A DNA stretch of 64,000 nt, taken from Metallosphaera hakonensis JCM 8857 = DSM 7519. Lineage in GTDB: Archaea > Thermoproteota > Thermoprotei_A > Sulfolobales > Sulfolobaceae. Both the position numbers and the translations under genes were made by a program. The stretch is taken from positions 1,612,001-1,676,000 of the forward strand of contig NZ_CP029287.2 in assembly GCF_003201675.2 (NCBI RefSeq). The letters are read 5' to 3'. Positions 1 through 64,000 of this stretch are shown piece by piece. The stretch's first letter is position 1, and the number at the start of each line of letters is the position of its first letter. The notes beneath the pieces were generated by a model that did not search any database, was not told the DNA's origin, and worked only from the letters and a program-made list of their open reading frames with translations.

Positions 1-116
1 ATGATATATCTTCTGATAATTTAAAAAGTAAGATTTTTCCTTGAAGCAAAGGATATCTTTGTATGATATCAGGAAGATCTTTGTTCCTTAATCTATAAGT
101 GCGTAAGGAAAGGTGC

Positions 117-569
117 TTAATCCCTTCTATATTTGCCCATGAGATTACCCACAGCAATTACATGTCCTTCCATAGCATCCCTCAGATCGTCTGCAGTGAC
201 TTTTTTGAGAGCTCTAAGTGACAATTCTGTGTTCAATGCGTACACATTGTAATAATACCTATGATATCCGTGACCCTTGGGGGGACAAGGTCCATTATAA
301 CCAGTCTTACCGAAGTCATTTACTCCTTGTAGCCCGTATTGTGTCCTTTCCTTCTTTTCTATACCCTCAGGAAGTTCATTAGTTTTCAAATTGTAAATGA
401 CCCAATGTATAAACGTGCCTCCAGGTGCATCTGGATCTTCCATTATAATAGCGTAGGTTATGGCCCCAGAAATCCTCTCCCATTTTAAAGGAGGAGACAC
501 GTCTCTACCTTCACATGTATACTGAGTTGGAATTATCTCCTCGTTCTTAAAGGTTGAACTTACTAGCAT
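117..569 (-). CDS. YbhB/YbcL (PEBP, Raf kinase inhibitor-like) family protein
   Basis: A 150-residue protein of the phosphatidylethanolamine-binding protein superfamily. Visible hallmarks are DPDAP at residues 45-49 followed by HW at 55-56, and the anion-pocket motif GPCPPKGHGYHRYY at 93-106, which is the archaeal/bacterial YbhB form. There is no signal peptide, so it is probably cytosolic. The biochemical role of prokaryotic members is not settled. A TATA-like TTTTATAT lies at about 585-595 on this strand, so it probably has its own promoter, although it follows the proteasome gene by only 31 bp. Confidence 0.9.
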   Translation of the reverse strand: MLVSSTFKNEEIIPTQYTCEGRDVSPPLKWERISGAITYAIIMEDPDAPGGTFIHWVIYNLKTNELPEGIEKKERTQYGLQGVNDFGKTGYNGPCPPKGHGYHRYYYNVYALNTELSLRALKKVTADDLRDAMEGHVIAVGNLMGKYRRD

Positions 570-600
570 GAAATAAACTAATCAAGATCATATAAAACCT

Positions 601-1254
601 TTACATTACCTCCCTTTTATTTAGGTAAATTTCCTTTTCAGCATGACCATCCTTGGTTATCTTAGTGACAATAACGCCTGTACCGGTAAAGGAATCTCTC
701 TTGATCGCAGACGATACTGCCCTAGCAGCTAAATCCATCGCCTGATCCCCACTGAGATCGGGTCTATATCCATCTTCCAGAACACCCATAGCAACAGGCG
801 ATCCTGATCCTGTAGCCACATAAGTTTCCTCAGTCATATCTCCCAGGTAATCTAGATTAAAGAGCCTCGGTTGGGTATCATAACCTCCCATTAGAATTTG
901 AACTAGATAAGGGAAATATTTGTTCTGAGATAGTATATTTGTTAAATATGTGGCTAATGCCTTTACCGTAATAGGTCTATTTCCAGAGATCTGATTGTAG
1001 TGATATATGTTCTTCATGTAATTGTAGATGAATTGTAAATCGGCTACACTTCCTGCGGTAGTTATGCCAATTTTATCATCTATATAAAGGATCTTCCTTA
1101 CCATCTTGTTAGCGACGAAGAACCCAGCACTGGCCCTCCTATCGGCTGCTAAAATAACCGCGTCCTTAACAACTAAACCTACTGTAGTTGTCCCCTTAAG
1201 GATCTTGATCTTGTCCTTTGACGGCCTACTTTCAAAATCTGGAAATCCTTCCAT
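601..1254 (-). CDS. psmB: Proteasome beta subunit, catalytically competent
   Basis: 20S proteasome beta subunit with a 21-residue propeptide ending in Gly. Cleavage before Thr22 gives the mature N-terminus TTTVGL. With Thr22 as position 1, Asp38 and Lys54 fall at 17 and 33, which completes the Thr1/Asp17/Lys33 catalytic set, so this is an active subunit. The SGS motif near residue 150 and GTG near 192 are also typical. It would assemble into the central rings of the cytosolic 20S core. Sulfolobales encode more than one beta subunit; this looks like the processed active one. A TATA-like AAATATTTG lies about 30 bp upstream. Confidence 0.95.
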
Positions 1255-1518
1255 CTCAATCTTGTCGTATTAGTGGAGACAAATATTTGAAACTTTGTTT
1301 AGCTCACAGTATCATTGATGTAAAGCCTAAGCTATGTAAAGTATTCAAGTTTCTACCTAAAGTAACGTGAACACCGATTTAGCCAAGTGTAAGTAAAAGT
1401 CTTCCTACAGCCTGTAAGACCAGGTTATCTATCCATGTAATGGAGGATTAAGGAAGTAGTTAGCCCCACTACATAGTCCATAATTAGGTCCTACTTTAGG
1501 TGTTCAAGAGGAAACCGG
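1255..1518. other. Gap between divergent psmB and rfcS
   Basis: About 300 bp lie between psmB and the preferred rfcS start. The left edge holds the psmB promoter and the right edge the rfcS promoter. I found no convincing ORF, tRNA, C/D box RNA or repeat in the middle. Confidence 0.5.
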
Positions 1519-1527
1519 TTTTTTATG
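1519..1527 (+). promoter_or_regulatory. TATA box of the rfcS-rfcL operon
   Basis: TTTTTTATG preceded by the purine/C-rich GAAACCGG, which resembles a BRE. Its centre lies about 34 bp before the ATG at 1557, so a transcript would start at about 1549. This argues against translation from the GTG at 1500, which lies upstream of the promoter. Confidence 0.55.
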
Positions 1528-1556
1528 TTTCCTCTCAATATTCAGAACAGATAATA

Positions 1557-2534
1557 ATGGATGAAATTTTATGGGCGGAAAAATATAGACCTAAATCTCT
1601 TGATGATATTGTAAACCAGCGAGATATAGTAGAAAGATTGAAGCACTTCGTTAGAGAGAAAAATATGCCACATTTACTTTTCGCTGGACCACCAGGAACT
1701 GGGAAAACTACTTCTGCATTAGCTCTAGTACATGACCTATATGGAGAGAATTATGAGCAATATCTCTTGGAGCTTAATGCTAGTGATGAAAGGGGGATTG
1801 ACGTTATCAGGAATAAGGTAAAGGAGTTCGCTAGAACCATAGTTACTGGAGATGTCCCCTTTAAGACGGTTCTGTTGGATGAAGCCGACAATATGACCGC
1901 CGATGCTCAGCAAGCTTTAAGGAGGACAATGGAGCTTTTCACTGAGACTACGAGGTTTATTTTAGCGTGTAACTATTTGAGTAAGATCATTGATCCAATT
2001 CAGTCCAGAACCGCCCTATTTAGGTTCTATCCGCTTAAGAAGGAGGACGTTATCTCCAGGCTAGAGTATATAGCCAAGCAAGAGGGAGTTCAGTTTGAAC
2101 CTAAGGCGCTTGACGTAATCTATGATGTAACAAGTGGGGATATGAGAAAGGCTATCAATGTACTTCAGGCAGCCTCTGCTTATGGTAAGGTAACCCAAGA
2201 CGCAGTGTTCAAGGTTTTGGGCCTAGCCCAACCAAAGGAAGTTAGGGATATGGTTAAACTCGCTCTTCAAGGCAAATTCCTAGAGGCTAGAACTAAGTTG
2301 TTATCCCTAATGATTAACAATGGTTTATCAGGAGAGGACATAGTGAAACAGGTGCACAGAGACATCTTTTCAAATGAATATCAAATACCGGAGGAGTTGA
2401 GAGTACTTATGAGTGACTATGTAGGCGAAACTGAGTTCAGGATCATTGAGGGGGCAGACGACGAGATACAACTTTCAGCTATGTTGGCCAAGTTAGCAAT
2501 ACTGGGCCAGAAGTATCTAGGGGAAAAGAAATGA
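1557..2534 (+). CDS. rfcS: Replication factor C small subunit (clamp loader)
   Basis: AAA+ ATPase of the clamp loader that opens PCNA and places it on primer-template DNA. With the ATG at 1557 it is 325 residues and begins MDEILWAEKYRPK, the family N-terminus. Walker A GPPGTGKT is at 44-51, Walker B LLDEAD near 104, and the SR arginine-finger motif in QSRTALFRF near 153. The open frame continues upstream to a GTG at 1500, but the extra 19 residues do not resemble the family and contain the TATA box. The stop overlaps the rfcL start by 4 bp, so the two subunits are translationally coupled. Confidence 0.95.
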   Translation: MDEILWAEKYRPKSLDDIVNQRDIVERLKHFVREKNMPHLLFAGPPGTGKTTSALALVHDLYGENYEQYLLELNASDERGIDVIRNKVKEFARTIVTGDVPFKTVLLDEADNMTADAQQALRRTMELFTETTRFILACNYLSKIIDPIQSRTALFRFYPLKKEDVISRLEYIAKQEGVQFEPKALDVIYDVTSGDMRKAINVLQAASAYGKVTQDAVFKVLGLAQPKEVRDMVKLALQGKFLEARTKLLSLMINNGLSGEDIVKQVHRDIFSNEYQIPEELRVLMSDYVGETEFRIIEGADDEIQLSAMLAKLAILGQKYLGEKK

Positions 2535-3862
2535 CTGTTCCGTGGGTGGTCAAATACAGGCCAAGAACTCTCGACGAAGTAGAAAACCAAGAGGATGTAA
2601 AGGATGAACTAAGGGGATGGATAGAATCTTGGCTCAAGGGCAAGCCTACAACCAATGCAGTACTACTTTATGGACCGCCCGGAACCGGGAAAACTACACT
2701 CGCCCTGGCCCTCGCGAACAGCTACGGCCTAGAGCTAATTGAGATGAATGCGAGCGATTCAAGGAACCTAAGCTCCATAAGAGGAGTAGCTGAGAGGGCT
2801 TCAATAACTGGTTCCCTATTTGGGGAAAAGGGGAAGTTGATATTTCTTGATGAAGTCGACGGAATCCAGCCTAAACAAGATTATGGAGCTATTTCTGCAA
2901 TGCTGGAGGTACTCAAAAATACTAAGTTTCCAGTGATTATGGCTGCTAACGATCCGTGGAATCCCAATTTAAGGGATCTTAGGAATGCAGTGAAGATGAT
3001 AGAAGTGAAGCGATTGGGTAAAATTGCCCTAAGAAGACTATTGAAGAGAATATGTACCAACGAGAAAGTTAAATGCGAAGATAAAGCTATAGATGCTCTA
3101 ATTGAGGCCTCAGATGGAGATGCGAGATATTCAATAAACTTCCTGCAGTCCATCGCCGAGGGCTATGGAGAAGTTACCGAGAAACTAGTGTCAGAGTTAG
3201 TGAAAAGAAAAGAAAGGGAACTAGATCCCTTTGAAACTATCAGGAACGTGTTCTGGGCCAGATTTGGCTGGCAAGCTAAACAGGCAGTCTCTAATTCACA
3301 GGTAGAGTATGACTTGCTAATGAGATGGATCTCAGAAAACATCCCTGTACAATACGATTCAATATATGATGTTTGGAGAGCCTACGATGCCCTGGCAAGG
3401 GCTTCGATATTCCTAACCAGGGCTAAATTATCTAGCTGGGACATGTTAAGTTATACCTTTGATTTGATGGGACCAGGCGTCGCCATGGCGGAAATTGGGA
3501 AGAAAAGCCAAACCTGGAAGGCCAAGTGGAAGAAGTACCAGTTCCCCACACTAGTGCAACAGCTTTACAGGTCTAAAAAGACGAGGGAGATTAGGGACGA
3601 GATAATAGGTAAAATAGGGCGAAAGTTACACTCCTCATCGAGCAAAGTCTATAATGATGTCTTTCCTCTTTTTGTAGTTATTGCATCTGCAGATAAAGAG
3701 AGCATTCAAAAGTCATTGGGACTTACCCAAGAAGAAATAGATTTCATGGAATCTATTCAGGGCTCTCAGGTATCCGAAGAAACCAGAGAACGAAGTGCTG
3801 GGACCAGCAGATCAAGCTCTACAAGGTCATCCACTAGGTCGTCTAGAACTAGGAAATCTTGA
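2531..3862 (+). CDS. rfcL: Replication factor C large subunit
   Basis: The large clamp-loader subunit, which joins RfcS in the archaeal RFC pentamer. Walker A GPPGTGKT is at 48-55 and Walker B FLDEVD near 107; the C-terminal half is the helical collar. It overlaps rfcS by four bases (ATGA). The last ~35 residues are a Ser/Arg/Thr-rich low-complexity tail, and I see no QxxLxxFF-type PCNA-binding box, which many archaeal RfcL proteins carry at this end. The 3' end overlaps moaC on the opposite strand by 14 bp. Confidence 0.93.
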   Translation: MTVPWVVKYRPRTLDEVENQEDVKDELRGWIESWLKGKPTTNAVLLYGPPGTGKTTLALALANSYGLELIEMNASDSRNLSSIRGVAERASITGSLFGEKGKLIFLDEVDGIQPKQDYGAISAMLEVLKNTKFPVIMAANDPWNPNLRDLRNAVKMIEVKRLGKIALRRLLKRICTNEKVKCEDKAIDALIEASDGDARYSINFLQSIAEGYGEVTEKLVSELVKRKERELDPFETIRNVFWARFGWQAKQAVSNSQVEYDLLMRWISENIPVQYDSIYDVWRAYDALARASIFLTRAKLSSWDMLSYTFDLMGPGVAMAEIGKKSQTWKAKWKKYQFPTLVQQLYRSKKTREIRDEIIGKIGRKLHSSSSKVYNDVFPLFVVIASADKESIQKSLGLTQEEIDFMESIQGSQVSEETRERSAGTSRSSSTRSSTRSSRTRKS

Positions 3863-4292
3863 CTTTCTCGATTACTCTAATGTTGGTTATTTCGGTCTCT
3901 GGATATTGCCCTTTTTCATCCTTTTCGTATTTTTTGACCATATCCCAGATAGTGAGTAGAGCCACACTAACAGAGGTTAATGCCTCCATCTCTACTCCAG
4001 TCTTGTAGTGAGCCGTAACCTTACTTTTGACCCTTATTCCATCATTCTCTAAAACAACTTCGACCTCAACTCTCTCCAAAGGTATCGGATGGCATAGGGG
4101 GAGCAAATCAGGCGTCCTCTTTGCTGCTAAAATCCCAGCAGTTTTTGAGACCGATATAACATCGCCTTTTTCAATTTTTCCTTCTTTGATAAGCATAACT
4201 GTAGTCGGTTTTAGTTTTATGAAACCTTCAGCTGTAGCCTCTCTTAATACGATATCCTTGGCGGAAATATCCACCATTACGGCATCCTTCAA
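3849..4292 (-). CDS. moaC: Cyclic pyranopterin monophosphate synthase MoaC
   Basis: Converts the MoaA product to cyclic pyranopterin monophosphate, the second step of molybdenum/tungsten cofactor synthesis. At 147 residues it is full length. Family residues are visible: Lys50, the LCHPIPL block with His68, the EMEALT block with Glu101/Glu103, and the Asp117-Lys120 pair in WDMVK that matches the catalytic D...K of E. coli MoaC. Its start overlaps the stop of the upstream winged-helix gene by 4 bp. Other cofactor genes (mobA, moeA, mobB) lie 18 kb away. Confidence 0.94.
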   Translation of the reverse strand: MKDAVMVDISAKDIVLREATAEGFIKLKPTTVMLIKEGKIEKGDVISVSKTAGILAAKRTPDLLPLCHPIPLERVEVEVVLENDGIRVKSKVTAHYKTGVEMEALTSVSVALLTIWDMVKKYEKDEKGQYPETEITNIRVIEKVKIS

Positions 4293-4543
4293 AGCTCCTC
4301 AAGTTCTTCAATCAAATTTCTCAGTATTATAACCTTTCTATTGGTCATGTTAATTTTTACTACTTTAACTCTACCTGAGTCATATAATTCTACCAGTCCC
4401 ATTTTCTCCAACGCACTAACCTCTCTCTTTGTAATAACGAATCTTAGTTTGGCTCTTCTAGCTAGGTTGCTGATGGGCATTTCTCCTTCCTTTAACAAGG
4501 TAGAGAGAATCCTTAGTCTATAGAGGCTCCTCTCTGTTATCAA
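4289..4543 (-). CDS. Small winged-helix protein, putative regulator
   Basis: An 84-residue protein with a helix-turn-helix pattern (about residues 18-50: SNLARRAKLR, VITKREVSALEKMGLVEL) followed by a beta wing (SGRVKVVKI). It looks like a one-domain winged-helix DNA-binding protein. It overlaps cdc6 by 26 bp at its 5' end and moaC by 4 bp at its 3' end, so the three genes are probably co-transcribed in the order cdc6, this gene, moaC. Its target is unknown. Confidence 0.7.
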   Translation of the reverse strand: MITERSLYRLRILSTLLKEGEMPISNLARRAKLRFVITKREVSALEKMGLVELYDSGRVKVVKINMTNRKVIILRNLIEELEEL

Positions 4544-5771
4544 TTTTACTCCGCATCGTCCTATTTATTAGCTCTTCAAGATCCCCCGTTATGGGGACCG
4601 CCAGTGATATCAATGTGGTTCTCCCTCTCATTCCCTTGCCACTTTGCTGGGTCTCAAGTATCCCCATAAGTTTCATCCTTCTAACGTGTTCGTATAACTG
4701 AGTATGTCCTCTGGGCTCTTCACCAAGCTCGGCACACAGGTCAGCGTATTCCTTCTCCAGTTTCCCCATGGGCACAGAATCCACTTTTAGCCTATTATGG
4801 AGATTTATTATGGCCTTAAGTATAATCAAAGGATGAAGTTCAAGGATAGGTATCTCATCAAGTACCTCTCCCGCTTCAACATTTATCCTGGAATTGGCTT
4901 CCTTTGCATGTTCAATAAGAACTGAGGGTGAGTTCTTTATTTCTGCTATCTTACCAGCCATCTCTAGGGTCTCTATAGCGGACCTAGCGTTACCGCTTCC
5001 GCCCTTGTCTCGTCCATAAATTTCTGAAATATAGCTTATTGTTTCCTCCTGGACTACATTGGGTTGAAATGCCTCGTTTACTCTATCGGTCAATATATCC
5101 TTAAGTTCTCCAGACCCATACGGTTCAAATCTTATGATGTTTCGTATTATATGGTCTTTTATACTTCTGTCTAGAATGGATAAGTCTTGCTCATCTCTCA
5201 TTATAAAGATATAGCTAATATGACGCTTTGAAGAAGACAATTCATCATATAATCTTACAAGGAAGTAGATGTCCTCTTGGGAAGCTGTTTTGATTAAGTA
5301 ATCGAACTCGTCTAAGGCTAGAATAAGGTGTACGTTCCTCTTCACCAGATAATCATGTATAATTTTGAAAGCTTCCTGCACAGATAATCCCCTTGTCGGT
5401 ATGGGCAATTTCAGAGATGATGCAATCTCCATTACAAGCGGATAGAGAGTTCTTTGCCTATGGCAGTTTACATGCACGTATTCCAATCTTAGTCCTCTTT
5501 CGCTGAGCTTATCCTTGAACGCTTTTCCGAAGCTCTTAGTGGTCACCGTTTTTCCGGTTCCCATGTGTCCAGATATCACAACCCTTATTGACGTGTTATC
5601 AATAGATGTGGTAAGGTCCCTGAAGATAAGCGTGAGTTCCCTTATTTTGTCTTCTCTATGTGGCAACCTACTTGGAATATGTTCAGGTTGTAGTGCTTCC
5701 CTCCTTTTGAAAATTGAGCTCTCCGATAACCCACTCTCTATAATGTCTTCAAGTTTAGTCGTAACTTTCAC
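4518..5771 (-). CDS. cdc6: Orc1/Cdc6 replication initiator
   Basis: Origin-binding AAA+ initiator of 417 residues. Walker A GHMGTGKT is at 68-75 and Walker B LALDEFD at 151-157; the last ~110 residues form the winged-helix DNA-binding domain. Sulfolobales have three paralogs; the neighbourhood RFC-MoaC-Cdc6-GINS23-MCM matches my memory of the paralog beside oriC2 of Saccharolobus (called Cdc6-3 or Orc1-3 in origin studies), but the paralog cannot be fixed from the sequence alone. A gap of about 33 bp separates it from the THUMP-like gene upstream. Confidence 0.92.
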   Translation of the reverse strand: MKVTTKLEDIIESGLSESSIFKRREALQPEHIPSRLPHREDKIRELTLIFRDLTTSIDNTSIRVVISGHMGTGKTVTTKSFGKAFKDKLSERGLRLEYVHVNCHRQRTLYPLVMEIASSLKLPIPTRGLSVQEAFKIIHDYLVKRNVHLILALDEFDYLIKTASQEDIYFLVRLYDELSSSKRHISYIFIMRDEQDLSILDRSIKDHIIRNIIRFEPYGSGELKDILTDRVNEAFQPNVVQEETISYISEIYGRDKGGSGNARSAIETLEMAGKIAEIKNSPSVLIEHAKEANSRINVEAGEVLDEIPILELHPLIILKAIINLHNRLKVDSVPMGKLEKEYADLCAELGEEPRGHTQLYEHVRRMKLMGILETQQSGKGMRGRTTLISLAVPITGDLEELINRTMRSKIDNREEPL

Positions 5772-5804
5772 CTTATCCTTAACTTAGCGGTTATACTTTA
5801 TATT

Positions 5805-6302
5805 TTAAGAGAGGGAGTGGACTGAAACTTTCTCTTGACCCGGCTTCAATAGGGAGAGCGTAGAAACGTTTCCTATAACATTTATTGAAAGTTTTAAATC
5901 AAAATTTTTAGAATCTATCTTGAAGCGGTCTCTTATCATACCTCCAATAGCCATTTGTATGGCTCTACAATCAAAGGTTCCAGATCTGACAATACATTCA
6001 ATGTAAATAGAGCCTTCTTTGTTATGGAGTAGTTGTGTAGATGCGATAATTAATTCCTTATAATCCGTATTTACGCTTAAAAAGACTGGATAAACTTTTC
6101 TTGCGCACGCCGGAGGAGCCGATATTACTCTACCATAGCAAACCAAACTAGGAAGATCCGAGAATACAAGTAGAACGTTCCTTACACGCTCTTCGACTCT
6201 AGCTTCTGGATCATCTGGTATGAGTCTATTTAGTAGCTCCAATCTACATTTATTTCCCTTGTTTGGAGCCGTAGTTACAACTAATCTCAATTCTCGACTC
6301 AT
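5805..6302 (-). CDS. THUMP-like domain protein
   Basis: A 165-residue conserved-looking protein upstream of cdc6 on the same strand. The C-terminal half (about 95-150) reads like a THUMP RNA-binding fold: IYIECIVRSGTF, CRAIQMAIGGMI, then LKLSINVIGNVSTLSLL. THUMP domains usually sit in tRNA-modifying enzymes, but no catalytic domain is attached here. Its position between the candidate origin and cdc6 suggests co-expression with the initiator. The THUMP assignment rests on pattern only. Confidence 0.55.
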   Translation of the reverse strand: MSRELRLVVTTAPNKGNKCRLELLNRLIPDDPEARVEERVRNVLLVFSDLPSLVCYGRVISAPPACARKVYPVFLSVNTDYKELIIASTQLLHNKEGSIYIECIVRSGTFDCRAIQMAIGGMIRDRFKIDSKNFDLKLSINVIGNVSTLSLLKPGQEKVSVHSLS

Positions 6303-6658
6303 TTTAGCTTCCCAAGGCCTGGGGGCAAGTTATCAATCTTAACTTAATTTCTTTTCACGAATCACCTTTAATTTCTACCTGGCTTACTAAAATTCCAGAG
6401 CCATTTTCCATTTACCTAATCTAGAAGATTTTCAGAGTCTATTTGGAATCTTTCATCAGATACTTCAATATAAGCCTTTTCTTACATGATTCGGTAGTGA
6501 ACTATTCTGACGGACAGGGCTCCTACCTCAACAAGGATTTCCTGCCTCTCAGCTGCTCCTTGCCCATAGGGTTTAATTACAGGTAAAGGATAGAGTCTCT
6601 GGAGGAGTATTGAATCCCTTTTAAAGGATTTACCTTTAAACTATATTTAGTGTAGTTG
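6303..6658. other. Candidate replication origin region (oriC2-like)
   Basis: A 356-bp gene-free stretch between the cdc6-side genes and gins23-mcm. In Saccharolobus one origin lies beside the orthologous cdc6, which makes this the best candidate here. Three TTCCA/TGGAA half-sites, the core of mini-ORB elements, lie at 6393-6397, 6406-6410 and 6444-6448, but no full ORB palindrome is visible. The right end holds the gins23 promoter (TTTAAACTATATTT near 6634-6647). A 47-codon frame from TTG 6443 to TAA 6584 exists but lacks support. Confidence 0.4.
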
Positions 6659-7201
6659 ATGTCCTTGGTTAGACATAAGGCCCTTAGACGATTACTTAAA
6701 ACATGGAAAAGGAGAGTGCAGGTCTTAGATGACGCCATCAACCTAGACTTGGGAGTTGAGGAAGTCAAACTCATTAGGGGAAATCAAATAGAATTACCCG
6801 ATTGGCTCATTCATGTATTGGAACCAGGAGGATATGTATCCCAGTATCCCTTGTCTATTGAGGAAATCTCCAAGTATCTGTATCAGGAGAAGCAGAACGC
6901 AACAGTTCCTGCTTCATTAGTTCAGATCCCTTGGGATTTTTATGTCCGAGCTAGATATACCTTAAGGAAGCTCTCGTCAAGTCAAAATCAAGGGGATATT
7001 GAAAACTCAAAGAAACTGTCCCAAATGGTAGAGGATATACTTAGAGTGAGAATGAGGAAAATTGTCCAATTAGCTAGTTTAAATGTATGGGACCAAACCC
7101 TTATAAGTAAGATGACGCCAGAGGAAATTTTGGTATTCCAGGATTTGAGACGTTCATTAGATGCCATAAACGGTGACAAGAATGGAGACTCCACAACTTG
7201 A
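6659..7201 (+). CDS. gins23: GINS23 subunit of the replicative helicase complex
   Basis: Archaeal GINS subunit of the Gins23 type, a part of the CMG-like complex (Cdc45/RecJ-MCM-GINS). The 180-residue protein has the B domain early (VEEVKLIRGNQIELPDWLIHVL) and the helical A domain after about residue 75 with the IPWDFYVRARYTLRKL signature. ATG 6659 is favoured over the TTG at 6656 because TATA-like sequence at about 6634 would give a nearly leaderless message. The 3' end overlaps mcm by 20 bp, so the two are one operon. Confidence 0.85.
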   Translation: MSLVRHKALRRLLKTWKRRVQVLDDAINLDLGVEEVKLIRGNQIELPDWLIHVLEPGGYVSQYPLSIEEISKYLYQEKQNATVPASLVQIPWDFYVRARYTLRKLSSSQNQGDIENSKKLSQMVEDILRVRMRKIVQLASLNVWDQTLISKMTPEEILVFQDLRRSLDAINGDKNGDSTT

Positions 7202-9242
7202 TTTAGCAGGGAAGCTCGAGGAATTCTTTAGGACAACGAGAAACAGTGAAGGTAACCTGAAATATATTCAGCAGATTAACGAGATCATAGCATTTAGGAG
7301 AAGAAGTATTATCGTCGATTTCAATGATATCTATCAGTATGATGAGAAAATGGCTATTGAAATAATAAATAATCCATTATCTATAATGCCTATTCTAGAA
7401 GATAAGATTCTAAAAATCATTGAGGAGCAGGATCCCCAATTTGTGGCGGAGGTTCAAAGGGTACACCTTCGTCTAATAAACGTACCTAGACTTGTAGAGT
7501 TACGCAAAATCAGGAGTAATGATATAAACAAGGTAGTAGTGGTTGAGGGAATACTCACTAAACAAACACCAATTAAAGAGAGGGCCTATCGAATAGTGCT
7601 AAAACACACTCACCCCGAATGTAATGCAGAATTCAGATGGCCGGAAGACGAGGAGATGGACGAAACAATTAAGATGCCTTCAGTATGTCCCGTTTGCGGG
7701 AAACCAGGTCAATTTGATATTATTCCACAAAAGGCGGAACTTACGGATTGGCAGAGGGTGATTATCCAAGAGAGGCCAGAGGAAGTACCCCCAGGTCAGA
7801 TCCCTAGGCAACTGGAGGCCGTGTTTGAAGATGATCTAGTAGACTCAGCTAGACCTGGGGATAGGGTTAGGTTCACTGGAGTTTTAATGATAAAGCAGGA
7901 TTCCTTCTTGAGGAAGGGTAGCAGATCTATCTTCGATATTTACCTCAAGGTTATAAACGTCGAAATCTCTCAGAAGGTATTAGACGAAGTCGAGATAACG
8001 GACGACGATAAGAAGAAGATAGAGGGCTTAGCAAAGGATCCATGGATTAGAGAGGCCATAATATCATCTATAGCCCCCTCAATTTTCGATCACTGGGAAA
8101 TTAAGGAGGCTATCGCCTTAGCGTTGTTCGGTGGTGTATCGAGAACGATGGAAGATGGGACGAGGACAAGGGGTGACATACACGTCCTGATTGTGGGTGA
8201 TCCAGGAACTGCGAAGTCACAGATTCTTCAATTCGCTGCCAGAGTTTCCCCGAGGTCGGTCTATACCACCGGAAAGGGGGCCACGGCTGCTGGTCTTACA
8301 GCTGCAGTGGTTAGGGAGAAAAACACAGGGGATTATTATCTCGAAGCCGGTGCCTTAGTCTTGGCTGATGGAGGGATCGCAGTAATCGATGAAATTGATA
8401 AGATGAGAGATGAAGATAGGGTAGCCATACACGAGGCTATGGAGCAGCAGACGGTATCCATAGCTAAGGCAGGAATCCTTGCTAAGTTGAACGCTCGAGC
8501 TACAATTATAGCAGCAGGAAACCCTAAGTTCGGAAGGTACATTCAAGAGAGAGCTGTAGCAGAGAATATAGACCTTCCCCCCACCATACTTTCAAGATTC
8601 GATCTTATCTTTATTCTAATTGATAAACCTGGCTCCGAGGACCAAAACTTGGCCAGTCATATCCTAGATATGCATGGAGGAAAGCAAGTAAGGAATTTTA
8701 TTCCCGTTGAGGACCTAAAGAAGTATATCGCCTTCGCTAGGAAATATGTGAACCCTCGCTTAAATGATGAGGCCAAGCAACTTTTGGCAGACTTTTACGT
8801 GGAGATGAGGAAGAAAAGTAGCGAGAATCCGAGCACCCCGATCCTGATTACTCCAAGACAACTCGAAGCACTCATAAGAATAACCGAGGCTTACGCCAGA
8901 ATGGCGTTGAGGGAAGAGGCTAATAGAGACGACGCTGAAAGGGCAATAAACATAATGAGGATATTCTTAGAAAGGGTGGGGATTGATGTAGAATCAGGAA
9001 CACTTGATATAGACACTATCATGACAGGGAAACCGAAGAGTGCCAGGGAGAAAATGGTAAAAATCATAGAAGTAATAGACCAGCTTTCAAAGGACTCTGG
9101 ATGTGCCAAACTAAAGGATGTGATTAAGGAGTCCGAAAGAGAAGGAATAGAGAGGTCAAGCACGGAGAAAATTATTTCGGAAATGAAGAAAAGTGGCTTA
9201 ATCTACGAAACAGTGCCAGAGTGCTTCAAAAAGGTTAGCTAG
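7182..9242 (+). CDS. mcm: MCM replicative DNA helicase
   Basis: The homohexameric 3'-5' replicative helicase, about 686 residues from ATG 7182; the longer frame from GTG 7173 adds only three residues. Seen in order: N-terminal OB/zinc domain with a His-Cys...Cys-x2-Cys site (HPEC near 146 and CPVCG near 170), Walker A GDPGTAKS at 339-346, Walker B IAVIDEIDKM, arginine-finger motif LSRFDLIF, and a C-terminal winged helix. It is very similar in my reading to the Saccharolobus enzyme. It is coupled to gins23 by overlap, and its end overlaps the next minus-strand gene by 8 bp. Confidence 0.97.
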   Translation: METPQLDLAGKLEEFFRTTRNSEGNLKYIQQINEIIAFRRRSIIVDFNDIYQYDEKMAIEIINNPLSIMPILEDKILKIIEEQDPQFVAEVQRVHLRLINVPRLVELRKIRSNDINKVVVVEGILTKQTPIKERAYRIVLKHTHPECNAEFRWPEDEEMDETIKMPSVCPVCGKPGQFDIIPQKAELTDWQRVIIQERPEEVPPGQIPRQLEAVFEDDLVDSARPGDRVRFTGVLMIKQDSFLRKGSRSIFDIYLKVINVEISQKVLDEVEITDDDKKKIEGLAKDPWIREAIISSIAPSIFDHWEIKEAIALALFGGVSRTMEDGTRTRGDIHVLIVGDPGTAKSQILQFAARVSPRSVYTTGKGATAAGLTAAVVREKNTGDYYLEAGALVLADGGIAVIDEIDKMRDEDRVAIHEAMEQQTVSIAKAGILAKLNARATIIAAGNPKFGRYIQERAVAENIDLPPTILSRFDLIFILIDKPGSEDQNLASHILDMHGGKQVRNFIPVEDLKKYIAFARKYVNPRLNDEAKQLLADFYVEMRKKSSENPSTPILITPRQLEALIRITEAYARMALREEANRDDAERAINIMRIFLERVGIDVESGTLDIDTIMTGKPKSAREKMVKIIEVIDQLSKDSGCAKLKDVIKESEREGIERSSTEKIISEMKKSGLIYETVPECFKKVS

Positions 9243-9453
9243 AACGCTTATAGATCTCCAATGGTGTCCAAAGAATCCATGACGGAACTGCTTTAATTAG
9301 CTCGTACGCCTCTTCCCATCCTGAAAGGTTTAACTCCTTCGCGACGCCCTCTAAAGTGAGTAGCGTCCTAGCGTATCTGTTTAGAACTGATACTGTGTTA
9401 TCATCAATGGTGATCTCTTTTCCCGTGGAAAGTTTAACCTTTATTGGTTCCAT
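9235..9453 (-). CDS. Small conserved hypothetical protein next to mcm
   Basis: A 72-residue acidic protein (from ATG 9453; the frame also opens at TTG 9465). It begins with a beta-rich stretch (IKVKLSTGKEITIDDNTVS) followed by helices (LNRYARTLLTLEGVAKELNL). No family is recognised. It is convergent with mcm, with an 8-bp overlap of the 3' ends. Confidence 0.6.
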   Translation of the reverse strand: MEPIKVKLSTGKEITIDDNTVSVLNRYARTLLTLEGVAKELNLSGWEEAYELIKAVPSWILWTPLEIYKRSS

Positions 9454-9499
9454 GAGATGGATCAATCACATAATGCCTAAAATAACTTTCTCTTACATC

Positions 9500-9832
9500 C
9501 TAGATGTTATGAATAATGTTATTAACGCTGGAAACCCCGTAGAGCTCCCATACTAGAATTGAAAGAATAACTACTGCGAATATTATGGTGAACGCTCCTA
9601 ATTCAATTTGTTTCCTCTCCAGTAGATACATTCCCACTAACATCATACCCACGAGAATTATTCCAAGAACTAGATAACCCCCGTTTGTTGGACCTCCTTG
9701 GGAGTACGTTATGGGAGAAATGTAATAAGGTATTGCCAGGACGCCCGCTATGCCGACGACAAGTATTATTAACAGAATAATTGTCACATAAGTCTCAAGA
9801 ATTTGAGACAGTGTTCTTTGTGAATTTACCAT
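9500..9832 (-). CDS. Small integral membrane protein
   Basis: A 110-residue hydrophobic protein with three likely membrane helices at about 14-36, 51-70 and 77-97, and a polar loop rich in Gly/Pro/Ser (SPITYSQGGPTNGG) between the first two. It lies 7 bp downstream of carS on the same strand, so it is probably co-transcribed and may work at the membrane with lipid synthesis. Function is unknown. Confidence 0.65.
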   Translation of the reverse strand: MVNSQRTLSQILETYVTIILLIILVVGIAGVLAIPYYISPITYSQGGPTNGGYLVLGIILVGMMLVGMYLLERKQIELGAFTIIFAVVILSILVWELYGVSSVNNIIHNI

Positions 9833-9839
9833 GCCACAA

Positions 9840-10337
9840 TTACCACGGAACGCTTTTTATTCTTAATCGATATGCCATCACGTTTGTTGTGATATGTGCT
9901 ATAAAAGCCACCATTATTACAAATAAGAACTGAGTAAGACTTACGCGTAACCCTGATATAATACCTAGAGCCGTAGATCCTAGGACGAAGTCTAATTGGT
10001 CTAAAAATATAGCCCTTCCTCCCCTTGGAATGTTCATTCTCCTTTTAATGAATGCCCCAGCCATATCTCCAAGCATTGCACCCAGTGCCTCCATGAAGGA
10101 AATGATTATCCAATGAACTCCAAAAAAGAAGGACAAAACTACTCCCACCGTAGTCCCATAGGTGAGACCCATGAGAAGACCTTCAAACGTCTTCCCATCA
10201 CCTAAAATTCTTCTTCCATCCTGAAAATTCTTTCTAAAGTCTATTGGGGTCCCGTTCTTAACTAACGGACCTGATCCGTTTGCTACGAATGCTGGAAAAT
10301 AATAAACTAACCCTAAAAGGAGCCGGATTAGATACAT
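9840..10337 (-). CDS. carS: CDP-archaeol synthase
   Basis: Membrane enzyme that transfers CMP from CTP to unsaturated archaeol phosphate to give CDP-archaeol, the branch point to archaeal phospholipid head groups. The 165-residue protein has the CarS (DUF46) signature: [11 protein letters not shown] near 15-25, [10 protein letters not shown] near 44-53, and [11 protein letters not shown] near the middle, with about five membrane helices. It overlaps the upstream RadA paralog by 10 bp, an odd pairing of lipid and recombination genes. Confidence 0.9.
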
Positions 10338-10849
10338 CCCATAACACCATAGGAATTTATTACGTATCTACATCTTTTGCCGTTTCCAATTAGGTACCTA
10401 CCTGTAGCCCTAAAGACATCCTTAGAATAGAAGGTCATGATCTTATGCCCGCTTACCTTGTTATTAGTAGACATCTCCCAAGTTAGCAAGACCCTACCCC
10501 TTGCACTCTCTAAAATATTGAGCATCATTAAAAGTTGTTTATATTTTCTCTCAGTCCTATAGAATCTGTTTATGGCGTCTATCACAATCACGTTGGGATC
10601 TGACTTCACAGACTCCACTATGGCAACGAATAACTCGTAGGAAGTGGTCACATCAACGAACTTACTCCTCCACTTCCCCTTGACTCTACCCTTGTATTCA
10701 TTTCCAGTTGATGAAATGAAAATCCCGTCTAAGTCATTTGCAACCTCGAGTGCAATAGCAGTCTTACCAGTTCCAAAGCTCCCAAAAATTGATATTAGGG
10801 AACCTCTCTCGAATAGAAACTCTGTTATGGATAAATGCTTATATCCCAC
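10328..10849 (-). CDS. RadA paralog (RecA-superfamily ATPase)
   Basis: A 173-residue single-domain RecA-fold ATPase with Walker A GSFGTGKT at about 22-29 and Walker [12 protein letters not shown] near 95. It lacks the N-terminal domain of RadA and is the size of archaeal RadB/RadC-type paralogs, which modulate the recombinase RadA. Saccharolobus also has such a paralog near mcm. The GTG start at 10849 is placed by a TATA-like CTTTTTATTTTT on this strand at about 10871-10882. The 3' end overlaps carS by 10 bp. Confidence 0.75.
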
Positions 10850-10884
10850 TAAGAAATACTACTATCGTGAAAAATAAAAAGGTA
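10836..10884. promoter_or_regulatory. Overlapping divergent promoters
   Basis: Two leaderless genes diverge across 17 bp. The plus-strand TATA (TTATAT, 10839-10844) lies inside the first codons of the RadA paralog, and the minus-strand TATA (RC of 10871-10882) lies inside the first codons of the other gene. Each box is about 26 bp from the opposing start, so transcription of one should compete with the other. Confidence 0.5.
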
Positions 10885-11415
10885 CTCCTGAAAGTGGAGG
10901 ATCCTAAATTTTTCATAGAGTTATATCACCGCCTTAAGCATCTGGGGATAGATGTCTCTACTGATTCCGGTACGATTGTTGTTTCAGATTCCGGAGAAGG
11001 TGATGTAGTGATATCACCCGAGTTAGGTCTCTCTAAGGCGACAGCGGAAATCTATCTCAAAGTTATAGGTAAACAGAAGTTTGACGAGCTATTAATTGGA
11101 ATAGATACTAATCAAGAGCGACTTACCGTGGTAGTTCTGGCCGACGGAGAGCTATTGGAACATAAGGAATTGAGCCTCGAGGAATCTCCAGCCTACATTA
11201 ATTCAGTAATTAGCGAATACCCTTACACCAAACTTTACATAGGTGTCGGTGTCGGTAACGTGAAGGGATTGAACGCTTATAAATTTCTTAAGAAATATTT
11301 TGCCTTTGCTAAAATGGTTAACGAGTCAAAGACGAACTCCAAAAGTCCTTACGTTTCGATTAAGGATCGGGATCTAAGAGCCGCTTACGCCATTGCCCTT
11401 AGGTCAACGATATGA
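10867..11415 (+). CDS. Predicted RNase H/RuvC-fold protein of unknown function
   Basis: A 182-residue protein when started at GTG 10867, where the TATA box at 10839-10844 predicts a leaderless message; the frame is open 78 bp further up but that part would overlap the divergent gene. Residues 76-102 (LLIGIDTN, LTVVVLADGELLEHKEL) read as the first strands of an RNase H-like fold with Asp80 at the end of strand one. A second acidic cluster, Asp167 and Asp169, precedes the terminal helix LRAAYAIAL, as in RuvC-type nucleases. The first 70 residues look like a separate small domain. It is coupled to the Clp1 gene by an ATGA overlap. Confidence 0.55.
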   Translation: MKNKKVLLKVEDPKFFIELYHRLKHLGIDVSTDSGTIVVSDSGEGDVVISPELGLSKATAEIYLKVIGKQKFDELLIGIDTNQERLTVVVLADGELLEHKELSLEESPAYINSVISEYPYTKLYIGVGVGNVKGLNAYKFLKKYFAFAKMVNESKTNSKSPYVSIKDRDLRAAYAIALRSTI

Positions 11416-12395
11416 GACTAGATGTGAATCATGATGTCGTAATGAGAGGTCCCTGCGAGATAAGGGTAATAAGAGGAAGGGTTAGTATACTTGGTCTTTA
11501 CTCGGACTATTTTATACTGCCTGATGACACGTTCTCCGTTTCGAGTCATGGAGACTCTGAGATAGAGACCAATTGTCAGTACATTAACACTTATCCATCT
11601 CTTGGCTTGAGTAATATTAGTGATATGATAGCTATGAGCGGCGGTAAAGTAGTAGTCCTAGGAGAGTCAGATGCTGGAAAAAGCTATATGTCAAAGACTA
11701 TCTACAACACCTCCGACCAATTTACGTACATTGACCTTGACGTAGGTCAGTCTAGTTTGTTCTTGCCCACCTTCGTATCGTCGCTTAGAGAGACGAAATT
11801 GTGGTTTGATACTCCTTTAATTTTTACTGAGACGTTTTTCTTTGGTGATATCTCTCCATCCAGAGATCCAAAAAGGCATATTGAAATATCAATTAAATTA
11901 GTTGAAAACGAAAAAAACGTGATAGTAGATACTGACGGTTGGCTAAAAGGCGGAGGAGAGGTCCATAAGAGGGATCTAATCTCACAAATTGACCCTGATT
12001 ACATTATCTGCATGGGGGAGGAAACTCTGAAACTGGTGCCAAAAGGATATAGTCAAAGGATACTCTTGGTTAAACGCCGTAATCTTAACAAAAAACCCAA
12101 ATCTTTAAGGCAGAGAAAGAGGAGACAAGCCTATAGAAGATATTTCGAATCGTCGAATTTACTTAAACCATCCAACTTCGGTAGGAGATTCAATGGGGGT
12201 AGGACCTCGTGTTACGATGCACGTGTTGTAAATGGATTGCTTGTGGGACTAATCTTAGGTGATAAGGTGGTAGGAGCTGGGCAAATGGTTTTAGACGAAG
12301 ATATTGGAATAAGAACTCCAGTAGCTGAGTTTGATGATTTTGTAATGGGACTCGTCTCTTTGGATGAGAGCTGGAGGGAGAGAAGACTGTTTTAG
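11412..12395 (+). CDS. Clp1/Grc3-type polynucleotide 5'-hydroxyl kinase
   Basis: A 327-residue RNA kinase-like protein. Walker A GESDAGKS is at 84-91, followed by the family LDVGQSSLFLP block and a D-rich Walker B (VIVDTDGWLKGGG). Archaeal members phosphorylate RNA or DNA 5'-OH ends and may act in tRNA or rRNA processing. A strongly basic segment around residues 215-245 (KPKSLRQRKRRQAYRRY) suggests nucleic-acid binding. The start overlaps the upstream stop by four bases. Confidence 0.83.
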   Translation: MRLDVNHDVVMRGPCEIRVIRGRVSILGLYSDYFILPDDTFSVSSHGDSEIETNCQYINTYPSLGLSNISDMIAMSGGKVVVLGESDAGKSYMSKTIYNTSDQFTYIDLDVGQSSLFLPTFVSSLRETKLWFDTPLIFTETFFFGDISPSRDPKRHIEISIKLVENEKNVIVDTDGWLKGGGEVHKRDLISQIDPDYIICMGEETLKLVPKGYSQRILLVKRRNLNKKPKSLRQRKRRQAYRRYFESSNLLKPSNFGRRFNGGRTSCYDARVVNGLLVGLILGDKVVGAGQMVLDEDIGIRTPVAEFDDFVMGLVSLDESWRERRLF

Positions 12396-12448
12396 AGCTG
12401 TACTGGAGACTTATGCCTTAAAGACATAAAGAAACCAATCTTAACTAT

Positions 12449-13039
12449 ATGAAACTAATAGTGATAGAGGGGATAGACGGCTCAGGGAAAACCACCTTGG
12501 CCCAAAGGATCGGAAAGTTGCTCTCTAGCAAGTTTAGAGTCGTAGTTACTCAAGAGCCCTTCACTGAAGACATTAAGCAACTACTGGAAAAGTACAAGTG
12601 GAAGGATCAGGTCCTACTTGCCTTATTGTTCTCTGCTGACAGGCGAATACATGTGGAGTGGATGAGACAGCAAAGCGCAGACCTTGTAATCTCTGATAGA
12701 TACTTTTTCTCAACTATTGCATATCAATCAGTGGGAGTAGACGAAACATGGTTGGAACAGTTAAGCTCAGTCTTTCCAAGGCCAGACATGACAATACTTT
12801 TGGATGTTCCAGTGGAAGTCGCCCTAAAGAGGCTTGAGAGTAAACGGGACACTCTTGACTTCGCCGAAAAGAGAGAGTCTCTAGAAATAGTTCGTCAAAA
12901 CTACTTAAAACTCGCCAGGAAATACGATTTCAAGATTCTTGATGGAACCCTATCAATAGACAGGTTAACTTCTATTTCGATTGAGCTCGTGCAAAATCTT
13001 TTACCCTCTTCAACCTCTCTAGCGAGTCCAGGTACCTAA
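12449..13039 (+). CDS. tmk: Thymidylate kinase
   Basis: Phosphorylates dTMP to dTDP. P-loop EGIDGSGKT at 7-15, the DRY motif at 83-85 followed by STIAYQ, and the LID-side KRLESKRD region are all present in a 196-residue protein of normal length. It lies 53 bp downstream of the kinase gene on the same strand. Its last 68 bp overlap the opposing zinc-ribbon gene. Confidence 0.92.
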   Translation: MKLIVIEGIDGSGKTTLAQRIGKLLSSKFRVVVTQEPFTEDIKQLLEKYKWKDQVLLALLFSADRRIHVEWMRQQSADLVISDRYFFSTIAYQSVGVDETWLEQLSSVFPRPDMTILLDVPVEVALKRLESKRDTLDFAEKRESLEIVRQNYLKLARKYDFKILDGTLSIDRLTSISIELVQNLLPSSTSLASPGT

Positions 13040-13331
13040 TTACTTGTAGAATTACATCAGGGTTCATGGGATCGTTTCTCAGCTTCTCTACAACGTTATT
13101 CATGAGCTCCACTAGGAGCTGCTCTACGTAGTCAAGTGCTATATCCCTTTTTAGCCTTTTCTCCTCATCCTCGTCCCTTGCAATAATGACCTTACCATGG
13201 ACTGGGCAAACAATTTCTCCGCTTCTAAGTTTGTAAAGCGGACTATTACAGATTGGGCATGACTCACTTAACATTGAGGCTCCTTGCCTGAGAAGCTCAG
13301 CAGCTTTCTTGACACTTTGTTCGGATGACAT
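12972..13331 (-). CDS. UPF0148 / autoantigen p27-type zinc-ribbon protein
   Basis: About 119 residues from ATG 13331 (an in-frame ATG at 13343 is also possible; a TATA-like element centred near 13363 favours 13331). The zinc ribbon reads CPIC near 25-28 and a second CPVHG site near 42, followed by a charged linker and C-terminal helices, as in the Sjogren/scleroderma autoantigen 1 family of archaea. Function unknown. It is convergent with tmk with a long 68-bp overlap. Confidence 0.8.
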   Translation of the reverse strand: MSSEQSVKKAAELLRQGASMLSESCPICNSPLYKLRSGEIVCPVHGKVIIARDEDEEKRLKRDIALDYVEQLLVELMNNVVEKLRNDPMNPDVILQVIRYLDSLERLKRVKDFARAQSK

Positions 13332-13383
13332 TAAAGTCAGCATAAACCTAAATTTGGTAACATAAAAAGTATATCGGGTGAAA

Positions 13384-13656
13384 ATGTTGGCAACCCTTTA
13401 CGATAACGAAGCGAAAATAAAGCAAGCGATTGTATTGCTTCAGAAAGTTGTTAATGATACCAGCGTTCCCAGGAACATTAGGAGGGCAGCGAGCGATGCC
13501 ATTCGGAACCTCCAGGACGCATCGTTGAGCCCTGCAGTGAGAGCTGCAAACGCTACGGCCATTCTCGATGAGATAAGCCAAGATCCAAACATGCCTTCAC
13601 AGACAAGAATTTCCATCTGGAACGTTGTCTCGATTCTCGAGACCATAAGGGACTAG
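13384..13656 (+). CDS. UPF0147 family protein
   Basis: An all-helical 90-residue protein with the family pattern [25 protein letters not shown] and DPNMPSQTR. The ATG at 13384 has a GGGTGA Shine-Dalgarno just upstream; a GTG at 13378 is in frame. Widespread in archaea, no known function. It is divergent from the zinc-ribbon gene. Confidence 0.85.
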
Positions 13657-13686
13657 TTTTTTAAAGTGTATGCCTTAAAGTAATGA

Positions 13687-13774
<88 letters not shown>

Positions 13775-13777
13775 GTT

Positions 13778-14518
13778 TTAACTAGCTTTGACTTCCTCGG
13801 GCTCTTCATACCACTTTACCTTTTCACCAACTTTTGCTCTAAGCTTCCACTTCATAGACTTGGGATGCGACTCTATCATGCCCATTATGGTCTGAAGATT
13901 CCCAAGTATGGATTTTGCATATTCTGGGTATCCGTTCAGAAATTCCTTCACTCTATCGTAGTTAATCGTGAATGTCTTGTAAAATCCCCAATCATCAGAG
14001 AGTAAATCAGAAATATATTTAGCGTCCAATTCTTTGTCATAATCTCTATTAGAGACCTTAAAGTCATAAAGTAATGCGGCTATGTCTTTTTTATCGTTCT
14101 CGGTAAGATTAATAATTTGCATCTTGGTGAGAAAGAGATCTGAAGGAGGTATAGATGGAGAGTATATCTTTAACCTGTCCTTTAAGACTAATTTATGGCA
14201 CATTACAAATTCGTCTAGAAAAACATCGACGTTGGTTCCCAGAGCAGGATCAAAGAATAGAAGGCGATTGTAGCCGTGGAGAGCATTGAATCTTTTATCT
14301 GGCTCCATTCCTAGCTTAACTAGAGTATCTATGATTCGTTTCCTTTGAGAAGAGAGACCGAAATAATCAGCGTCCTTATAGTTTCTCGGAAATAGTTTAA
14401 CTCCTTCAGGCGCTATCGCTGCGATTGCTGCGCCACCGATTAACCTTATGGTTACGCCGTTACTCTCTCCCTCGTTTACAACCTCTAAAGCTCTCTTGAG
14501 TAGGATCGACTTGTCTAT
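13778..14518 (-). CDS. Nucleotidyltransferase-like protein lacking a canonical start codon
   Basis: The first ATG of this frame (14308) is too late: codons upstream to a stop at 14579 continue the same protein. That part contains IRLIGGAAIAA, a nucleotidyltransferase GG motif, and YKDADYFGL, the DxD-like metal site, before GTNVDVFLDEF. So the protein should be about 240-250 residues, but there is no ATG, GTG or TTG between the upstream stop and the GG motif. A TATA-like TTATTTTA (RC of 14536-14543) predicts initiation near 14510-14518, where the only start-like codon is ATA. Either a rare start codon or a frameshift. Its stop is 3 bp from the tRNA-Leu. Confidence 0.55.
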   Translation of the reverse strand: MDKSILLKRALEVVNEGESNGVTIRLIGGAAIAAIAPEGVKLFPRNYKDADYFGLSSQRKRIIDTLVKLGMEPDKRFNALHGYNRLLFFDPALGTNVDVFLDEFVMCHKLVLKDRLKIYSPSIPPSDLFLTKMQIINLTENDKKDIAALLYDFKVSNRDYDKELDAKYISDLLSDDWGFYKTFTINYDRVKEFLNGYPEYAKSILGNLQTIMGMIESHPKSMKWKLRAKVGEKVKWYEEPEEVKAS

Positions 14519-14721
14519 TGGAATAATTTTACACCTAAAATAAGCATCTGGTCTCAGTTTTTTTAGTTTACGATATCCTCAGGAGTTTTTCATCATGATA
14601 TATCACAAAATATTTCTAAGACGTGGATCTTAAAATGAAGCTCTAAGACATAGGGGAAATTAGTTCGGATCATCTGTTAATTCTCAACTGTGCCTCACTT
14701 AGAGACTCTAAATTTAAGGAA

Positions 14722-14817
14722 CGCCGGGAGTGGGATTTGAACCCACGCGGGGTTTCCCCCAACGGCTTCCTGCCTCAATAGCAGGCCGCCGCCCTAACCA
14801 GGCTAGGCGATCCCGGC
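14722..14817 (-). tRNA. tRNA-Ser (anticodon GCU) with an 11-nt intron
   Basis: A type II tRNA with acceptor GCCGGGA/TCCCGGC and discriminator G, diagnostic of serine. The simple stem CCTGC/GCAGG would leave no U33, so I read the stem as GCGGC/GCCGT with the loop CTGCTA-intron-A. The intron is 11 nt (14768-14778), between positions 37 and 38, the canonical archaeal site. The anticodon GCT is at 14780-14782. Variable arm GGGG-GAAA-CCCC and T arm GTGGG/CCCAC are clear. The mature form is 85 nt. Confidence 0.9.
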
Positions 14818-15059
14818 ACATACAAAGTATGAAGCTGTAATTAAAAATTTTTCATGAACTCTTTATGCATGTCACTTCTTAACCACTTTTTGTGTTTCGG
14901 GAACCATACGCTCCTTACACAATCTGATGAATGGTTTTCTCGTTAACTAAATTTATTAAGTAGATAATTCTGGGATAAACTCAGTTAAAATGAGATTAGC
15001 TCTTTTTACCAAAATCAAGGATAATAAAAGGCACTAAGAAATGGTCATGTGAGAGTGAT

Positions 15060-16817
15060 ATGGGACTAAAGGAATTTGTCGTGTCTCTATTCCAATTAGA
15101 TAAGGACTGGACTACTAGAATCGTCATGGCTATGTTGGTCATGGGAGTCATATGGGGTCTTCTAGGTGTTATCGACTCTTTAATGGTTAGAATCCAGGAG
15201 ACCTTGTGGGGATTAAGCGGAACGCTGGTCTTCACACCTCAGGAGTACTTCGCTAGCATTACGCTTCATGCGGAGAGGGATCTTTTCGGTTTCGCCCAAC
15301 AGGTGATCTATGCCATATTCATATATTTTACAATTAAATTACTAAATCTTCAACCTAGAGCGAAATGGCTTCTTAACATTTCATTTATCTTAATCAACAC
15401 TTCCATGATGTTCATGGAGGGTCCCATAGTACTGGCCCCAACGTTCAACGACAACTATTTCAGTGCCACTGACTGGTACTACATTTCCCCGATGGGGTTA
15501 CCCAATTATTCCAATTACGTGGTTTCGCCGCTTTTCTTCTATGGTTGGATATTATTGGACGCTTTCACCTACCTAGCAGGTGTATGGATAGTATATCACT
15601 ATTACATAGCGTCCAAGCAACTAAAGGAAAAATTACCCGTCCCCTTGGTTTTCTTCCTAATGAACACGTTACTTTTCATGATAGGCTATTCTGGTGTTAC
15701 GGCAGCTGATGTCTGGGACGTGCTATCTTTTTATGGAGTAGTTCCAATAAATGCCATAGCCAATCAGATTGCCTTCTGGATCTTCGGCCATGCCATCGTG
15801 TATATGGCATGGATGCCAGCTGTAGGTGCGCTCTATTTACTAATTCCTACTCTAGCCAACAAACCCCTTTACAGTGACAGAATGGGAAGAATCGCAGCTT
15901 TGCTTTACCTTATATTCTCAAATAATGTCCCCATTCATCACCTTTACATGGTAAATCTCCCTGTCAGTATTAAGATCCTACAGGAGGTTCTAACGTACGC
16001 AGTGGTAGTTCCCTCAATGTTGACGTTTTTCAATCTATGGGCCACTGTAAAAGGAGCTCAGGTTAAATTCAACGTGATAACTGCGTTCACTGTTACCTCT
16101 TTCTCTGGTGCAATAGCAGCTGGAGTTACGGGAATATCTAACGCTACAATCGCATTTGATGCCATAATACATAACACGGACTGGGTAGTCTCGCACTTCC
16201 ATGCCATGATTCTCCTCTCCATAGTTCCCGCTGCCATGGCAGTGCTTTACTTCATGATTCCAATGATGACAGGTAAACAGTGGTTCTCGTCCAAGATGGC
16301 ATGGTTCCATTGGGTCGGCTACGTCTTAGGATCTATTCTTTTCGTCGTAGGTTACGAACTTCAGGGATTTGAGGGATTAGTAAGGAGGGCTGAGATTTAT
16401 CCTAGAGTTCCCACTCTAATTGATGCTGAGCTCATATCAACCGTCGGCGCAGTTATAGCAGAGCTGGCCACTTTGGTCTGGTTCCTTAATCTAGTCTTGA
16501 CCCTAGTGAAGGGTAGGAACGTTAACCTTGAAGGCATGGGACTAGGTCAGCTCATTGGAACTGTAGCGGCTTCGCTTGAGTGGCCTGAAGAAAGTATTAA
16601 TATCCCAACTTTATTCAGTAAAATCATGATAAAGAAAGGATTAAGCGGATTATGGACCTTGGGCATTATAGGAGCTCTTGTAATAATAATAAGTATGTTC
16701 CCTCTAGCAATGTCTGGCAATACTTACAATGCCTTGCCGTGGGTATGGATAGTCCTTCTGAGTATTGGAATCGTGTTAATATCCTACCCTGTATTAAAAG
16801 GTGCCAAAAGTTTATGA
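15060..16817 (+). CDS. doxB: aa3-type quinol oxidase subunit I (DoxB-like)
   Basis: Heme-copper oxygen reductase subunit I, 585 residues with about 14 membrane helices. Ligand candidates: His70 and His381 for the low-spin heme, His379 for the high-spin heme, His244 with Tyr248 (GHAIVY) and His293-His294 for CuB. Length and the following two genes match the doxBCE quinol oxidase of Acidianus ambivalens, which oxidises caldariella quinone and reduces O2. TATA-like AATAAAAGG near 15023-15031 and a weak GAGAGTGAT precede the ATG. Confidence is high for the family and a little lower for Dox versus another Sulfolobales oxidase. Confidence 0.88.
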
Positions 16818-16861
16818 TCACGTTTTTTTATTTTCATGTGTTTTTAGTTGAGGTGATATAA

Positions 16862-17884
<1,023 letters not shown>

Positions 17885-18070
17885 ATGGACTTCTTCAAGT
17901 TATTGGGAATAGGTTACGTACTGGCCATACTCCTCTTGGTTTGGGAGCTCGTAGATATAACTTTGCACTCTGCCGCTGCTCCATATACGGGGCTATTCAC
18001 TGTAATGGCTTTCATAGGATTCATAGCGTTCTATCTTTTTGTGAGATTCGCCCCAACCGAGGAAAAGTGA
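17885..18070 (+). CDS. doxE: Small quinol oxidase subunit DoxE
   Basis: A 61-residue protein with two membrane helices (about 7-25 and 33-52) that begins directly after the doxC stop. Size, topology and gene order match DoxE of the Acidianus oxidase. Its last 40 bp overlap the opposing tatD-family gene. Confidence 0.78.
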   Translation: MDFFKLLGIGYVLAILLLVWELVDITLHSAAAPYTGLFTVMAFIGFIAFYLFVRFAPTEEK

Positions 18071-18792
18071 GGCCCTAAAAGGTTCCTAAAGTTAATTTCC
18101 ACGTTTTTTTCTATTTCCTCTGAATTAGTTTTTCTAAGCTCGCTGAGTTTCCCGATGGTTAATCTCACATTACAGGGTTCATTTCTGCTCCTATCCGGTC
18201 CCATGAAAGGAGAATCTGTCTCAGTTAGAATGGAATCTTCGTGTACGGTCTTCGCAATTTCAGCTCTTCCCTTGTCCCTGACAATTATGGGAGGAAATGA
18301 GATAAATCCTCCCATATCAGCTATTTTCAAAGCGTCCTTAATACTTCCTTCATACCCGTGGATCGCAAACCTCACATGGAATCTAGAAACCATATCTAAG
18401 ATTTCCTTTAATCCTCCTCTAGAATGAATGATTAGAGCCTTATTTTGCCTCTCTCCTAGCTCCATGAACAGACTTAGTATCTCCTTTTGTTTTTTCCTTA
18501 GTTTCTCGTCTTTTATCCAGAAATAATCCAATCCAACTTCGCTGATAAGGGGAGCCTTCTCGAGCAGGGGAATAATACTATTTATTTCCTTGTCTGCTTT
18601 CTCAATAAACTCTGGATGAAAACCTACAGCTGGAATTACGTTCCCATATCTATTTGCAAGGTCAAGGGAAGCCAAGTTAGTAGCTAAGTCAACTCCTGCA
18701 TTCACTACTAGAATTTCACACCTAGATAAAACTTCGTCCCTATCCTTATCAAATTCTCTCACGTCAACGTGAGCGTGAGCGTCTATGAGCAT
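18031..18792 (-). CDS. TatD-family metal-dependent hydrolase/DNase
   Basis: A 253-residue TIM-barrel amidohydrolase-type enzyme. Metal-site motifs are visible in order: DAHAHVD (His6, His8), SEVGLDYF near 90, IIHSRGG near 126, IHGYEG near 149 and TETDSPF near 195. TatD enzymes are 3'-5' exonucleases linked to DNA repair. It is convergent with doxE with a 40-bp overlap. Confidence 0.9.
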   Translation of the reverse strand: MLIDAHAHVDVREFDKDRDEVLSRCEILVVNAGVDLATNLASLDLANRYGNVIPAVGFHPEFIEKADKEINSIIPLLEKAPLISEVGLDYFWIKDEKLRKKQKEILSLFMELGERQNKALIIHSRGGLKEILDMVSRFHVRFAIHGYEGSIKDALKIADMGGFISFPPIIVRDKGRAEIAKTVHEDSILTETDSPFMGPDRSRNEPCNVRLTIGKLSELRKTNSEEIEKNVEINFRNLLGPHFSSVGANLTKR

Positions 18793-18822
18793 AAAAAAGA
18801 TAAAAATATTGAAGATTAAAAA

Positions 18823-18987
18823 TTACTTCCAGGGCTCGCCCATAACGGAGATTTTCACAGCGTTCTCCTTTTCGTCATACACAACTTTGACTAGGTCACC
18901 TTCTTTAATCTGGAACTTCTGTCTAATTTTGGCGGGAATGGTGACCTGATAGTTCCTACTAACTTTTACTATTTCTTCTACTTCCAT
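18823..18987 (-). CDS. AbrB/SpoVT-type small DNA-binding protein
   Basis: A 54-residue protein found by translating the minus strand: it starts MEVEEIVKVSRNYQVTIP and continues AKIRQKFQIKEGDLVKV. This is the swapped-hairpin AbrB fold (VSxxxQVTIPxxIRxxFxIxxGD), common in archaeal regulators and VapB antitoxins. No VapC toxin gene adjoins it, so a solo regulator is more likely. It sits 30 bp upstream of the tatD-family gene on the same strand. Confidence 0.82.
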   Translation of the reverse strand: MEVEEIVKVSRNYQVTIPAKIRQKFQIKEGDLVKVVYDEKENAVKISVMGEPWK

Positions 18988-19193
18988 TTAGATCACTAAG
19001 TTACCTATCTATTCAGGGCAGTATATAAATCTTTCCTAGTGTGTATAATTAAATGATCTAACTTTTTAAGTGAGTAAATCATCTCTACTGGAAGAATTCA
19101 CATAACTATATTTACTCCTATCATACTTGATTTTGTATAACGTATAAAAACTAACGGATAGTTCAAATGATATCCATAAATCGTCAGGAAAAA

Positions 19194-19202
19194 ATATATA
19201 TA
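19194..19202 (+). promoter_or_regulatory. TATA box of the Lrs14-like gene
   Basis: ATATATATA preceded by AAAA, centred about 27 bp before 19225. With the ATG at 19235 the leader would be about 10 nt. The 200-bp region upstream is AT-rich and otherwise featureless. Confidence 0.55.
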
Positions 19203-19234
19203 GCTCGTGAATACATTCTTTATTTGTGGTTATA

Positions 19235-19633
19235 ATGTCTCAAAGTCAGATAAGTGGCAGTAGAATAAAACTACCATCAGGAAAAGATGCTGGATTAGTA
19301 GATATACTATCTTTCTGCTATAGCCTCTCTGAGACTGATGTGCAGGTATTAATGGGCCTAATGAGAGGGGATGCCAGGGGAACTGAGGAGCTTGAGAAGG
19401 AATTAAAGTTATCAAAAGCCTCAATCAACAGGAGCCTGAATAAGCTTTTGGAAATTAACCTGGTTATGAGAATTAAGGAACCAGGAAACAAGGCAGGAAG
19501 ACCTAGATACTTGTATAAGGCTAAGGACTACAATGAGCTCAAGGGAAAAATGCTAGGAGACATAAAGGAATGTTCAGATAAGATGGCCGAGCTGGTAGAT
19601 CAAGAATTTAAACCATTAGAGGTAAAGGCTTAA
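19235..19633 (+). CDS. Lrs14-like winged-helix transcription regulator
   Basis: A 132-residue regulator with a central winged helix: LMRGDARGTEELEKEL, then the recognition helix region LSKASINRSLNKLLEINLV and the wing PGNKAGRPRYLYK. The C-terminal helix (about 95-130) likely dimerises. The pattern matches the Lrs14 family of Sulfolobales, which regulates biofilm, motility and stress. ATG 19235 is chosen over GTG 19226 from the promoter position. Its 3' end overlaps the opposing amidohydrolase by 18 bp. Confidence 0.8.
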   Translation: MSQSQISGSRIKLPSGKDAGLVDILSFCYSLSETDVQVLMGLMRGDARGTEELEKELKLSKASINRSLNKLLEINLVMRIKEPGNKAGRPRYLYKAKDYNELKGKMLGDIKECSDKMAELVDQEFKPLEVKA

Positions 19634-20812
19634 CTTTTCCACGAGCTCCCTTAATCTTTCAGTAAAGTCACCCTTTTCGTATATTAGATTCCCCCCAACA
19701 ATTACCTTTTCAACCTCTCTGGGAGGATTATAGACTAGGTGGGAGAGAATTCTCTCTTCCTTGAGGGGGTAAACTTGATATTTATCGATCAGAACTAAGT
19801 CGGCGAGGTAACCAGGCATAATCTTTCCCCCCTTCAGGCCTAACATCTTATATCCGCTCACTGTTGATGCATTAAATACATCAACGGCCCTTATACTAGT
19901 AGACCAATAGTTGTGCCTTTGTAGCATGACAGCCGCCTTCATTTCCTGGAACAAGTTGAGTGAGTTATTGCTAGCTGCTCCATCTGTTCCAATGGTCACG
20001 TTGACTCCCAGATCAAGGGCCTCTCTCATAGGGAAAACTCCTCCAGTGGCCAACTTCATGTTGGACGTTGGACAATGGGTGGCAGATATGGCCTCCCTTA
20101 GATATCCTAACTCCCATGAGGTTACCCACCCCAGATGGACTCCGTGAAGGAATTTCATCAATCCTTCCCTCTGAAGGAGCTCAACTGGGAAAAGTCCATA
20201 TTTCTTCTTGATCTGAAACACCTCCTCTCTAGTTTCAGAAACGTGAATATGAACGTGGTCTCTCTCACTTAGTATGTTCCTTAATTCTCTAATATCTTCA
20301 ATGTCGGTAGCGTACAAGCTGTGTACGTTAATAATCGGCTCAAAGAACTCAGATCGTTCAAGGGTCCTCATTTTTTTCATGATTTCATCTACGGAGCTTT
20401 CTCGCATCAGAATAGGACCTGCTCTGGCCCTTATTCCGTACTTTGAGGAGAGTGTATTAATTTGCTCTGGGTTGAAGTACATGTCTACGAAAGTGGTAGT
20501 ACCAGAGGTAATCATTTCTATTAATCCAATTTCAGAACCTATCATCATTAGTTCTGTGGATAGTTTCTCCTCTTCATTCCACATCTTAGATAGCCATTCA
20601 TGCAGTTCGCCATCATCAAAAAATCCTCTCAAAACTGTCATAGCTAGATGAGTATGAGCATTTACTAGACCAGGGACTACAATGAATTGACTACAATCTA
20701 TTTCGTCTCCCTCTACTTCATTTCCCACGGATCTTATGTATTGACCCTCGATTACTATGTTTCCCGTTTTCACTGCTTGTTGGCTGTCAACAATGTAGGC
20801 ACAATTCCTCAA
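19616..20812 (-). CDS. Amidohydrolase, MTA/SAH deaminase-like
   Basis: Zinc amidohydrolase of the S-adenosylhomocysteine/5'-methylthioadenosine deaminase (SsnA/TrzN-like) family, about 398 residues. Visible metal and catalytic blocks: [10 protein letters not shown] near 50, HIHVSET near 185, HGVHLGW near 213 and [10 protein letters not shown] near 274. The TTG at 20812 overlaps the stop of the upstream gene as TTGA, so I prefer it to GTG 20839. Substrate cannot be decided from sequence. Confidence 0.8.
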
Positions 20813-21477
20813 TGTATATGTTCTATTCGATATTCCCACTCGAACTCGCCTAATCTTACTGCCTTACCTTCCACAATTAATTTTCTTTTGAATAGCGGGG
20901 CGTTGATTACGAAGGTCTCTGCTTCTCCCCCCTCGAATGCCGGATTGAATCCAAAATTTCTAGCATTAAGAATGATCTTCTCCACGTCCTCAGACTTCAA
21001 CACTTTTCCGACTAGTTCGAAGGGGAAACCCTGAGCGGAAGCGGACGTGATGATTATTTCAAATCCTTCCTTCAAAAGCTCCCTCATGTATCGCTCTTGA
21101 TCTTTTCTCCAGAGAGGAGAGTAAGTTTTCAGGCCCAGTCCGTGAGCTATCATATTAATGTTCATTCTTTGGTAGTCAGAGAGAAGAGCCCCCGAAACTA
21201 TCCCTCTAGCGCCCATAGAAGCCGCTGCCTTAAAAGCTCTCTCCAAGTCCTCGAGTTCCAAATCCTTTTGCCCACTGGATTCCACTTGTATTAGCGGAAT
21301 TCCGAGAGATTGAGCTTGATATGTGGTCAATGATACGTTGTGATACTGGAACATCCAAGAATCCCTTCTCCTGGGGATGATCGTAATCAAGCAAATTACT
21401 TCGAATCCTTTCAATACAGCCCAGTGAAGGGCGTAAGTACTATCCTTTCCACCTGAAAAAAGAGAACATATTTTCAT
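20809..21477 (-). CDS. Dph6-like ATP pyrophosphatase (diphthine-ammonia ligase family)
   Basis: PP-loop enzyme beginning [19 protein letters not shown] from ATG 21477; the SGGKDS loop is at about 8-13. Family blocks [29 protein letters not shown] and FEGGEAETF point to the DUF71/Dph6 family, which amidates diphthine on elongation factor 2. The frame is open to 21549 upstream, but that part overlaps a possible small ORF and lacks family similarity. It is coupled to the amidohydrolase by a 4-bp overlap. Confidence 0.85.
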
Positions 21478-21529
21478 TCTACCATCAAAAAAAGTTTGAC
21501 TTTCTGACGTATTAAGTAATGCGTTATCA

Positions 21530-21601
21530 TTATTTCTTCTTCTCAGCACCGCTTTGAGGTTGCTGTTGACCTTGCTCTTTCTTGCCCTTACCCTTTGCCA
21601 T
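21530..21601 (-). CDS. Possible 23-residue basic microprotein
   Basis: An ATG-initiated ORF translating as [19 protein letters not shown] plus four more residues, very rich in Lys, Gly and Gln. A TATA-like CTTTAAAATA lies about 32 bp upstream of the ATG, which fits a short-leader transcript, and the Dph6-like gene starts 52 bp downstream. It may be a real small protein or a leader ORF. No family is recognised. Confidence 0.35.
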
Positions 21602-21837
21602 CAGGGATCTAATTTAATAGTCTATTGTAAAGTATTTTAAAGATTATTCATTTACACCCTACTAAAAACTAATGTAAATGGAATGGGTTAAGATTTAATA
21701 ATCCCCACTTAAATAAGGGATTTATCTGTAAAGTACTAAAATCTATAATAGGAAAGCTCGAAATTATTTTTAATTTTCTCTATCTAGAGCATTACTAATT
21801 TTAAGGGATCGTTTCATAAATGTATCTATTTCTTTAG

Positions 21838-22434
21838 CTAGAGAACAAATATTCTTTCTGTATTACCTATAATTCTAGTGACCCAAAACCGTTTAGGTTT
21901 ATTCCAGAAGTCGGTCACTCTATTAATATTTACCAATGTCAGAAGGCTTGGGTCAAGCATTTCAATTTCTCGAAATCCAGCTATATATACTGATGGAGAG
22001 CTTAGGATTACCTCAATTAATGAGTTAGATTTCTGAACTGCTTTCATGAGATAGGAGGTATTGTAGCATGCAAGTAGGGGTTGAAATTCACCGTCGGTTA
22101 GAGTGGTGCCCACAAACTCAGGTTGCTTACATAGATGTGACACGAGGTTCCTTGAGATATAAGGGAAATCGCATCCTGTAACGAAAACTTTTCCTGAGGA
22201 AACGGCTCTCATAGCCAATTTAATTGCGTGAAGCGGCCCCATCTTTTCATTATCGTGGATCACTGTCCCGTTTACCTGTCTTGATTTATCTGTAACTATT
22301 ATTGGAGATTGAAAGCTACTAGCGACCCTCTCCAACATCGTCCTTCCATCTATTTCGAAGTCACATTTGTCAACCCCAAACCTAGTCGAGTTACCCCCAG
22401 CTAGAATTATCACGTCATAGGAATCTCTGTACAA
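21838..22434 (-). CDS. mobA: Molybdenum cofactor guanylyltransferase MobA
   Basis: Transfers GMP from GTP to molybdopterin to make the MGD form. The nucleotide-binding LAGGNSTRFGVDK is at 11-23 and the metal-binding VTGCDFPYIS near 87-96, in a 198-residue protein of normal size. The start is TTG inside the end of moeA (20-bp overlap), so the two are one operon. Confidence 0.85.
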   Translation of the reverse strand: MYRDSYDVIILAGGNSTRFGVDKCDFEIDGRTMLERVASSFQSPIIVTDKSRQVNGTVIHDNEKMGPLHAIKLAMRAVSSGKVFVTGCDFPYISRNLVSHLCKQPEFVGTTLTDGEFQPLLACYNTSYLMKAVQKSNSLIEVILSSPSVYIAGFREIEMLDPSLLTLVNINRVTDFWNKPKRFWVTRIIGNTERIFVL

Positions 22435-23572
22435 TTATCTCCTCACCTTCAACGTAGCTTCTTCCTCTTTTTAGAATGGTGAAGCCGGAGGCTTTGCTGA
22501 GTTCGCTGTAAAGCCCAACACCCCATCGAAGGGGAACTGCTCTATCCCCCTCTATCCTCACTAGATAAGTGGTATCCATTTTATGATCCACTTGCAGGCT
22601 TAGCCCAAGATGTACTCTCACGAACTCCCTAAGCTCCACTCCTACCATCCTAGAGAGCAAGTGTAATCCATGCTCGTGAAACGAAGTAATAGCCGAGACT
22701 ATCTGACCAGGTAACACTAGCACCGGTTTTCCTAGGATAATACCCAGACCCCCTCTTTTTATCACGTTGGTCGACACGCCTTCAAAGAGAAGCTTTCCCA
22801 TGTCTGATATTGCTCTCTTTACGAAGTCTTTCTCTCCAACGGAAGAACCTCCAATGGATATTATGAAATCGTAGCTCAAACATCTCGACAACATCTTCTT
22901 TACGTCATCTAGATCATCTTTAGCGACTCCTTGATAATGCACAGTGCCGAATCTTTCTAGTAGTTTCATAAAAACCGGACTTATGGAATCAGGGATCCCA
23001 TCACCGTGGTCTCCCCAAGCCACAACTTCATCTCCATTACCAAAAATACAAAAGGACACGTCAACAACTTCCACTTCGCTTATTCCCTGCTGAATGAGAA
23101 CCGCTAGATGATATGGCGTAAGCAGGGTTCCCTTGGGAATCAATAGCTGTCCTCGTTTTACGTCCTCCCCTCTGAACCTTATGTCCTTAAACTTTGAGAT
23201 TGGTCCATTTACAGTAAGGATGTCATCATCCAGTCTAGTGTATTCTATCCTGGCTACTACATCTGCCCCTATTGGAATTGGTGCCCCTGTGGTCACGTAA
23301 TAGGCCTCGTTCTTACCTAGTTCGGGCGGGTTTTTCTGAAAAGGATAGAGCTTTCCAACAACTCTTAATCTACCTTCTCTTTGCAGATCGTCGATTCTGA
23401 AGGCAAATCCATCCATGGCTGAAACGTCACGGGAAGGAGTATCCATTAGCGCGTAAACGTCATGGGAGAGGATTTTGCCTATAGCTGAAACTACGTCCAT
23501 GGGCTTCGCTTTCGCAGGGGCCAGTTTCAGGCCATCTATAATGGATCTAGCTTCGTCTATTTGAATCAGCAT
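22415..23572 (-). CDS. moeA: Molybdopterin molybdenumtransferase MoeA
   Basis: Inserts molybdate or tungstate into adenylated molybdopterin. The 385-residue protein shows the family blocks SRDVSAMDGFAF near 45, TGAPIPIGADVV near 94, SIGGSSVGEKDF near 241 and LGKPVLVLPGQIVSA near 279. It is divergent from mobB with a 28-bp gap and is followed by mobA. Confidence 0.92.
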   Translation of the reverse strand: MLIQIDEARSIIDGLKLAPAKAKPMDVVSAIGKILSHDVYALMDTPSRDVSAMDGFAFRIDDLQREGRLRVVGKLYPFQKNPPELGKNEAYYVTTGAPIPIGADVVARIEYTRLDDDILTVNGPISKFKDIRFRGEDVKRGQLLIPKGTLLTPYHLAVLIQQGISEVEVVDVSFCIFGNGDEVVAWGDHGDGIPDSISPVFMKLLERFGTVHYQGVAKDDLDDVKKMLSRCLSYDFIISIGGSSVGEKDFVKRAISDMGKLLFEGVSTNVIKRGGLGIILGKPVLVLPGQIVSAITSFHEHGLHLLSRMVGVELREFVRVHLGLSLQVDHKMDTTYLVRIEGDRAVPLRWGVGLYSELSKASGFTILKRGRSYVEGEEIIVQRFL

Positions 23573-23600
23573 TCATAACCTCTCATTATTCCCAGTTAAT

Positions 23601-24089
23601 ATGAATTGCATATTTCAGATACTCGGGAAAAAGGACAGCGGTAAAACATTGGTCATGGAGAAGGTGATATCTTCGCTAAGGTCTAAGGATATCATAGTTG
23701 CTGCGGTGAAGCATACTCACCATGTCATAAATCCTTCAAATAAGGACACCTCAAGATATATGAATTCTGGATCCCAGATTACGATCTTACATAGTAACGA
23801 CTGCGCGCTGTTTTGGAAATGTACCTCACCAGACTACATAGACCTGATCCCTGCAGACGTGATCCTAGTGGAGGGTTTTGCAGATAGACAATTGGGAAAG
23901 AGGTATGAGATACACGATCCATCTGAGGCAGACAAAATCGCTGAAGAGATAATAAATGACGCTTCAGAGTGCAAAATGCTTTTCTCTTTAAAGATAAATC
24001 CTGAACAAAAGGATAAAATGGTGTACATGACGCTTTATAACTTAATGAAAAAATGGGGAATAAAAGAGGTAAAAATTCTTGACGATTGA
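23601..24089 (+). CDS. mobB: Molybdopterin-guanine dinucleotide biosynthesis protein MobB
   Basis: P-loop GTPase that assists MobA. GKKDSGKT is at 9-16, followed by AAVKHTHH and the DVILVEGFAD block with the conserved ExF near residue 92. 162 residues. It is divergent from moeA-mobA, and its end overlaps the CBS gene by 11 bp. Confidence 0.88.
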   Translation: MNCIFQILGKKDSGKTLVMEKVISSLRSKDIIVAAVKHTHHVINPSNKDTSRYMNSGSQITILHSNDCALFWKCTSPDYIDLIPADVILVEGFADRQLGKRYEIHDPSEADKIAEEIINDASECKMLFSLKINPEQKDKMVYMTLYNLMKKWGIKEVKILDD

Positions 24090-24789
24090 TGGCTCTGACA
24101 TAATATCCCTTGACTGTTCCTCGACTGTATTAGATACAATATTCTTTATGAAAAGAAATAAAATTAGAAGAATTGTAGTAACATGCGAAGGTAAAATGGC
24201 CGGCCTCTTCACTGTGGATGAGGCTATTAAACAAATTATAGGAGGATCAGTTGAAGATAAATTAAAGGATACAAAGCTGAAGAGATTGGTAAACGTAGAG
24301 TCAAACGAACCCTATGAAATAGCAAAGTCCATGATCGCTAACTCTGTCGATGCCGTAATATTCTCAAGGAGGATCATAACTGAAAAAGACCTAGTGAGAG
24401 GATTTCCTTGGAATGATGAAGAGAAAATGTTTGACCTTGCAGTGAAAGCCATAGCGATAGAAGGGTTCACGAGGTTATCAACTGCCGCAGAGATAATGGT
24501 TAGAAACTCCATTAGACATCTCCCTGTTGCGGAGGAGCAACCCTTGGGCATGCTCTCGGCGAGAGATGTAGTTTACAGGTTTTCGGACAGATTAAGCCTT
24601 CAGGAGGAGGTTAAGCTCGTCATGGTGCCCTATCTCGTTAAGGGCGACAAAACGTTGAGCCTGAGAGAAGGAACCGAGATAATGATGAGTAAAGGAATAG
24701 GGAGCTTAGTGTTTGAAGACCAGGGTTTATATATTGTTACACTTAAAGACCTTGTCAAGCATATTTATATGTACTCAATGAAATACTGA
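24079..24789 (+). CDS. CBS-domain protein
   Basis: A 236-residue protein made of CBS repeats: VLDTIFFMKRNKIRRIVV at the start, a degenerate middle, AAEIMVRNSIRHLPV near 137 and GTEIMMSKGIGSLVF near 200, so two Bateman-type halves. CBS pairs bind adenine nucleotides and act as sensors. It starts with TTG inside the end of mobB, so it may sense energy state for cofactor synthesis, though this is inference only. Confidence 0.8.
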   Translation: MTIDGSDIISLDCSSTVLDTIFFMKRNKIRRIVVTCEGKMAGLFTVDEAIKQIIGGSVEDKLKDTKLKRLVNVESNEPYEIAKSMIANSVDAVIFSRRIITEKDLVRGFPWNDEEKMFDLAVKAIAIEGFTRLSTAAEIMVRNSIRHLPVAEEQPLGMLSARDVVYRFSDRLSLQEEVKLVMVPYLVKGDKTLSLREGTEIMMSKGIGSLVFEDQGLYIVTLKDLVKHIYMYSMKY

Positions 24790-24819
24790 TAGATTTAAAT
24801 CAATGGAGAAGGGATTTAA

Positions 24820-25512
24820 ATGGTAAACTTAGTTTGCCCACAGGACAAACTTCCATTAACAAGCGATCTTAAGTGCCCAAAGGGACATGTGTATAGACAA
24901 ATAGATGGAATATACGACTTCCTTCTGGGAGAACCAAAGAACAGTGATGTCCTAGAAAAGGTCGCCCCATTTTATGAAGGTATCTATGCTCCTCTTGGGT
25001 TTTTGATCACAGGACGAACAAGATATTCTACAATTCTTAGGGAAGCAGGGTTCTACTCTTCTGGAGAGGAGTTTTTAGATATAGGCACGGGTCCCGGGAA
25101 AATATTTGACTACGTCAGTTGTCAACAGTGCTACGGTTTAGATATATCATTGAGATTCCTCAGAATTCTTAAGAGAAATAGAAAGAACGTGACTCCAATC
25201 CGGGGAGATGCGATGAGTCTACCCTTTTCTGATGAGTCCTTCTCTGGTGCCTCTGCGATGTTCGTTATACATATGCTCAGCGATCCAGTACAGGCACTAT
25301 CTGAAATGTCGAGAGTTCTTAAGAGAAAGGGTAGATGCTCCCTTGGTTTGCTCACCAAGAACGGATGGGTAGCTAACCTTCTTGCCAAGTGGTGGAAACT
25401 TGAATTGAGATCCGAATCCTTTTACATTGGGCTCATAGAAAGATCAGGACTGAAGGTCACAGGAGAGAAGCAGATGGGGCCATGGTCCCTCCTAAAATGT
25501 GAAAAAACTTAA
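24820..25512 (+). CDS. Class I SAM-dependent methyltransferase with Trm112-like N-terminus
   Basis: The N-terminus (CPQDKLPLTSDLKCPKGH, residues 5-22) resembles the small Trm112-type zinc/Cys segment that precedes many UbiE-like methyltransferases. Motif I LDIGTGPGKIF is near 87-97, motif II YGLDIS near 106, and the post-I SLPFSDESFSGASAMFVIHML near 129. Substrate unknown. It is 230 residues long, lies 30 bp after the CBS gene, and overlaps the opposing membrane gene by 4 bp. Confidence 0.85.
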   Translation: MVNLVCPQDKLPLTSDLKCPKGHVYRQIDGIYDFLLGEPKNSDVLEKVAPFYEGIYAPLGFLITGRTRYSTILREAGFYSSGEEFLDIGTGPGKIFDYVSCQQCYGLDISLRFLRILKRNRKNVTPIRGDAMSLPFSDESFSGASAMFVIHMLSDPVQALSEMSRVLKRKGRCSLGLLTKNGWVANLLAKWWKLELRSESFYIGLIERSGLKVTGEKQMGPWSLLKCEKT

Positions 25513-25910
25513 GGCAGGGACCATAGGGCTATAGCAAAGAGAACATACGATATTCCATTTACGACTTCAGCTATTTTAACTAGAAGTCCCTGAAGGAAGA
25601 GAGCGTAAATTCCTATGTAAAGCCCCATGAATATTCCAAAGAAAAACATACTGAAAACCACGTAGGCTGCAAGGTCTCCTTCCCCCATTAGAAGATAGTA
25701 GAGACGTTTGTTATTTGTGACCCCAAAAACTATTCGCTCAGCACCTAAGATAAGTCCAACATAGTATAGAATGTAGGGATTAAACGTGGCTATCATTTCA
25801 AACAAGTTAAACGGGACCTTATCCACAAGATAAACGGATGAAAAGAACATCAATGAACCTATAACAATGCTTACTACTCTTTTCTTTATTGCTCTATCGA
25901 CATTGGCCAT
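25509..25910 (-). CDS. Small multi-pass membrane protein
   Basis: A 133-residue protein with four predicted membrane helices at about 12-30, 38-58, 77-98 and 106-130. No catalytic motif is seen. Its start overlaps the end of the next upstream gene by 25 bp, which makes a two-gene unit. Function unknown. Confidence 0.65.
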   Translation of the reverse strand: MANVDRAIKKRVVSIVIGSLMFFSSVYLVDKVPFNLFEMIATFNPYILYYVGLILGAERIVFGVTNNKRLYYLLMGEGDLAAYVVFSMFFFGIFMGLYIGIYALFLQGLLVKIAEVVNGISYVLFAIALWSLP

Positions 25911-26311
25911 GAGTACACACCTGCATAGGTTTCATTTAACTCTATGTCAAGAACTTCACCTAACAAGAGACCTCCTATGGCCCCTAGGATTAGTCCAGGC
26001 ACCCCTAGAACCTTCAGCCCCAGGGATGCCCCTAAAACGCCACCTATTCCTTTCCCTAAGTAACTGTCGTTTACCTTGAATAGGGTAGCGAAGTTGTTAC
26101 TTCCCTTCCTGCCTACCTTCTGTAGGAAGAACGCAGCCTCGGTTATGGCCTCACGGACCTCTTCAGGGTCGTTTGACCTATAAACAGTAGCATAAATCTC
26201 CTCGTTATTGTTTCTCTTGCTCATATATGGTATGAAACCTGCACGCTTGATACTAGCTAGACCTTCCAAGTCCCTTCTTTCACTGATGACTCTAAAAATT
26301 ACCTTAAACAT
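25886..26311 (-). CDS. Hypothetical protein with a glycine-zipper hairpin
   Basis: A 141-residue protein from ATG 26311, which a TATA-like GTATTTAAGAGG centred near 26338 places as leaderless; a GTG at 26329 is also in frame. Residues 1-85 are soluble and mixed. Residues 90-125 form a glycine-rich hydrophobic segment (GKGIGGVLGASLGLKV, then GLILGAIGGLLLGEVL) like a membrane glycine zipper. No family is recognised. Confidence 0.6.
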   Translation of the reverse strand: MFKVIFRVISERRDLEGLASIKRAGFIPYMSKRNNNEEIYATVYRSNDPEEVREAITEAAFFLQKVGRKGSNNFATLFKVNDSYLGKGIGGVLGASLGLKVLGVPGLILGAIGGLLLGEVLDIELNETYAGVYSWPMSIEQ

Positions 26312-26400
26312 CAAAGAATTGTTGATCACCCCTCTTAAATACTTTTGTCATTTCGAACATCGTACCTTAATCTTTTTACCGCAGTTTGTGCATAGTAGAT

Positions 26401-26661
26401 TTGGAGATCCCTTTGACGGGAGATAAAAAGAAATTCTATGCAATTGTGAAAGTTGATAACTTGGAAGTACCCGATGGTTTGTTAAAGACGGGCCTTCACG
26501 ATCATATTTCGTCTGCAGTTGATGAAGTATTGAATAACGTGAGGGCCTATCTTAAGGATCAGGGAATTATTGGGAAATTCAATGCGCATATAGACGTTTT
26601 CGCAAAGGAAGAATCGGTAACGAGACTTATTGAGAGTATAAAAACTAAAATCAGGGCTTGA
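26401..26661 (+). CDS. Small conserved hypothetical protein
   Basis: An 86-residue soluble alpha/beta protein starting MEIPLTGDKKKFYAIVKVD if TTG 26401 is used, which fits a TATA-like TTAATCTTTTT at about 26368-26378. The frame is also open from TTG 26386. Pattern: beta strand, helix with HDHISSAVDEVLNNV, strand (GKFNAHIDVF), helix. It lies 12 bp before the DtxR-type regulator. No function recognised. Confidence 0.6.
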   Translation: MEIPLTGDKKKFYAIVKVDNLEVPDGLLKTGLHDHISSAVDEVLNNVRAYLKDQGIIGKFNAHIDVFAKEESVTRLIESIKTKIRA

Positions 26662-26673
26662 AAAATACATCTT

Positions 26674-27315
26674 GTGTCAGAGTTATCAGAACCCCTGGAG
26701 AACTACATTAAGGAAATTTACGAGCTTGAGGAAACTAAAGGGATAGCAAAAGTTGTGGATTTGATAGAGATCTTCTCGGTCTCGCCTGGAACCATAAGCA
26801 AGGCACTGGATAGACTAGAGTCCTTGGGTTTCATTGATAGGAAGTCCAGGAGAATAAAACTTACTGAAGACGGGAAAAAACTCGCAGTCAGACTCATAAG
26901 GGCTCATAGGCTCTCTGAGAAATTATTAACCGATATCATAGGCTTAGACTGGATTAGAGCCCATGAATTAGCTCACAGGCTTGAGCATATATGGCCTGAA
27001 GACGTTCTTGACAAGATAGACCAAGTGGTCGGTTACCCCAACACCTGCCCCCACGGACATCCCATTCCTGGAAGAGAGGAGCAGGTTAGGGGGACCTTAC
27101 TAAGTGAGGCTCAACCTGGTACCTATAGAGTGAAAATGATCGTCAGAGAAAAAGACTGGATATTGAGATCCGTTGAGTCGTTGGGCCTTATTCCAGGAGA
27201 GCAAGTCGTAGTTCTAGAGAGCAAGAACGGTGAAGTAAAGATAAGGGTTAAAGAAAAGGAGGCTAGAGTACCGCGAGCGTTGGCGGAACAGGTGATGATT
27301 CTTGGAACTCAATGA
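26674..27315 (+). CDS. DtxR/MntR-family metal-dependent regulator
   Basis: A 213-residue metalloregulator. The N-terminal winged helix (about 1-70) has [20 protein letters not shown]; the dimer/metal domain (70-140) contains [17 protein letters not shown] and CPHGHPIP, typical ligand positions of the family; the C-terminal 75 residues form an SH3-like FeoA domain ([10 protein letters not shown]). It probably represses metal transport genes when Fe or Mn is bound. It starts with GTG; the next gene overlaps its end by 14 bp. Confidence 0.88.
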
Positions 27316-27667
27316 AGTTCAGAGGTTGATTCTTGCCCATATATACAGATACGGCCCCGATAACCCATGGTATATGGCCAGAAGACTTATGGGAAGTAGT
27401 GGATGGGCTCCTAAATACGATCCTGATCTCATAGAGGCCGAGTGTCATAATCTCGAGTCTCTTGGTTACCTAGTGAGATTCCAAGGCTCCCTTAAGAAAA
27501 GCGTGACGTCATCGGTAAAGCCTTGGTTGAAGGTTAAGGCGAGGGAGATGGGGACTAAGCCTAAGGGAATATATTACGATCTCAGTAGAGAAGGTAAAAA
27601 GGTAGCTTCCCAGATTTACAAGGAGCTGAAAAGGCGTGAAGATAGGAAAGATATTGAGGGAGAATAG
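27302..27667 (+). CDS. Winged-helix protein of unknown function
   Basis: A 121-residue protein with a wHTH pattern: [23 protein letters not shown], then [14 protein letters not shown] and a basic wing ([17 protein letters not shown]), ending in [18 protein letters not shown]. It starts from TTG inside the end of the DtxR gene and ends inside the MFS gene (32-bp overlap), so the three are one transcript. Confidence 0.65.
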
Positions 27668-28814
27668 GAGCTTCAGGTTTTATTGGGCCTCTATCTCCTT
27701 CTCCCACATTTCAGGGATAATGTTTAACGTTATATCAGCTTACATCCTCCTGCTTCATTCTCCTACTTTCTACTCTTTAGTTGCAGGGGCCACAATGTTG
27801 ATGGGTTCATTGATCCGCTTTCCTGCAGGTTACATTAGCGACATCGTGGATAGGAAAAGAGCCCTCACCATAACTAGGTTATCTCAAGCCGTTCTGATCC
27901 TCGCTCCCATAGTTAGCACCAATTTCATTGTGGTGTCCTTCGTTGGTTTCAATCTTTTAACGTCACTTAATGGCCCCCTTTCGGCGGGTCTCGTTCAGTC
28001 CGTAATGGAGAAAAAACAAATAATTGGTGGAACGTCACTTAATTCTTTAACAATATCGTTCTCCTCAATCACGGGAGGTGTTATAAGTCTCCTCTATCCC
28101 TATCTAGGGATAACGGCGTTTCTAATCGTAGCGGCAGCAATGAGAGCTTTGACCGCGTTGTTCATAGGAAACATGACCACTGGAAAAGTCCCAAGGACGA
28201 GAGAAAAGGTCAAAGTTGCAACGTCTCTTATAATATTCCCAGTAATGATTTTCTCTTTTCTTGATGTAATACCGATCATGATGAATAGCCTTGTTTTCGT
28301 GTCTTCTCCATTGGAACCCTCAATAGCTCTCGTCAGTCTCCTCACTACCTTAGGTAATGGATTAGGTGCATTGTTAAGTGGTGAGAAAATGACTGAACAT
28401 GGGTTAGCTAAGTGGACATCGGTGGGATCCATAGTGTTGGCTGGGGTCTTAATGGCCATAGCTCTCTCCCCCCTCGTTGTAGTTTATGCCTTGTTGGTAT
28501 TAAGGGGGTTTCTGAGCTCGATACAGTCTATTTCAGTTAGATCGGACTTAAGATCAAGGATTCCAAACAACGTCATGGGAAGGACCTGGGGTCTCATTAC
28601 TACAATATCTTCTACTCTAGCATCATTTCTGGCCCTTTCCTACTCAGCTATAGTGGGTATTGTGGGAACTAGATTTCCGGTCCTGCTATTAGGATTAGCT
28701 CTTTTATCTGCGGGAATCCTGATGCTTTATCGTGGATCAAATAGTAAAAAGAATCCTGGAGCTTTCAGATCCAGAGACAGCGTTGAAGAAGAAAGTTCAA
28801 GTTCAACAAAATGA
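27636..28814 (+). CDS. Major facilitator superfamily transporter
   Basis: A 392-residue membrane protein with about twelve helices. The helix 2-3 loop GYISDIVDRKRAL (about 64-76) is the MFS motif A. Substrate unknown; the operon with a DtxR-type regulator hints at metal or siderophore handling, but MFS proteins of this kind are broad. Its 3' end overlaps the glycerate kinase by 83 bp. Confidence 0.82.
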   Translation: MKIGKILRENRSFRFYWASISFSHISGIMFNVISAYILLLHSPTFYSLVAGATMLMGSLIRFPAGYISDIVDRKRALTITRLSQAVLILAPIVSTNFIVVSFVGFNLLTSLNGPLSAGLVQSVMEKKQIIGGTSLNSLTISFSSITGGVISLLYPYLGITAFLIVAAAMRALTALFIGNMTTGKVPRTREKVKVATSLIIFPVMIFSFLDVIPIMMNSLVFVSSPLEPSIALVSLLTTLGNGLGALLSGEKMTEHGLAKWTSVGSIVLAGVLMAIALSPLVVVYALLVLRGFLSSIQSISVRSDLRSRIPNNVMGRTWGLITTISSTLASFLALSYSAIVGIVGTRFPVLLLGLALLSAGILMLYRGSNSKKNPGAFRSRDSVEEESSSSTK

Positions 28815-29913
28815 ATTAACGATTAACGGTTCCAGATTCCAATTCACGAAGCCCCTCATCATATCTGTGGGAAAAGCATCTGTGAAAATGGCCAACTTCT
28901 TCATCACCAGACTCATCAGCTATGAGGCTATAATTGTTAAACCGAAGGGCGACCCATCTAAACCCGTGGGAAAGGCCCTAGTTATGGAGTCCTCTCATCC
29001 TTACCCAGATGAAAGTAGTTTCAGAGCGGGTCAGGTTGTGCGGGAGGCTTTAATTTCACTAGACTACGATCTAGTAATATTTCTTTTGTCAGGTGGAGCG
29101 TCTTCTCTACTGGAAGATCCCGTATACTCCCCGGAAGTTTATGTGGACGTAATGAAGAGACTTGTGACCTCAGGCTTAACCATAGAAGAAATCAACGTAG
29201 TTAGGAAACACATGTCAGGAGTGAAAGGAGGAAGGCTTGGTGCACTGTCCAAATCAAAGGTAGTCACTCTGGTGATCAGTGATGTTCCAGGGAACGACTT
29301 GGATGTCGTAGGAAGCGGCCCCACGTTACCTGATCCCTCGACAGTTGAGGATGCAAGAGCCATTCTTGAAAAGATAGGTATGTCAGTCCCTAAACTGGAA
29401 GAGACGCCAAAAGATTTACCTAACGTTAGCTCGTATCTTATAATGGACATAAGAGAAGTACTTTCTCCTCTAGCAAATGAGCTTGGGGGAGGGATACTCT
29501 CAAGTGAGGTTCGAGGCGAAGCGAAGTTCCTTGGAGCGTTTCTGGCATCGATAATCAATACACAGGGTATCTTTAAGATGCCTTACACACTCCTGTTGGG
29601 AGGCGAACCGGAAGTTACCATCACTGGAGAACGTGGGAAGGGAGGAAGAAATGGCGAGGTATGCCTATCGTTTTTGGAGTGGGTCAGAGCGCCCAGGTTC
29701 AAATTGTATGCTATAGCCACCGATGGGGTAGACGGTAATAGCGAATATGCAGGTTGCATTGTAGATGAAACATTCAAAATTCCTAGGAGAAGAATAGAGG
29801 CAGCCTTACGCCATCATTCGTCCTATGAGCTACTGGAACAGATAGGAGCCACAGTAAAGACTGGGCCCACTGGAACCAATGTTAACAACGTTTACGTTCT
29901 TATGGCTCCCTGA
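28732..29913 (+). CDS. Glycerate 2-kinase (MOFRL family)
   Basis: Makes 2-phosphoglycerate from glycerate, the last specific step of the non-phosphorylative Entner-Doudoroff branch in Sulfolobales. The 393-residue protein shows VGKASVKMA near 46, LLSGGASSLLEDP near 118, VRKHMSGVKGGRLG near 155 and the C-terminal MOFRL block (ATDGVDGNSEYAG, then TGPTGTNVNN). The start GTG lies 83 bp inside the MFS gene; the N-terminal helix in the overlap looks genuine for the family. Confidence 0.87.
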   Translation: MDQIVKRILELSDPETALKKKVQVQQNELTINGSRFQFTKPLIISVGKASVKMANFFITRLISYEAIIVKPKGDPSKPVGKALVMESSHPYPDESSFRAGQVVREALISLDYDLVIFLLSGGASSLLEDPVYSPEVYVDVMKRLVTSGLTIEEINVVRKHMSGVKGGRLGALSKSKVVTLVISDVPGNDLDVVGSGPTLPDPSTVEDARAILEKIGMSVPKLEETPKDLPNVSSYLIMDIREVLSPLANELGGGILSSEVRGEAKFLGAFLASIINTQGIFKMPYTLLLGGEPEVTITGERGKGGRNGEVCLSFLEWVRAPRFKLYAIATDGVDGNSEYAGCIVDETFKIPRRRIEAALRHHSSYELLEQIGATVKTGPTGTNVNNVYVLMAP

Positions 29914-30404
29914 GACCTAATCTTCTTCTGTAGCATAAGTAATCCGCGAGCTATTGCCTCAGGTCTCGTGGGGCACCCAGGGAGATAGAGATCAACTGGT
30001 ATTCCTACGTCAGACGGCAACACAGTGTTATACGAGTTCCAGAATATCCCACCCTCCAGTATACAAGCTCCAAGAGCTATAACATATTTGGGTTCAGGCA
30101 TTTGATCGTAAACTATCCTTGCCGCTCTTGCCATTTTCCTGGTCAAGGTTCCCTCAATAGTGAGGATATTGGATTGCCTAGATGAAGCGAAGGGTAACAT
30201 TCCAAATCTCTCGGCGTCAAACCTTGCGGCCGCGAACGCACCAAACTCTGTTCCACAACAACTAGTTGTGAAGTGGGGAGGCCATAGGGAGAAGGATACA
30301 CCCCAGTCCCTAAGCGTCTTTACAGGTTTCCTGTTAAGTAACCATTGTGCGGCCTTCCTTGCGGACTCTTCCAAATTTCCCGTAAGAAGTAACTGATCAC
30401 TCAT
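29892..30404 (-). CDS. NuoB-like [NiFe]-hydrogenase/complex I small subunit
   Basis: A 170-residue homologue of the N2 iron-sulfur subunit of complex I. All four cluster cysteines are present: the tandem CC in TSCCGTEF (about 48-49), GAC near 113 and PGCPTRPE near 145. No other nuo gene is nearby, although complex I subunits are usually clustered. It converges on the glycerate kinase with a 22-bp overlap. Confidence 0.85.
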   Translation of the reverse strand: MSDQLLLTGNLEESARKAAQWLLNRKPVKTLRDWGVSFSLWPPHFTTSCCGTEFGAFAAARFDAERFGMLPFASSRQSNILTIEGTLTRKMARAARIVYDQMPEPKYVIALGACILEGGIFWNSYNTVLPSDVGIPVDLYLPGCPTRPEAIARGLLMLQKKIRSQGAIRT

Positions 30405-30580
30405 TTCCGATCAAGTTCAATGTGGTTTTCGGTCCTAATAAGTATTTTATTTTATCAGTTGAAAATAGTGACTAAATATGATCCTTACTTGCTGAAACTA
30501 TCTAAACTTACTAGGTAGAGAACTCAATAGATTCCAGATCTCATCACTGTTCAGAGATCACCTCATCTATCACCTATCAA

Positions 30581-30634
30581 CGTCAGTAAAGAGCGCCTAT
30601 GCCATCAATGAGCCTCGGAGGTTCCTCATCACTT
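30581..30634 (-). ncRNA. Candidate C/D box guide sRNA
   Basis: On the minus strand: box C GTGATGA (30626-30632), a 13-nt guide, a D'-like CTCA (30609-30612), a C'-like TTGATGG (30602-30608), a 15-nt guide and box D CTGA (30583-30586). Total about 54 nt, the size of archaeal C/D sRNAs. A TATA-like CTTTTATCT on the same strand at about 30656-30664 is about 28 bp upstream. Weak points: D' deviates from CTGA and the D'-C' spacer is zero. Targets not determined. Confidence 0.4.
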
Positions 30635-30645
30635 AAAAATATAGT
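30634..30645 (+). promoter_or_regulatory. TATA box of sua5
   Basis: TTAAAAATATAG, centred about 30 bp upstream of the ATG at 30670, so the sua5 message should be leaderless or nearly so. It directly abuts the candidate sRNA on the opposite strand. Confidence 0.5.
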
Positions 30646-30669
30646 GGAGATATCGAGATAAAAGCCTAA

Positions 30670-32371
<1,702 letters not shown>

Positions 32372-32392
<21 letters not shown>

Positions 32393-33604
32393 TGCTTCCC
32401 AGAGACCCTCTAAGTATGACGGATGAGGGAAGATCAGATTTTTAGCATCCTCCAGTTTAACCCTCAATCTGATCAGGATTGCAAGTACCGAGATTATGTC
32501 CTCAGCCCTTTCACTAAATGCTACTCCTCCTTTCAATATTCCAGTCTCATCCGCGCACACTTTGATGAAACCTTCGGTTGATCTTTCTGTCACTGCTCTC
32601 ACGACTTCAGTCATGTTTAGTTTAACGCACTTTCCCTCTGTGGATCCAACGTAAGCTATCTCAGGATGTGTGTAGAGGATCTTAGGAACCGCTGTTCCGT
32701 CGTAAGTTCTCTTCTCTCCAGTTGCGTTGAGTCCTGCGACAATACCCTTGTGGATGGCTTCGTGTGCAGTGAAGCTACCAGTAACATCTCCAGCAGCATA
32801 GACGTTGTTTACATTGGTTCTCATGAATTCGTCGACGTTCACCCATTTATCTCCTTTAATCTCCTCAAATCCCTCCAGGGAAGGCCTTCTCCCAAAGGTA
32901 AACACAACAATATCAAACTTCTCGCTTCTCCCATTGATTTTTACGTCGTCTCCAATTTTGGCCTCAGATCGGGTTCTGACATCGATTCCAAGCCTCTTGA
33001 AGAAGGAAGTAACGCTCTGTCTTAGGTCAAGGTCGTGACCTGGCAATAGTAGGTCCTCCCTTTCTACGATGGTAACTCTCTTCTTGGCCATGTTAAGTAA
33101 CCATCCATACTCTACTCCTCCTACTCCTCCCCCTACTAGTAAGACTGATTGGAAGTCCCTCTCTAGAAAATGAAGATCGTCTGAGGCTATGGTTCCAGGA
33201 AATTGAGGTTTGTTGGTTCCAATAGCTATTATCACCGAATCTGCATCAATCGTCTGACCGTTCACGTTTATTTTCCCTGATCTCATCGTGGCTCTCCCCG
33301 TGATTACCTCCACTCCAGCCGACTCCAGCATATATTCAACCCCCTTACTCACCCTTTGAGTGACGTTCCTTGCAAAGCCCTCCAATTCTCCATAGCTGAA
33401 GTCTATTGTCTTCCCAAACTTTGATGAGGAGTAACTTAGGCTCAATGGAAACATCATAGCCTTAGACGGGATGCAACCATAGAGGACACAAGTTCCTCCC
33501 AGTTTATCGGACTTCTCGATTAGGGAAACTTTAGCTCCCCTTTCAGACGCAGTTAATGCGGAATAAAGTCCAGCCGGGCCTGAGCCTACTACAACAACCT
33601 TCAT
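32372..33604 (-). CDS. Dihydrolipoamide dehydrogenase-like flavoprotein
   Basis: Class I pyridine nucleotide-disulfide oxidoreductase, 410 residues. FAD motif VVGSGPAGLYSA near 4-15, redox disulfide GGTCVLYGCIPSK near 40 (Cys-x4-Cys), NAD motif LVGGGVGGVEYG near 155, second FAD motif YAAGDVTGS near 264, and the C-terminal HPSYLE where the active-site His-Glu pair sits. No E1/E2 genes adjoin it, so it may serve a glycine cleavage system, a 2-oxoacid complex or mercury/other disulfide substrates. It is somewhat short for a classical Lpd. Confidence 0.78.
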
Positions 33605-33635
33605 AGAGGAAAGAAATTATCACTAAAAATAAAGG

Positions 33636-34061
33636 TTACTTAACCACGAGAACCGGCATCTTGGCTTCATGAATGATTCGGGAGGATACGCTCCCCAGGA
33701 ACATCCTCTTGATAGTAGATAGACCCCTGCTACCAGTCACTATTAAATCGACCCCGTTCTTAGAGGCATAGTCCATAACTGCGGTGGCCGGATCTCCCTC
33801 AACAATTACCCCCTCTACCTTGACACCAATCTGGTCTGCAATCTTCTTGGCCCCATCAATGTCAGCCCTAGCCTTGTTATAGAGTGACTCTATAACGTCG
33901 GGAGGTACGGGTCCAATACCTGCTCCCAAAAGAACTGAGGTGTCCACAACTTCCACGACATCGAGCTTAGCCTCATATCTCTTTGTGAGGTCTAATGCCA
34001 CGTTAAGGGCCCTCTTGGCGTTCTCTGAGCCATCATAGGCAACTAAAATATGTTTAAACAT
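33636..34061 (-). CDS. Universal stress protein (UspA family)
   Basis: A 141-residue Usp domain starting MFKHILVAYDGSENAKRAL from ATG 34061 (the frame also opens at TTG 34073). The ATP-binding signature GSRGLSTIKRMFLGSVSSRII is near 108-128 (first 20 residues matter), so it is probably an ATP-binding type. Cytosolic; role in stress inferred from the family. Confidence 0.9.
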   Translation of the reverse strand: MFKHILVAYDGSENAKRALNVALDLTKRYEAKLDVVEVVDTSVLLGAGIGPVPPDVIESLYNKARADIDGAKKIADQIGVKVEGVIVEGDPATAVMDYASKNGVDLIVTGSRGLSTIKRMFLGSVSSRIIHEAKMPVLVVK

Positions 34062-34136
34062 ATTCTCAGTCAAAAAGTGGAAATAGTATCTTTTAAATTT
34101 TCGTGACTTTCCAAAACTGGATCCATGTTAACAGGG

Positions 34137-35390
34137 TTAAGATACCACACCTAACCCCTGGATCACTATGCCTGGAGAAACCACTGGACCCACTCTTTTA
34201 CTATCACCAACACCTCCCATTGCTGTTTTCAGCAAAGTCTTCAAGTCTCCAGATAGAATAACTTCCCTAACTCCCTTTCTGTCTCCATTTCTTATGGTCC
34301 ATGCTACCGGAACGACTACTCCAAATTCTCCCGTGTCCCAGTTACTGGTATGAACACCCTGAACCTGATCAATTACTAGATCTTCATTTTCGTAGTCCTG
34401 TCTTTCGTTAGGCTGTATACGAATACTGGATGTTCCAATGGATGGTGTAGTCATAAATGACCTGACAGCTGATGCTGAGTTCCTTATTCCAATCTTTTTG
34501 GACCAATACCAATTGGTCAAGATCGCCTTAAACTCGCCGTTATGTATCAAGACGTTCTGGGTAGTGGGTTGCCCCTCACCGTCAAATGACCTGCTGTAAT
34601 CTGATTTATCATCGTGGGGATCATCTACCACTGTTATGTTACCGTAGATCTCGCCTACACTTAAGGGAGATTTCTTTCTATAAACGTTCTCTGCATTCAC
34701 GGAATAGGCTAAGAGGGGATATAGTAACTCCGATACAGCCTTACTATTAAGCACCACTCTCTTTGGTTTGCTATCAAGTTTAACTCTATCAATTGTTAAT
34801 CGAACTTTAGATATCGTTTCCTCCTTCAATTCAGTCAGATCTAAATCCTTTGGGGATCTTGACGATCTAGACTCATATATTTCCGGTGTGACGAGAGACG
34901 AATCCTTATAATTGGCCATCACTCCAACTTGGAAGTGAGACCTTGACTCGCTAACGTCCAATCCCTCCGTATTTATCACACCTACCTTAATCTTCCCCGC
35001 TGAGGCGTAAACTCCCACAAGGTTAACGCTCTCTTGCAGTTCCTCTAGTGTTTTTAGGCTCTCACGTACAAACTCTATTGGGTCTCCTTCCTTATCCAAG
35101 GGTAACATGGTAGGTTTCTTAACTGGTGGTAAAACGTTGTTTTCGTCCCTCTCCGATACCTTGAGTGCAGAGAGGGCCCTATCTAACAGGGTCAGGTCTG
35201 GGTCAGTAGCGAAAGCGAAACCCACTTGTCCATCTTTGAAAACCCTTAGTCCATACCCCCTCTCCCTAAGGCTACCCGCTTGATACTGCTTCTCTTTTCT
35301 AACTTCGTATTCGCTTCTCTCGACGTAATAAAGTTCTCCGGTTAATCCCAGGTTTTTCGCTTTATTTATAAGGCTATACACATCACTCAA
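34137..35390 (-). CDS. tldE: TldE/PmbA-like protease partner subunit
   Basis: A 417-residue TldD/PmbA-superfamily protein without the HExxxH zinc motif, which marks it as the TldE-type non-catalytic partner. It has the N-terminal region with [17 protein letters not shown] near 46-62 and a C-terminal half with the family pattern around GIGTSSIRI. Together with TldD it forms a heterodimeric peptidase. It overlaps the tldD stop by 8 bp. Confidence 0.85.
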
Positions 35391-36723
35391 CTTGCCCCAC
35401 CTTAACCCTGACCTTTATATACGGGCCTCCCGTTCCAACAGGTACGCTCTGCCCTCCTTTTCCGCAGAAACCAGGCCATATATCGAAGTCTTTGGATACT
35501 CCAGTTATTCTTCCTAGAGTCTCCAAGGTATATCCCGCTATACCCACGTTACGAAGAGGTTCAGTTACTTCTCCTTTCTCTATTTTATAGCCTTCCTGAA
35601 TTCCAAATTGAAATGTTCCGTCAGGACCAGTCTGCCCTCCTAGGGGCGACGACAGTAGGTAGCCTTCTTTTACTTCCTGTATTAGTTCCTCCTTGGTCCT
35701 ATCCCCAGGTAACATAAACGTGTTTCTCATCCTAACTAGTACAGGACTCCTGAAGTCCTCAGCTCGGGCGTTTCCTGTGGGTTTTTCACCGAGATATGCT
35801 GCGTAGTACCTATCCACAAGAAATTCCGATACTTTTCCCTTGTCCACTATCTTAACATCTCTTGACTCTACTCCTTCATCGTCATAGGGTAGCACGCCGT
35901 GGGCCATGGGTAGGTCTGATTTACCTGAGTCAATTACTGTTACGAAATCCTCGGCTATTTTTCTCCCCCTTAAATTTCCTAGGATTCCATTGGTCGCTAG
36001 GTCAGCCTCAGCTAGGTGACCCAAAGCCTCGTGGGAGAACACCCCCACTACATCTGGAGCTAGAACCACATCTGAGTCCCCTCCCCTCGGCGTCTTTCCC
36101 TTAAGCTGGTTTTCCACCCTTCTCTTCACGGTCTCAACTACATCGTTAACGTCGAACACTTCAAATGGATAACCAAGATAGGTAGCTACCGATGTACTGG
36201 CTGATGCCACCACGTTTCCTTCTCTTGCGATGGCCCTAACAGAAAGATAGGTTAACTCGAAATCAAGAGTTATCTCTCGATCTTCTGAGCTATAATATTC
36301 TTTGTGTACTTTACTACTGTTAAACCTTACGTTTATGCTCCTAATTCTGGGATCAGAACCCAAGATTGCATCCCTAAGCTTAACTACGTCAGCCATGATT
36401 TCCTCAGGTGACTTATTTACCGGGCTTTTGGGAGATATTTTAATATTGTTATGTAAAGGGGGTAACATTACTATGTTAACTCTCTCGTCCCCATATGCCG
36501 AGTCCATTGCAGTTTTTACAATATCCTGGCTAAGATCCGAGAAATAAGCATACCCCCAGTTACCTTGGAATAGGACTCTCAGGGAACCTCCTTTATCTTT
36601 ACCAAGAGAAGATACTTGCTTAAGGCTCTCACTGGCGAAGAGGCTCAGTTCCTCTACGTCGTAGAGCCTAATGTCGGAGAACGTGGCTCCCCGGTCCTCG
36701 GCCCTTTTCAGAAGTTCATGCAA
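35383..36723 (-). CDS. tldD: Zinc metalloprotease TldD
   Basis: Catalytic subunit of the TldD/E protease, with the zinc motif HEALGH. I place the start at TTG 36723, preceded by a strong AAGGAGGT (RC of 36731-36738) with 7-nt spacing, giving 446 residues; the longest frame starts at TTG 36753. The C-terminal domain contains [17 protein letters not shown], which holds the third-ligand Cys of the family. In bacteria the complex trims unfolded peptides and RiPP leaders. Confidence 0.9.
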
Positions 36724-36752
36724 GTTATAAACCTCCTTCCCTAACTTATTCA

Positions 36753-37139
36753 ATGAACGTTGAAAAGATTAGTGTGGCTTTGGATAAGAATACGTTGGCA
36801 AGGTTACAGAACAAGGCTGAGAGCGAGGGTATTAGTAGGTCCAAGTTAGTTACAATGGCCGTAAACGAATACCTGGACGAACTCACTGGTCAAAACGTGG
36901 AAGTGATTGGGATACTGAACATTGTGTACGACGAGGAGGCTGGTGAAGTTACCAACTCAATTGAACATCAGTTCGAGGACTCAATAATATCCACGTTACA
37001 CGTTCATGTTAATGAGAAGTTATGTATGGAAGCCATTGCCGTTAAGGGGAAAAGGAGTAAATTAGAGGAGCTCGCGAAGAAATTGAGCTCAGTCAAGGGA
37101 GTTAAAAAAGCTAAGCTTCTGGTATCCATTGAGGTGTAA
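36753..37139 (+). CDS. nikR: NikR-family nickel-responsive regulator
   Basis: A 128-residue ribbon-helix-helix regulator with a C-terminal ACT-like metal domain. The ligand set His72, His83, His85 and Cys91 has exactly the spacing (11, 2, 6) of His76, His87, His89 and Cys95 of E. coli NikR, so the nickel site is intact. It is divergent from tldD across about 30 bp. No nickel transporter or nickel enzyme lies near it. Its target is unknown. Confidence 0.88.
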
Positions 37140-37141
37140 TC

Positions 37142-37795
37142 ATGAGAATAGTTGTAGATGAGAGATGCTCGACCATGGGGATTTTCATCAAACATACCGA
37201 GGTAGTGGGGATTTCAAACGGGTTCAATAGCTTTGAAGCGGAGATAAGAGCGCTAAAGGAGAAGCTGGAGGGAGAGGATGTGGAGAAGCTTAAGGATAAC
37301 CCATTGGTTAAGGCTTATAGGGAGTTTTACTGGCGAATCGGAATAGATCCTACAAAGGTGAGACCCAGTGGTGAGGCCTTAAGGAGAAGAATTGTGAGAA
37401 CGGGAAATCTACCCAGAATCAACAATATAGTTGATGCCGGTAACGTAGTAAGTGCAGAGACCTTAATTTCTATAGGAATATACGATCTGGACCAGGTCAA
37501 GGGCGAACCTAAATTAACTCTAAGCGTTGGTGGAGAGAAGTTTGAGGGAATAGGAAACAAGGTTGAGGTTTTATCACAGGGGATTCCCATTATGATAGAC
37601 GAGGAAGGCAAGGTCATGCATATTTTTCCATATAGGGACTCAATACTCACAAGCGTGAGATCCGCGACAAAGAACGTATTGATAGTTGGAGGGGGCGTAA
37701 AAGGGATTTCCCCGTCGCTTGTTGAGGAAGCAGTTTTTAGGGTAGGGGGTCTGTTAAGTAGAATCGGAGGTAAAATTGTCCATGAGGTCCAGTAA
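37142..37795 (+). CDS. B3/B4 tRNA-binding domain protein
   Basis: A 217-residue protein with a free-standing B3/B4 domain as found in the beta subunit of phenylalanyl-tRNA synthetase. Recognisable block: NPLVKAYREFYWRIGIDPTK near 55-74, then RPSGEALRRRI, LPRINNIVDAGNVVS and the beta-rich end. Such proteins are thought to act in editing or aminoacyl quality control, unproven here. It follows nikR by 2 bp and overlaps the next gene. Confidence 0.85.
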   Translation: MRIVVDERCSTMGIFIKHTEVVGISNGFNSFEAEIRALKEKLEGEDVEKLKDNPLVKAYREFYWRIGIDPTKVRPSGEALRRRIVRTGNLPRINNIVDAGNVVSAETLISIGIYDLDQVKGEPKLTLSVGGEKFEGIGNKVEVLSQGIPIMIDEEGKVMHIFPYRDSILTSVRSATKNVLIVGGGVKGISPSLVEEAVFRVGGLLSRIGGKIVHEVQ

Positions 37796-38735
37796 TTGGA
37801 AAGTGCTTCTCCTAGGCTATGGTAACGTAGGCAAAGCTTTGAGAAGAATGATAAGGGAGAGAGCGTCCATGATGGGGCTGAACGTAAGAATCGAAGCCGT
37901 AGTTAATAGGAGTGGAATCATGATAGGAGATGGGGAACATTTCGTAAAGAGTAATGAAGGCACTCCATTGGATGCCCTTAATCAAGTAAGTCCTGACTTA
38001 GTAATAGATGTTAGTTCAGCTAATTACGAAAACGGCGAACCATCCATCTCGTTGTATAGAGAAGCAATAACAAGAGGTATAGGAATAATCACAGCGAACA
38101 AAGCCCCACTAGCCTTGAAGTATGGTGAAATAGTAGATTTAGCTCACAGGCACGGTGTACCCATAGGGTTTCAAGCAACAGTGATGAGCGGTACACCCTC
38201 AATAAACCTCATTAGGCTGATGGCTGGCTCTTACGTAACCAAGATTAGAGGTATATTGAATGGGACTACAAACTACATTCTCACCAGAATGGATCAGGGC
38301 CTAAGCTACGATCAAGCCCTAAAGGAAGCTCAGGAGAAAGGATACGCGGAGTCCAATCCTGAACACGACGTTAATGGCTTCGACGCTGCAGCCAAACTGA
38401 CAATATTGACGAATTTCGCCATGAACAAGAGAATCAGCATAAAAGAAGTGAAATTCTCTGGAATAACTGAGATTACTCAATCCATGGTTAGTGAGGCGAG
38501 GAATGAGTCTAAGAAATTCAAGCTAATAGCCCAATCTGAAGGCAACGTGACCAAAGTATCGGTAATGAAAGTTGGGGTTGATGACCCTCTTTTCCATGTA
38601 GACGGCGTTATGAACGCTTTGGACATTCATTCCGACATCCAAGAGGTAACAATTGTTGGTCCTGGGGCTGGTCCCCAAAATGCAGCCTTCGGAGTGTTCT
38701 CTGATTTAGTCCTGATTAGCAAGGGATTGATATGA
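37782..38735 (+). CDS. hom: Homoserine dehydrogenase
   Basis: Reduces aspartate semialdehyde to homoserine for threonine and methionine. Rossmann motif LLGYGNVGKAL near 9-19, TANKAPLA near 104, GILNGTTNYILTRM near 158 and the catalytic DVNGFDAAAKL near 203. About 317 residues from ATG 37782; TTG 37776 is also in frame after GGAGGT. No ACT domain, so feedback control by threonine is unlikely through the usual route. Confidence 0.93.
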   Translation: MRSSNWKVLLLGYGNVGKALRRMIRERASMMGLNVRIEAVVNRSGIMIGDGEHFVKSNEGTPLDALNQVSPDLVIDVSSANYENGEPSISLYREAITRGIGIITANKAPLALKYGEIVDLAHRHGVPIGFQATVMSGTPSINLIRLMAGSYVTKIRGILNGTTNYILTRMDQGLSYDQALKEAQEKGYAESNPEHDVNGFDAAAKLTILTNFAMNKRISIKEVKFSGITEITQSMVSEARNESKKFKLIAQSEGNVTKVSVMKVGVDDPLFHVDGVMNALDIHSDIQEVTIVGPGAGPQNAAFGVFSDLVLISKGLI

Positions 38736-38766
38736 GTCCAAGGGGTTCAATTTACATTTATAAACT

Positions 38767-39654
38767 ATGAGAACAACATTAAAAACTGAGATAAAATTGG
38801 CGACTTCGATTTCAGCTAGATTAATTTATTACGCAAAGTTAAGCAAACCCAGAATAATCTGGTTACTGGATCTGGCTGCCCTATCTGGTGCTTTCCTTTC
38901 AGGTAAACTTATGCCATTAAACATTATCGCAGTTTTAATTGGAGGTACTTTAGCTTCGGCTGGCTCCATGATAATTAATGAGGGGATCGAGATCGACAAG
39001 GATAAGGTAATGAAGAGAACCTCTAAAAGGCCAACCGTTATGGGCTACGTTTCACAGAAAGAGGCAATTTACGTTGGAGTCGCATTGTTAACTTTAGGGA
39101 CTTTGGCTGGCCTTCTAGATAACCTGCTTACTTCCTTCTTCATTCTTCTGGGTGGGCTGGTTTACGTCTTGATCTATACTGTCTGGTTGAAGCCTAGGAG
39201 TCCTTTGAACATTGTGATCGGAGGCTTGGCAGGAAGTGCAGCCGCTTGGGCAGGTTTCGCTTCAACAACCTCATCCTTTACAATATCTTCTCTTCTTCTG
39301 GGTCTCTTGATATTTATGTGGACGCCCGGTCATTTCTGGGCTCTGGCCCTCAAGTTTAAGGAGGACTACTCTAGGGCGGGCATACCCATGTTACCTGTCA
39401 TAATGAGCGAGACCTTTTCCGCAAAGATGATAGCTGTATCTAACGCGTTGATGATTCCGTTCGCCCTTGCCCTCTCAATTTACTCTGGAATTGTCTACGG
39501 GATAGTGGCTGCCGTGCTTTCAGCGATTCAAATGTATTTCAGCATTAGGTTAATGAAGAACCCCACAGGAGAAGAGGCGTGGAGATCCTTTAAGTTCTCC
39601 TCTCCATACTTAGCGATTCTATTGATCTTAATTATAATTACAAGGTTGATATAA
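38767..39654 (+). CDS. ctaB: Heme O synthase (protoheme IX farnesyltransferase)
   Basis: UbiA-type membrane prenyltransferase, 295 residues with about nine helices. The prenyl-diphosphate motif reads [19 protein letters not shown] near 75-93 and a second acidic site [21 protein letters not shown] near 178 (key D and E). It would make the hydroxyalkyl heme needed by aa3 oxidases such as the doxB product in this window. It lies 31 bp after hom and may be expressed alone. Confidence 0.9.
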
Positions 39655-39659
39655 AGAAA

Positions 39660-41074
<1,415 letters not shown>

Positions 41075-41075
41075 C

Positions 41076-42131
41076 CTAAATGAAAATGGGCTCGAATCTA
41101 TCCTGTCTATAATATCTGGATCTTTTTCCCTTTATGGGTAACTTGTAACCACATTTCTTACATCGCATATCTTCAGTTAAGTTCCAGCTCTCTATTCTGA
41201 AACCGTTTCTCTCTATGACCACATAGCCGCAGTTGGGGCAGTAGGTGTTCTCCAAGGGATGTCCAGGAACATTGCCCACATAAGCGAATCTAAATCCAGT
41301 TTCCTTCGCAATCTTATGATGAGCTTCAAGAACCTCAACAGGAGTCACGGGGAGATTATTGAGCTTGTAATCTGGGTGAAACCTCAGGAAATGGATGGGA
41401 ACGTCAGGTCCCACAATATCATACAATCTCTTTAGGAAAGATCTGGCGAACTCCAGGTTATCCCCTATCTCAGGTATGATGAGATCAGTTATTTCAACGT
41501 GGATTCCTCTTCTTATGAGCTCAGCAATTGTCTGAAATATGGGCTCAGGTCCAGAAGCACTTACATACCTCTTCAGAAACTTGGGTTCCCCGTTTCCCTT
41601 GAAATCCACAGTTACTGCATCCAAGAAATCCTTAACGTATTCTACTAATTCCTCGCTCCAATAACCGTTGGTAACCATTGTGTTAAACATTCCATACTTC
41701 CTAGCTATAATTCCAGTGTCGTGGGCGAATTCGGCAAATATTGCTGGCTCGTTGTACGTGTAAGTTATTCCCTCCACTTCATAGGCTCTTGCCATTTCAA
41801 CTATGTCATCAGGTGAGAGGTCTGCCCCATCCACAACTCTCCTCTGGCTAATATCGAAGTTCTGGCAATACATACACATCCAATTGCATCCAAACGTGGA
41901 GAACGACAAAACTCTGGACCCTGGATTAAAGTGCACCAAGGGCTTCTTCTCTATAGGATCTATGTGGGCAGCTGCGACCTTGGCGTAAACGTTCAGATAA
42001 AGTTTGCCCTGGGATACAGATCTTACTCCACAAAATCCTATTTTGCCCTCTCCTATTAGGCATTTTCTAGCGCAAGCATCACATCTTACTCTGTCTCCAA
42101 CTCTAGTGTATAGTACGGCTTCCCTTTGCAT
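41076..42131 (-). CDS. amrS: AmrS radical SAM enzyme
   Basis: Radical SAM protein of the AmmeMemoRadiSam group. The 4Fe-4S motif CNWMCMYC (Cys-x3-Cys-x2-Cys) is near 80-87 from ATG 42131. It is flanked by an N-terminal Cys-rich segment (CDACARKC) and C-terminal CPNCG and CKKCG zinc-like pairs, as in the family. ATG 42131 is chosen because TATA-like GTTTTTATTTTGG is centred 26 bp upstream; TTG 42155 is the longer option. Partners AMMECR1 and Memo are not in this window. Its reaction is not known. Confidence 0.88.
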
Positions 42132-42164
42132 CAAACTAATTACTTCTTTTTCCAAAATAAAAAC

Positions 42165-43019
<855 letters not shown>

Positions 43020-43050
43020 AAATAGTCTTTGTAGAGATCATGTTAAAAAA

Positions 43051-43437
43051 TTAGCTTACTAAGTAGGCATAGGAAAGAGTTGCTATCTCGTTCTGATTTA
43101 GGTCAACCTTGAAGGTATAGTGTAAACTAGCTACGTTTACCGTGTAAGTACCTGAGGGAAGACTAAAACTCACAACTCCATCTCCTGATGTGAAGTTTCT
43201 GTAAAAGCTTCCATTGGGTCCGCTAACTTGAACGATAGCGTCATTGAGGGGTTGCTTCCCGCCAAAGGGTCCATAATTCATGATCACCTTAACCTGTAGC
43301 GTGTAATCCCCATCGCTGGAGGTACCTCCCAATGGGGAAATGGTAAGGGTTGTCTTATATGAGGAAGCTAAAGCCACGCCTGCAGCTGTCAAAATTAGGA
43401 CTACAAAGGCCGCAACCAGAAGGACTCTTTTATTCAT
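43051..43437 (-). CDS. Secreted or membrane-anchored Ig-like protein
   Basis: A 128-residue protein with an N-terminal hydrophobic signal/anchor (residues 5-25) followed by a single beta-sandwich-like domain rich in Gly, Ser, Thr and Asn (LQVKVIMNYGPFGG, SGDGVVSFSLPSGTYTV), with N-glycosylation sequons NGS and NFT. It resembles carboxypeptidase-regulatory or transthyretin-like extracellular domains. Likely a surface protein. Confidence 0.65.
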   Translation of the reverse strand: MNKRVLLVAAFVVLILTAAGVALASSYKTTLTISPLGGTSSDGDYTLQVKVIMNYGPFGGKQPLNDAIVQVSGPNGSFYRNFTSGDGVVSFSLPSGTYTVNVASLHYTFKVDLNQNEIATLSYAYLVS

Positions 43438-43489
43438 GGTTATGGGTTCTAGATAAGACTAATATTTAAGTTGAATCAATATAGGGCAC

Positions 43490-44038
43490 GTGTTCGATAA
43501 GTTTATCGAGGGTTTAAGGTATTCGCTCAAGAACGAGGTTCCCATGTTGAGACGATATTTGATTTTGGGGGCTTTCGATGGAGTTCTATTGTCCCTGGGT
43601 ATTTTGGTCTCAGCCAACCTGGCCAAAGCCCCCCAGAACGTCACCGAGCTTTCGGTAATCTCAGGGATTATTGCAGTGTCCATATCTTCTGCGTGGAACT
43701 CCTTAATAGTTGAGGCTAAGGAGAGGAGACTTGAATTTGATAGACTAGAGAGGCAAATGATGCGGAGCCTAAAGGGCTCCGTATATGACTACGGAATGAA
43801 AATCACCATAGTGCTTTCGGTCCTATCTCACGGTCTATCGCCTTTTCTGGGCCTGATATCACTTTTAACTACAGTGGTAACTAGGAACGTAGCCTACGGG
43901 ACTTTCGTCTCTCTCCTTGAGCTCTTCCTTTTGGGACTTTCCTACGAGGGATCAAAAATGGATAAGATCAGATCAGGTCTGTTCATAGCTGCAGGAGGAG
44001 CCCTGATGTTAGTTGTGTCCTACTTTCTTGGCAAATGA
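43490..44038 (+). CDS. VIT1/CCC1-like small membrane protein
   Basis: A 182-residue protein with about five helices. The first, LILGAFDGVLLSLGILVSA, with the following SSAWNSLIVEAKERRLEFDRLERQM, resembles helix 1-2 and the cytosolic metal-binding region of VIT/CCC1 iron and manganese transporters. The Asp in FDG is kept. It starts with GTG. Metal transport is inferred from pattern only. Confidence 0.55.
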   Translation: MFDKFIEGLRYSLKNEVPMLRRYLILGAFDGVLLSLGILVSANLAKAPQNVTELSVISGIIAVSISSAWNSLIVEAKERRLEFDRLERQMMRSLKGSVYDYGMKITIVLSVLSHGLSPFLGLISLLTTVVTRNVAYGTFVSLLELFLLGLSYEGSKMDKIRSGLFIAAGGALMLVVSYFLGK

Positions 44039-44105
44039 TGGTTCATATGAAGCAAGAACCTCCAAGTGATACTCCTAGGTAAGGAGATATGGAAGGGGTT
44101 TGGGC

Positions 44106-44284
44106 TTCATAAAATTTTCATGAATTTTTATCCAATCCTTAGCCCTCGGACTTCATTAAAGTCGCGGGGCATTACCCCGTTCCTACTTCTCCGTCCCTTT
44201 AGCGGGTTAACCCCAACCCACACCTGCGGAACATCACGGATGTGGGGAAACCCGCATATCTTACATAATATCTCCCTTTCGGGA
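44106..44284. ncRNA. Hairpin cluster, possible omega-RNA/reRNA relic
   Basis: Stem-loops seen: TTCAT/ATGAA (44106-44124); GACTT-CATTA-AAGTC (44149-44163); CGGGG-CATTA-CCCCG (44165-44179), the last two with the same loop; CCC/GGG at 44195-44206 next to the palindrome GGGTTAACCC (44204-44213); TGCGG/CCGCA (44225-44256) enclosing ACATC-ACG-GATGT; and TCCC-TTTC-GGGA (44273-44284). They overlap the TnpB remnant's 3' end, where omega RNAs of IS605 elements arise. Confidence 0.45.
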
Positions 44285-44364
44285 AGTCCATCCACATCTG
44301 GTAGCAAGCTTTCTAAGAAATATCTTACACATAATATACAAATTTCACGATTTATTGGTAACTG
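44128..44364 (-). pseudogene. TnpB (IS200/IS605-type) C-terminal remnant
   Basis: A 78-codon minus-strand frame without a start. It has two Cys pairs, CILC (residues 9-12) and CKICGF (34-39), followed by RDVPQV, which matches the TnpB zinc ribbon and its trailing CGFxxDRDVxA motif, with Asp replaced by Ile. The frame ends at 44128 inside a hairpin-rich tail. Upstream of 44364 all frames are broken, so the rest of TnpB and any TnpA are lost. The assignment is from pattern. Confidence 0.5.
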
Positions 44365-44459
44365 TTAGCAACGGCACTAGTGAAAAGCTAAGTTACCAGG
44401 AAATAACGTCGTAAAATCTAATGAATCCTAAAGATTTCTGACTTGTAAGAAAAGCCCAT

Positions 44460-44499
44460 AATTCATAGTTACCAACCTGAATTCATAGCCACCAACCTG
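44460..44499. repeat. Two tandem 20-bp repeats
   Basis: Units 44460-44479 and 44480-44499 share AATTCATAG and ACCAACCTG and differ only at two central bases (TT versus CC). The second unit contains the stop codon of the Cys-rich gene. AGTTACC of unit one recurs at 44391-44397, and its 9-bp inverse TTGGTAACT lies at 44355-44363. Confidence 0.85.
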
Positions 44500-44674
44500 A
44501 CGAACTCCAACAACCGTACCTGGAGTACAATGTCAAACAGGCTCTTTTATCACCCTTGTTACATCTCTCACAGATTTCAGCATAATCTTTGACTGTAGCC
44601 TCGTCACAAATCAATCTACCGCATATTTCTACGCACGTCTCATACCCAGATTTTATAACACAATTCTTATCCAT
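44483..44674 (-). CDS. Cys-rich small protein
   Basis: A 63-residue protein with eight cysteines at 5, 14, 18, 23, 35, 38, 46 and 55, suggesting metal binding or disulfides. No signal peptide. The ATG has GGTGA 6 nt upstream and a TATA-like GTTTAAAAAG centred about 26 bp upstream, so expression is plausible. The last residues (SSSGWWL) are encoded by the edge of the tandem repeat. No family recognised. Confidence 0.55.
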   Translation of the reverse strand: MDKNCVIKSGYETCVEICGRLICDEATVKDYAEICERCNKGDKRACLTLYSRYGCWSSSGWWL

Positions 44675-44683
44675 GATAAGTCA

Positions 44684-44706
44684 CCTTTTTATACTTTTTA
44701 AACACT
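44684..44706. promoter_or_regulatory. Divergent TATA boxes for the Cys-rich and cupin genes
   Basis: TTTTTATAC centred at 44690 is 26 bp before the cupin ATG at 44716, and on the other strand GTTTAAAAAG centred at 44700 is 26 bp before the Cys-rich ATG at 44674. The two boxes interleave over 20 bp. Confidence 0.5.
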
Positions 44707-44715
44707 TTAAACTCA

Positions 44716-45261
44716 ATGTCTAAACTCTTGGTAAGAAAGGATCTCCAAGCTGAATTGAGAGAGCACGTAAATAGCATTGTAAAGGAAATAGAAAACGATG
44801 ATTTAAAAGTAGTTGTATTCATGGAAAATACCGAGCCTCCTCAAAGGATTAAGCCCAAAGTAATAAAGTTCGAGCCCACCCTCAAATTACTTCGGACTTT
44901 AGCGGACAAGGGAGAGGTGGAGAAGGGCGTCTCCAAGATAATGTTCTACTCCCCAAGCACTGGAAGATCTAGGGGGTTAACCCCAACAATGATGGCCGGC
45001 TTTCAATATATAAAGCCTGGCACGAGCACGAAACCGCACTCTCACAACATGGCGTCCATATACTTAGTGGTAAGGGGACAAGGTTACTCTGAAATAGACG
45101 GCGAGATTTACAGCTGGAGTTCTGGCGACGTGTTTGTGGTGCCGGCTAACGCGGTTCACAGCCACACTAACACAGGCAACGAAGATGTGGTCCTGTTTGA
45201 TGTGACCGATTCAGGGTTACTTGAAAATATGGGAATACTCGAGTTTAAAGAAGAAGCTTAG
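44716..45261 (+). CDS. Cupin-domain protein
   Basis: A 181-residue protein whose C-terminal half is a single cupin: [21 protein letters not shown] (metal His pair near 112-114 and Glu/Tyr side) and the second motif [17 protein letters not shown] near 137-153. It resembles gentisate dioxygenase-like cupins but has only one domain. Substrate unknown. Its end overlaps the reductase gene by 4 bp. Confidence 0.8.
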
Positions 45262-46208
45262 CTTTTTTGTTCCCATACGAGTTTATAAACACGAAGAAGT
45301 TTCTCATCTCTCCACTTGGATATTTCTTGGAAAGTTTTGCCCTTGATGAAACTATACTCCTTCATTTGTTGAACGGCCTTTACTACCCCAGTGTAGGGGA
45401 ATTTATCATATTTAGCCAAGGAATGCAGCCACTCGTTAGCTCCGAATCCAAACCCCCTGTTAAAGAAGTACTCCAATCCCCCTTCTCCTCCACCAAGATG
45501 ATATGTCAGGAAAGGACCCATGAAGGCCCATCTCAGACCTATGGCGGCAGTCATAACTTTGTCTATATCTTCAACAGTGGCCACTCCCTCATCAACCAGA
45601 TGAACTGCCTCTCTAAACAGGGCGAACGCAAGCCTATTACCTACGAATCCAGGAACTTCTTTCTTGAGAACTACGACCACCCTGTCAAGTTTCTCCATGA
45701 GTTCCCTAGTTTTCTCTAGCACGTCCTGGGAAGTTTTCTCCCCGGGGACTACCTCAACCAGGGGAAGAAGATGGGGTGGATTCCATGGATGAGCTATCAC
45801 TCCCCTCTCTGGGTGGGATAACATGGCCTTCTGAATCTCGGTCATGAGCAAACCGGAAGTGCTACTGGCTAGTATTACGTCCTTAGATAAGGCCTTGTCA
45901 AGATATCCAAATAACTTTTTCTTAGCCTCATAGTCCTCTATTATGGCCTCTATTACGAACGTAGAGTCGCCCACTGCCTCATCTAAGTTGGTGGTGGGAT
46001 TAACCCTAGACAATACTGAGCTAACTTCCTCTTGGATCTGGGAATTGTTTTTCATGACTTGAAGGTAGTTCCTCAATTTCTCTACTCCCTTGTCCAAGGT
46101 CTCCTTTTTCTCTGTGTACAATGAAACCCTATATCCTTTTGACGCGAAGAGGGTAGCCCAACCTACCCCGATCACGCCCGCTCCTACTATGGATATCTTT
46201 TCACTCAT
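45258..46208 (-). CDS. Malonic semialdehyde reductase / 3-hydroxyacyl-CoA dehydrogenase family
   Basis: A 316-residue NAD(P)-dependent dehydrogenase with [18 protein letters not shown] near 8-25, catalytic His in [21 protein letters not shown] near 137, and [20 protein letters not shown] in the C-terminal helical domain. From memory it matches the Metallosphaera sedula malonic semialdehyde reductase, which yields 3-hydroxypropionate in the 3HP/4HB cycle; that gene lies eight loci from the dehydratase, as here. By sequence alone it could also be a 3-hydroxyacyl-CoA dehydrogenase or L-gulonate dehydrogenase. Confidence 0.78.
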
Positions 46209-46311
46209 GGGAACTTATACTGTATAAGCAATTTAAATCTAAGCGGATAGCTAGTCCATATAAGCTGACCGAATGCGCAAACCTTTATTTCCGGGACAGA
46301 AATGAATCTCA

Positions 46312-46916
46312 ATGTTTACCGATCAGTTAGCCCAATATATCTCTTCAGTAGAGAGTAAATTGATGTCTAGGTTCGAGAACAGGGAGAGGATACTACAGAT
46401 ATCCAGGGAGGTCATAAGGTATTCAGGAGAATCTATCTCTCTTTCCCATAGAGGCAGGAAAGAGGAGGCCTTGGAGAAATACTCTTTCGCGAAGAAACGA
46501 GTTGATGAAATTAGAAGTATCGTTCAAAATTTTCCTGAACTTCTCTTCGGGGACGTGGGAGTGGCCTTTCAAGAAATCAGTGAGGCCAGCGTAGTTCTCT
46601 CCTTCTACTTCGATCTTCCCCTAAATCTACCCAATGATTTGGGAATACCAGACATATATTACATAACAGGGTTAGCGGATGCAATAGGCGAAATGAGGAG
46701 GCTGCTCTTGAAAGTCTAAGGAAAGGAGACAAGAAAAGGGGCAAGGAGATAGTCGAGGAGATGGATAACCTTTACGATTTACTATGGAAATTAGAATATC
46801 CCAAATCACTAGTTCCAGGGCTGAGGCAAAAAGTAGACGCCATGAGGAAAATACTTGAGGACACTAGGCATGATGTGTTCCTGGCCGAGGTCTTAGGAAA
46901 AATAGACTTAGACTAA
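46312..46916 (+). pseudogene. Translin-family protein interrupted by a -1 frameshift
   Basis: The first frame gives 135 residues ending EMRRLLLKV and a stop at 46717. If the reading slips back one base at G46701, the protein continues as [16 protein letters not shown] and on to [18 protein letters not shown], ending at the stop 46914-46916, about 201 residues in all. The joined protein has the length and C-terminal LVPGLRxK block of archaeal translin-like RNA/DNA-binding proteins. The change equals loss of one G from AGGAGGGCTGCT. It may be a mutation, a sequence error or programmed frameshifting. Confidence 0.75.
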
Positions 46917-47761
46917 GAGAATTTTTCCCTAATATAATCTACCAATTTATTGGCCACATCAATTCCAGTAGCTAACATAAATCCCTTGAATTCTGGTACG
47001 TCATTAAGTTCATTTATCACGTATCCCCTTGATTGGTGTTCCAAGATGTCTATAGAAACGAATTCCCCATTGATCACTTTCACTGCCTTTAACGCTGTCT
47101 CTTTGAGCGCATTATCTACCTCGAGTGGCGTTGGTGTCCCTCCAAGCGCTACGTTAGCCCTCCATTCGTTAGAAGGAATGTTTCTCGCATAGCAACCTAA
47201 AAGTTCGTCACCCATAACAATACATCTTATGTCCCTGTTTTTCCCAGTTATGTATTCTTGGACAATATGGACTTTCAAGGCTGAGTTTCCCATCATCTCC
47301 CTGTGTTCTATTATGGTTTTGCCCTCTAGAATGTCCCTGATGAGGGAAACCATTCTTCCCCAGCTCCCGATTGGAGGTTTATCGATTAACGGAAACCCTA
47401 TTTGCTCATAGGCCTTCATGACCGAGTCTGGAGACATAGCGATGATAGACTGTGGAACAGGTATCCCTGCCTTGAACAACTTGGAATATGTCAGTATCTT
47501 ATCTCCTGCAACGCTTATCACATCAGTTGAGTTTATTGTATGAACCCCTGTACCTTCTAGAACTGCAGCAGCGTAGAGCGACCTGTACATACTAACAGCC
47601 CTAATTACTGCAACGTCGTACCTCCCTAGAGCTCTATTGAAGGGAAGAGGCTCTTGAGCTACGTTCAGCACGTCATAACTAATTTGCTTGTCGTTGAGGG
47701 CCTTAACAAGGAGCTTTTCCTCTTGCCTAACTAGATCCACAACTAGGGCTACTTTCATCAT
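46913..47761 (-). CDS. argX: Glutamate--LysW ligase ArgX (ATP-grasp)
   Basis: A RimK-like ATP-grasp ligase of 282 residues with [14 protein letters not shown] near 125-138 and the metal/ATP end block [13 protein letters not shown] near 252. LysX and ArgX are paralogs that attach alpha-aminoadipate or glutamate to the carrier LysW. Placement in an arg-car operon favours ArgX, which begins arginine synthesis from LysW-glutamate. LysW and the shared LysZYJK genes are not in this window. Start overlaps carB by 4 bp; the 3' end meets the translin gene. Confidence 0.85.
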
Positions 47762-50700
47762 ATTCCGCCTCCGTATTTCCTCATTTCATAGAACGTCATG
47801 TCTCCACTAACCATAGCCTGAGTTACTTCCCTGGCTAGCCTACCGTTCAAAATTACAGGAATATTGAGGTCTACGGCGCTCCTCCTGATGTTATAGTCCA
47901 ATGTCTTTAGGTAACCGTTAGTTATAACCAGGTCAACTTCACCCTTACCAATTAGCTTTTGGGCTATCTCTTGGTTAACGCTTTCAAAATCTGCGACCTC
48001 GGCAAAGTTCAAGGTCTTGACTGTTAAACCCAGCTTCTCTAAATTATGTCCGGCTTCTCTCAGATAGATGAGATTCCCCTTACCATAGACCAGGGCCGTC
48101 TTATTTTGTCTTGGAAGTCTATTGGGCGAGCATGACAACCAACTCTTCAAAAGCGCATCGTGAAAAGTTGTTCCTAAGGACGCTGCTTCCCCAGTGCTTC
48201 TCATTTCTGGGCCAAGGAAGGGATAGGAGTCCTTGAGTTGGGTCCATGAAAATTGAGCTGACTTCACCGCCCAGGACTTACTCTCAGGCTCAAAAAAGTC
48301 GTCCCTCTGAAGACCCTCCATTATAGCCTTAACTGCCACTTCCATTAGGTTTACTCCCTTTGCCTTGCTTGAGAAAGGCATTGATCTGCTGGCCCTTAAG
48401 TTCATTTCGATCACATAGGGGGTGTTGTCCTTTATAACAAACTGGAGGTTGAATGGGCCTCTAATACCTATCTCTCTAGCTAAGATAAGGGAGATCTTTC
48501 TTAGGTCGTTTGCAATTGGCTCGATATTCCTCGTTGGTATTGACATTGTGCTGTCACCGCTATGAACCCCAGCTTCCTCAACGTGTTCCGTAACTATTCC
48601 AACGACTCCTTTACCGTCGCTAACCGCATCTATCTCGGCCTCATAGGCATCCTCCAGGAATTTACTTATCACAACTGGATACTTCGTCGATAACCTCGCT
48701 CTTTGAATAACTGAATCCAGTTCCTGTTCATTCCATACAATACTCATGGATGAGCCACTGAGTACATAACTTGGTCTAACCAGGACCGGGAACCCTACGC
48801 TTTCTACGAATTTTCGTATTTCTGCAGTGTTTTTAGCTGAAATCCAGTTAGGTTGTCTTATTCCCAGCCTGTCTAACAGCACAGAGAACTTTTCCCTATC
48901 CTCAGCCATGTCCACTGAGGCACCGGAAGTTCCCAACAATCTCACTCCGTTCTCCTCTAGTTTCTTGGCTATGTTATTTCCCAACTGTCCTCCCGCGAAC
49001 GTGGCAACATAGGAGAACTTCTCCTTGTTCACAATGTCCATTACCCTTTCAACGGTTATCTCGTCAAAGTAAAGCTTCCTCGTCACGTCCCAATCCGTGG
49101 AGACCGTTTCTGGATTGTAATTAAGTACAGCAACCTGGTCAAAATACTTAAGAGATGCCTTCATTAATTCCACAACACCCCAGTCGAACTCAACTGAAAC
49201 TCCTATCCTGAATCCTCCTGCACCTACTATGAGAAGGTTGTTTCCAGTGGAATTGAGCTCAATGTCGTCCTCGGAACCCACATAGGTTAAATACAGATAG
49301 TTGGTTACAGCTGGCCATTCACCTGCTAGAGTATCGATTAGCTTAATGTTGGGGAGAGTCCTTTTAGATAACCTTGTTTTCAGAATTTCCTCTTCTTTCG
49401 TGCCAGTAGCGTTGGCGATCTGTTCGTCACTGAAACCTAGTGACTTCAGATATCTTAACTTAGAGTCGTCTAGCCGAGAATTCCTCAATTCTTCGTAGGT
49501 TCTAACAATATTTTCAATCTTTCTCAGGAAAAACTTATCAACTCCTGTCGCTTTGTAGACCTCTTCCACACTTGCCCCTTCCTTAAATGCTTTGGCTGCC
49601 CACACGGGCCAATAGGGGGTTCTCCTGAGAAGCTCCTTAATCGCATCCTCCTTAGAGGATGAAGACATATAATATTTACCTCCCACAACCCCGGGCTCAC
49701 CAATGTCTAACATCCTAATTCCCTTCTGCAGTGCCTCCTCAAAGGACCTGCCAATGCTCATAATTTCTCCCACGCTTTTCATCTCAGTGCTGAGGCTCGT
49801 GTAAACTTCCTCAAATTTCTGAAGGTCCCATCTAGGTATTTTGACTACAACATAGTCCAAGCTGGGTTCGAAGCAGGCGCAAGTGGCTCCAGAGACCTTA
49901 TTGAGGATTTCCTCAAGGGTGTAACCGAGAGATAACTTAGCTGACACGTAGGCCAATGGATAGCCCGTAGCCTTGCTGGCGAGGGCACTTGATCTGGACA
50001 TCCTAGGATTGGTTTCTATAACGTAATTGGTGTAACTGTTGGGATCAAGCGCGAACTGAACATTGCACTCCCCCACTAAGCTAATTGACTCAGCTACTCT
50101 CATGGATAATGTCCTCATCTCTTGGAACTCCCGATTGTCTAAGGTTTGACATGGGGTTATCACTATGGACTCCCCAGTGTGAACTCCCATTGGGTCTAAG
50201 TTTTCCACACATGCTATCACGGCTGAATTGCCCTTGGAGTCTCTAACTACCTCGTATTCCAATTCCTTCCAGTGGTGGAGGTATTTCTCAACTAGAACCT
50301 CACCTATATAACTTTGAGAGAATGCTCTATCTATGCTCTTCCTTAAGGACTCCTTATCCCAGGCAACTGTGGAACCTCTTCCTCCCAAATTGAAGCTTAC
50401 CCTCACCATTACTGGATATCCTATTTGCTCTGCCTTCTCTAACGCCTCATCGGCGCTCCTTGCTGAGAAGCTTGGGGGAACTGGTATCTTAACGTCTATC
50501 ATGGTTTCCCTGAACTTCTCCCTACTGAGCGCCCTCTCTATGCCCTCAATTGGAGTTCCGAGGACTTTAATTCCATACCTGTCCAGAACTCCTTTCTTGA
50601 ATAGATCGACCCCAACGTTCAGGGCGGTCTGACCACCAAATCCAATGGCTATGGCATCAGGTCTCTCTTGTTCTATAACTTTCTCCACAGACCACCAAGT

Positions 50701-50898
50701 CACTGGGACCATGTAGAGTTTATCTGCCATTCCATAGCTAGTTTGCACCGTTGCCACATTGGAGTTGACTAATACGGTCTCTATCCCTTCTTCCTTGTAC
50801 GCCTTTAATGACTGGGATCCACTGTAGTCGAACTCGGCAGCTTCTGCGATCTTAATGGGTCCCGAGCCTACTACTAAAACCTTCTTAATTCCCTTCAT
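47758..50898 (-). CDS. carB: Carbamoyl-phosphate synthase large subunit
   Basis: A 1046-residue subunit with two homologous ATP-grasp halves (about 1-385 and 530-930) that activate bicarbonate and carbamate, an oligomerisation part between, and a C-terminal allosteric domain (about 925-1040). Blocks seen: [21 protein letters not shown] at the start (first 20), GQTALNVG near 83, and [19 protein letters not shown] near 546. Product carbamoyl phosphate feeds arginine and pyrimidines. It overlaps carA by 14 bp. Confidence 0.97.
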
Positions 50899-52003
50899 TT
50901 TTTATCACCATTTTCCTAAATTTCTGGAAAATCCAAGTGTTATCATTGGGTCCAGGTCTCGATTCAGGATGAAATTGAGTAGTTATCACTGGTAACCGCT
51001 TGTGCGCAAGACCCTCGACCACTCCATCATCTGGGTTCACGAACCAGATCTGCGTATCCGGTGGTACGTCTTCCTTATAAACACCGTATCCATGATTATG
51101 AGTGGAAATGTAGCACCTGTTTGTCGTTAAGTCCACAACTGGCTTATTTATTGCCCTATGTCCAAACTTCATCTTCCTTACATTTCCGCTCATAGCCAAC
51201 GTAGCCACCTGGTGACCCAGGCAGATACCTAAGGTTGGCAATTTGTACTCCATAACAGCCGAAAACGTCTTAACTAGATCCTTGAGTATGTTTGGATTCC
51301 CTGGTCCATTTCCAAACACAATTCCCTTTGGCGAATAGTTCATTATTTCATCTACGGTGGATTTGCACGGCACTCTTACGATAGTGAATCCAGCCTTGAA
51401 CAATTCATCAAGAATGCCATGTTTTACTCCGCAATCCACCAGTACTATTAGCTGATCTGAATCATTTTGATGAACAATGGGCGATTTGGGAGAAGTGAAC
51501 TTAGTGAAGTCTATTTCGTCGTATCTGGCCTTTATGTAACCTGCTGGATCGTCAACACTTACTCCTGAAGCTATTACTCCCATCATTGAACCCAAAGTTC
51601 TAACCTTCTTTACCAGAAGCCTCGTATCGACAGACGACACTCCTGGAATGTTCTGTTCGCTCATCCATTGATGCAAACTCTTGGAGGAGTTCCACTTCGA
51701 GGGATCAGTCTCCTCTGTTACCACCAGACCCTCAATTTGGATCTGTTCCGACTCGAAGTTCTGTAGTATACCGTTCCTGAATTGTGGTTCGGGAACTCCG
51801 TAATTCCCCACAAGTGGATGGGTTATAATCATGATTTGCCCTCTATACGAGGGGTCAGTCATAGACTCTGGATATCCGTTCATGGCAGTGGTGAACACTA
51901 CTTCCCCGAACTTCACCCCACTAGATCCAAAGCCACAGCCGTGGAGTAAAGTTCCATCCTCTAGGTATATCAGTCCTTCAGTTCCCCTCTTGCAGTATGT
52001 CAT
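50885..52003 (-). CDS. carA: Carbamoyl-phosphate synthase small (glutaminase) subunit
   Basis: A 372-residue class I glutamine amidotransferase subunit that supplies ammonia to CarB. The N-terminal half is the CPSase-specific domain with [20 protein letters not shown] near 32-51; the nucleophile Cys is in [16 protein letters not shown] near 255, and the His/Glu pair in [12 protein letters not shown] near 345. It overlaps argH by 26 bp and carB by 14 bp. Confidence 0.96.
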
Positions 52004-53327
52004 TTTCTATCAACCTCAATTCCCCTTCTCCTTTTAGGATCTCATTTTTATATTCTCTTAGCGTTTTTTCATGTATAGTAACTCTTTCCCTGGCGAAGGA
52101 AATACTCTCCTTCATTCTCTGAGGACTCGGGCTACCTTCAACCACCTTCCTTGATACGGATTGCTCCATAGTTATTGATGGGACGAACTTAGCTTCTCTA
52201 ACAGCCTTGGATATCTCATGATAGGCCTGTCTAAATCTAATTCCCTTACTTGTCAATATTTCTGCCTCATCGGTAGCTAGCATCTCGTTATCGGCCTTAA
52301 TTTCCTTCACCTTGACCTTTGACATGAGGTCATTGAGTACTTCTAACCCCATCCTTGACTCATCTAAAACGTCCCAGAGGAACGGATTGATCTCCTGAAG
52401 ATCAAGGTTGTATCCTGAGGGGATGGATTTGTACATGTTCATAACTGTCATCACGTCCCCAACTACCTTGGAGATCCTAGCTCTGAGGACCTCCATGGTC
52501 ACTGCGTTTCTTTTCTGTGGCATCAGGGAACTAGTACTAACGTGTGAATCGGGTAACTCCACGATTCCCAGGAACTTCGATGAAAGGAGAATAATGTCCT
52601 CTACAATTCTACTTAAGGACAGCATGAGGTTAGCTATTTCCATGATCGCCGAAATCAGGTCAGACCTGGAGGAAGTAGAAGAGATCGTATTTAGCAACAC
52701 GTCCTTAAATCCCAGGAATGAAGCTTCTCTCCTCCTGTTGAGGTTGACCGAACTTCCGACTATGGCCCCGCTACCTAAGGGAGATCGGTTAACTAGGTCA
52801 AGGGTTCTATATATAGACTCCCATCTAGAGGCAACCTCTTCCTCTGCATAAAGGAGATAATGACCAAAGGTTGTGGGTTGAGCTGGTTGGAAGTGGGTGT
52901 AAACGATGAATGGAGTACTAAGGTTCTCTTCCGCCCTACTAATAAGTGTCATTCTAAAATTAATGAGGAATTCCAGGAGTTCCAAGATCTCATCTCTCAT
53001 CTGTAGCCTGAGCGCGGTGGCCACATGGTCGTTTCTGCTCCTTCCAAGGCCTATGGAGCCTCCAGCCTCTCCAGCCTGTTTTATGAGGTGATCCTCAAGT
53101 GCCTCATGAACGTCTTCGTAGGATGGATCAATTGAGGTGAAGGTATTTATGCCAAGAAGTAATTTTCTTGCGTCCTCTTTTGAGAGATATCCCGAGAGAA
53201 ATAATTCAATAACATGAGCCTTCATAACTTCCTTTACCTTCTCCATGATCCTGACGTCTTCCTTAGACGATGAAGTGTACGTTACCACCAAATCGTCTTT
53301 GGAACCCCACCTTCTGTAGAGCATCAC
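51978..53327 (-). CDS. argH: Argininosuccinate lyase
   Basis: Splits argininosuccinate to arginine and fumarate. The 449-residue superfamily protein has the signature SSLMPQKRNAVTMEV near 278 (catalytic Ser in the flexible loop), GLGRSRNDHVATALRLQMRD near 97 and YTHFQPAQPTTFGHYL near 145. It overlaps argG by 4 bp. Confidence 0.96.
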   Translation of the reverse strand: MMLYRRWGSKDDLVVTYTSSSKEDVRIMEKVKEVMKAHVIELFLSGYLSKEDARKLLLGINTFTSIDPSYEDVHEALEDHLIKQAGEAGGSIGLGRSRNDHVATALRLQMRDEILELLEFLINFRMTLISRAEENLSTPFIVYTHFQPAQPTTFGHYLLYAEEEVASRWESIYRTLDLVNRSPLGSGAIVGSSVNLNRRREASFLGFKDVLLNTISSTSSRSDLISAIMEIANLMLSLSRIVEDIILLSSKFLGIVELPDSHVSTSSLMPQKRNAVTMEVLRARISKVVGDVMTVMNMYKSIPSGYNLDLQEINPFLWDVLDESRMGLEVLNDLMSKVKVKEIKADNEMLATDEAEILTSKGIRFRQAYHEISKAVREAKFVPSITMEQSVSRKVVEGSPSPQRMKESISFARERVTIHEKTLREYKNEILKGEGELRLIENDILQEGN

Positions 53328-54499
53328 TCAGACCTCGCTTTCCGAGCCAAAAGTGAATGCATACCCCATATCTCTATGAAGCCTCTGGCCTCTTCGTCAG
53401 TTGGATACCAACCCTTATTATATGACGATATCTTCTCAGAGTAGGGGGAATAGGGAGAACTCCTTCCCAATATCCTTAGGCTCTTGTTATCGACCTCAAT
53501 TTTTACTTCGCCTGAGACCCACCTATTCAATTCGTCGCCGGTCTTGTCCAATACCTCCCTAAGTGGCTCATACCAAAGCCCTTGATAGACTAGGTCGGAC
53601 CACAGCATGTCTATCTCTCTCTTAAACCTTAGTTCGCTTGGCGTTAACACCGTTTTCTCCAAGTCCTTGTGGGCTGCAATTAAGGCCAATGCTGCTGGCG
53701 CCTCGTAAACTTCTCTTGATTTGAATCCAACTACCCTGTTTTCGAGGTGTTCCACTCTTCCGAATCCCCTAGCCCCAATCTCGTCATTTAGAAAAGATAT
53801 GATCCCGGATGGATTCATCTTCTCACCGTTTATCTTAACTGGTACACCTCTATCGAACTCTATGTTCAACCTTAACCTGTCGTTCTTCCGAACTTGGGTA
53901 AGCTCAAAGGCGTCCTCTGGAACTTCTATCGAAGGATCTGAAATTATATCTCCCTCAATGCTCCTTCCCCACAAGTTTTCATCGATACTGTATTTGCTGC
54001 TTTCAGTCTTTATGGGGATACCCTTTTCCTTGGCAAACGCTATTTCGTCCTCTCTGGTCATTTTCCAAATTCTAGCGGGAGCAATTATCTTAACATTGTC
54101 CAGGGCGGTCTTTAGAGCTAGGTCGAACCTAACCTGATCGTTGCCCTTAGATGTGGAGCCATGGGCGACGTAGTCCGTGCCTTCCGCAGATGCCACCTGG
54201 GCTACCTTCTCAGCAATTAATGGTCTCGCCAACGCAGTTGCTAAAGGATAGACTTCCTCATAAAGTCCGTTCATTTTCACGTCCTTGAAGGCAAACTTCT
54301 CGGCAAATTCCTCTTTAGCGTCTATAAGGTAGTGCTTAGAAGCTCCTGCCACATATGCCCTTTCCTCTATTTTCTTGAAGTCGTCCTTCTGTCCAACGTC
54401 GACGCTCACACTGATTACATCTGCATGATAGGTCTCCTTTAACCACCTAATTGCCACAGTGGTATCTAAGCCTCCAGAATATGCGAGAACTATTTTCAT
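53324..54499 (-). CDS. argG: Argininosuccinate synthase
   Basis: Joins citrulline and aspartate with ATP. N-type ATP pyrophosphatase loop LAYSGGLDTT at residues 5-14 from ATG 54499 (GTG 54505 adds two residues). Further blocks: AHGSTSKGNDQVRFD near 112 and ENLWGRSIEGD near 170. First gene of the five-gene arg/car operon; about 100 bp upstream is the small RHH gene. Confidence 0.96.
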   Translation of the reverse strand: MKIVLAYSGGLDTTVAIRWLKETYHADVISVSVDVGQKDDFKKIEERAYVAGASKHYLIDAKEEFAEKFAFKDVKMNGLYEEVYPLATALARPLIAEKVAQVASAEGTDYVAHGSTSKGNDQVRFDLALKTALDNVKIIAPARIWKMTREDEIAFAKEKGIPIKTESSKYSIDENLWGRSIEGDIISDPSIEVPEDAFELTQVRKNDRLRLNIEFDRGVPVKINGEKMNPSGIISFLNDEIGARGFGRVEHLENRVVGFKSREVYEAPAALALIAAHKDLEKTVLTPSELRFKREIDMLWSDLVYQGLWYEPLREVLDKTGDELNRWVSGEVKIEVDNKSLRILGRSSPYSPYSEKISSYNKGWYPTDEEARGFIEIWGMHSLLARKARSE

Positions 54500-54599
54500 C
54501 TTCACTGCTTACGAAGTGATCTCAGTTATAAGCTATGGAGAAAATCAAAATAACGTGATTCTTGATAAAGATAAAGTTGAAGGAATCCTTCAGTTTAGG

Positions 54600-54782
54600 C
54601 TAAGGCATTCCTTGGTTCTTCGATTGGTCATATAATTTCCAACATTCCTCATTGTCCAGACAGTAAAGAATTGCCTTTATAACGAATTCGGATGTGCTCC
54701 TAGCATTGACAAGGGGACGTAATCTTTGTATCTCATCTACAACTGACATTTTAAGCCTGAAACTTACAGTTTTTGAGGTCAT
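54600..54782 (-). CDS. Small ribbon-helix-helix DNA-binding protein
   Basis: A 60-residue protein: beta strand TVSFRLKMSVVDEIQRL, then helix with NARSTSEFVIKAILYCL, the RHH (CopG/Arc) pattern. It lies upstream of argG on the same strand, about 100 bp away, and could regulate the arg operon or itself; there is no direct evidence for that. Confidence 0.7.
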   Translation of the reverse strand: MTSKTVSFRLKMSVVDEIQRLRPLVNARSTSEFVIKAILYCLDNEECWKLYDQSKNQGMP

Positions 54783-54862
54783 AGCGAGGTAATACTAAGC
54801 GAAGCTTACATAAAAACTTTCCCTCGCTAGATAGGTGGTGAATAAGGAGAAAGTTTGACTTT

Positions 54863-55309
54863 TCAAGAGGCTGGCACGACTATAGCTTTTTCCTTGTTGG
54901 ACTTATACTCCTCCAGCCTCTCCATCATCTTCTTCACTGTCAAAGAGAGTTGATCTTTGTGATATTTCCTCACGTGTTCCTCTGTGTCCTCCCTTGCCAC
55001 CACAGTATTGCATAGCTTACATGTATAAACTCCATTTTCATTCCTCTCAACTATTGGTTCTATACCTTTAGCAAGATACTGGAGAATGGGAATGACTTTT
55101 TTAGCTCTAATTTCGCTGCCACTCTTTTCTATAATACGCTGAGCATATCCTCTAAGCTGATGCTTTGAGATGTTGTATTTGTGGGCCACAATGGCCGGAC
55201 CTTCGCCATCCACTAGGTATTCCTCTAAGGCGTTTAATAGATAGTCGCCTCCTCCTAGTATCTTCAAAGAGACATAATTTATGAGAGATTTTATATCAAC
55301 TGGCTTCAT
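54863..55309 (-). CDS. HTH protein with a C2H2 zinc finger
   Basis: A 148-residue protein. Residues 22-62 form an HTH-like block (VAHKYNISKHQLRGYAQRI), and residues 95-118 a single C2H2 finger with Cys97, Cys100, His112 and His117 (Cys-x2-Cys-x11-His-x4-His), followed by a charged helix. This layout suggests a crenarchaeal transcription factor. It lies between the RHH gene and purM, on the same strand. Confidence 0.7.
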   Translation of the reverse strand: MKPVDIKSLINYVSLKILGGGDYLLNALEEYLVDGEGPAIVAHKYNISKHQLRGYAQRIIEKSGSEIRAKKVIPILQYLAKGIEPIVERNENGVYTCKLCNTVVAREDTEEHVRKYHKDQLSLTVKKMMERLEEYKSNKEKAIVVPAS

Positions 55310-55365
55310 ACTTAGCCACTAGAAACTGCTTTATCATTCAGAGTTTAAAAGGGATTGATAAAATT

Positions 55366-56334
55366 CTATACGTAAAGAAGCTCAGATTTGTGTGTGGTTA
55401 TTCTAATCTTTCCTAAATCATTCCCTACCTCCCCTACAATAAAGCTAGGTACGAAGGGATTCAGTATACGAAGTATTTCTTCCACATTTGTCTTGTCTGC
55501 AAAGAGGATCATTCCCACTCCCATGTTGAAAACCCTATACATCTCCTCGTGTGGGACTCCAGCAAGCTCTATCGCCTTAAAAATAGCGGGGGGTTCAGGG
55601 AGAGTTATGTCAAGGGAGTACTTGGTGATCCTCCTCAACTTGGAAAAGGATCCCCCCGTGATGTGACCAGCCCCCTTAATTAGGTGAAGGACACTCATGA
55701 CTGGTTTGACGTAAATTCTTGTGGGTTTCAAAAGCTCTTCCCCCCAATCCTCCCAGGACAACTTTCCTTGATCTAGGAGCCTACGGATTAGAGTGTAACC
55801 GTTAGAGTGTACTCCGTTACTGGCCAATCCAATTAAAACGTCGCCTGGTCTAACGTCGTCTCCAGTTATTAACTTGTCTACAACCCCCATTGCCGTACAG
55901 GAAACATCAAAGCCGTTTACTACATCCTTCATTACTGCTGTCTCTCCGCCAACCACGTCTGCATCGGCTTCCTTTGCTCCACTCACTATCCCTTGGATTA
56001 TCTCAGAGATGATCCCTTCAGAGGGCTCGTCTATGGCAATGTAGTCAACTATAGCTAAAGGCTTTGCACCAATACTGATCAAATCATTGACATTCATGGC
56101 GACGCAATCTATTCCTATATTTGAATATTTCTTCATCCTTTTAGCTAAAAGGGTCTTGGTTCCAACTCCATCAACGTGTATAGCCAACTTCATGTTATTT
56201 ATCTCAATAACCCCAGAGTAATGGCCTGCACCAAGAATTGTTCTCTTATAAGTGGAGGATATCATCGAGGCTACTTCCCTATGTATGTCCTTTAGTTTAT
56301 TGAGGTCCACTCCAGACTTTCTATATTCGCTCAC
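55366..56334 (-). CDS. purM: Phosphoribosylformylglycinamidine cyclo-ligase (AIR synthetase)
   Basis: Forms AIR from FGAM with ATP. I start at GTG 56334, which overlaps the purD stop as GTGA and gives the family-like MSEYRKSGVDLNK; TTG 56358 adds eight residues. 322 residues. Blocks: HVDGVGTKTLLA near 60, GIDCVAMNVNDLISIGA near 78, VGGETAVM near 130 and ASNGVHSNGYTLIRRL near 173. Last gene of the purine operon. Confidence 0.94.
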   Translation of the reverse strand: MSEYRKSGVDLNKLKDIHREVASMISSTYKRTILGAGHYSGVIEINNMKLAIHVDGVGTKTLLAKRMKKYSNIGIDCVAMNVNDLISIGAKPLAIVDYIAIDEPSEGIISEIIQGIVSGAKEADADVVGGETAVMKDVVNGFDVSCTAMGVVDKLITGDDVRPGDVLIGLASNGVHSNGYTLIRRLLDQGKLSWEDWGEELLKPTRIYVKPVMSVLHLIKGAGHITGGSFSKLRRITKYSLDITLPEPPAIFKAIELAGVPHEEMYRVFNMGVGMILFADKTNVEEILRILNPFVPSFIVGEVGNDLGKIRITTHKSELLYV

Positions 56335-57764
56335 CAGAGACCACCGTTGGGAGCCCAATCTGCCGAGACTCCTAAAGACCCACGTTTAACCCTGTTTTGA
56401 TACGAATACCTTACTATCTCTACCTTTTCCATTTGTTCGTCCAAGGTTCTCCCAATGTCGGTTCTGTATACCAGTTCTGTATTAGCTGAGATCATCTTGA
56501 TACATCCGTCAAGTCTCCTTGACGCGTCTTCAAAGCTTCCCAAGGCCGCTAGTTCAAGAGCTCTAGATCCACGACTAATTAGCTTCCCTCCTTCATAAGA
56601 GATCGAGCCGAAGTAGACTTTACAACCCTTCTCCTCCATTGCCCTCACGTCCAGCTGGAACTCCTTTCCTGTGGCCAGATCTCTTCTCAGCGGGTAACCC
56701 AACGGGGCAACTGCCCTAACAACAGACGGTTCTTCTGTTACCTCGAGTTTGGCCTTGGATAGCTTCTCCTCAGCGGTGAGTTGCAAGAGATATCCGAAGT
56801 CTGAACTTATTCTTGGAATTATGGATGAAGTTTCTGGGTCACCCATTCTAGAGTAGAATTCTATAACCGTAGGTCCCCATAACTCAGTTAACATCATTTG
56901 GCCTGATATAAAACCCTTATAGGAATAACCAGTTTCTTGTTTTATTGCATTGGCTGTGTCCTGGACTATACGGAATGTTTTGTCGTATTCCTCCGAGTTT
57001 ATAAAGGGAAGCAGGTTCCCTGGTCCCGAGATGGAGCCCATCCCCCCAGTCTCAGGCCCAATTCCATCTTGGTAGGCATGCTTATAGTCCTGAGCTAACG
57101 GGAGTGGTAGAAAGGTGTGTCCATCAGTTAAAACGTGGAGCGTGTACTCCGGTCCATCAACTTTCTCCTCGATGATTATTTTCACCTCATTCTTCACTAG
57201 GGACCCAATCTCATCCACGCTCTTACTTAGAGCTCTCCTCTTCTCGTTGGAAAGATAAGCCTGAATATCAGCTACGACCTTAACGCCCTTACCACCCACC
57301 TGTTCTGCCGGTTTCACCGCCACGGATCCACCGTAGTCCACAATAAACTTGGATGCCTCTTCCAAGCTCGTGAAGCTTCTGAACCTTAGTCTGCCGTCGA
57401 TCTTATATTTCCACATTATTTGTCTCATCCAGACCTTTGATCTCTCTATCTCGGCATTGGAACTATTTGGTCCAACCACTGGAATCCCGTTCCTCCTGAA
57501 CACATCGGCTGCACCGTGAAAGAGCGGATCCTCTGGTCCCACAACTCCAAAGTCTGGGCTAACTTTCCTTATTGCCGAATCTATTTCTTCTTGAGAGTTT
57601 ATGTTCCCTTTCAAGTACTCACCTCCGGTTCTTATTACAGCCTCCCTGATACCAGGATTGATGTATGACGAGAGAGCGTACACCCTGTAGCCTTGAGGAG
57701 AACTGGCTAGGGCTTCAGCCATGGCATGCTCCCTGGCTCCATCTCCTATCAGTAGAACCTTCAT
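56331..57764 (-). CDS. purD: Phosphoribosylamine--glycine ligase (GAR synthetase)
   Basis: An ATP-grasp enzyme of 477 residues that joins phosphoribosylamine and glycine. Start block VLLIGDGAREHAMAEAL near 3-19, the ATP lid AVKPAEQVGGKGVKV near 149, and EFYSRMGDPETSSIIPRI near 298, where the usual N-ARFGDPE is changed to SRMGDPE. It starts next to the purF2 stop without a gap. Confidence 0.94.
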   Translation of the reverse strand: MKVLLIGDGAREHAMAEALASSPQGYRVYALSSYINPGIREAVIRTGGEYLKGNINSQEEIDSAIRKVSPDFGVVGPEDPLFHGAADVFRRNGIPVVGPNSSNAEIERSKVWMRQIMWKYKIDGRLRFRSFTSLEEASKFIVDYGGSVAVKPAEQVGGKGVKVVADIQAYLSNEKRRALSKSVDEIGSLVKNEVKIIIEEKVDGPEYTLHVLTDGHTFLPLPLAQDYKHAYQDGIGPETGGMGSISGPGNLLPFINSEEYDKTFRIVQDTANAIKQETGYSYKGFISGQMMLTELWGPTVIEFYSRMGDPETSSIIPRISSDFGYLLQLTAEEKLSKAKLEVTEEPSVVRAVAPLGYPLRRDLATGKEFQLDVRAMEEKGCKVYFGSISYEGGKLISRGSRALELAALGSFEDASRRLDGCIKMISANTELVYRTDIGRTLDEQMEKVEIVRYSYQNRVKRGSLGVSADWAPNGGLW

Positions 57765-58970
57765 TCATATCACCTTTGGATAGCTCTTAGTCATGCAACC
57801 GGTACACAGTGTAGACCTCGATATAGCCTTTTGTAAACCCTCCAAGGAGAGCCAGTGTATAGAGTCTGCACCTAGGACCTTGGCTATGTCATCCTCGCTT
57901 AGATTTGCAGCTATAAGTTCCTTATCTTCTGGGACCTCTATTCCGTATGGGCACGACGACACCAGTTTCGGGCTTCCTATGAGCACGTGAACTTCCTTAG
58001 CTCCTAAGCGTCTCAAACTCATGATAGTATTTTTGAGCGTAGTCCCAGTTACCATGGAATCGTCTATAAGGACAACTCTCTTCCCAAATACTGCCCCTTT
58101 TATGGGATTAAGTTTTAGCTGAACACCAACAATCTTAAGGAAGCTGTCTGACGCAAGCATAGTCCTTATGGGGCTCCCTGTCCTGGTGAATCCCAGATCC
58201 AATGGGATACCCAGCTTCCTGGAATAGCCCACAGCAAAGGGAAGCGCGGTTTCTGGTACCCCTATTACAGTATCAGCGTAAATCGGCTTCTCATCGGCCA
58301 GTTGCTCCCCGATTCTAACTCTCGTCTCGTAGACGTTACCTTCATTGACGAAACTATCTATCCTCGCCTGATACACGTACTCTATGGAACAATAGGCCTT
58401 TTTGGGTTCCTTGAGGATTACGGACTTCACATTAAGGCCGGAGATTGTCACCATTTCACCTGGCAATATCTCCCTTCTGAAGTCTCCGCCTATCACATTC
58501 ATAGCTACAGGTTCGGACGCTATTATCCCCATATCAAATCCGAATCCCCCGAGGCTCAATGGTCTCACTCCGGTCTCGTCTCTATACCCTATTACTTCAC
58601 CTTCCCTGGTTAGTGCCACCAGAGAGAAAGCTCCCTTGGCCTCCTCCAATGCTTTCTCCCTATCCTTGGTGAAAGTCCTTAGGAAGCCCTGTGGGTCCTT
58701 AAGCACACCATCGACCGAAATCGCTACCTCATCGTTGTGTATTGGGTAACCTCTCCTTGATCCAGTGTACCCAATTCCTGCCCACCCATCAAGCTGAAAC
58801 TCTAGGTCCTCTGGAGAGACGTCATTTATAAAAGACTCCATTCCTTCATTTAACATTACTACCCCACTGGTTGCATATCCCCTATGTTGTAAACCTATCA
58901 TGGAGTAGTATAGGAACTTGGACACGTTCCATATTCTATCGAAGGCTAAAACGCCTACTATTCCTGCCAT
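57765..58970 (-). CDS. PurF paralog without glutaminase active site
   Basis: A 401-residue PurF homologue from ATG 58970, preceded by AGGTGA; GTG 58979 is an alternative. It begins MAGIVG where active PurF begins MCGIVG, so the nucleophile Cys is Ala. RYSTxG of the glutamine site reads GYTGSRRG and the oxyanion NG reads DG. The phosphoribosyltransferase half remains, with LIDDSMVTGTT in place of the usual VDDSIVRGNT, and four cluster-type cysteines (YCSIEY, SSCPYG, LCTGC). Probably a partner or regulator of PurF1, or an ammonia-using enzyme. Confidence 0.85.
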   Translation of the reverse strand: MAGIVGVLAFDRIWNVSKFLYYSMIGLQHRGYATSGVVMLNEGMESFINDVSPEDLEFQLDGWAGIGYTGSRRGYPIHNDEVAISVDGVLKDPQGFLRTFTKDREKALEEAKGAFSLVALTREGEVIGYRDETGVRPLSLGGFGFDMGIIASEPVAMNVIGGDFRREILPGEMVTISGLNVKSVILKEPKKAYCSIEYVYQARIDSFVNEGNVYETRVRIGEQLADEKPIYADTVIGVPETALPFAVGYSRKLGIPLDLGFTRTGSPIRTMLASDSFLKIVGVQLKLNPIKGAVFGKRVVLIDDSMVTGTTLKNTIMSLRRLGAKEVHVLIGSPKLVSSCPYGIEVPEDKELIAANLSEDDIAKVLGADSIHWLSLEGLQKAISRSTLCTGCMTKSYPKVI

Positions 58971-58975
58971 AACCT

Positions 58976-60310
58976 TCACCTAGCGAACACACTCTCCAAA
59001 TTGGAGAGATCGTATCTACCCTTGAGCGGGTAATACCCGGTAAAACAGGCCTTACATAGGGTAGTCCTTCCTATAGCCTGTTCCATTTCGTTAACCGAAA
59101 GATATTCAACGGAGTCTGCTCCAATCTCACGTGCGATCATGGCCTCACTCCCCAAGTTCCCTATCAATTCAGACCTCTTTGGGAAGTCAATTCCCATATA
59201 ACATGGGTATTTAATCATTGGTGAACCTATCCTCACGTGTACCTCCTTAGCACCTGCGCTCTTGAGTGATGTTACGAGCCGTTTCATTGTGTTCCCCCTA
59301 ACGATGGAGTCATCAACTAGAATAACCCTTTTCTCATTTATGGCCGACTCGACTACACCAAATTTCTCCTTGAGCACGTCATTCCTGGCCTCATTTGAAG
59401 GCATTATAAAAGACCTCTTAGATGTGACGGTCCTGACTAGAGCCTCCTCAAGGGGTATCCCGCTAGCCCTGGAGAAACCTAGAGCTATGGGTCTAGACGA
59501 GTCCGGAACTGGTACCACTATGTCTCCCTTAGCAGGATGGTGCTCAGCGAGGATCTCACCAAGCTTTATCCTTGAGGTGTAGACCGAAATCCCGTCTATC
59601 TCGGAGTCCGGCCTTGAGAAGTATATGTACTCGAAAGAGCATGTAGTGGTTTGCAGAGTGTGAACCTTCTCCCTATAGAATCCCCTCTCGTTCAATATCA
59701 CCATCTCCCCAGGATGCACAGATCCGACAACCCTTCCGCCGAGTTGCCTTATTGCGGAATCCTCGGACGCTATTACTTTGTTCTCCCCTATTTCCCCTAA
59801 GACTAGGGGGCGGAATCCCCTAGGATCTCTTAAGGCAACTATTTCTCCGGAGACTGAGAGGATTAGAAGAGAGAACGCACCGTCCGCGACGTCCATAAAA
59901 GCCTTAGCAGAACTTTCAAGGCTCCTCCCAGAGGAAATCTCCTTTGAAAGAAAGCCCAGAATGAACTCCGTGTCCGTGGAGTATCTACCAAACTTGAAGT
60001 GATTGGTTATGGTACCGTTGAAGGAAACGGATATCTCTCCATCATCAAGGGGTTGGGCCTCCTGCAACGTTGTTGCCCCAGTTGTGGAGTACCTCACGTG
60101 ACCTATGGAGAAACTTGAAATACCTATATCTCCAGGGTTTAAGGCCTCTCCAACCAGACCCAAACCCTTACTTGTCTTGATTTTCCCATTCTCTATCCAG
60201 GATATCCCTGCAGATTCTTGCCCCCTATGTTGTAGCAACTTAAGTCCCTCATATGTCAGCCTAGTGGAATCGGGTCCTACTACTCCGAAAACTCCGCAAT
60301 GTTCCTTCAT
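58976..60310 (-). CDS. purF: Amidophosphoribosyltransferase PurF (catalytic)
   Basis: First step of purine synthesis: PRPP plus glutamine to phosphoribosylamine. Cys5 in MKEHCGVFGV is the N-terminal nucleophile after removal of four residues. GHVRYSTTG near 70, SFNGTITN near 94 and the PRPP loop ILVDDSIVRGNT near 325 are intact. Cysteines in TTCSFEY, YPCYMG and LCKAC match the 4Fe-4S type of PurF. 444 residues, between purL and the paralog with 4-bp overlaps on both sides. Confidence 0.95.
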   Translation of the reverse strand: MKEHCGVFGVVGPDSTRLTYEGLKLLQHRGQESAGISWIENGKIKTSKGLGLVGEALNPGDIGISSFSIGHVRYSTTGATTLQEAQPLDDGEISVSFNGTITNHFKFGRYSTDTEFILGFLSKEISSGRSLESSAKAFMDVADGAFSLLILSVSGEIVALRDPRGFRPLVLGEIGENKVIASEDSAIRQLGGRVVGSVHPGEMVILNERGFYREKVHTLQTTTCSFEYIYFSRPDSEIDGISVYTSRIKLGEILAEHHPAKGDIVVPVPDSSRPIALGFSRASGIPLEEALVRTVTSKRSFIMPSNEARNDVLKEKFGVVESAINEKRVILVDDSIVRGNTMKRLVTSLKSAGAKEVHVRIGSPMIKYPCYMGIDFPKRSELIGNLGSEAMIAREIGADSVEYLSVNEMEQAIGRTTLCKACFTGYYPLKGRYDLSNLESVFAR

Positions 60311-62415
60311 AACTCTCCCTCCAAGTAAGAGTAGTAGTTCTCCACCACTTTTCCTAGGGAAATCTTCCTCTCATCCAGGATTAAGTCAGGGTCCCCCTTA
60401 CTCACCTTACCTATAACAGAGGCAGTTAATCCCATCCTCCCCGACTGATACATGAACCACTGTGGATCATCGGTTATCACAAGGAATCTCCCTCCATTTT
60501 CTGAGAAAAGTTTCCCCAACATCTCAGAGGTCCCAACTATTGATGATGAGACTATTCTGACCGAGAACCCTTCGGCGATTATTTTAAGGACCGCTCCTGC
60601 AATTCCGCCCTTTGAAATGTCCTTATTCCACTTAACTTTCCCCTCATTGATTCCCTTGATGACTAGGTTGGAAGATATCAAGTCCTCCATGAGTCTAGCT
60701 CTAGATAGTTCACCACGACCTCCGTAAATCCTTCCAAACAACGTCCCTATCAACTCGTTCCTCGTCTCCCCCAAGAGGACGAGATTTCCTTCAGTGACCT
60801 TGTTCCTACCAATCTTTCCCTCCACCAGTCCAGCCATTACAACAAGGGGTGTGGGTTTAATTGGATTCCCGTTCTTATCCTCATTATGGAATGAGACCTT
60901 TCCTCCAACGACAGGAATAGAAAAGAACCTCGATGCCTCAGAGATTCCTCTCACAGCATCCACGAAGTCCTGGTACACATCTGGTTTTCTAGGATCGCCA
61001 AACTGAAGGTGATCTACCACGGCTATGCCCCTGGCCCCAACTGTGGCGAGGTTCCTGTAGGCCTCGGCCACTATGGACTTACCGCATTCATAGGCGTCCT
61101 CTGCGCATAGGTCCTGATTTGCGTCTCCCTTGAGGGCCAAATGTTTTCCATTTGGCAATTCTATAACTGCGCTATCGGCCTGCCCTGGCTTAATCAAGGT
61201 TGAGGTCCCCACTTCATAGTCGTATTGCGAGTACGCCCACTCTTTATTGACCAGGTCTGGATGCGACAACACGGTAATGAGGGCCTCCTCGACGCTGACT
61301 TCTCTAACCGGTCGCGCTCTTCTTGGCGGTCTTTCCATGGGCCAAACGTTTAATGGAGGAGAAAGGAGTAAATCCGAAGGGAGATCTGTCACAACTTCGT
61401 CGTTGTAGAGAAACCTTATTCTTGGATCTTCAGTTATTTCTCCTATGTCCTCGCAAGGGTAATTATATTCCCTGAACTTGGAGCAGATCTTCTCGACCTT
61501 GTCTGGTTTCACAGCGAATAGCATTCGCTCTTGCGTCTCGGAAATGATGATGTCCTCTGGCGAAAGGAACTTGAACCTCAAGGGTACTTTCTCCAGATGC
61601 ACTGTTGCCCCTAATCCGTTAGCCATTTCGGTTACGGCCACTGCCAAGCCACCTCCTCCCAGGTCCTTAATGGCTTCTACCTCTTTCGCTATCTCCAAGG
61701 TCACGTCGATAATTATTTTTCCCGCAAATGGATCTGCTATTTGAACTGCCCCTATTTCGTCCATTCCGCTCAATTTCCTCGATGCAAAGGAAGCTCCTCC
61801 CAATCCATCCAGTCCTGTGAAGCCTGCCAGAACCAACCTGAGCCCGGCCTCGCGGACCACGCTTGGTACAACGCTATCCTTAGGCACTATTCCGGCACAC
61901 GCTACGTCCACCAAGGGATTATCGTTAAAGGTTTCATCAAAGGAAAGTTCTCCACCTACCACCGGTACCCCAACGTTGTTACCGTAGAAGCCTATCCCTG
62001 CAATGATATTTTTAAGTAACCATTTGCCCCTATCGTCAAGCTTCCCTACTCTTATCATGTCAAGTAGGGCTATGGGTTTAGCGCCTTTACTAATGATATC
62101 CCTTAGGATACCCCCGACTCCCGTCGCAGCTCCATTAAAGGGATCTATGGCTGATGGATGATTGTGACTCTCCACTTTTAGGACTAAAGCCAGACCATCC
62201 CCGATATCCACTGCTCCCGCGTCTTGCCAGTCCTCTATGCTCATGATAACGTTTGGCCCGGTGCTAGGTAAGCTTCTTAGGAAAACCTTAGAACTTTTAT
62301 AGGAACAATGCTCCGACCAAAGTGCATCAAGTAGCTTCCATTCGGACTCCTTCGGTTCCCTTCCAAGTACCCTTCTGGCAACTTCCATTTCATTGTTAGA
62401 AAGTGTGAGCATCAT
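60307..62415 (-). CDS. purL: FGAM synthase subunit PurL
   Basis: The 702-residue small-type PurL, which with PurQ and PurS forms phosphoribosylformylglycinamidine synthase. Blocks: DALWSEHCSYKSSK near 28, LKVESHNHPSAIDPFNGAATG near 77 (metal/ATP His), KDLGGGGLAVAVTEMA near 248 and a second repeat with GDANQDLCAEDAYECG. It starts at an ATGA overlap with purQ. Confidence 0.96.
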   Translation of the reverse strand: MMLTLSNNEMEVARRVLGREPKESEWKLLDALWSEHCSYKSSKVFLRSLPSTGPNVIMSIEDWQDAGAVDIGDGLALVLKVESHNHPSAIDPFNGAATGVGGILRDIISKGAKPIALLDMIRVGKLDDRGKWLLKNIIAGIGFYGNNVGVPVVGGELSFDETFNDNPLVDVACAGIVPKDSVVPSVVREAGLRLVLAGFTGLDGLGGASFASRKLSGMDEIGAVQIADPFAGKIIIDVTLEIAKEVEAIKDLGGGGLAVAVTEMANGLGATVHLEKVPLRFKFLSPEDIIISETQERMLFAVKPDKVEKICSKFREYNYPCEDIGEITEDPRIRFLYNDEVVTDLPSDLLLSPPLNVWPMERPPRRARPVREVSVEEALITVLSHPDLVNKEWAYSQYDYEVGTSTLIKPGQADSAVIELPNGKHLALKGDANQDLCAEDAYECGKSIVAEAYRNLATVGARGIAVVDHLQFGDPRKPDVYQDFVDAVRGISEASRFFSIPVVGGKVSFHNEDKNGNPIKPTPLVVMAGLVEGKIGRNKVTEGNLVLLGETRNELIGTLFGRIYGGRGELSRARLMEDLISSNLVIKGINEGKVKWNKDISKGGIAGAVLKIIAEGFSVRIVSSSIVGTSEMLGKLFSENGGRFLVITDDPQWFMYQSGRMGLTASVIGKVSKGDPDLILDERKISLGKVVENYYSYLEGEL

Positions 62416-63080
62416 TTCGCGAACACCTTCAATATCTCCAAGCCGTCTGAGGATCCGTCAGGGGAAATCGTGGAAAACGCTGCCCTCTCGGGATGAGGCA
62501 TTAATCCCAGAACGTTTCCGGCCTCATTGGAGATCCCAGCTATATTTAGGATCGATCCGTTTGGATTAGCTTCCACAGTGGGATCTCCCTTCTCATCGAC
62601 GTATTGGAACACTGACAACTTAGACGCAGTCTCCTCGTCATCTAGGAAGTACCTTCCCTCAGCGTGAGCTATGGGCATATAAAGAACGTCTTTGCTATCC
62701 TTAGTGAACGGCGTGTCCTTTCTTCTGACCATAACCCTAACCCACCTTGTTATAAACCTTAAGCCTAGATTGGGAAGTAACGCCCCCTTTAGGAGCCCAG
62801 ACTCAACAAGAATCTGAAAACCGTTGCAAATTCCAAGAACCAATTTGCCTTGGTCGGCCATTTCCCTTACTCCTCTCATTGTCTCGCTGTTGGCCGCTAT
62901 GGCCCCTGCCCTAAGGTAATCACCGAAGCTGAAGCCTCCTGGGATAACCACACCCTGATATTTGTCTGGGTCAAATCTATTGAATAGAACAACCTCGGCC
63001 TCAGCACCAACCGCTCTGAGTGCCTTTAGCACATCAGTTTCACAGGTTGTACCCGGGAACTTAATTATTGCTGTCCTCAA
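62412..63080 (-). CDS. purQ: FGAM synthase glutaminase subunit PurQ
   Basis: A class I amidotransferase of 222 residues that feeds ammonia to PurL. Nucleophile Cys in VLGICNGFQILVESGLL near 85, the catalytic His-x-Glu in LMPHPERAAF near 203. The N-terminus IIKFPGTTCETDVLKAL is typical. It starts with TTG inside the end of purS (20-bp overlap). Confidence 0.95.
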   Translation of the reverse strand: MRTAIIKFPGTTCETDVLKALRAVGAEAEVVLFNRFDPDKYQGVVIPGGFSFGDYLRAGAIAANSETMRGVREMADQGKLVLGICNGFQILVESGLLKGALLPNLGLRFITRWVRVMVRRKDTPFTKDSKDVLYMPIAHAEGRYFLDDEETASKLSVFQYVDEKGDPTVEANPNGSILNIAGISNEAGNVLGLMPHPERAAFSTISPDGSSDGLEILKVFAK

Positions 63081-63330
63081 CCCTTTCCGCCCTCACCCTT
63101 ATCTTGTGAACTATGGGATTGTACAGTCTCCTTTGCTCGGCTAATCTCCTGGCAAGGTCTTCGGCCTCTTCCTTTGAGGAGGCATTTATTTTCATGATGA
63201 TTATCTTTCCCACCCTGGCGTCTAATACCTTTCCAGGGAGAGTGGAGTCAATCACGTAACGCTTGAGAGTTTCCCCCTCGGGATCCCTGACACCTTCCTT
63301 ATTGATTACAATCAGTTCCACCGAATACAT
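63061..63330 (-). CDS. purS: FGAM synthase subunit PurS
   Basis: An 89-residue small subunit that bridges PurL and PurQ and helps ammonia transfer. Pattern VINKEGVRDPEGETLKRYV near 8-26 is the PurS signature. It overlaps purC by one base and purQ by 20 bp. Confidence 0.93.
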   Translation of the reverse strand: MYSVELIVINKEGVRDPEGETLKRYVIDSTLPGKVLDARVGKIIIMKINASSKEEAEDLARRLAEQRRLYNPIVHKIRVRAERVEDSNN

Positions 63331-64000
63331 CAGGCTACCGACCTCAGTTTTTCGAGAAATTCCTCATATGATGCCTTTACTTGATCTAGGGGATATCCTT
63401 TCCTGTAAAGGTCCTTATCCATAATTCTCCCTGTGTTGGGATCTCTTACCCTCATGGAATCAAGGGTGATCTCGTCACCTACAATAAGTCTCCCGTCTCT
63501 TCTTCCGAACTCGAGCTTGAAATCATAGAGCTTAAGCCCCAGCCTCACCACGATCGCCCTGAGTACTTCATTTACCTTGATCATTACTTCCTCAATTTCC
63601 TTGGCCTCAACTTCGTTCATGAGTTTAAGATGCCTCATGTGATGATAATTGAGCAAAGGATCATGTCTAGCGTCGTCCTTCAAGAAGAATTCAACTATGG
63701 GAGGGTCAAAGACCTCATCCTCACTTATTGGCAACCTCTTGACGATGCTCCCAGTTGCGAAATTTCTCAGAACCACCTCAACAGGTACCATGGTTAACCT
63801 CTTAGCAATAATGGTTCTCTCGTCTTTCATTCCCACGTAATGGGTCTCTATCCCCTCCCTTTCTAGAAGTCTAAATATTAGAGCCGAAGTTTGGGCATTG
63901 AGGATACCCTTTCCTTCAATTACATCGGTCTTAGCCCCGTCCCCGGCAGTTACGGAGTCCTTGAATCTGAGTAAAACGTGATCGTTATCAAGGAGGAAAA
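63330..64000 (-). CDS. purC: SAICAR synthetase PurC, 5' end beyond the window
   Basis: Joins CAIR and aspartate. The frame is open through the right edge of the window: the part above the internal Met reads [20 protein letters not shown] and then [17 protein letters not shown], both PurC. Catalytic-region blocks [13 protein letters not shown] and [20 protein letters not shown] follow. Only about the first 15 residues are missing. It would be the first or an early gene of the purine operon. Confidence 0.93.

Follow-up and report, generated by a model that had tools for sequence, protein, structure and literature searches.

PurF, the glutamine PRPP amidotransferase (EC 2.4.2.14), catalyzes the opening step of the purine pathway, which is also the most tightly regulated one, and the known enzyme is a homotetramer. 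The enzymes of B. subtilis (1gph, 1ao0) and Arabidopsis (6lbp) have a two-domain Ntn plus PRTase fold, which they share with the protein described here. This second PurF-like protein was named PurF′ by Brown et al. (2011, Biol Direct 6:63, PMC3261824), who reported it in every Crenarchaeon, suggested an ammonia-dependent enzyme as a hypothesis, and left the purF duplication as unexplained. PurF′ itself was already described in 2011, and a literature search, with most subscription journals outside its reach, revealed neither a later experimental study of PurF′ nor essentiality data for purF′. The protein encoded in our window shows no essential difference from the PurF′ of Brown et al. Both are second PurF-like proteins that form their own tree cluster and are encoded near purF and other pur genes; the former has Ala2, and the latter lacks the N-terminal Cys and often has Ala or Val. 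Mlab_0150 of Methanocorpusculum labreanum is likewise an additional PurF without the Cys nucleophile, but Brown et al. (2011) describe it as a recent lineage-specific duplicate that carries Ser instead and lies outside the PurF′ cluster. PurF and PurF′ also share the PRPP loop, the flexible-loop Lys and four Fe-S-type cysteines. Unlike PurF, PurF′ lacks Cys1, the glutamine loop and the oxyanion Asn, has F313 and the allosteric R307 replaced, and scores under the TIGR01134 cut-off. Our analysis adds a single origin, wider sampling, a residue-level map over many families with the deletion of the glutamine loop, a PRPP site that is stricter in PurF′ than in PurF, and two PurF′-bearing lineages whose PurF keeps the glutaminase and loses the flexible-loop Lys.

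The purF′ locus

The window, i.e., the whole analyzed stretch of 64,000 nucleotides, belongs to a genome that consists of one contig of 2.54 Mb; the closest relatives that carry a name are Metallosphaera species. The minus-strand gene order is purC-purS-purQ-purL-purF-purF′-purD-purM, and neighbouring starts and stops overlap or abut. The pair therefore lies near other purine genes, as is characteristic of purF′. A sequence-only reading of this DNA had placed the gene correctly, in both position and strand, within a purine operon and beside an intact PurF; the latter scored 388 bits against TIGR01134 (cut-off 350). The features of the locus are as follows:

60307..63836 (-), purL, purQ, purS and purC, directly upstream of purF
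58976..60310 (-), intact purF, 444 aa, Cys behind a short MKEH leader (TIGR01134)
58976..58981 (-), AGGTGA, Shine-Dalgarno-like, 5 bases ahead of the ATG at 58970, overlapping the purF stop
57765..58970 (-), purF′ CDS, 401 aa, ATG start (sequence and homologs)
56331-57764 (-), purD, directly downstream of purF′
55366-56358 (-), purM, downstream, after purD (purD and purM together span 55366..57764)

Judging from the sequence, the ATG at 58970 is the likely start of purF′. The sole alternative is the GTG at 58979, located in the GTGA overlap with the purF stop, which would add MKV. A different start giving a Cys at the mature N-terminus, raised as an objection in the sequence-only reading, was rejected: there is no in-frame start ahead of GTG 58979, and neither of the two starts yields Cys. 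Below purM, a 148-aa frame (window 54863-55309, minus strand) has a helix-turn-helix-like stretch and a CxxC...HxxxxH-like motif. It gave no Pfam or NCBIfam match and is possibly a regulator.

The two halves of PurF′

The residues were compared in an alignment of 108 PurF′ with 118 other PurF, the E. coli enzyme included among the latter; positions follow the B. subtilis numbering. The features of the window protein are listed below:

58401..58970 (-), degenerate Ntn glutaminase domain, about residues 1-190, without the glutamine loop and with the NG Asn changed to Asp87
58965..58967 (-), Ala2 codon, aligning with the PurF nucleophile Cys1 (alignment)
57768..58400 (-), PRTase domain, about residues 191-401 (Pfam)
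58113..58184 (-), PRTase flexible loop, residues 263-286, with the invariant Lys286, B. subtilis K328 (alignment)
58038..58064 (-), PRPP loop DDSMVTGTT, residues 303-311 (alignment)
57795..57806 (-), CTGC with the last two Fe-S-type cysteines, C389 and C392 (alignment)

Cys at position 1 was found in 117/118 of the other PurF and in 0/108 PurF′, where the position is occupied by A (51), S (16), T (13), P (9), G (8) and others. The window protein lacks the RYSTxG glutamine loop through a deletion, and columns 75-77 are gapped in 102/108 PurF′. R72 and Y73 are lost, N102 is Asp in 80/108, D127 is retained in just 40/108, and R26 and G27 are invariant. With Ala at 1, Gly at 72 and Asp at 102, the window protein does not carry the PurF set of Cys1 and the glutamine-binding residues R72, N102 and D127. 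It scored 235.6 bits against TIGR01134, below the cut-off of 350, with a match that starts at profile position 144, and Pfam recognizes its PRTase domain alone. The complete absence of Cys1, the loop deletion and the changes at N102 and D127 indicate that the glutaminase was lost across the PurF′ clade. The replacement of the nucleophile by Ala and the missing glutamine site had thus been read correctly from this one gene. Of the oxyanion site, which had been called gone as a whole, only the Asn is lost and the Gly is kept (NG to DG). The loss proved universal among the Sulfolobales paralogs, as had been proposed for checking, and it extends to all other lineages with the paralog.

The PRTase core is kept, as the sequence-only reading had claimed. 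R245, R259, R311, K328, D345, D346 and G351 are identical in 108/108 PurF′, S347 and Y242 are found in 107/108, and T353 in 106/108. In family-weighted conservation, PurF′ exceeds PurF at R245, D247, K328, D345 and T353. The window protein has the DDS, G and T of the PurF PRPP loop together with K328. Its loop reads DDSMVTGTT, where the adjacent PurF has DDSIVRGNT. All PurF have R at position 350; of the 108 PurF′, 60 have T and 36 have R, and T is fixed in the family of the window (30/30). The change to VTGTT pointed out earlier is therefore real, but it varies between lineages, and the rest of the loop is intact. TGTT is similar to the loop of other PRTases.

In Arabidopsis PurF, mutation of the equivalents of D345, D346 and S347 makes activity markedly lower, and mutation of the essential Y242 equivalent almost abolishes it; the E. 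coli equivalent of Y242 contacts the pyrophosphate of PRPP (PMC7056826). In our alignment, Y242, D345, D346 and S347 match E. coli Y258, D366, D367 and S368. The flexible-loop Lys K328 aligns with E. coli K349, and by analogy with other PRTases we infer that it contacts pyrophosphate.

The four Fe-S-type cysteines that had been noticed are C194, C340, C389 and C392. Across PurF′, C382, C437 and C440 are present in 108/108 and C236 in 101. Among families f6 and f8 (e.g., L086, L095, L098), 7 PurF′ have Ser at this last position and keep the other three cysteines. An AlphaFold model of the window protein (mean pLDDT 81, pTM 0.79) keeps both PurF domains, with the PRTase flexible loop (residues 263-286) disordered. 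It aligned with PurF structures with Z of 37-40 over about 381 residues, in agreement with a two-domain Ntn plus PRTase fold, and its N-terminal part aligned with other Ntn amidotransferases.

Distribution of PurF′ and changes in its partner

In a tree of 103 sequences, PurF′ formed one clade (SH-aLRT 100) apart from true PurF, and its subgroups largely mirrored those of PurF. This points to one old duplication and mostly vertical inheritance. A class survey of 144 genomes at least 85 percent complete, in which presence means strong matches, revealed 57 genomes with both purF and purF′ and 87 with neither. purM was found in 56 genomes, all within these 57. This co-occurrence with purF and purM ties PurF′ to the purine pathway; alone, it does not show dependence of PurF′ on PurF, since the pathway disappears as a unit. 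Across the phylum, many families carry PurF without PurF′. The usual order is purF then purF′, with a gap of about 16 bases or less in most families. The two genes are several kb apart in some f2, f9 and f10 genomes, far apart in f7, and on opposite strands or further apart in f23. Within the genus, PurF′ is the less changed of the two, with a dN of 0.08-0.13 against 0.15-0.19 for PurF, a comparison that rests on dN as dS is saturated. A pseudogene or a sequencing error was rejected on the basis of the 108 homologs and the low within-genus dN.

In family f23, which we take to be Thermoproteaceae-like, the PurF of 13 genomes keeps Cys1, R72, N102, G103 and D127 and carries K328A/V/S, R245H and T353N; K328, R245 and T353 are retained in the 6 aligned PurF′ of that family. 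In f31, the K328 of PurF is lost through a three-residue gap in 4/6. A PurF tree built without the relevant columns required three K328 changes, and the losses grouped into two clades, f23+f31 and f37+f61+f24. The f23/f31 pattern suggests, as a sign rather than a proof, that PurF′ may bear the PRTase activity for the pair. However, PurF of f24, a family without detectable PurF′, shows R245H and T353S, and K328N in 4/5, so changes at R245, K328 and T353 need not abolish activity. As f24 nests inside a PurF′-bearing clade, it may have lost PurF′ later. Of the channel-region residues, F313 is present in PurF of all genomes and I314 in nearly all, f23 included, which hints that coupling to PurF's own PRTase still matters. 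A general relaxation of the PurF PRTase domain in PurF′-bearing genomes was rejected, since the PRTase/Ntn conservation ratio of PurF is 1.33 with PurF′ and 1.32 without it.

A profile search for a hidden PurF′ in f24 found none. A second PurF-like frame in the f24 genome G184 (L198:1808-3373, minus strand) was rejected as PurF′ because it belongs to another family. It encodes a distant PurF-like protein of 521 aa without N-terminal Cys (MLGGLFGV), with the PRPP loop IDDSIRRGTQ, CLYC near the C-terminus and GATase_7 as the sole Pfam domain, and it is neither PurF nor PurF′. Two other loci stood out. In genome G343 of f37 (L177), PurF is 59 percent identical to f23 PurF, unlike in other f37 genomes, which we ascribe to contamination or gene transfer. 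In genome G132, a PurF-type frame from 9060 of L081 has Gly, Gly, Asp, Asp and Pro at 1, 72, 73, 102 and 127; sister genomes carry an intact PurF, and the frame may reflect a frameshift or an assembly error.

Possible roles of PurF′

From the sequence comparisons, which establish glutaminase loss, PRPP-site retention, a single origin and a strict tie to both PurF and the purine pathway, we propose that PurF′ is a functional ammonia-using PRTase and probably a second subunit with PurF (probability about 0.5). The glutaminase half would be a dead scaffold, and the PRTase half would bind PRPP and make phosphoribosylamine from ammonia, acting in the purine pathway beside a glutaminase-competent PurF. 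The two proteins would form a hetero-oligomer with PurF′ most likely as the second subunit, ammonia being supplied or shared. Such a complex is plausible in view of the adjacent genes, strict co-occurrence and reciprocal PurF erosion in two lineages. That they form an obligate two-subunit enzyme, in which PurF splits glutamine and PurF′ performs the PRTase reaction, is doubtful; this division would be most advanced in f23 and f31.

The sequence-only reading had offered a hetero-oligomer in which this subunit regulates the other, or an ammonia-dependent enzyme. As a regulator, PurF′ would be a PRPP-binding, non-catalytic subunit that adjusts the intact PurF in response to PRPP or nucleotides. 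This role agrees with the neighbouring positions and the co-occurrence of the two genes, and dead paralogs are often regulators. R307, one of four residues whose mutation gives release from feedback in B. subtilis PurF (PMC4223553), is absent from every PurF′ and also from PurF in the family of the window, so feedback must work differently there. Against regulation speaks the catalytic set K328, D345, D346 and R245, retained more strictly than in PurF, whose own PRTase loop has decayed in f23 and in some f31. A purely regulatory subunit would have no need of such a strictly kept PRPP site, and this role, being less fitting, is unlikely. At the level of sequence, an active PRPP subunit that uses ammonia and works with PurF is better supported, so that the ammonia proposal held up better than the regulatory one.

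The ammonia proposal of Brown et al. (2011) can also be taken to mean that PurF′ alone is an ammonia-dependent PRPP aminotransferase, giving a second route to phosphoribosylamine under plentiful ammonia. It overlaps strongly with our main explanation and agrees with the lost glutaminase and retained PRPP site; E. coli PurF without Cys1 is still able to use ammonia, according to work cited in PMC3261824. However, it would leave unexplained why every genome of the class survey that has PurF′ also has PurF, and why the dead Ntn domain is retained, and we consider it rather improbable. Least probable is that PurF′ now uses PRPP with a different acceptor, for some other reaction within purine synthesis or close to it. 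Around the site, PurF′ has exchanged residues that are invariant in PurF (F313 for A or M, R350 for T or S in many), and T283, T306, L327 and P383 are invariant positions peculiar to it; A or M for F313 could mean a different acceptor and so count against our main explanation. Yet PurF′ is always tied to purine genes and PurF, and another reaction gives no general answer to the missing IMP cyclohydrolase, as Pyrococci also lack that gene, whereas Brown et al. reported a second purF-like gene for only one Euryarchaeon (PMC3261824). From the same paper, PurF′ as the missing cyclohydrolase itself was judged unlikely.

If a two-gene PurF is indeed universal in a whole archaeal lineage, this step of purine synthesis would be catalyzed or controlled differently there. 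The residue pattern points to the proteins and sites concerned, above all the f23 pair, whose two proteins look most complementary.
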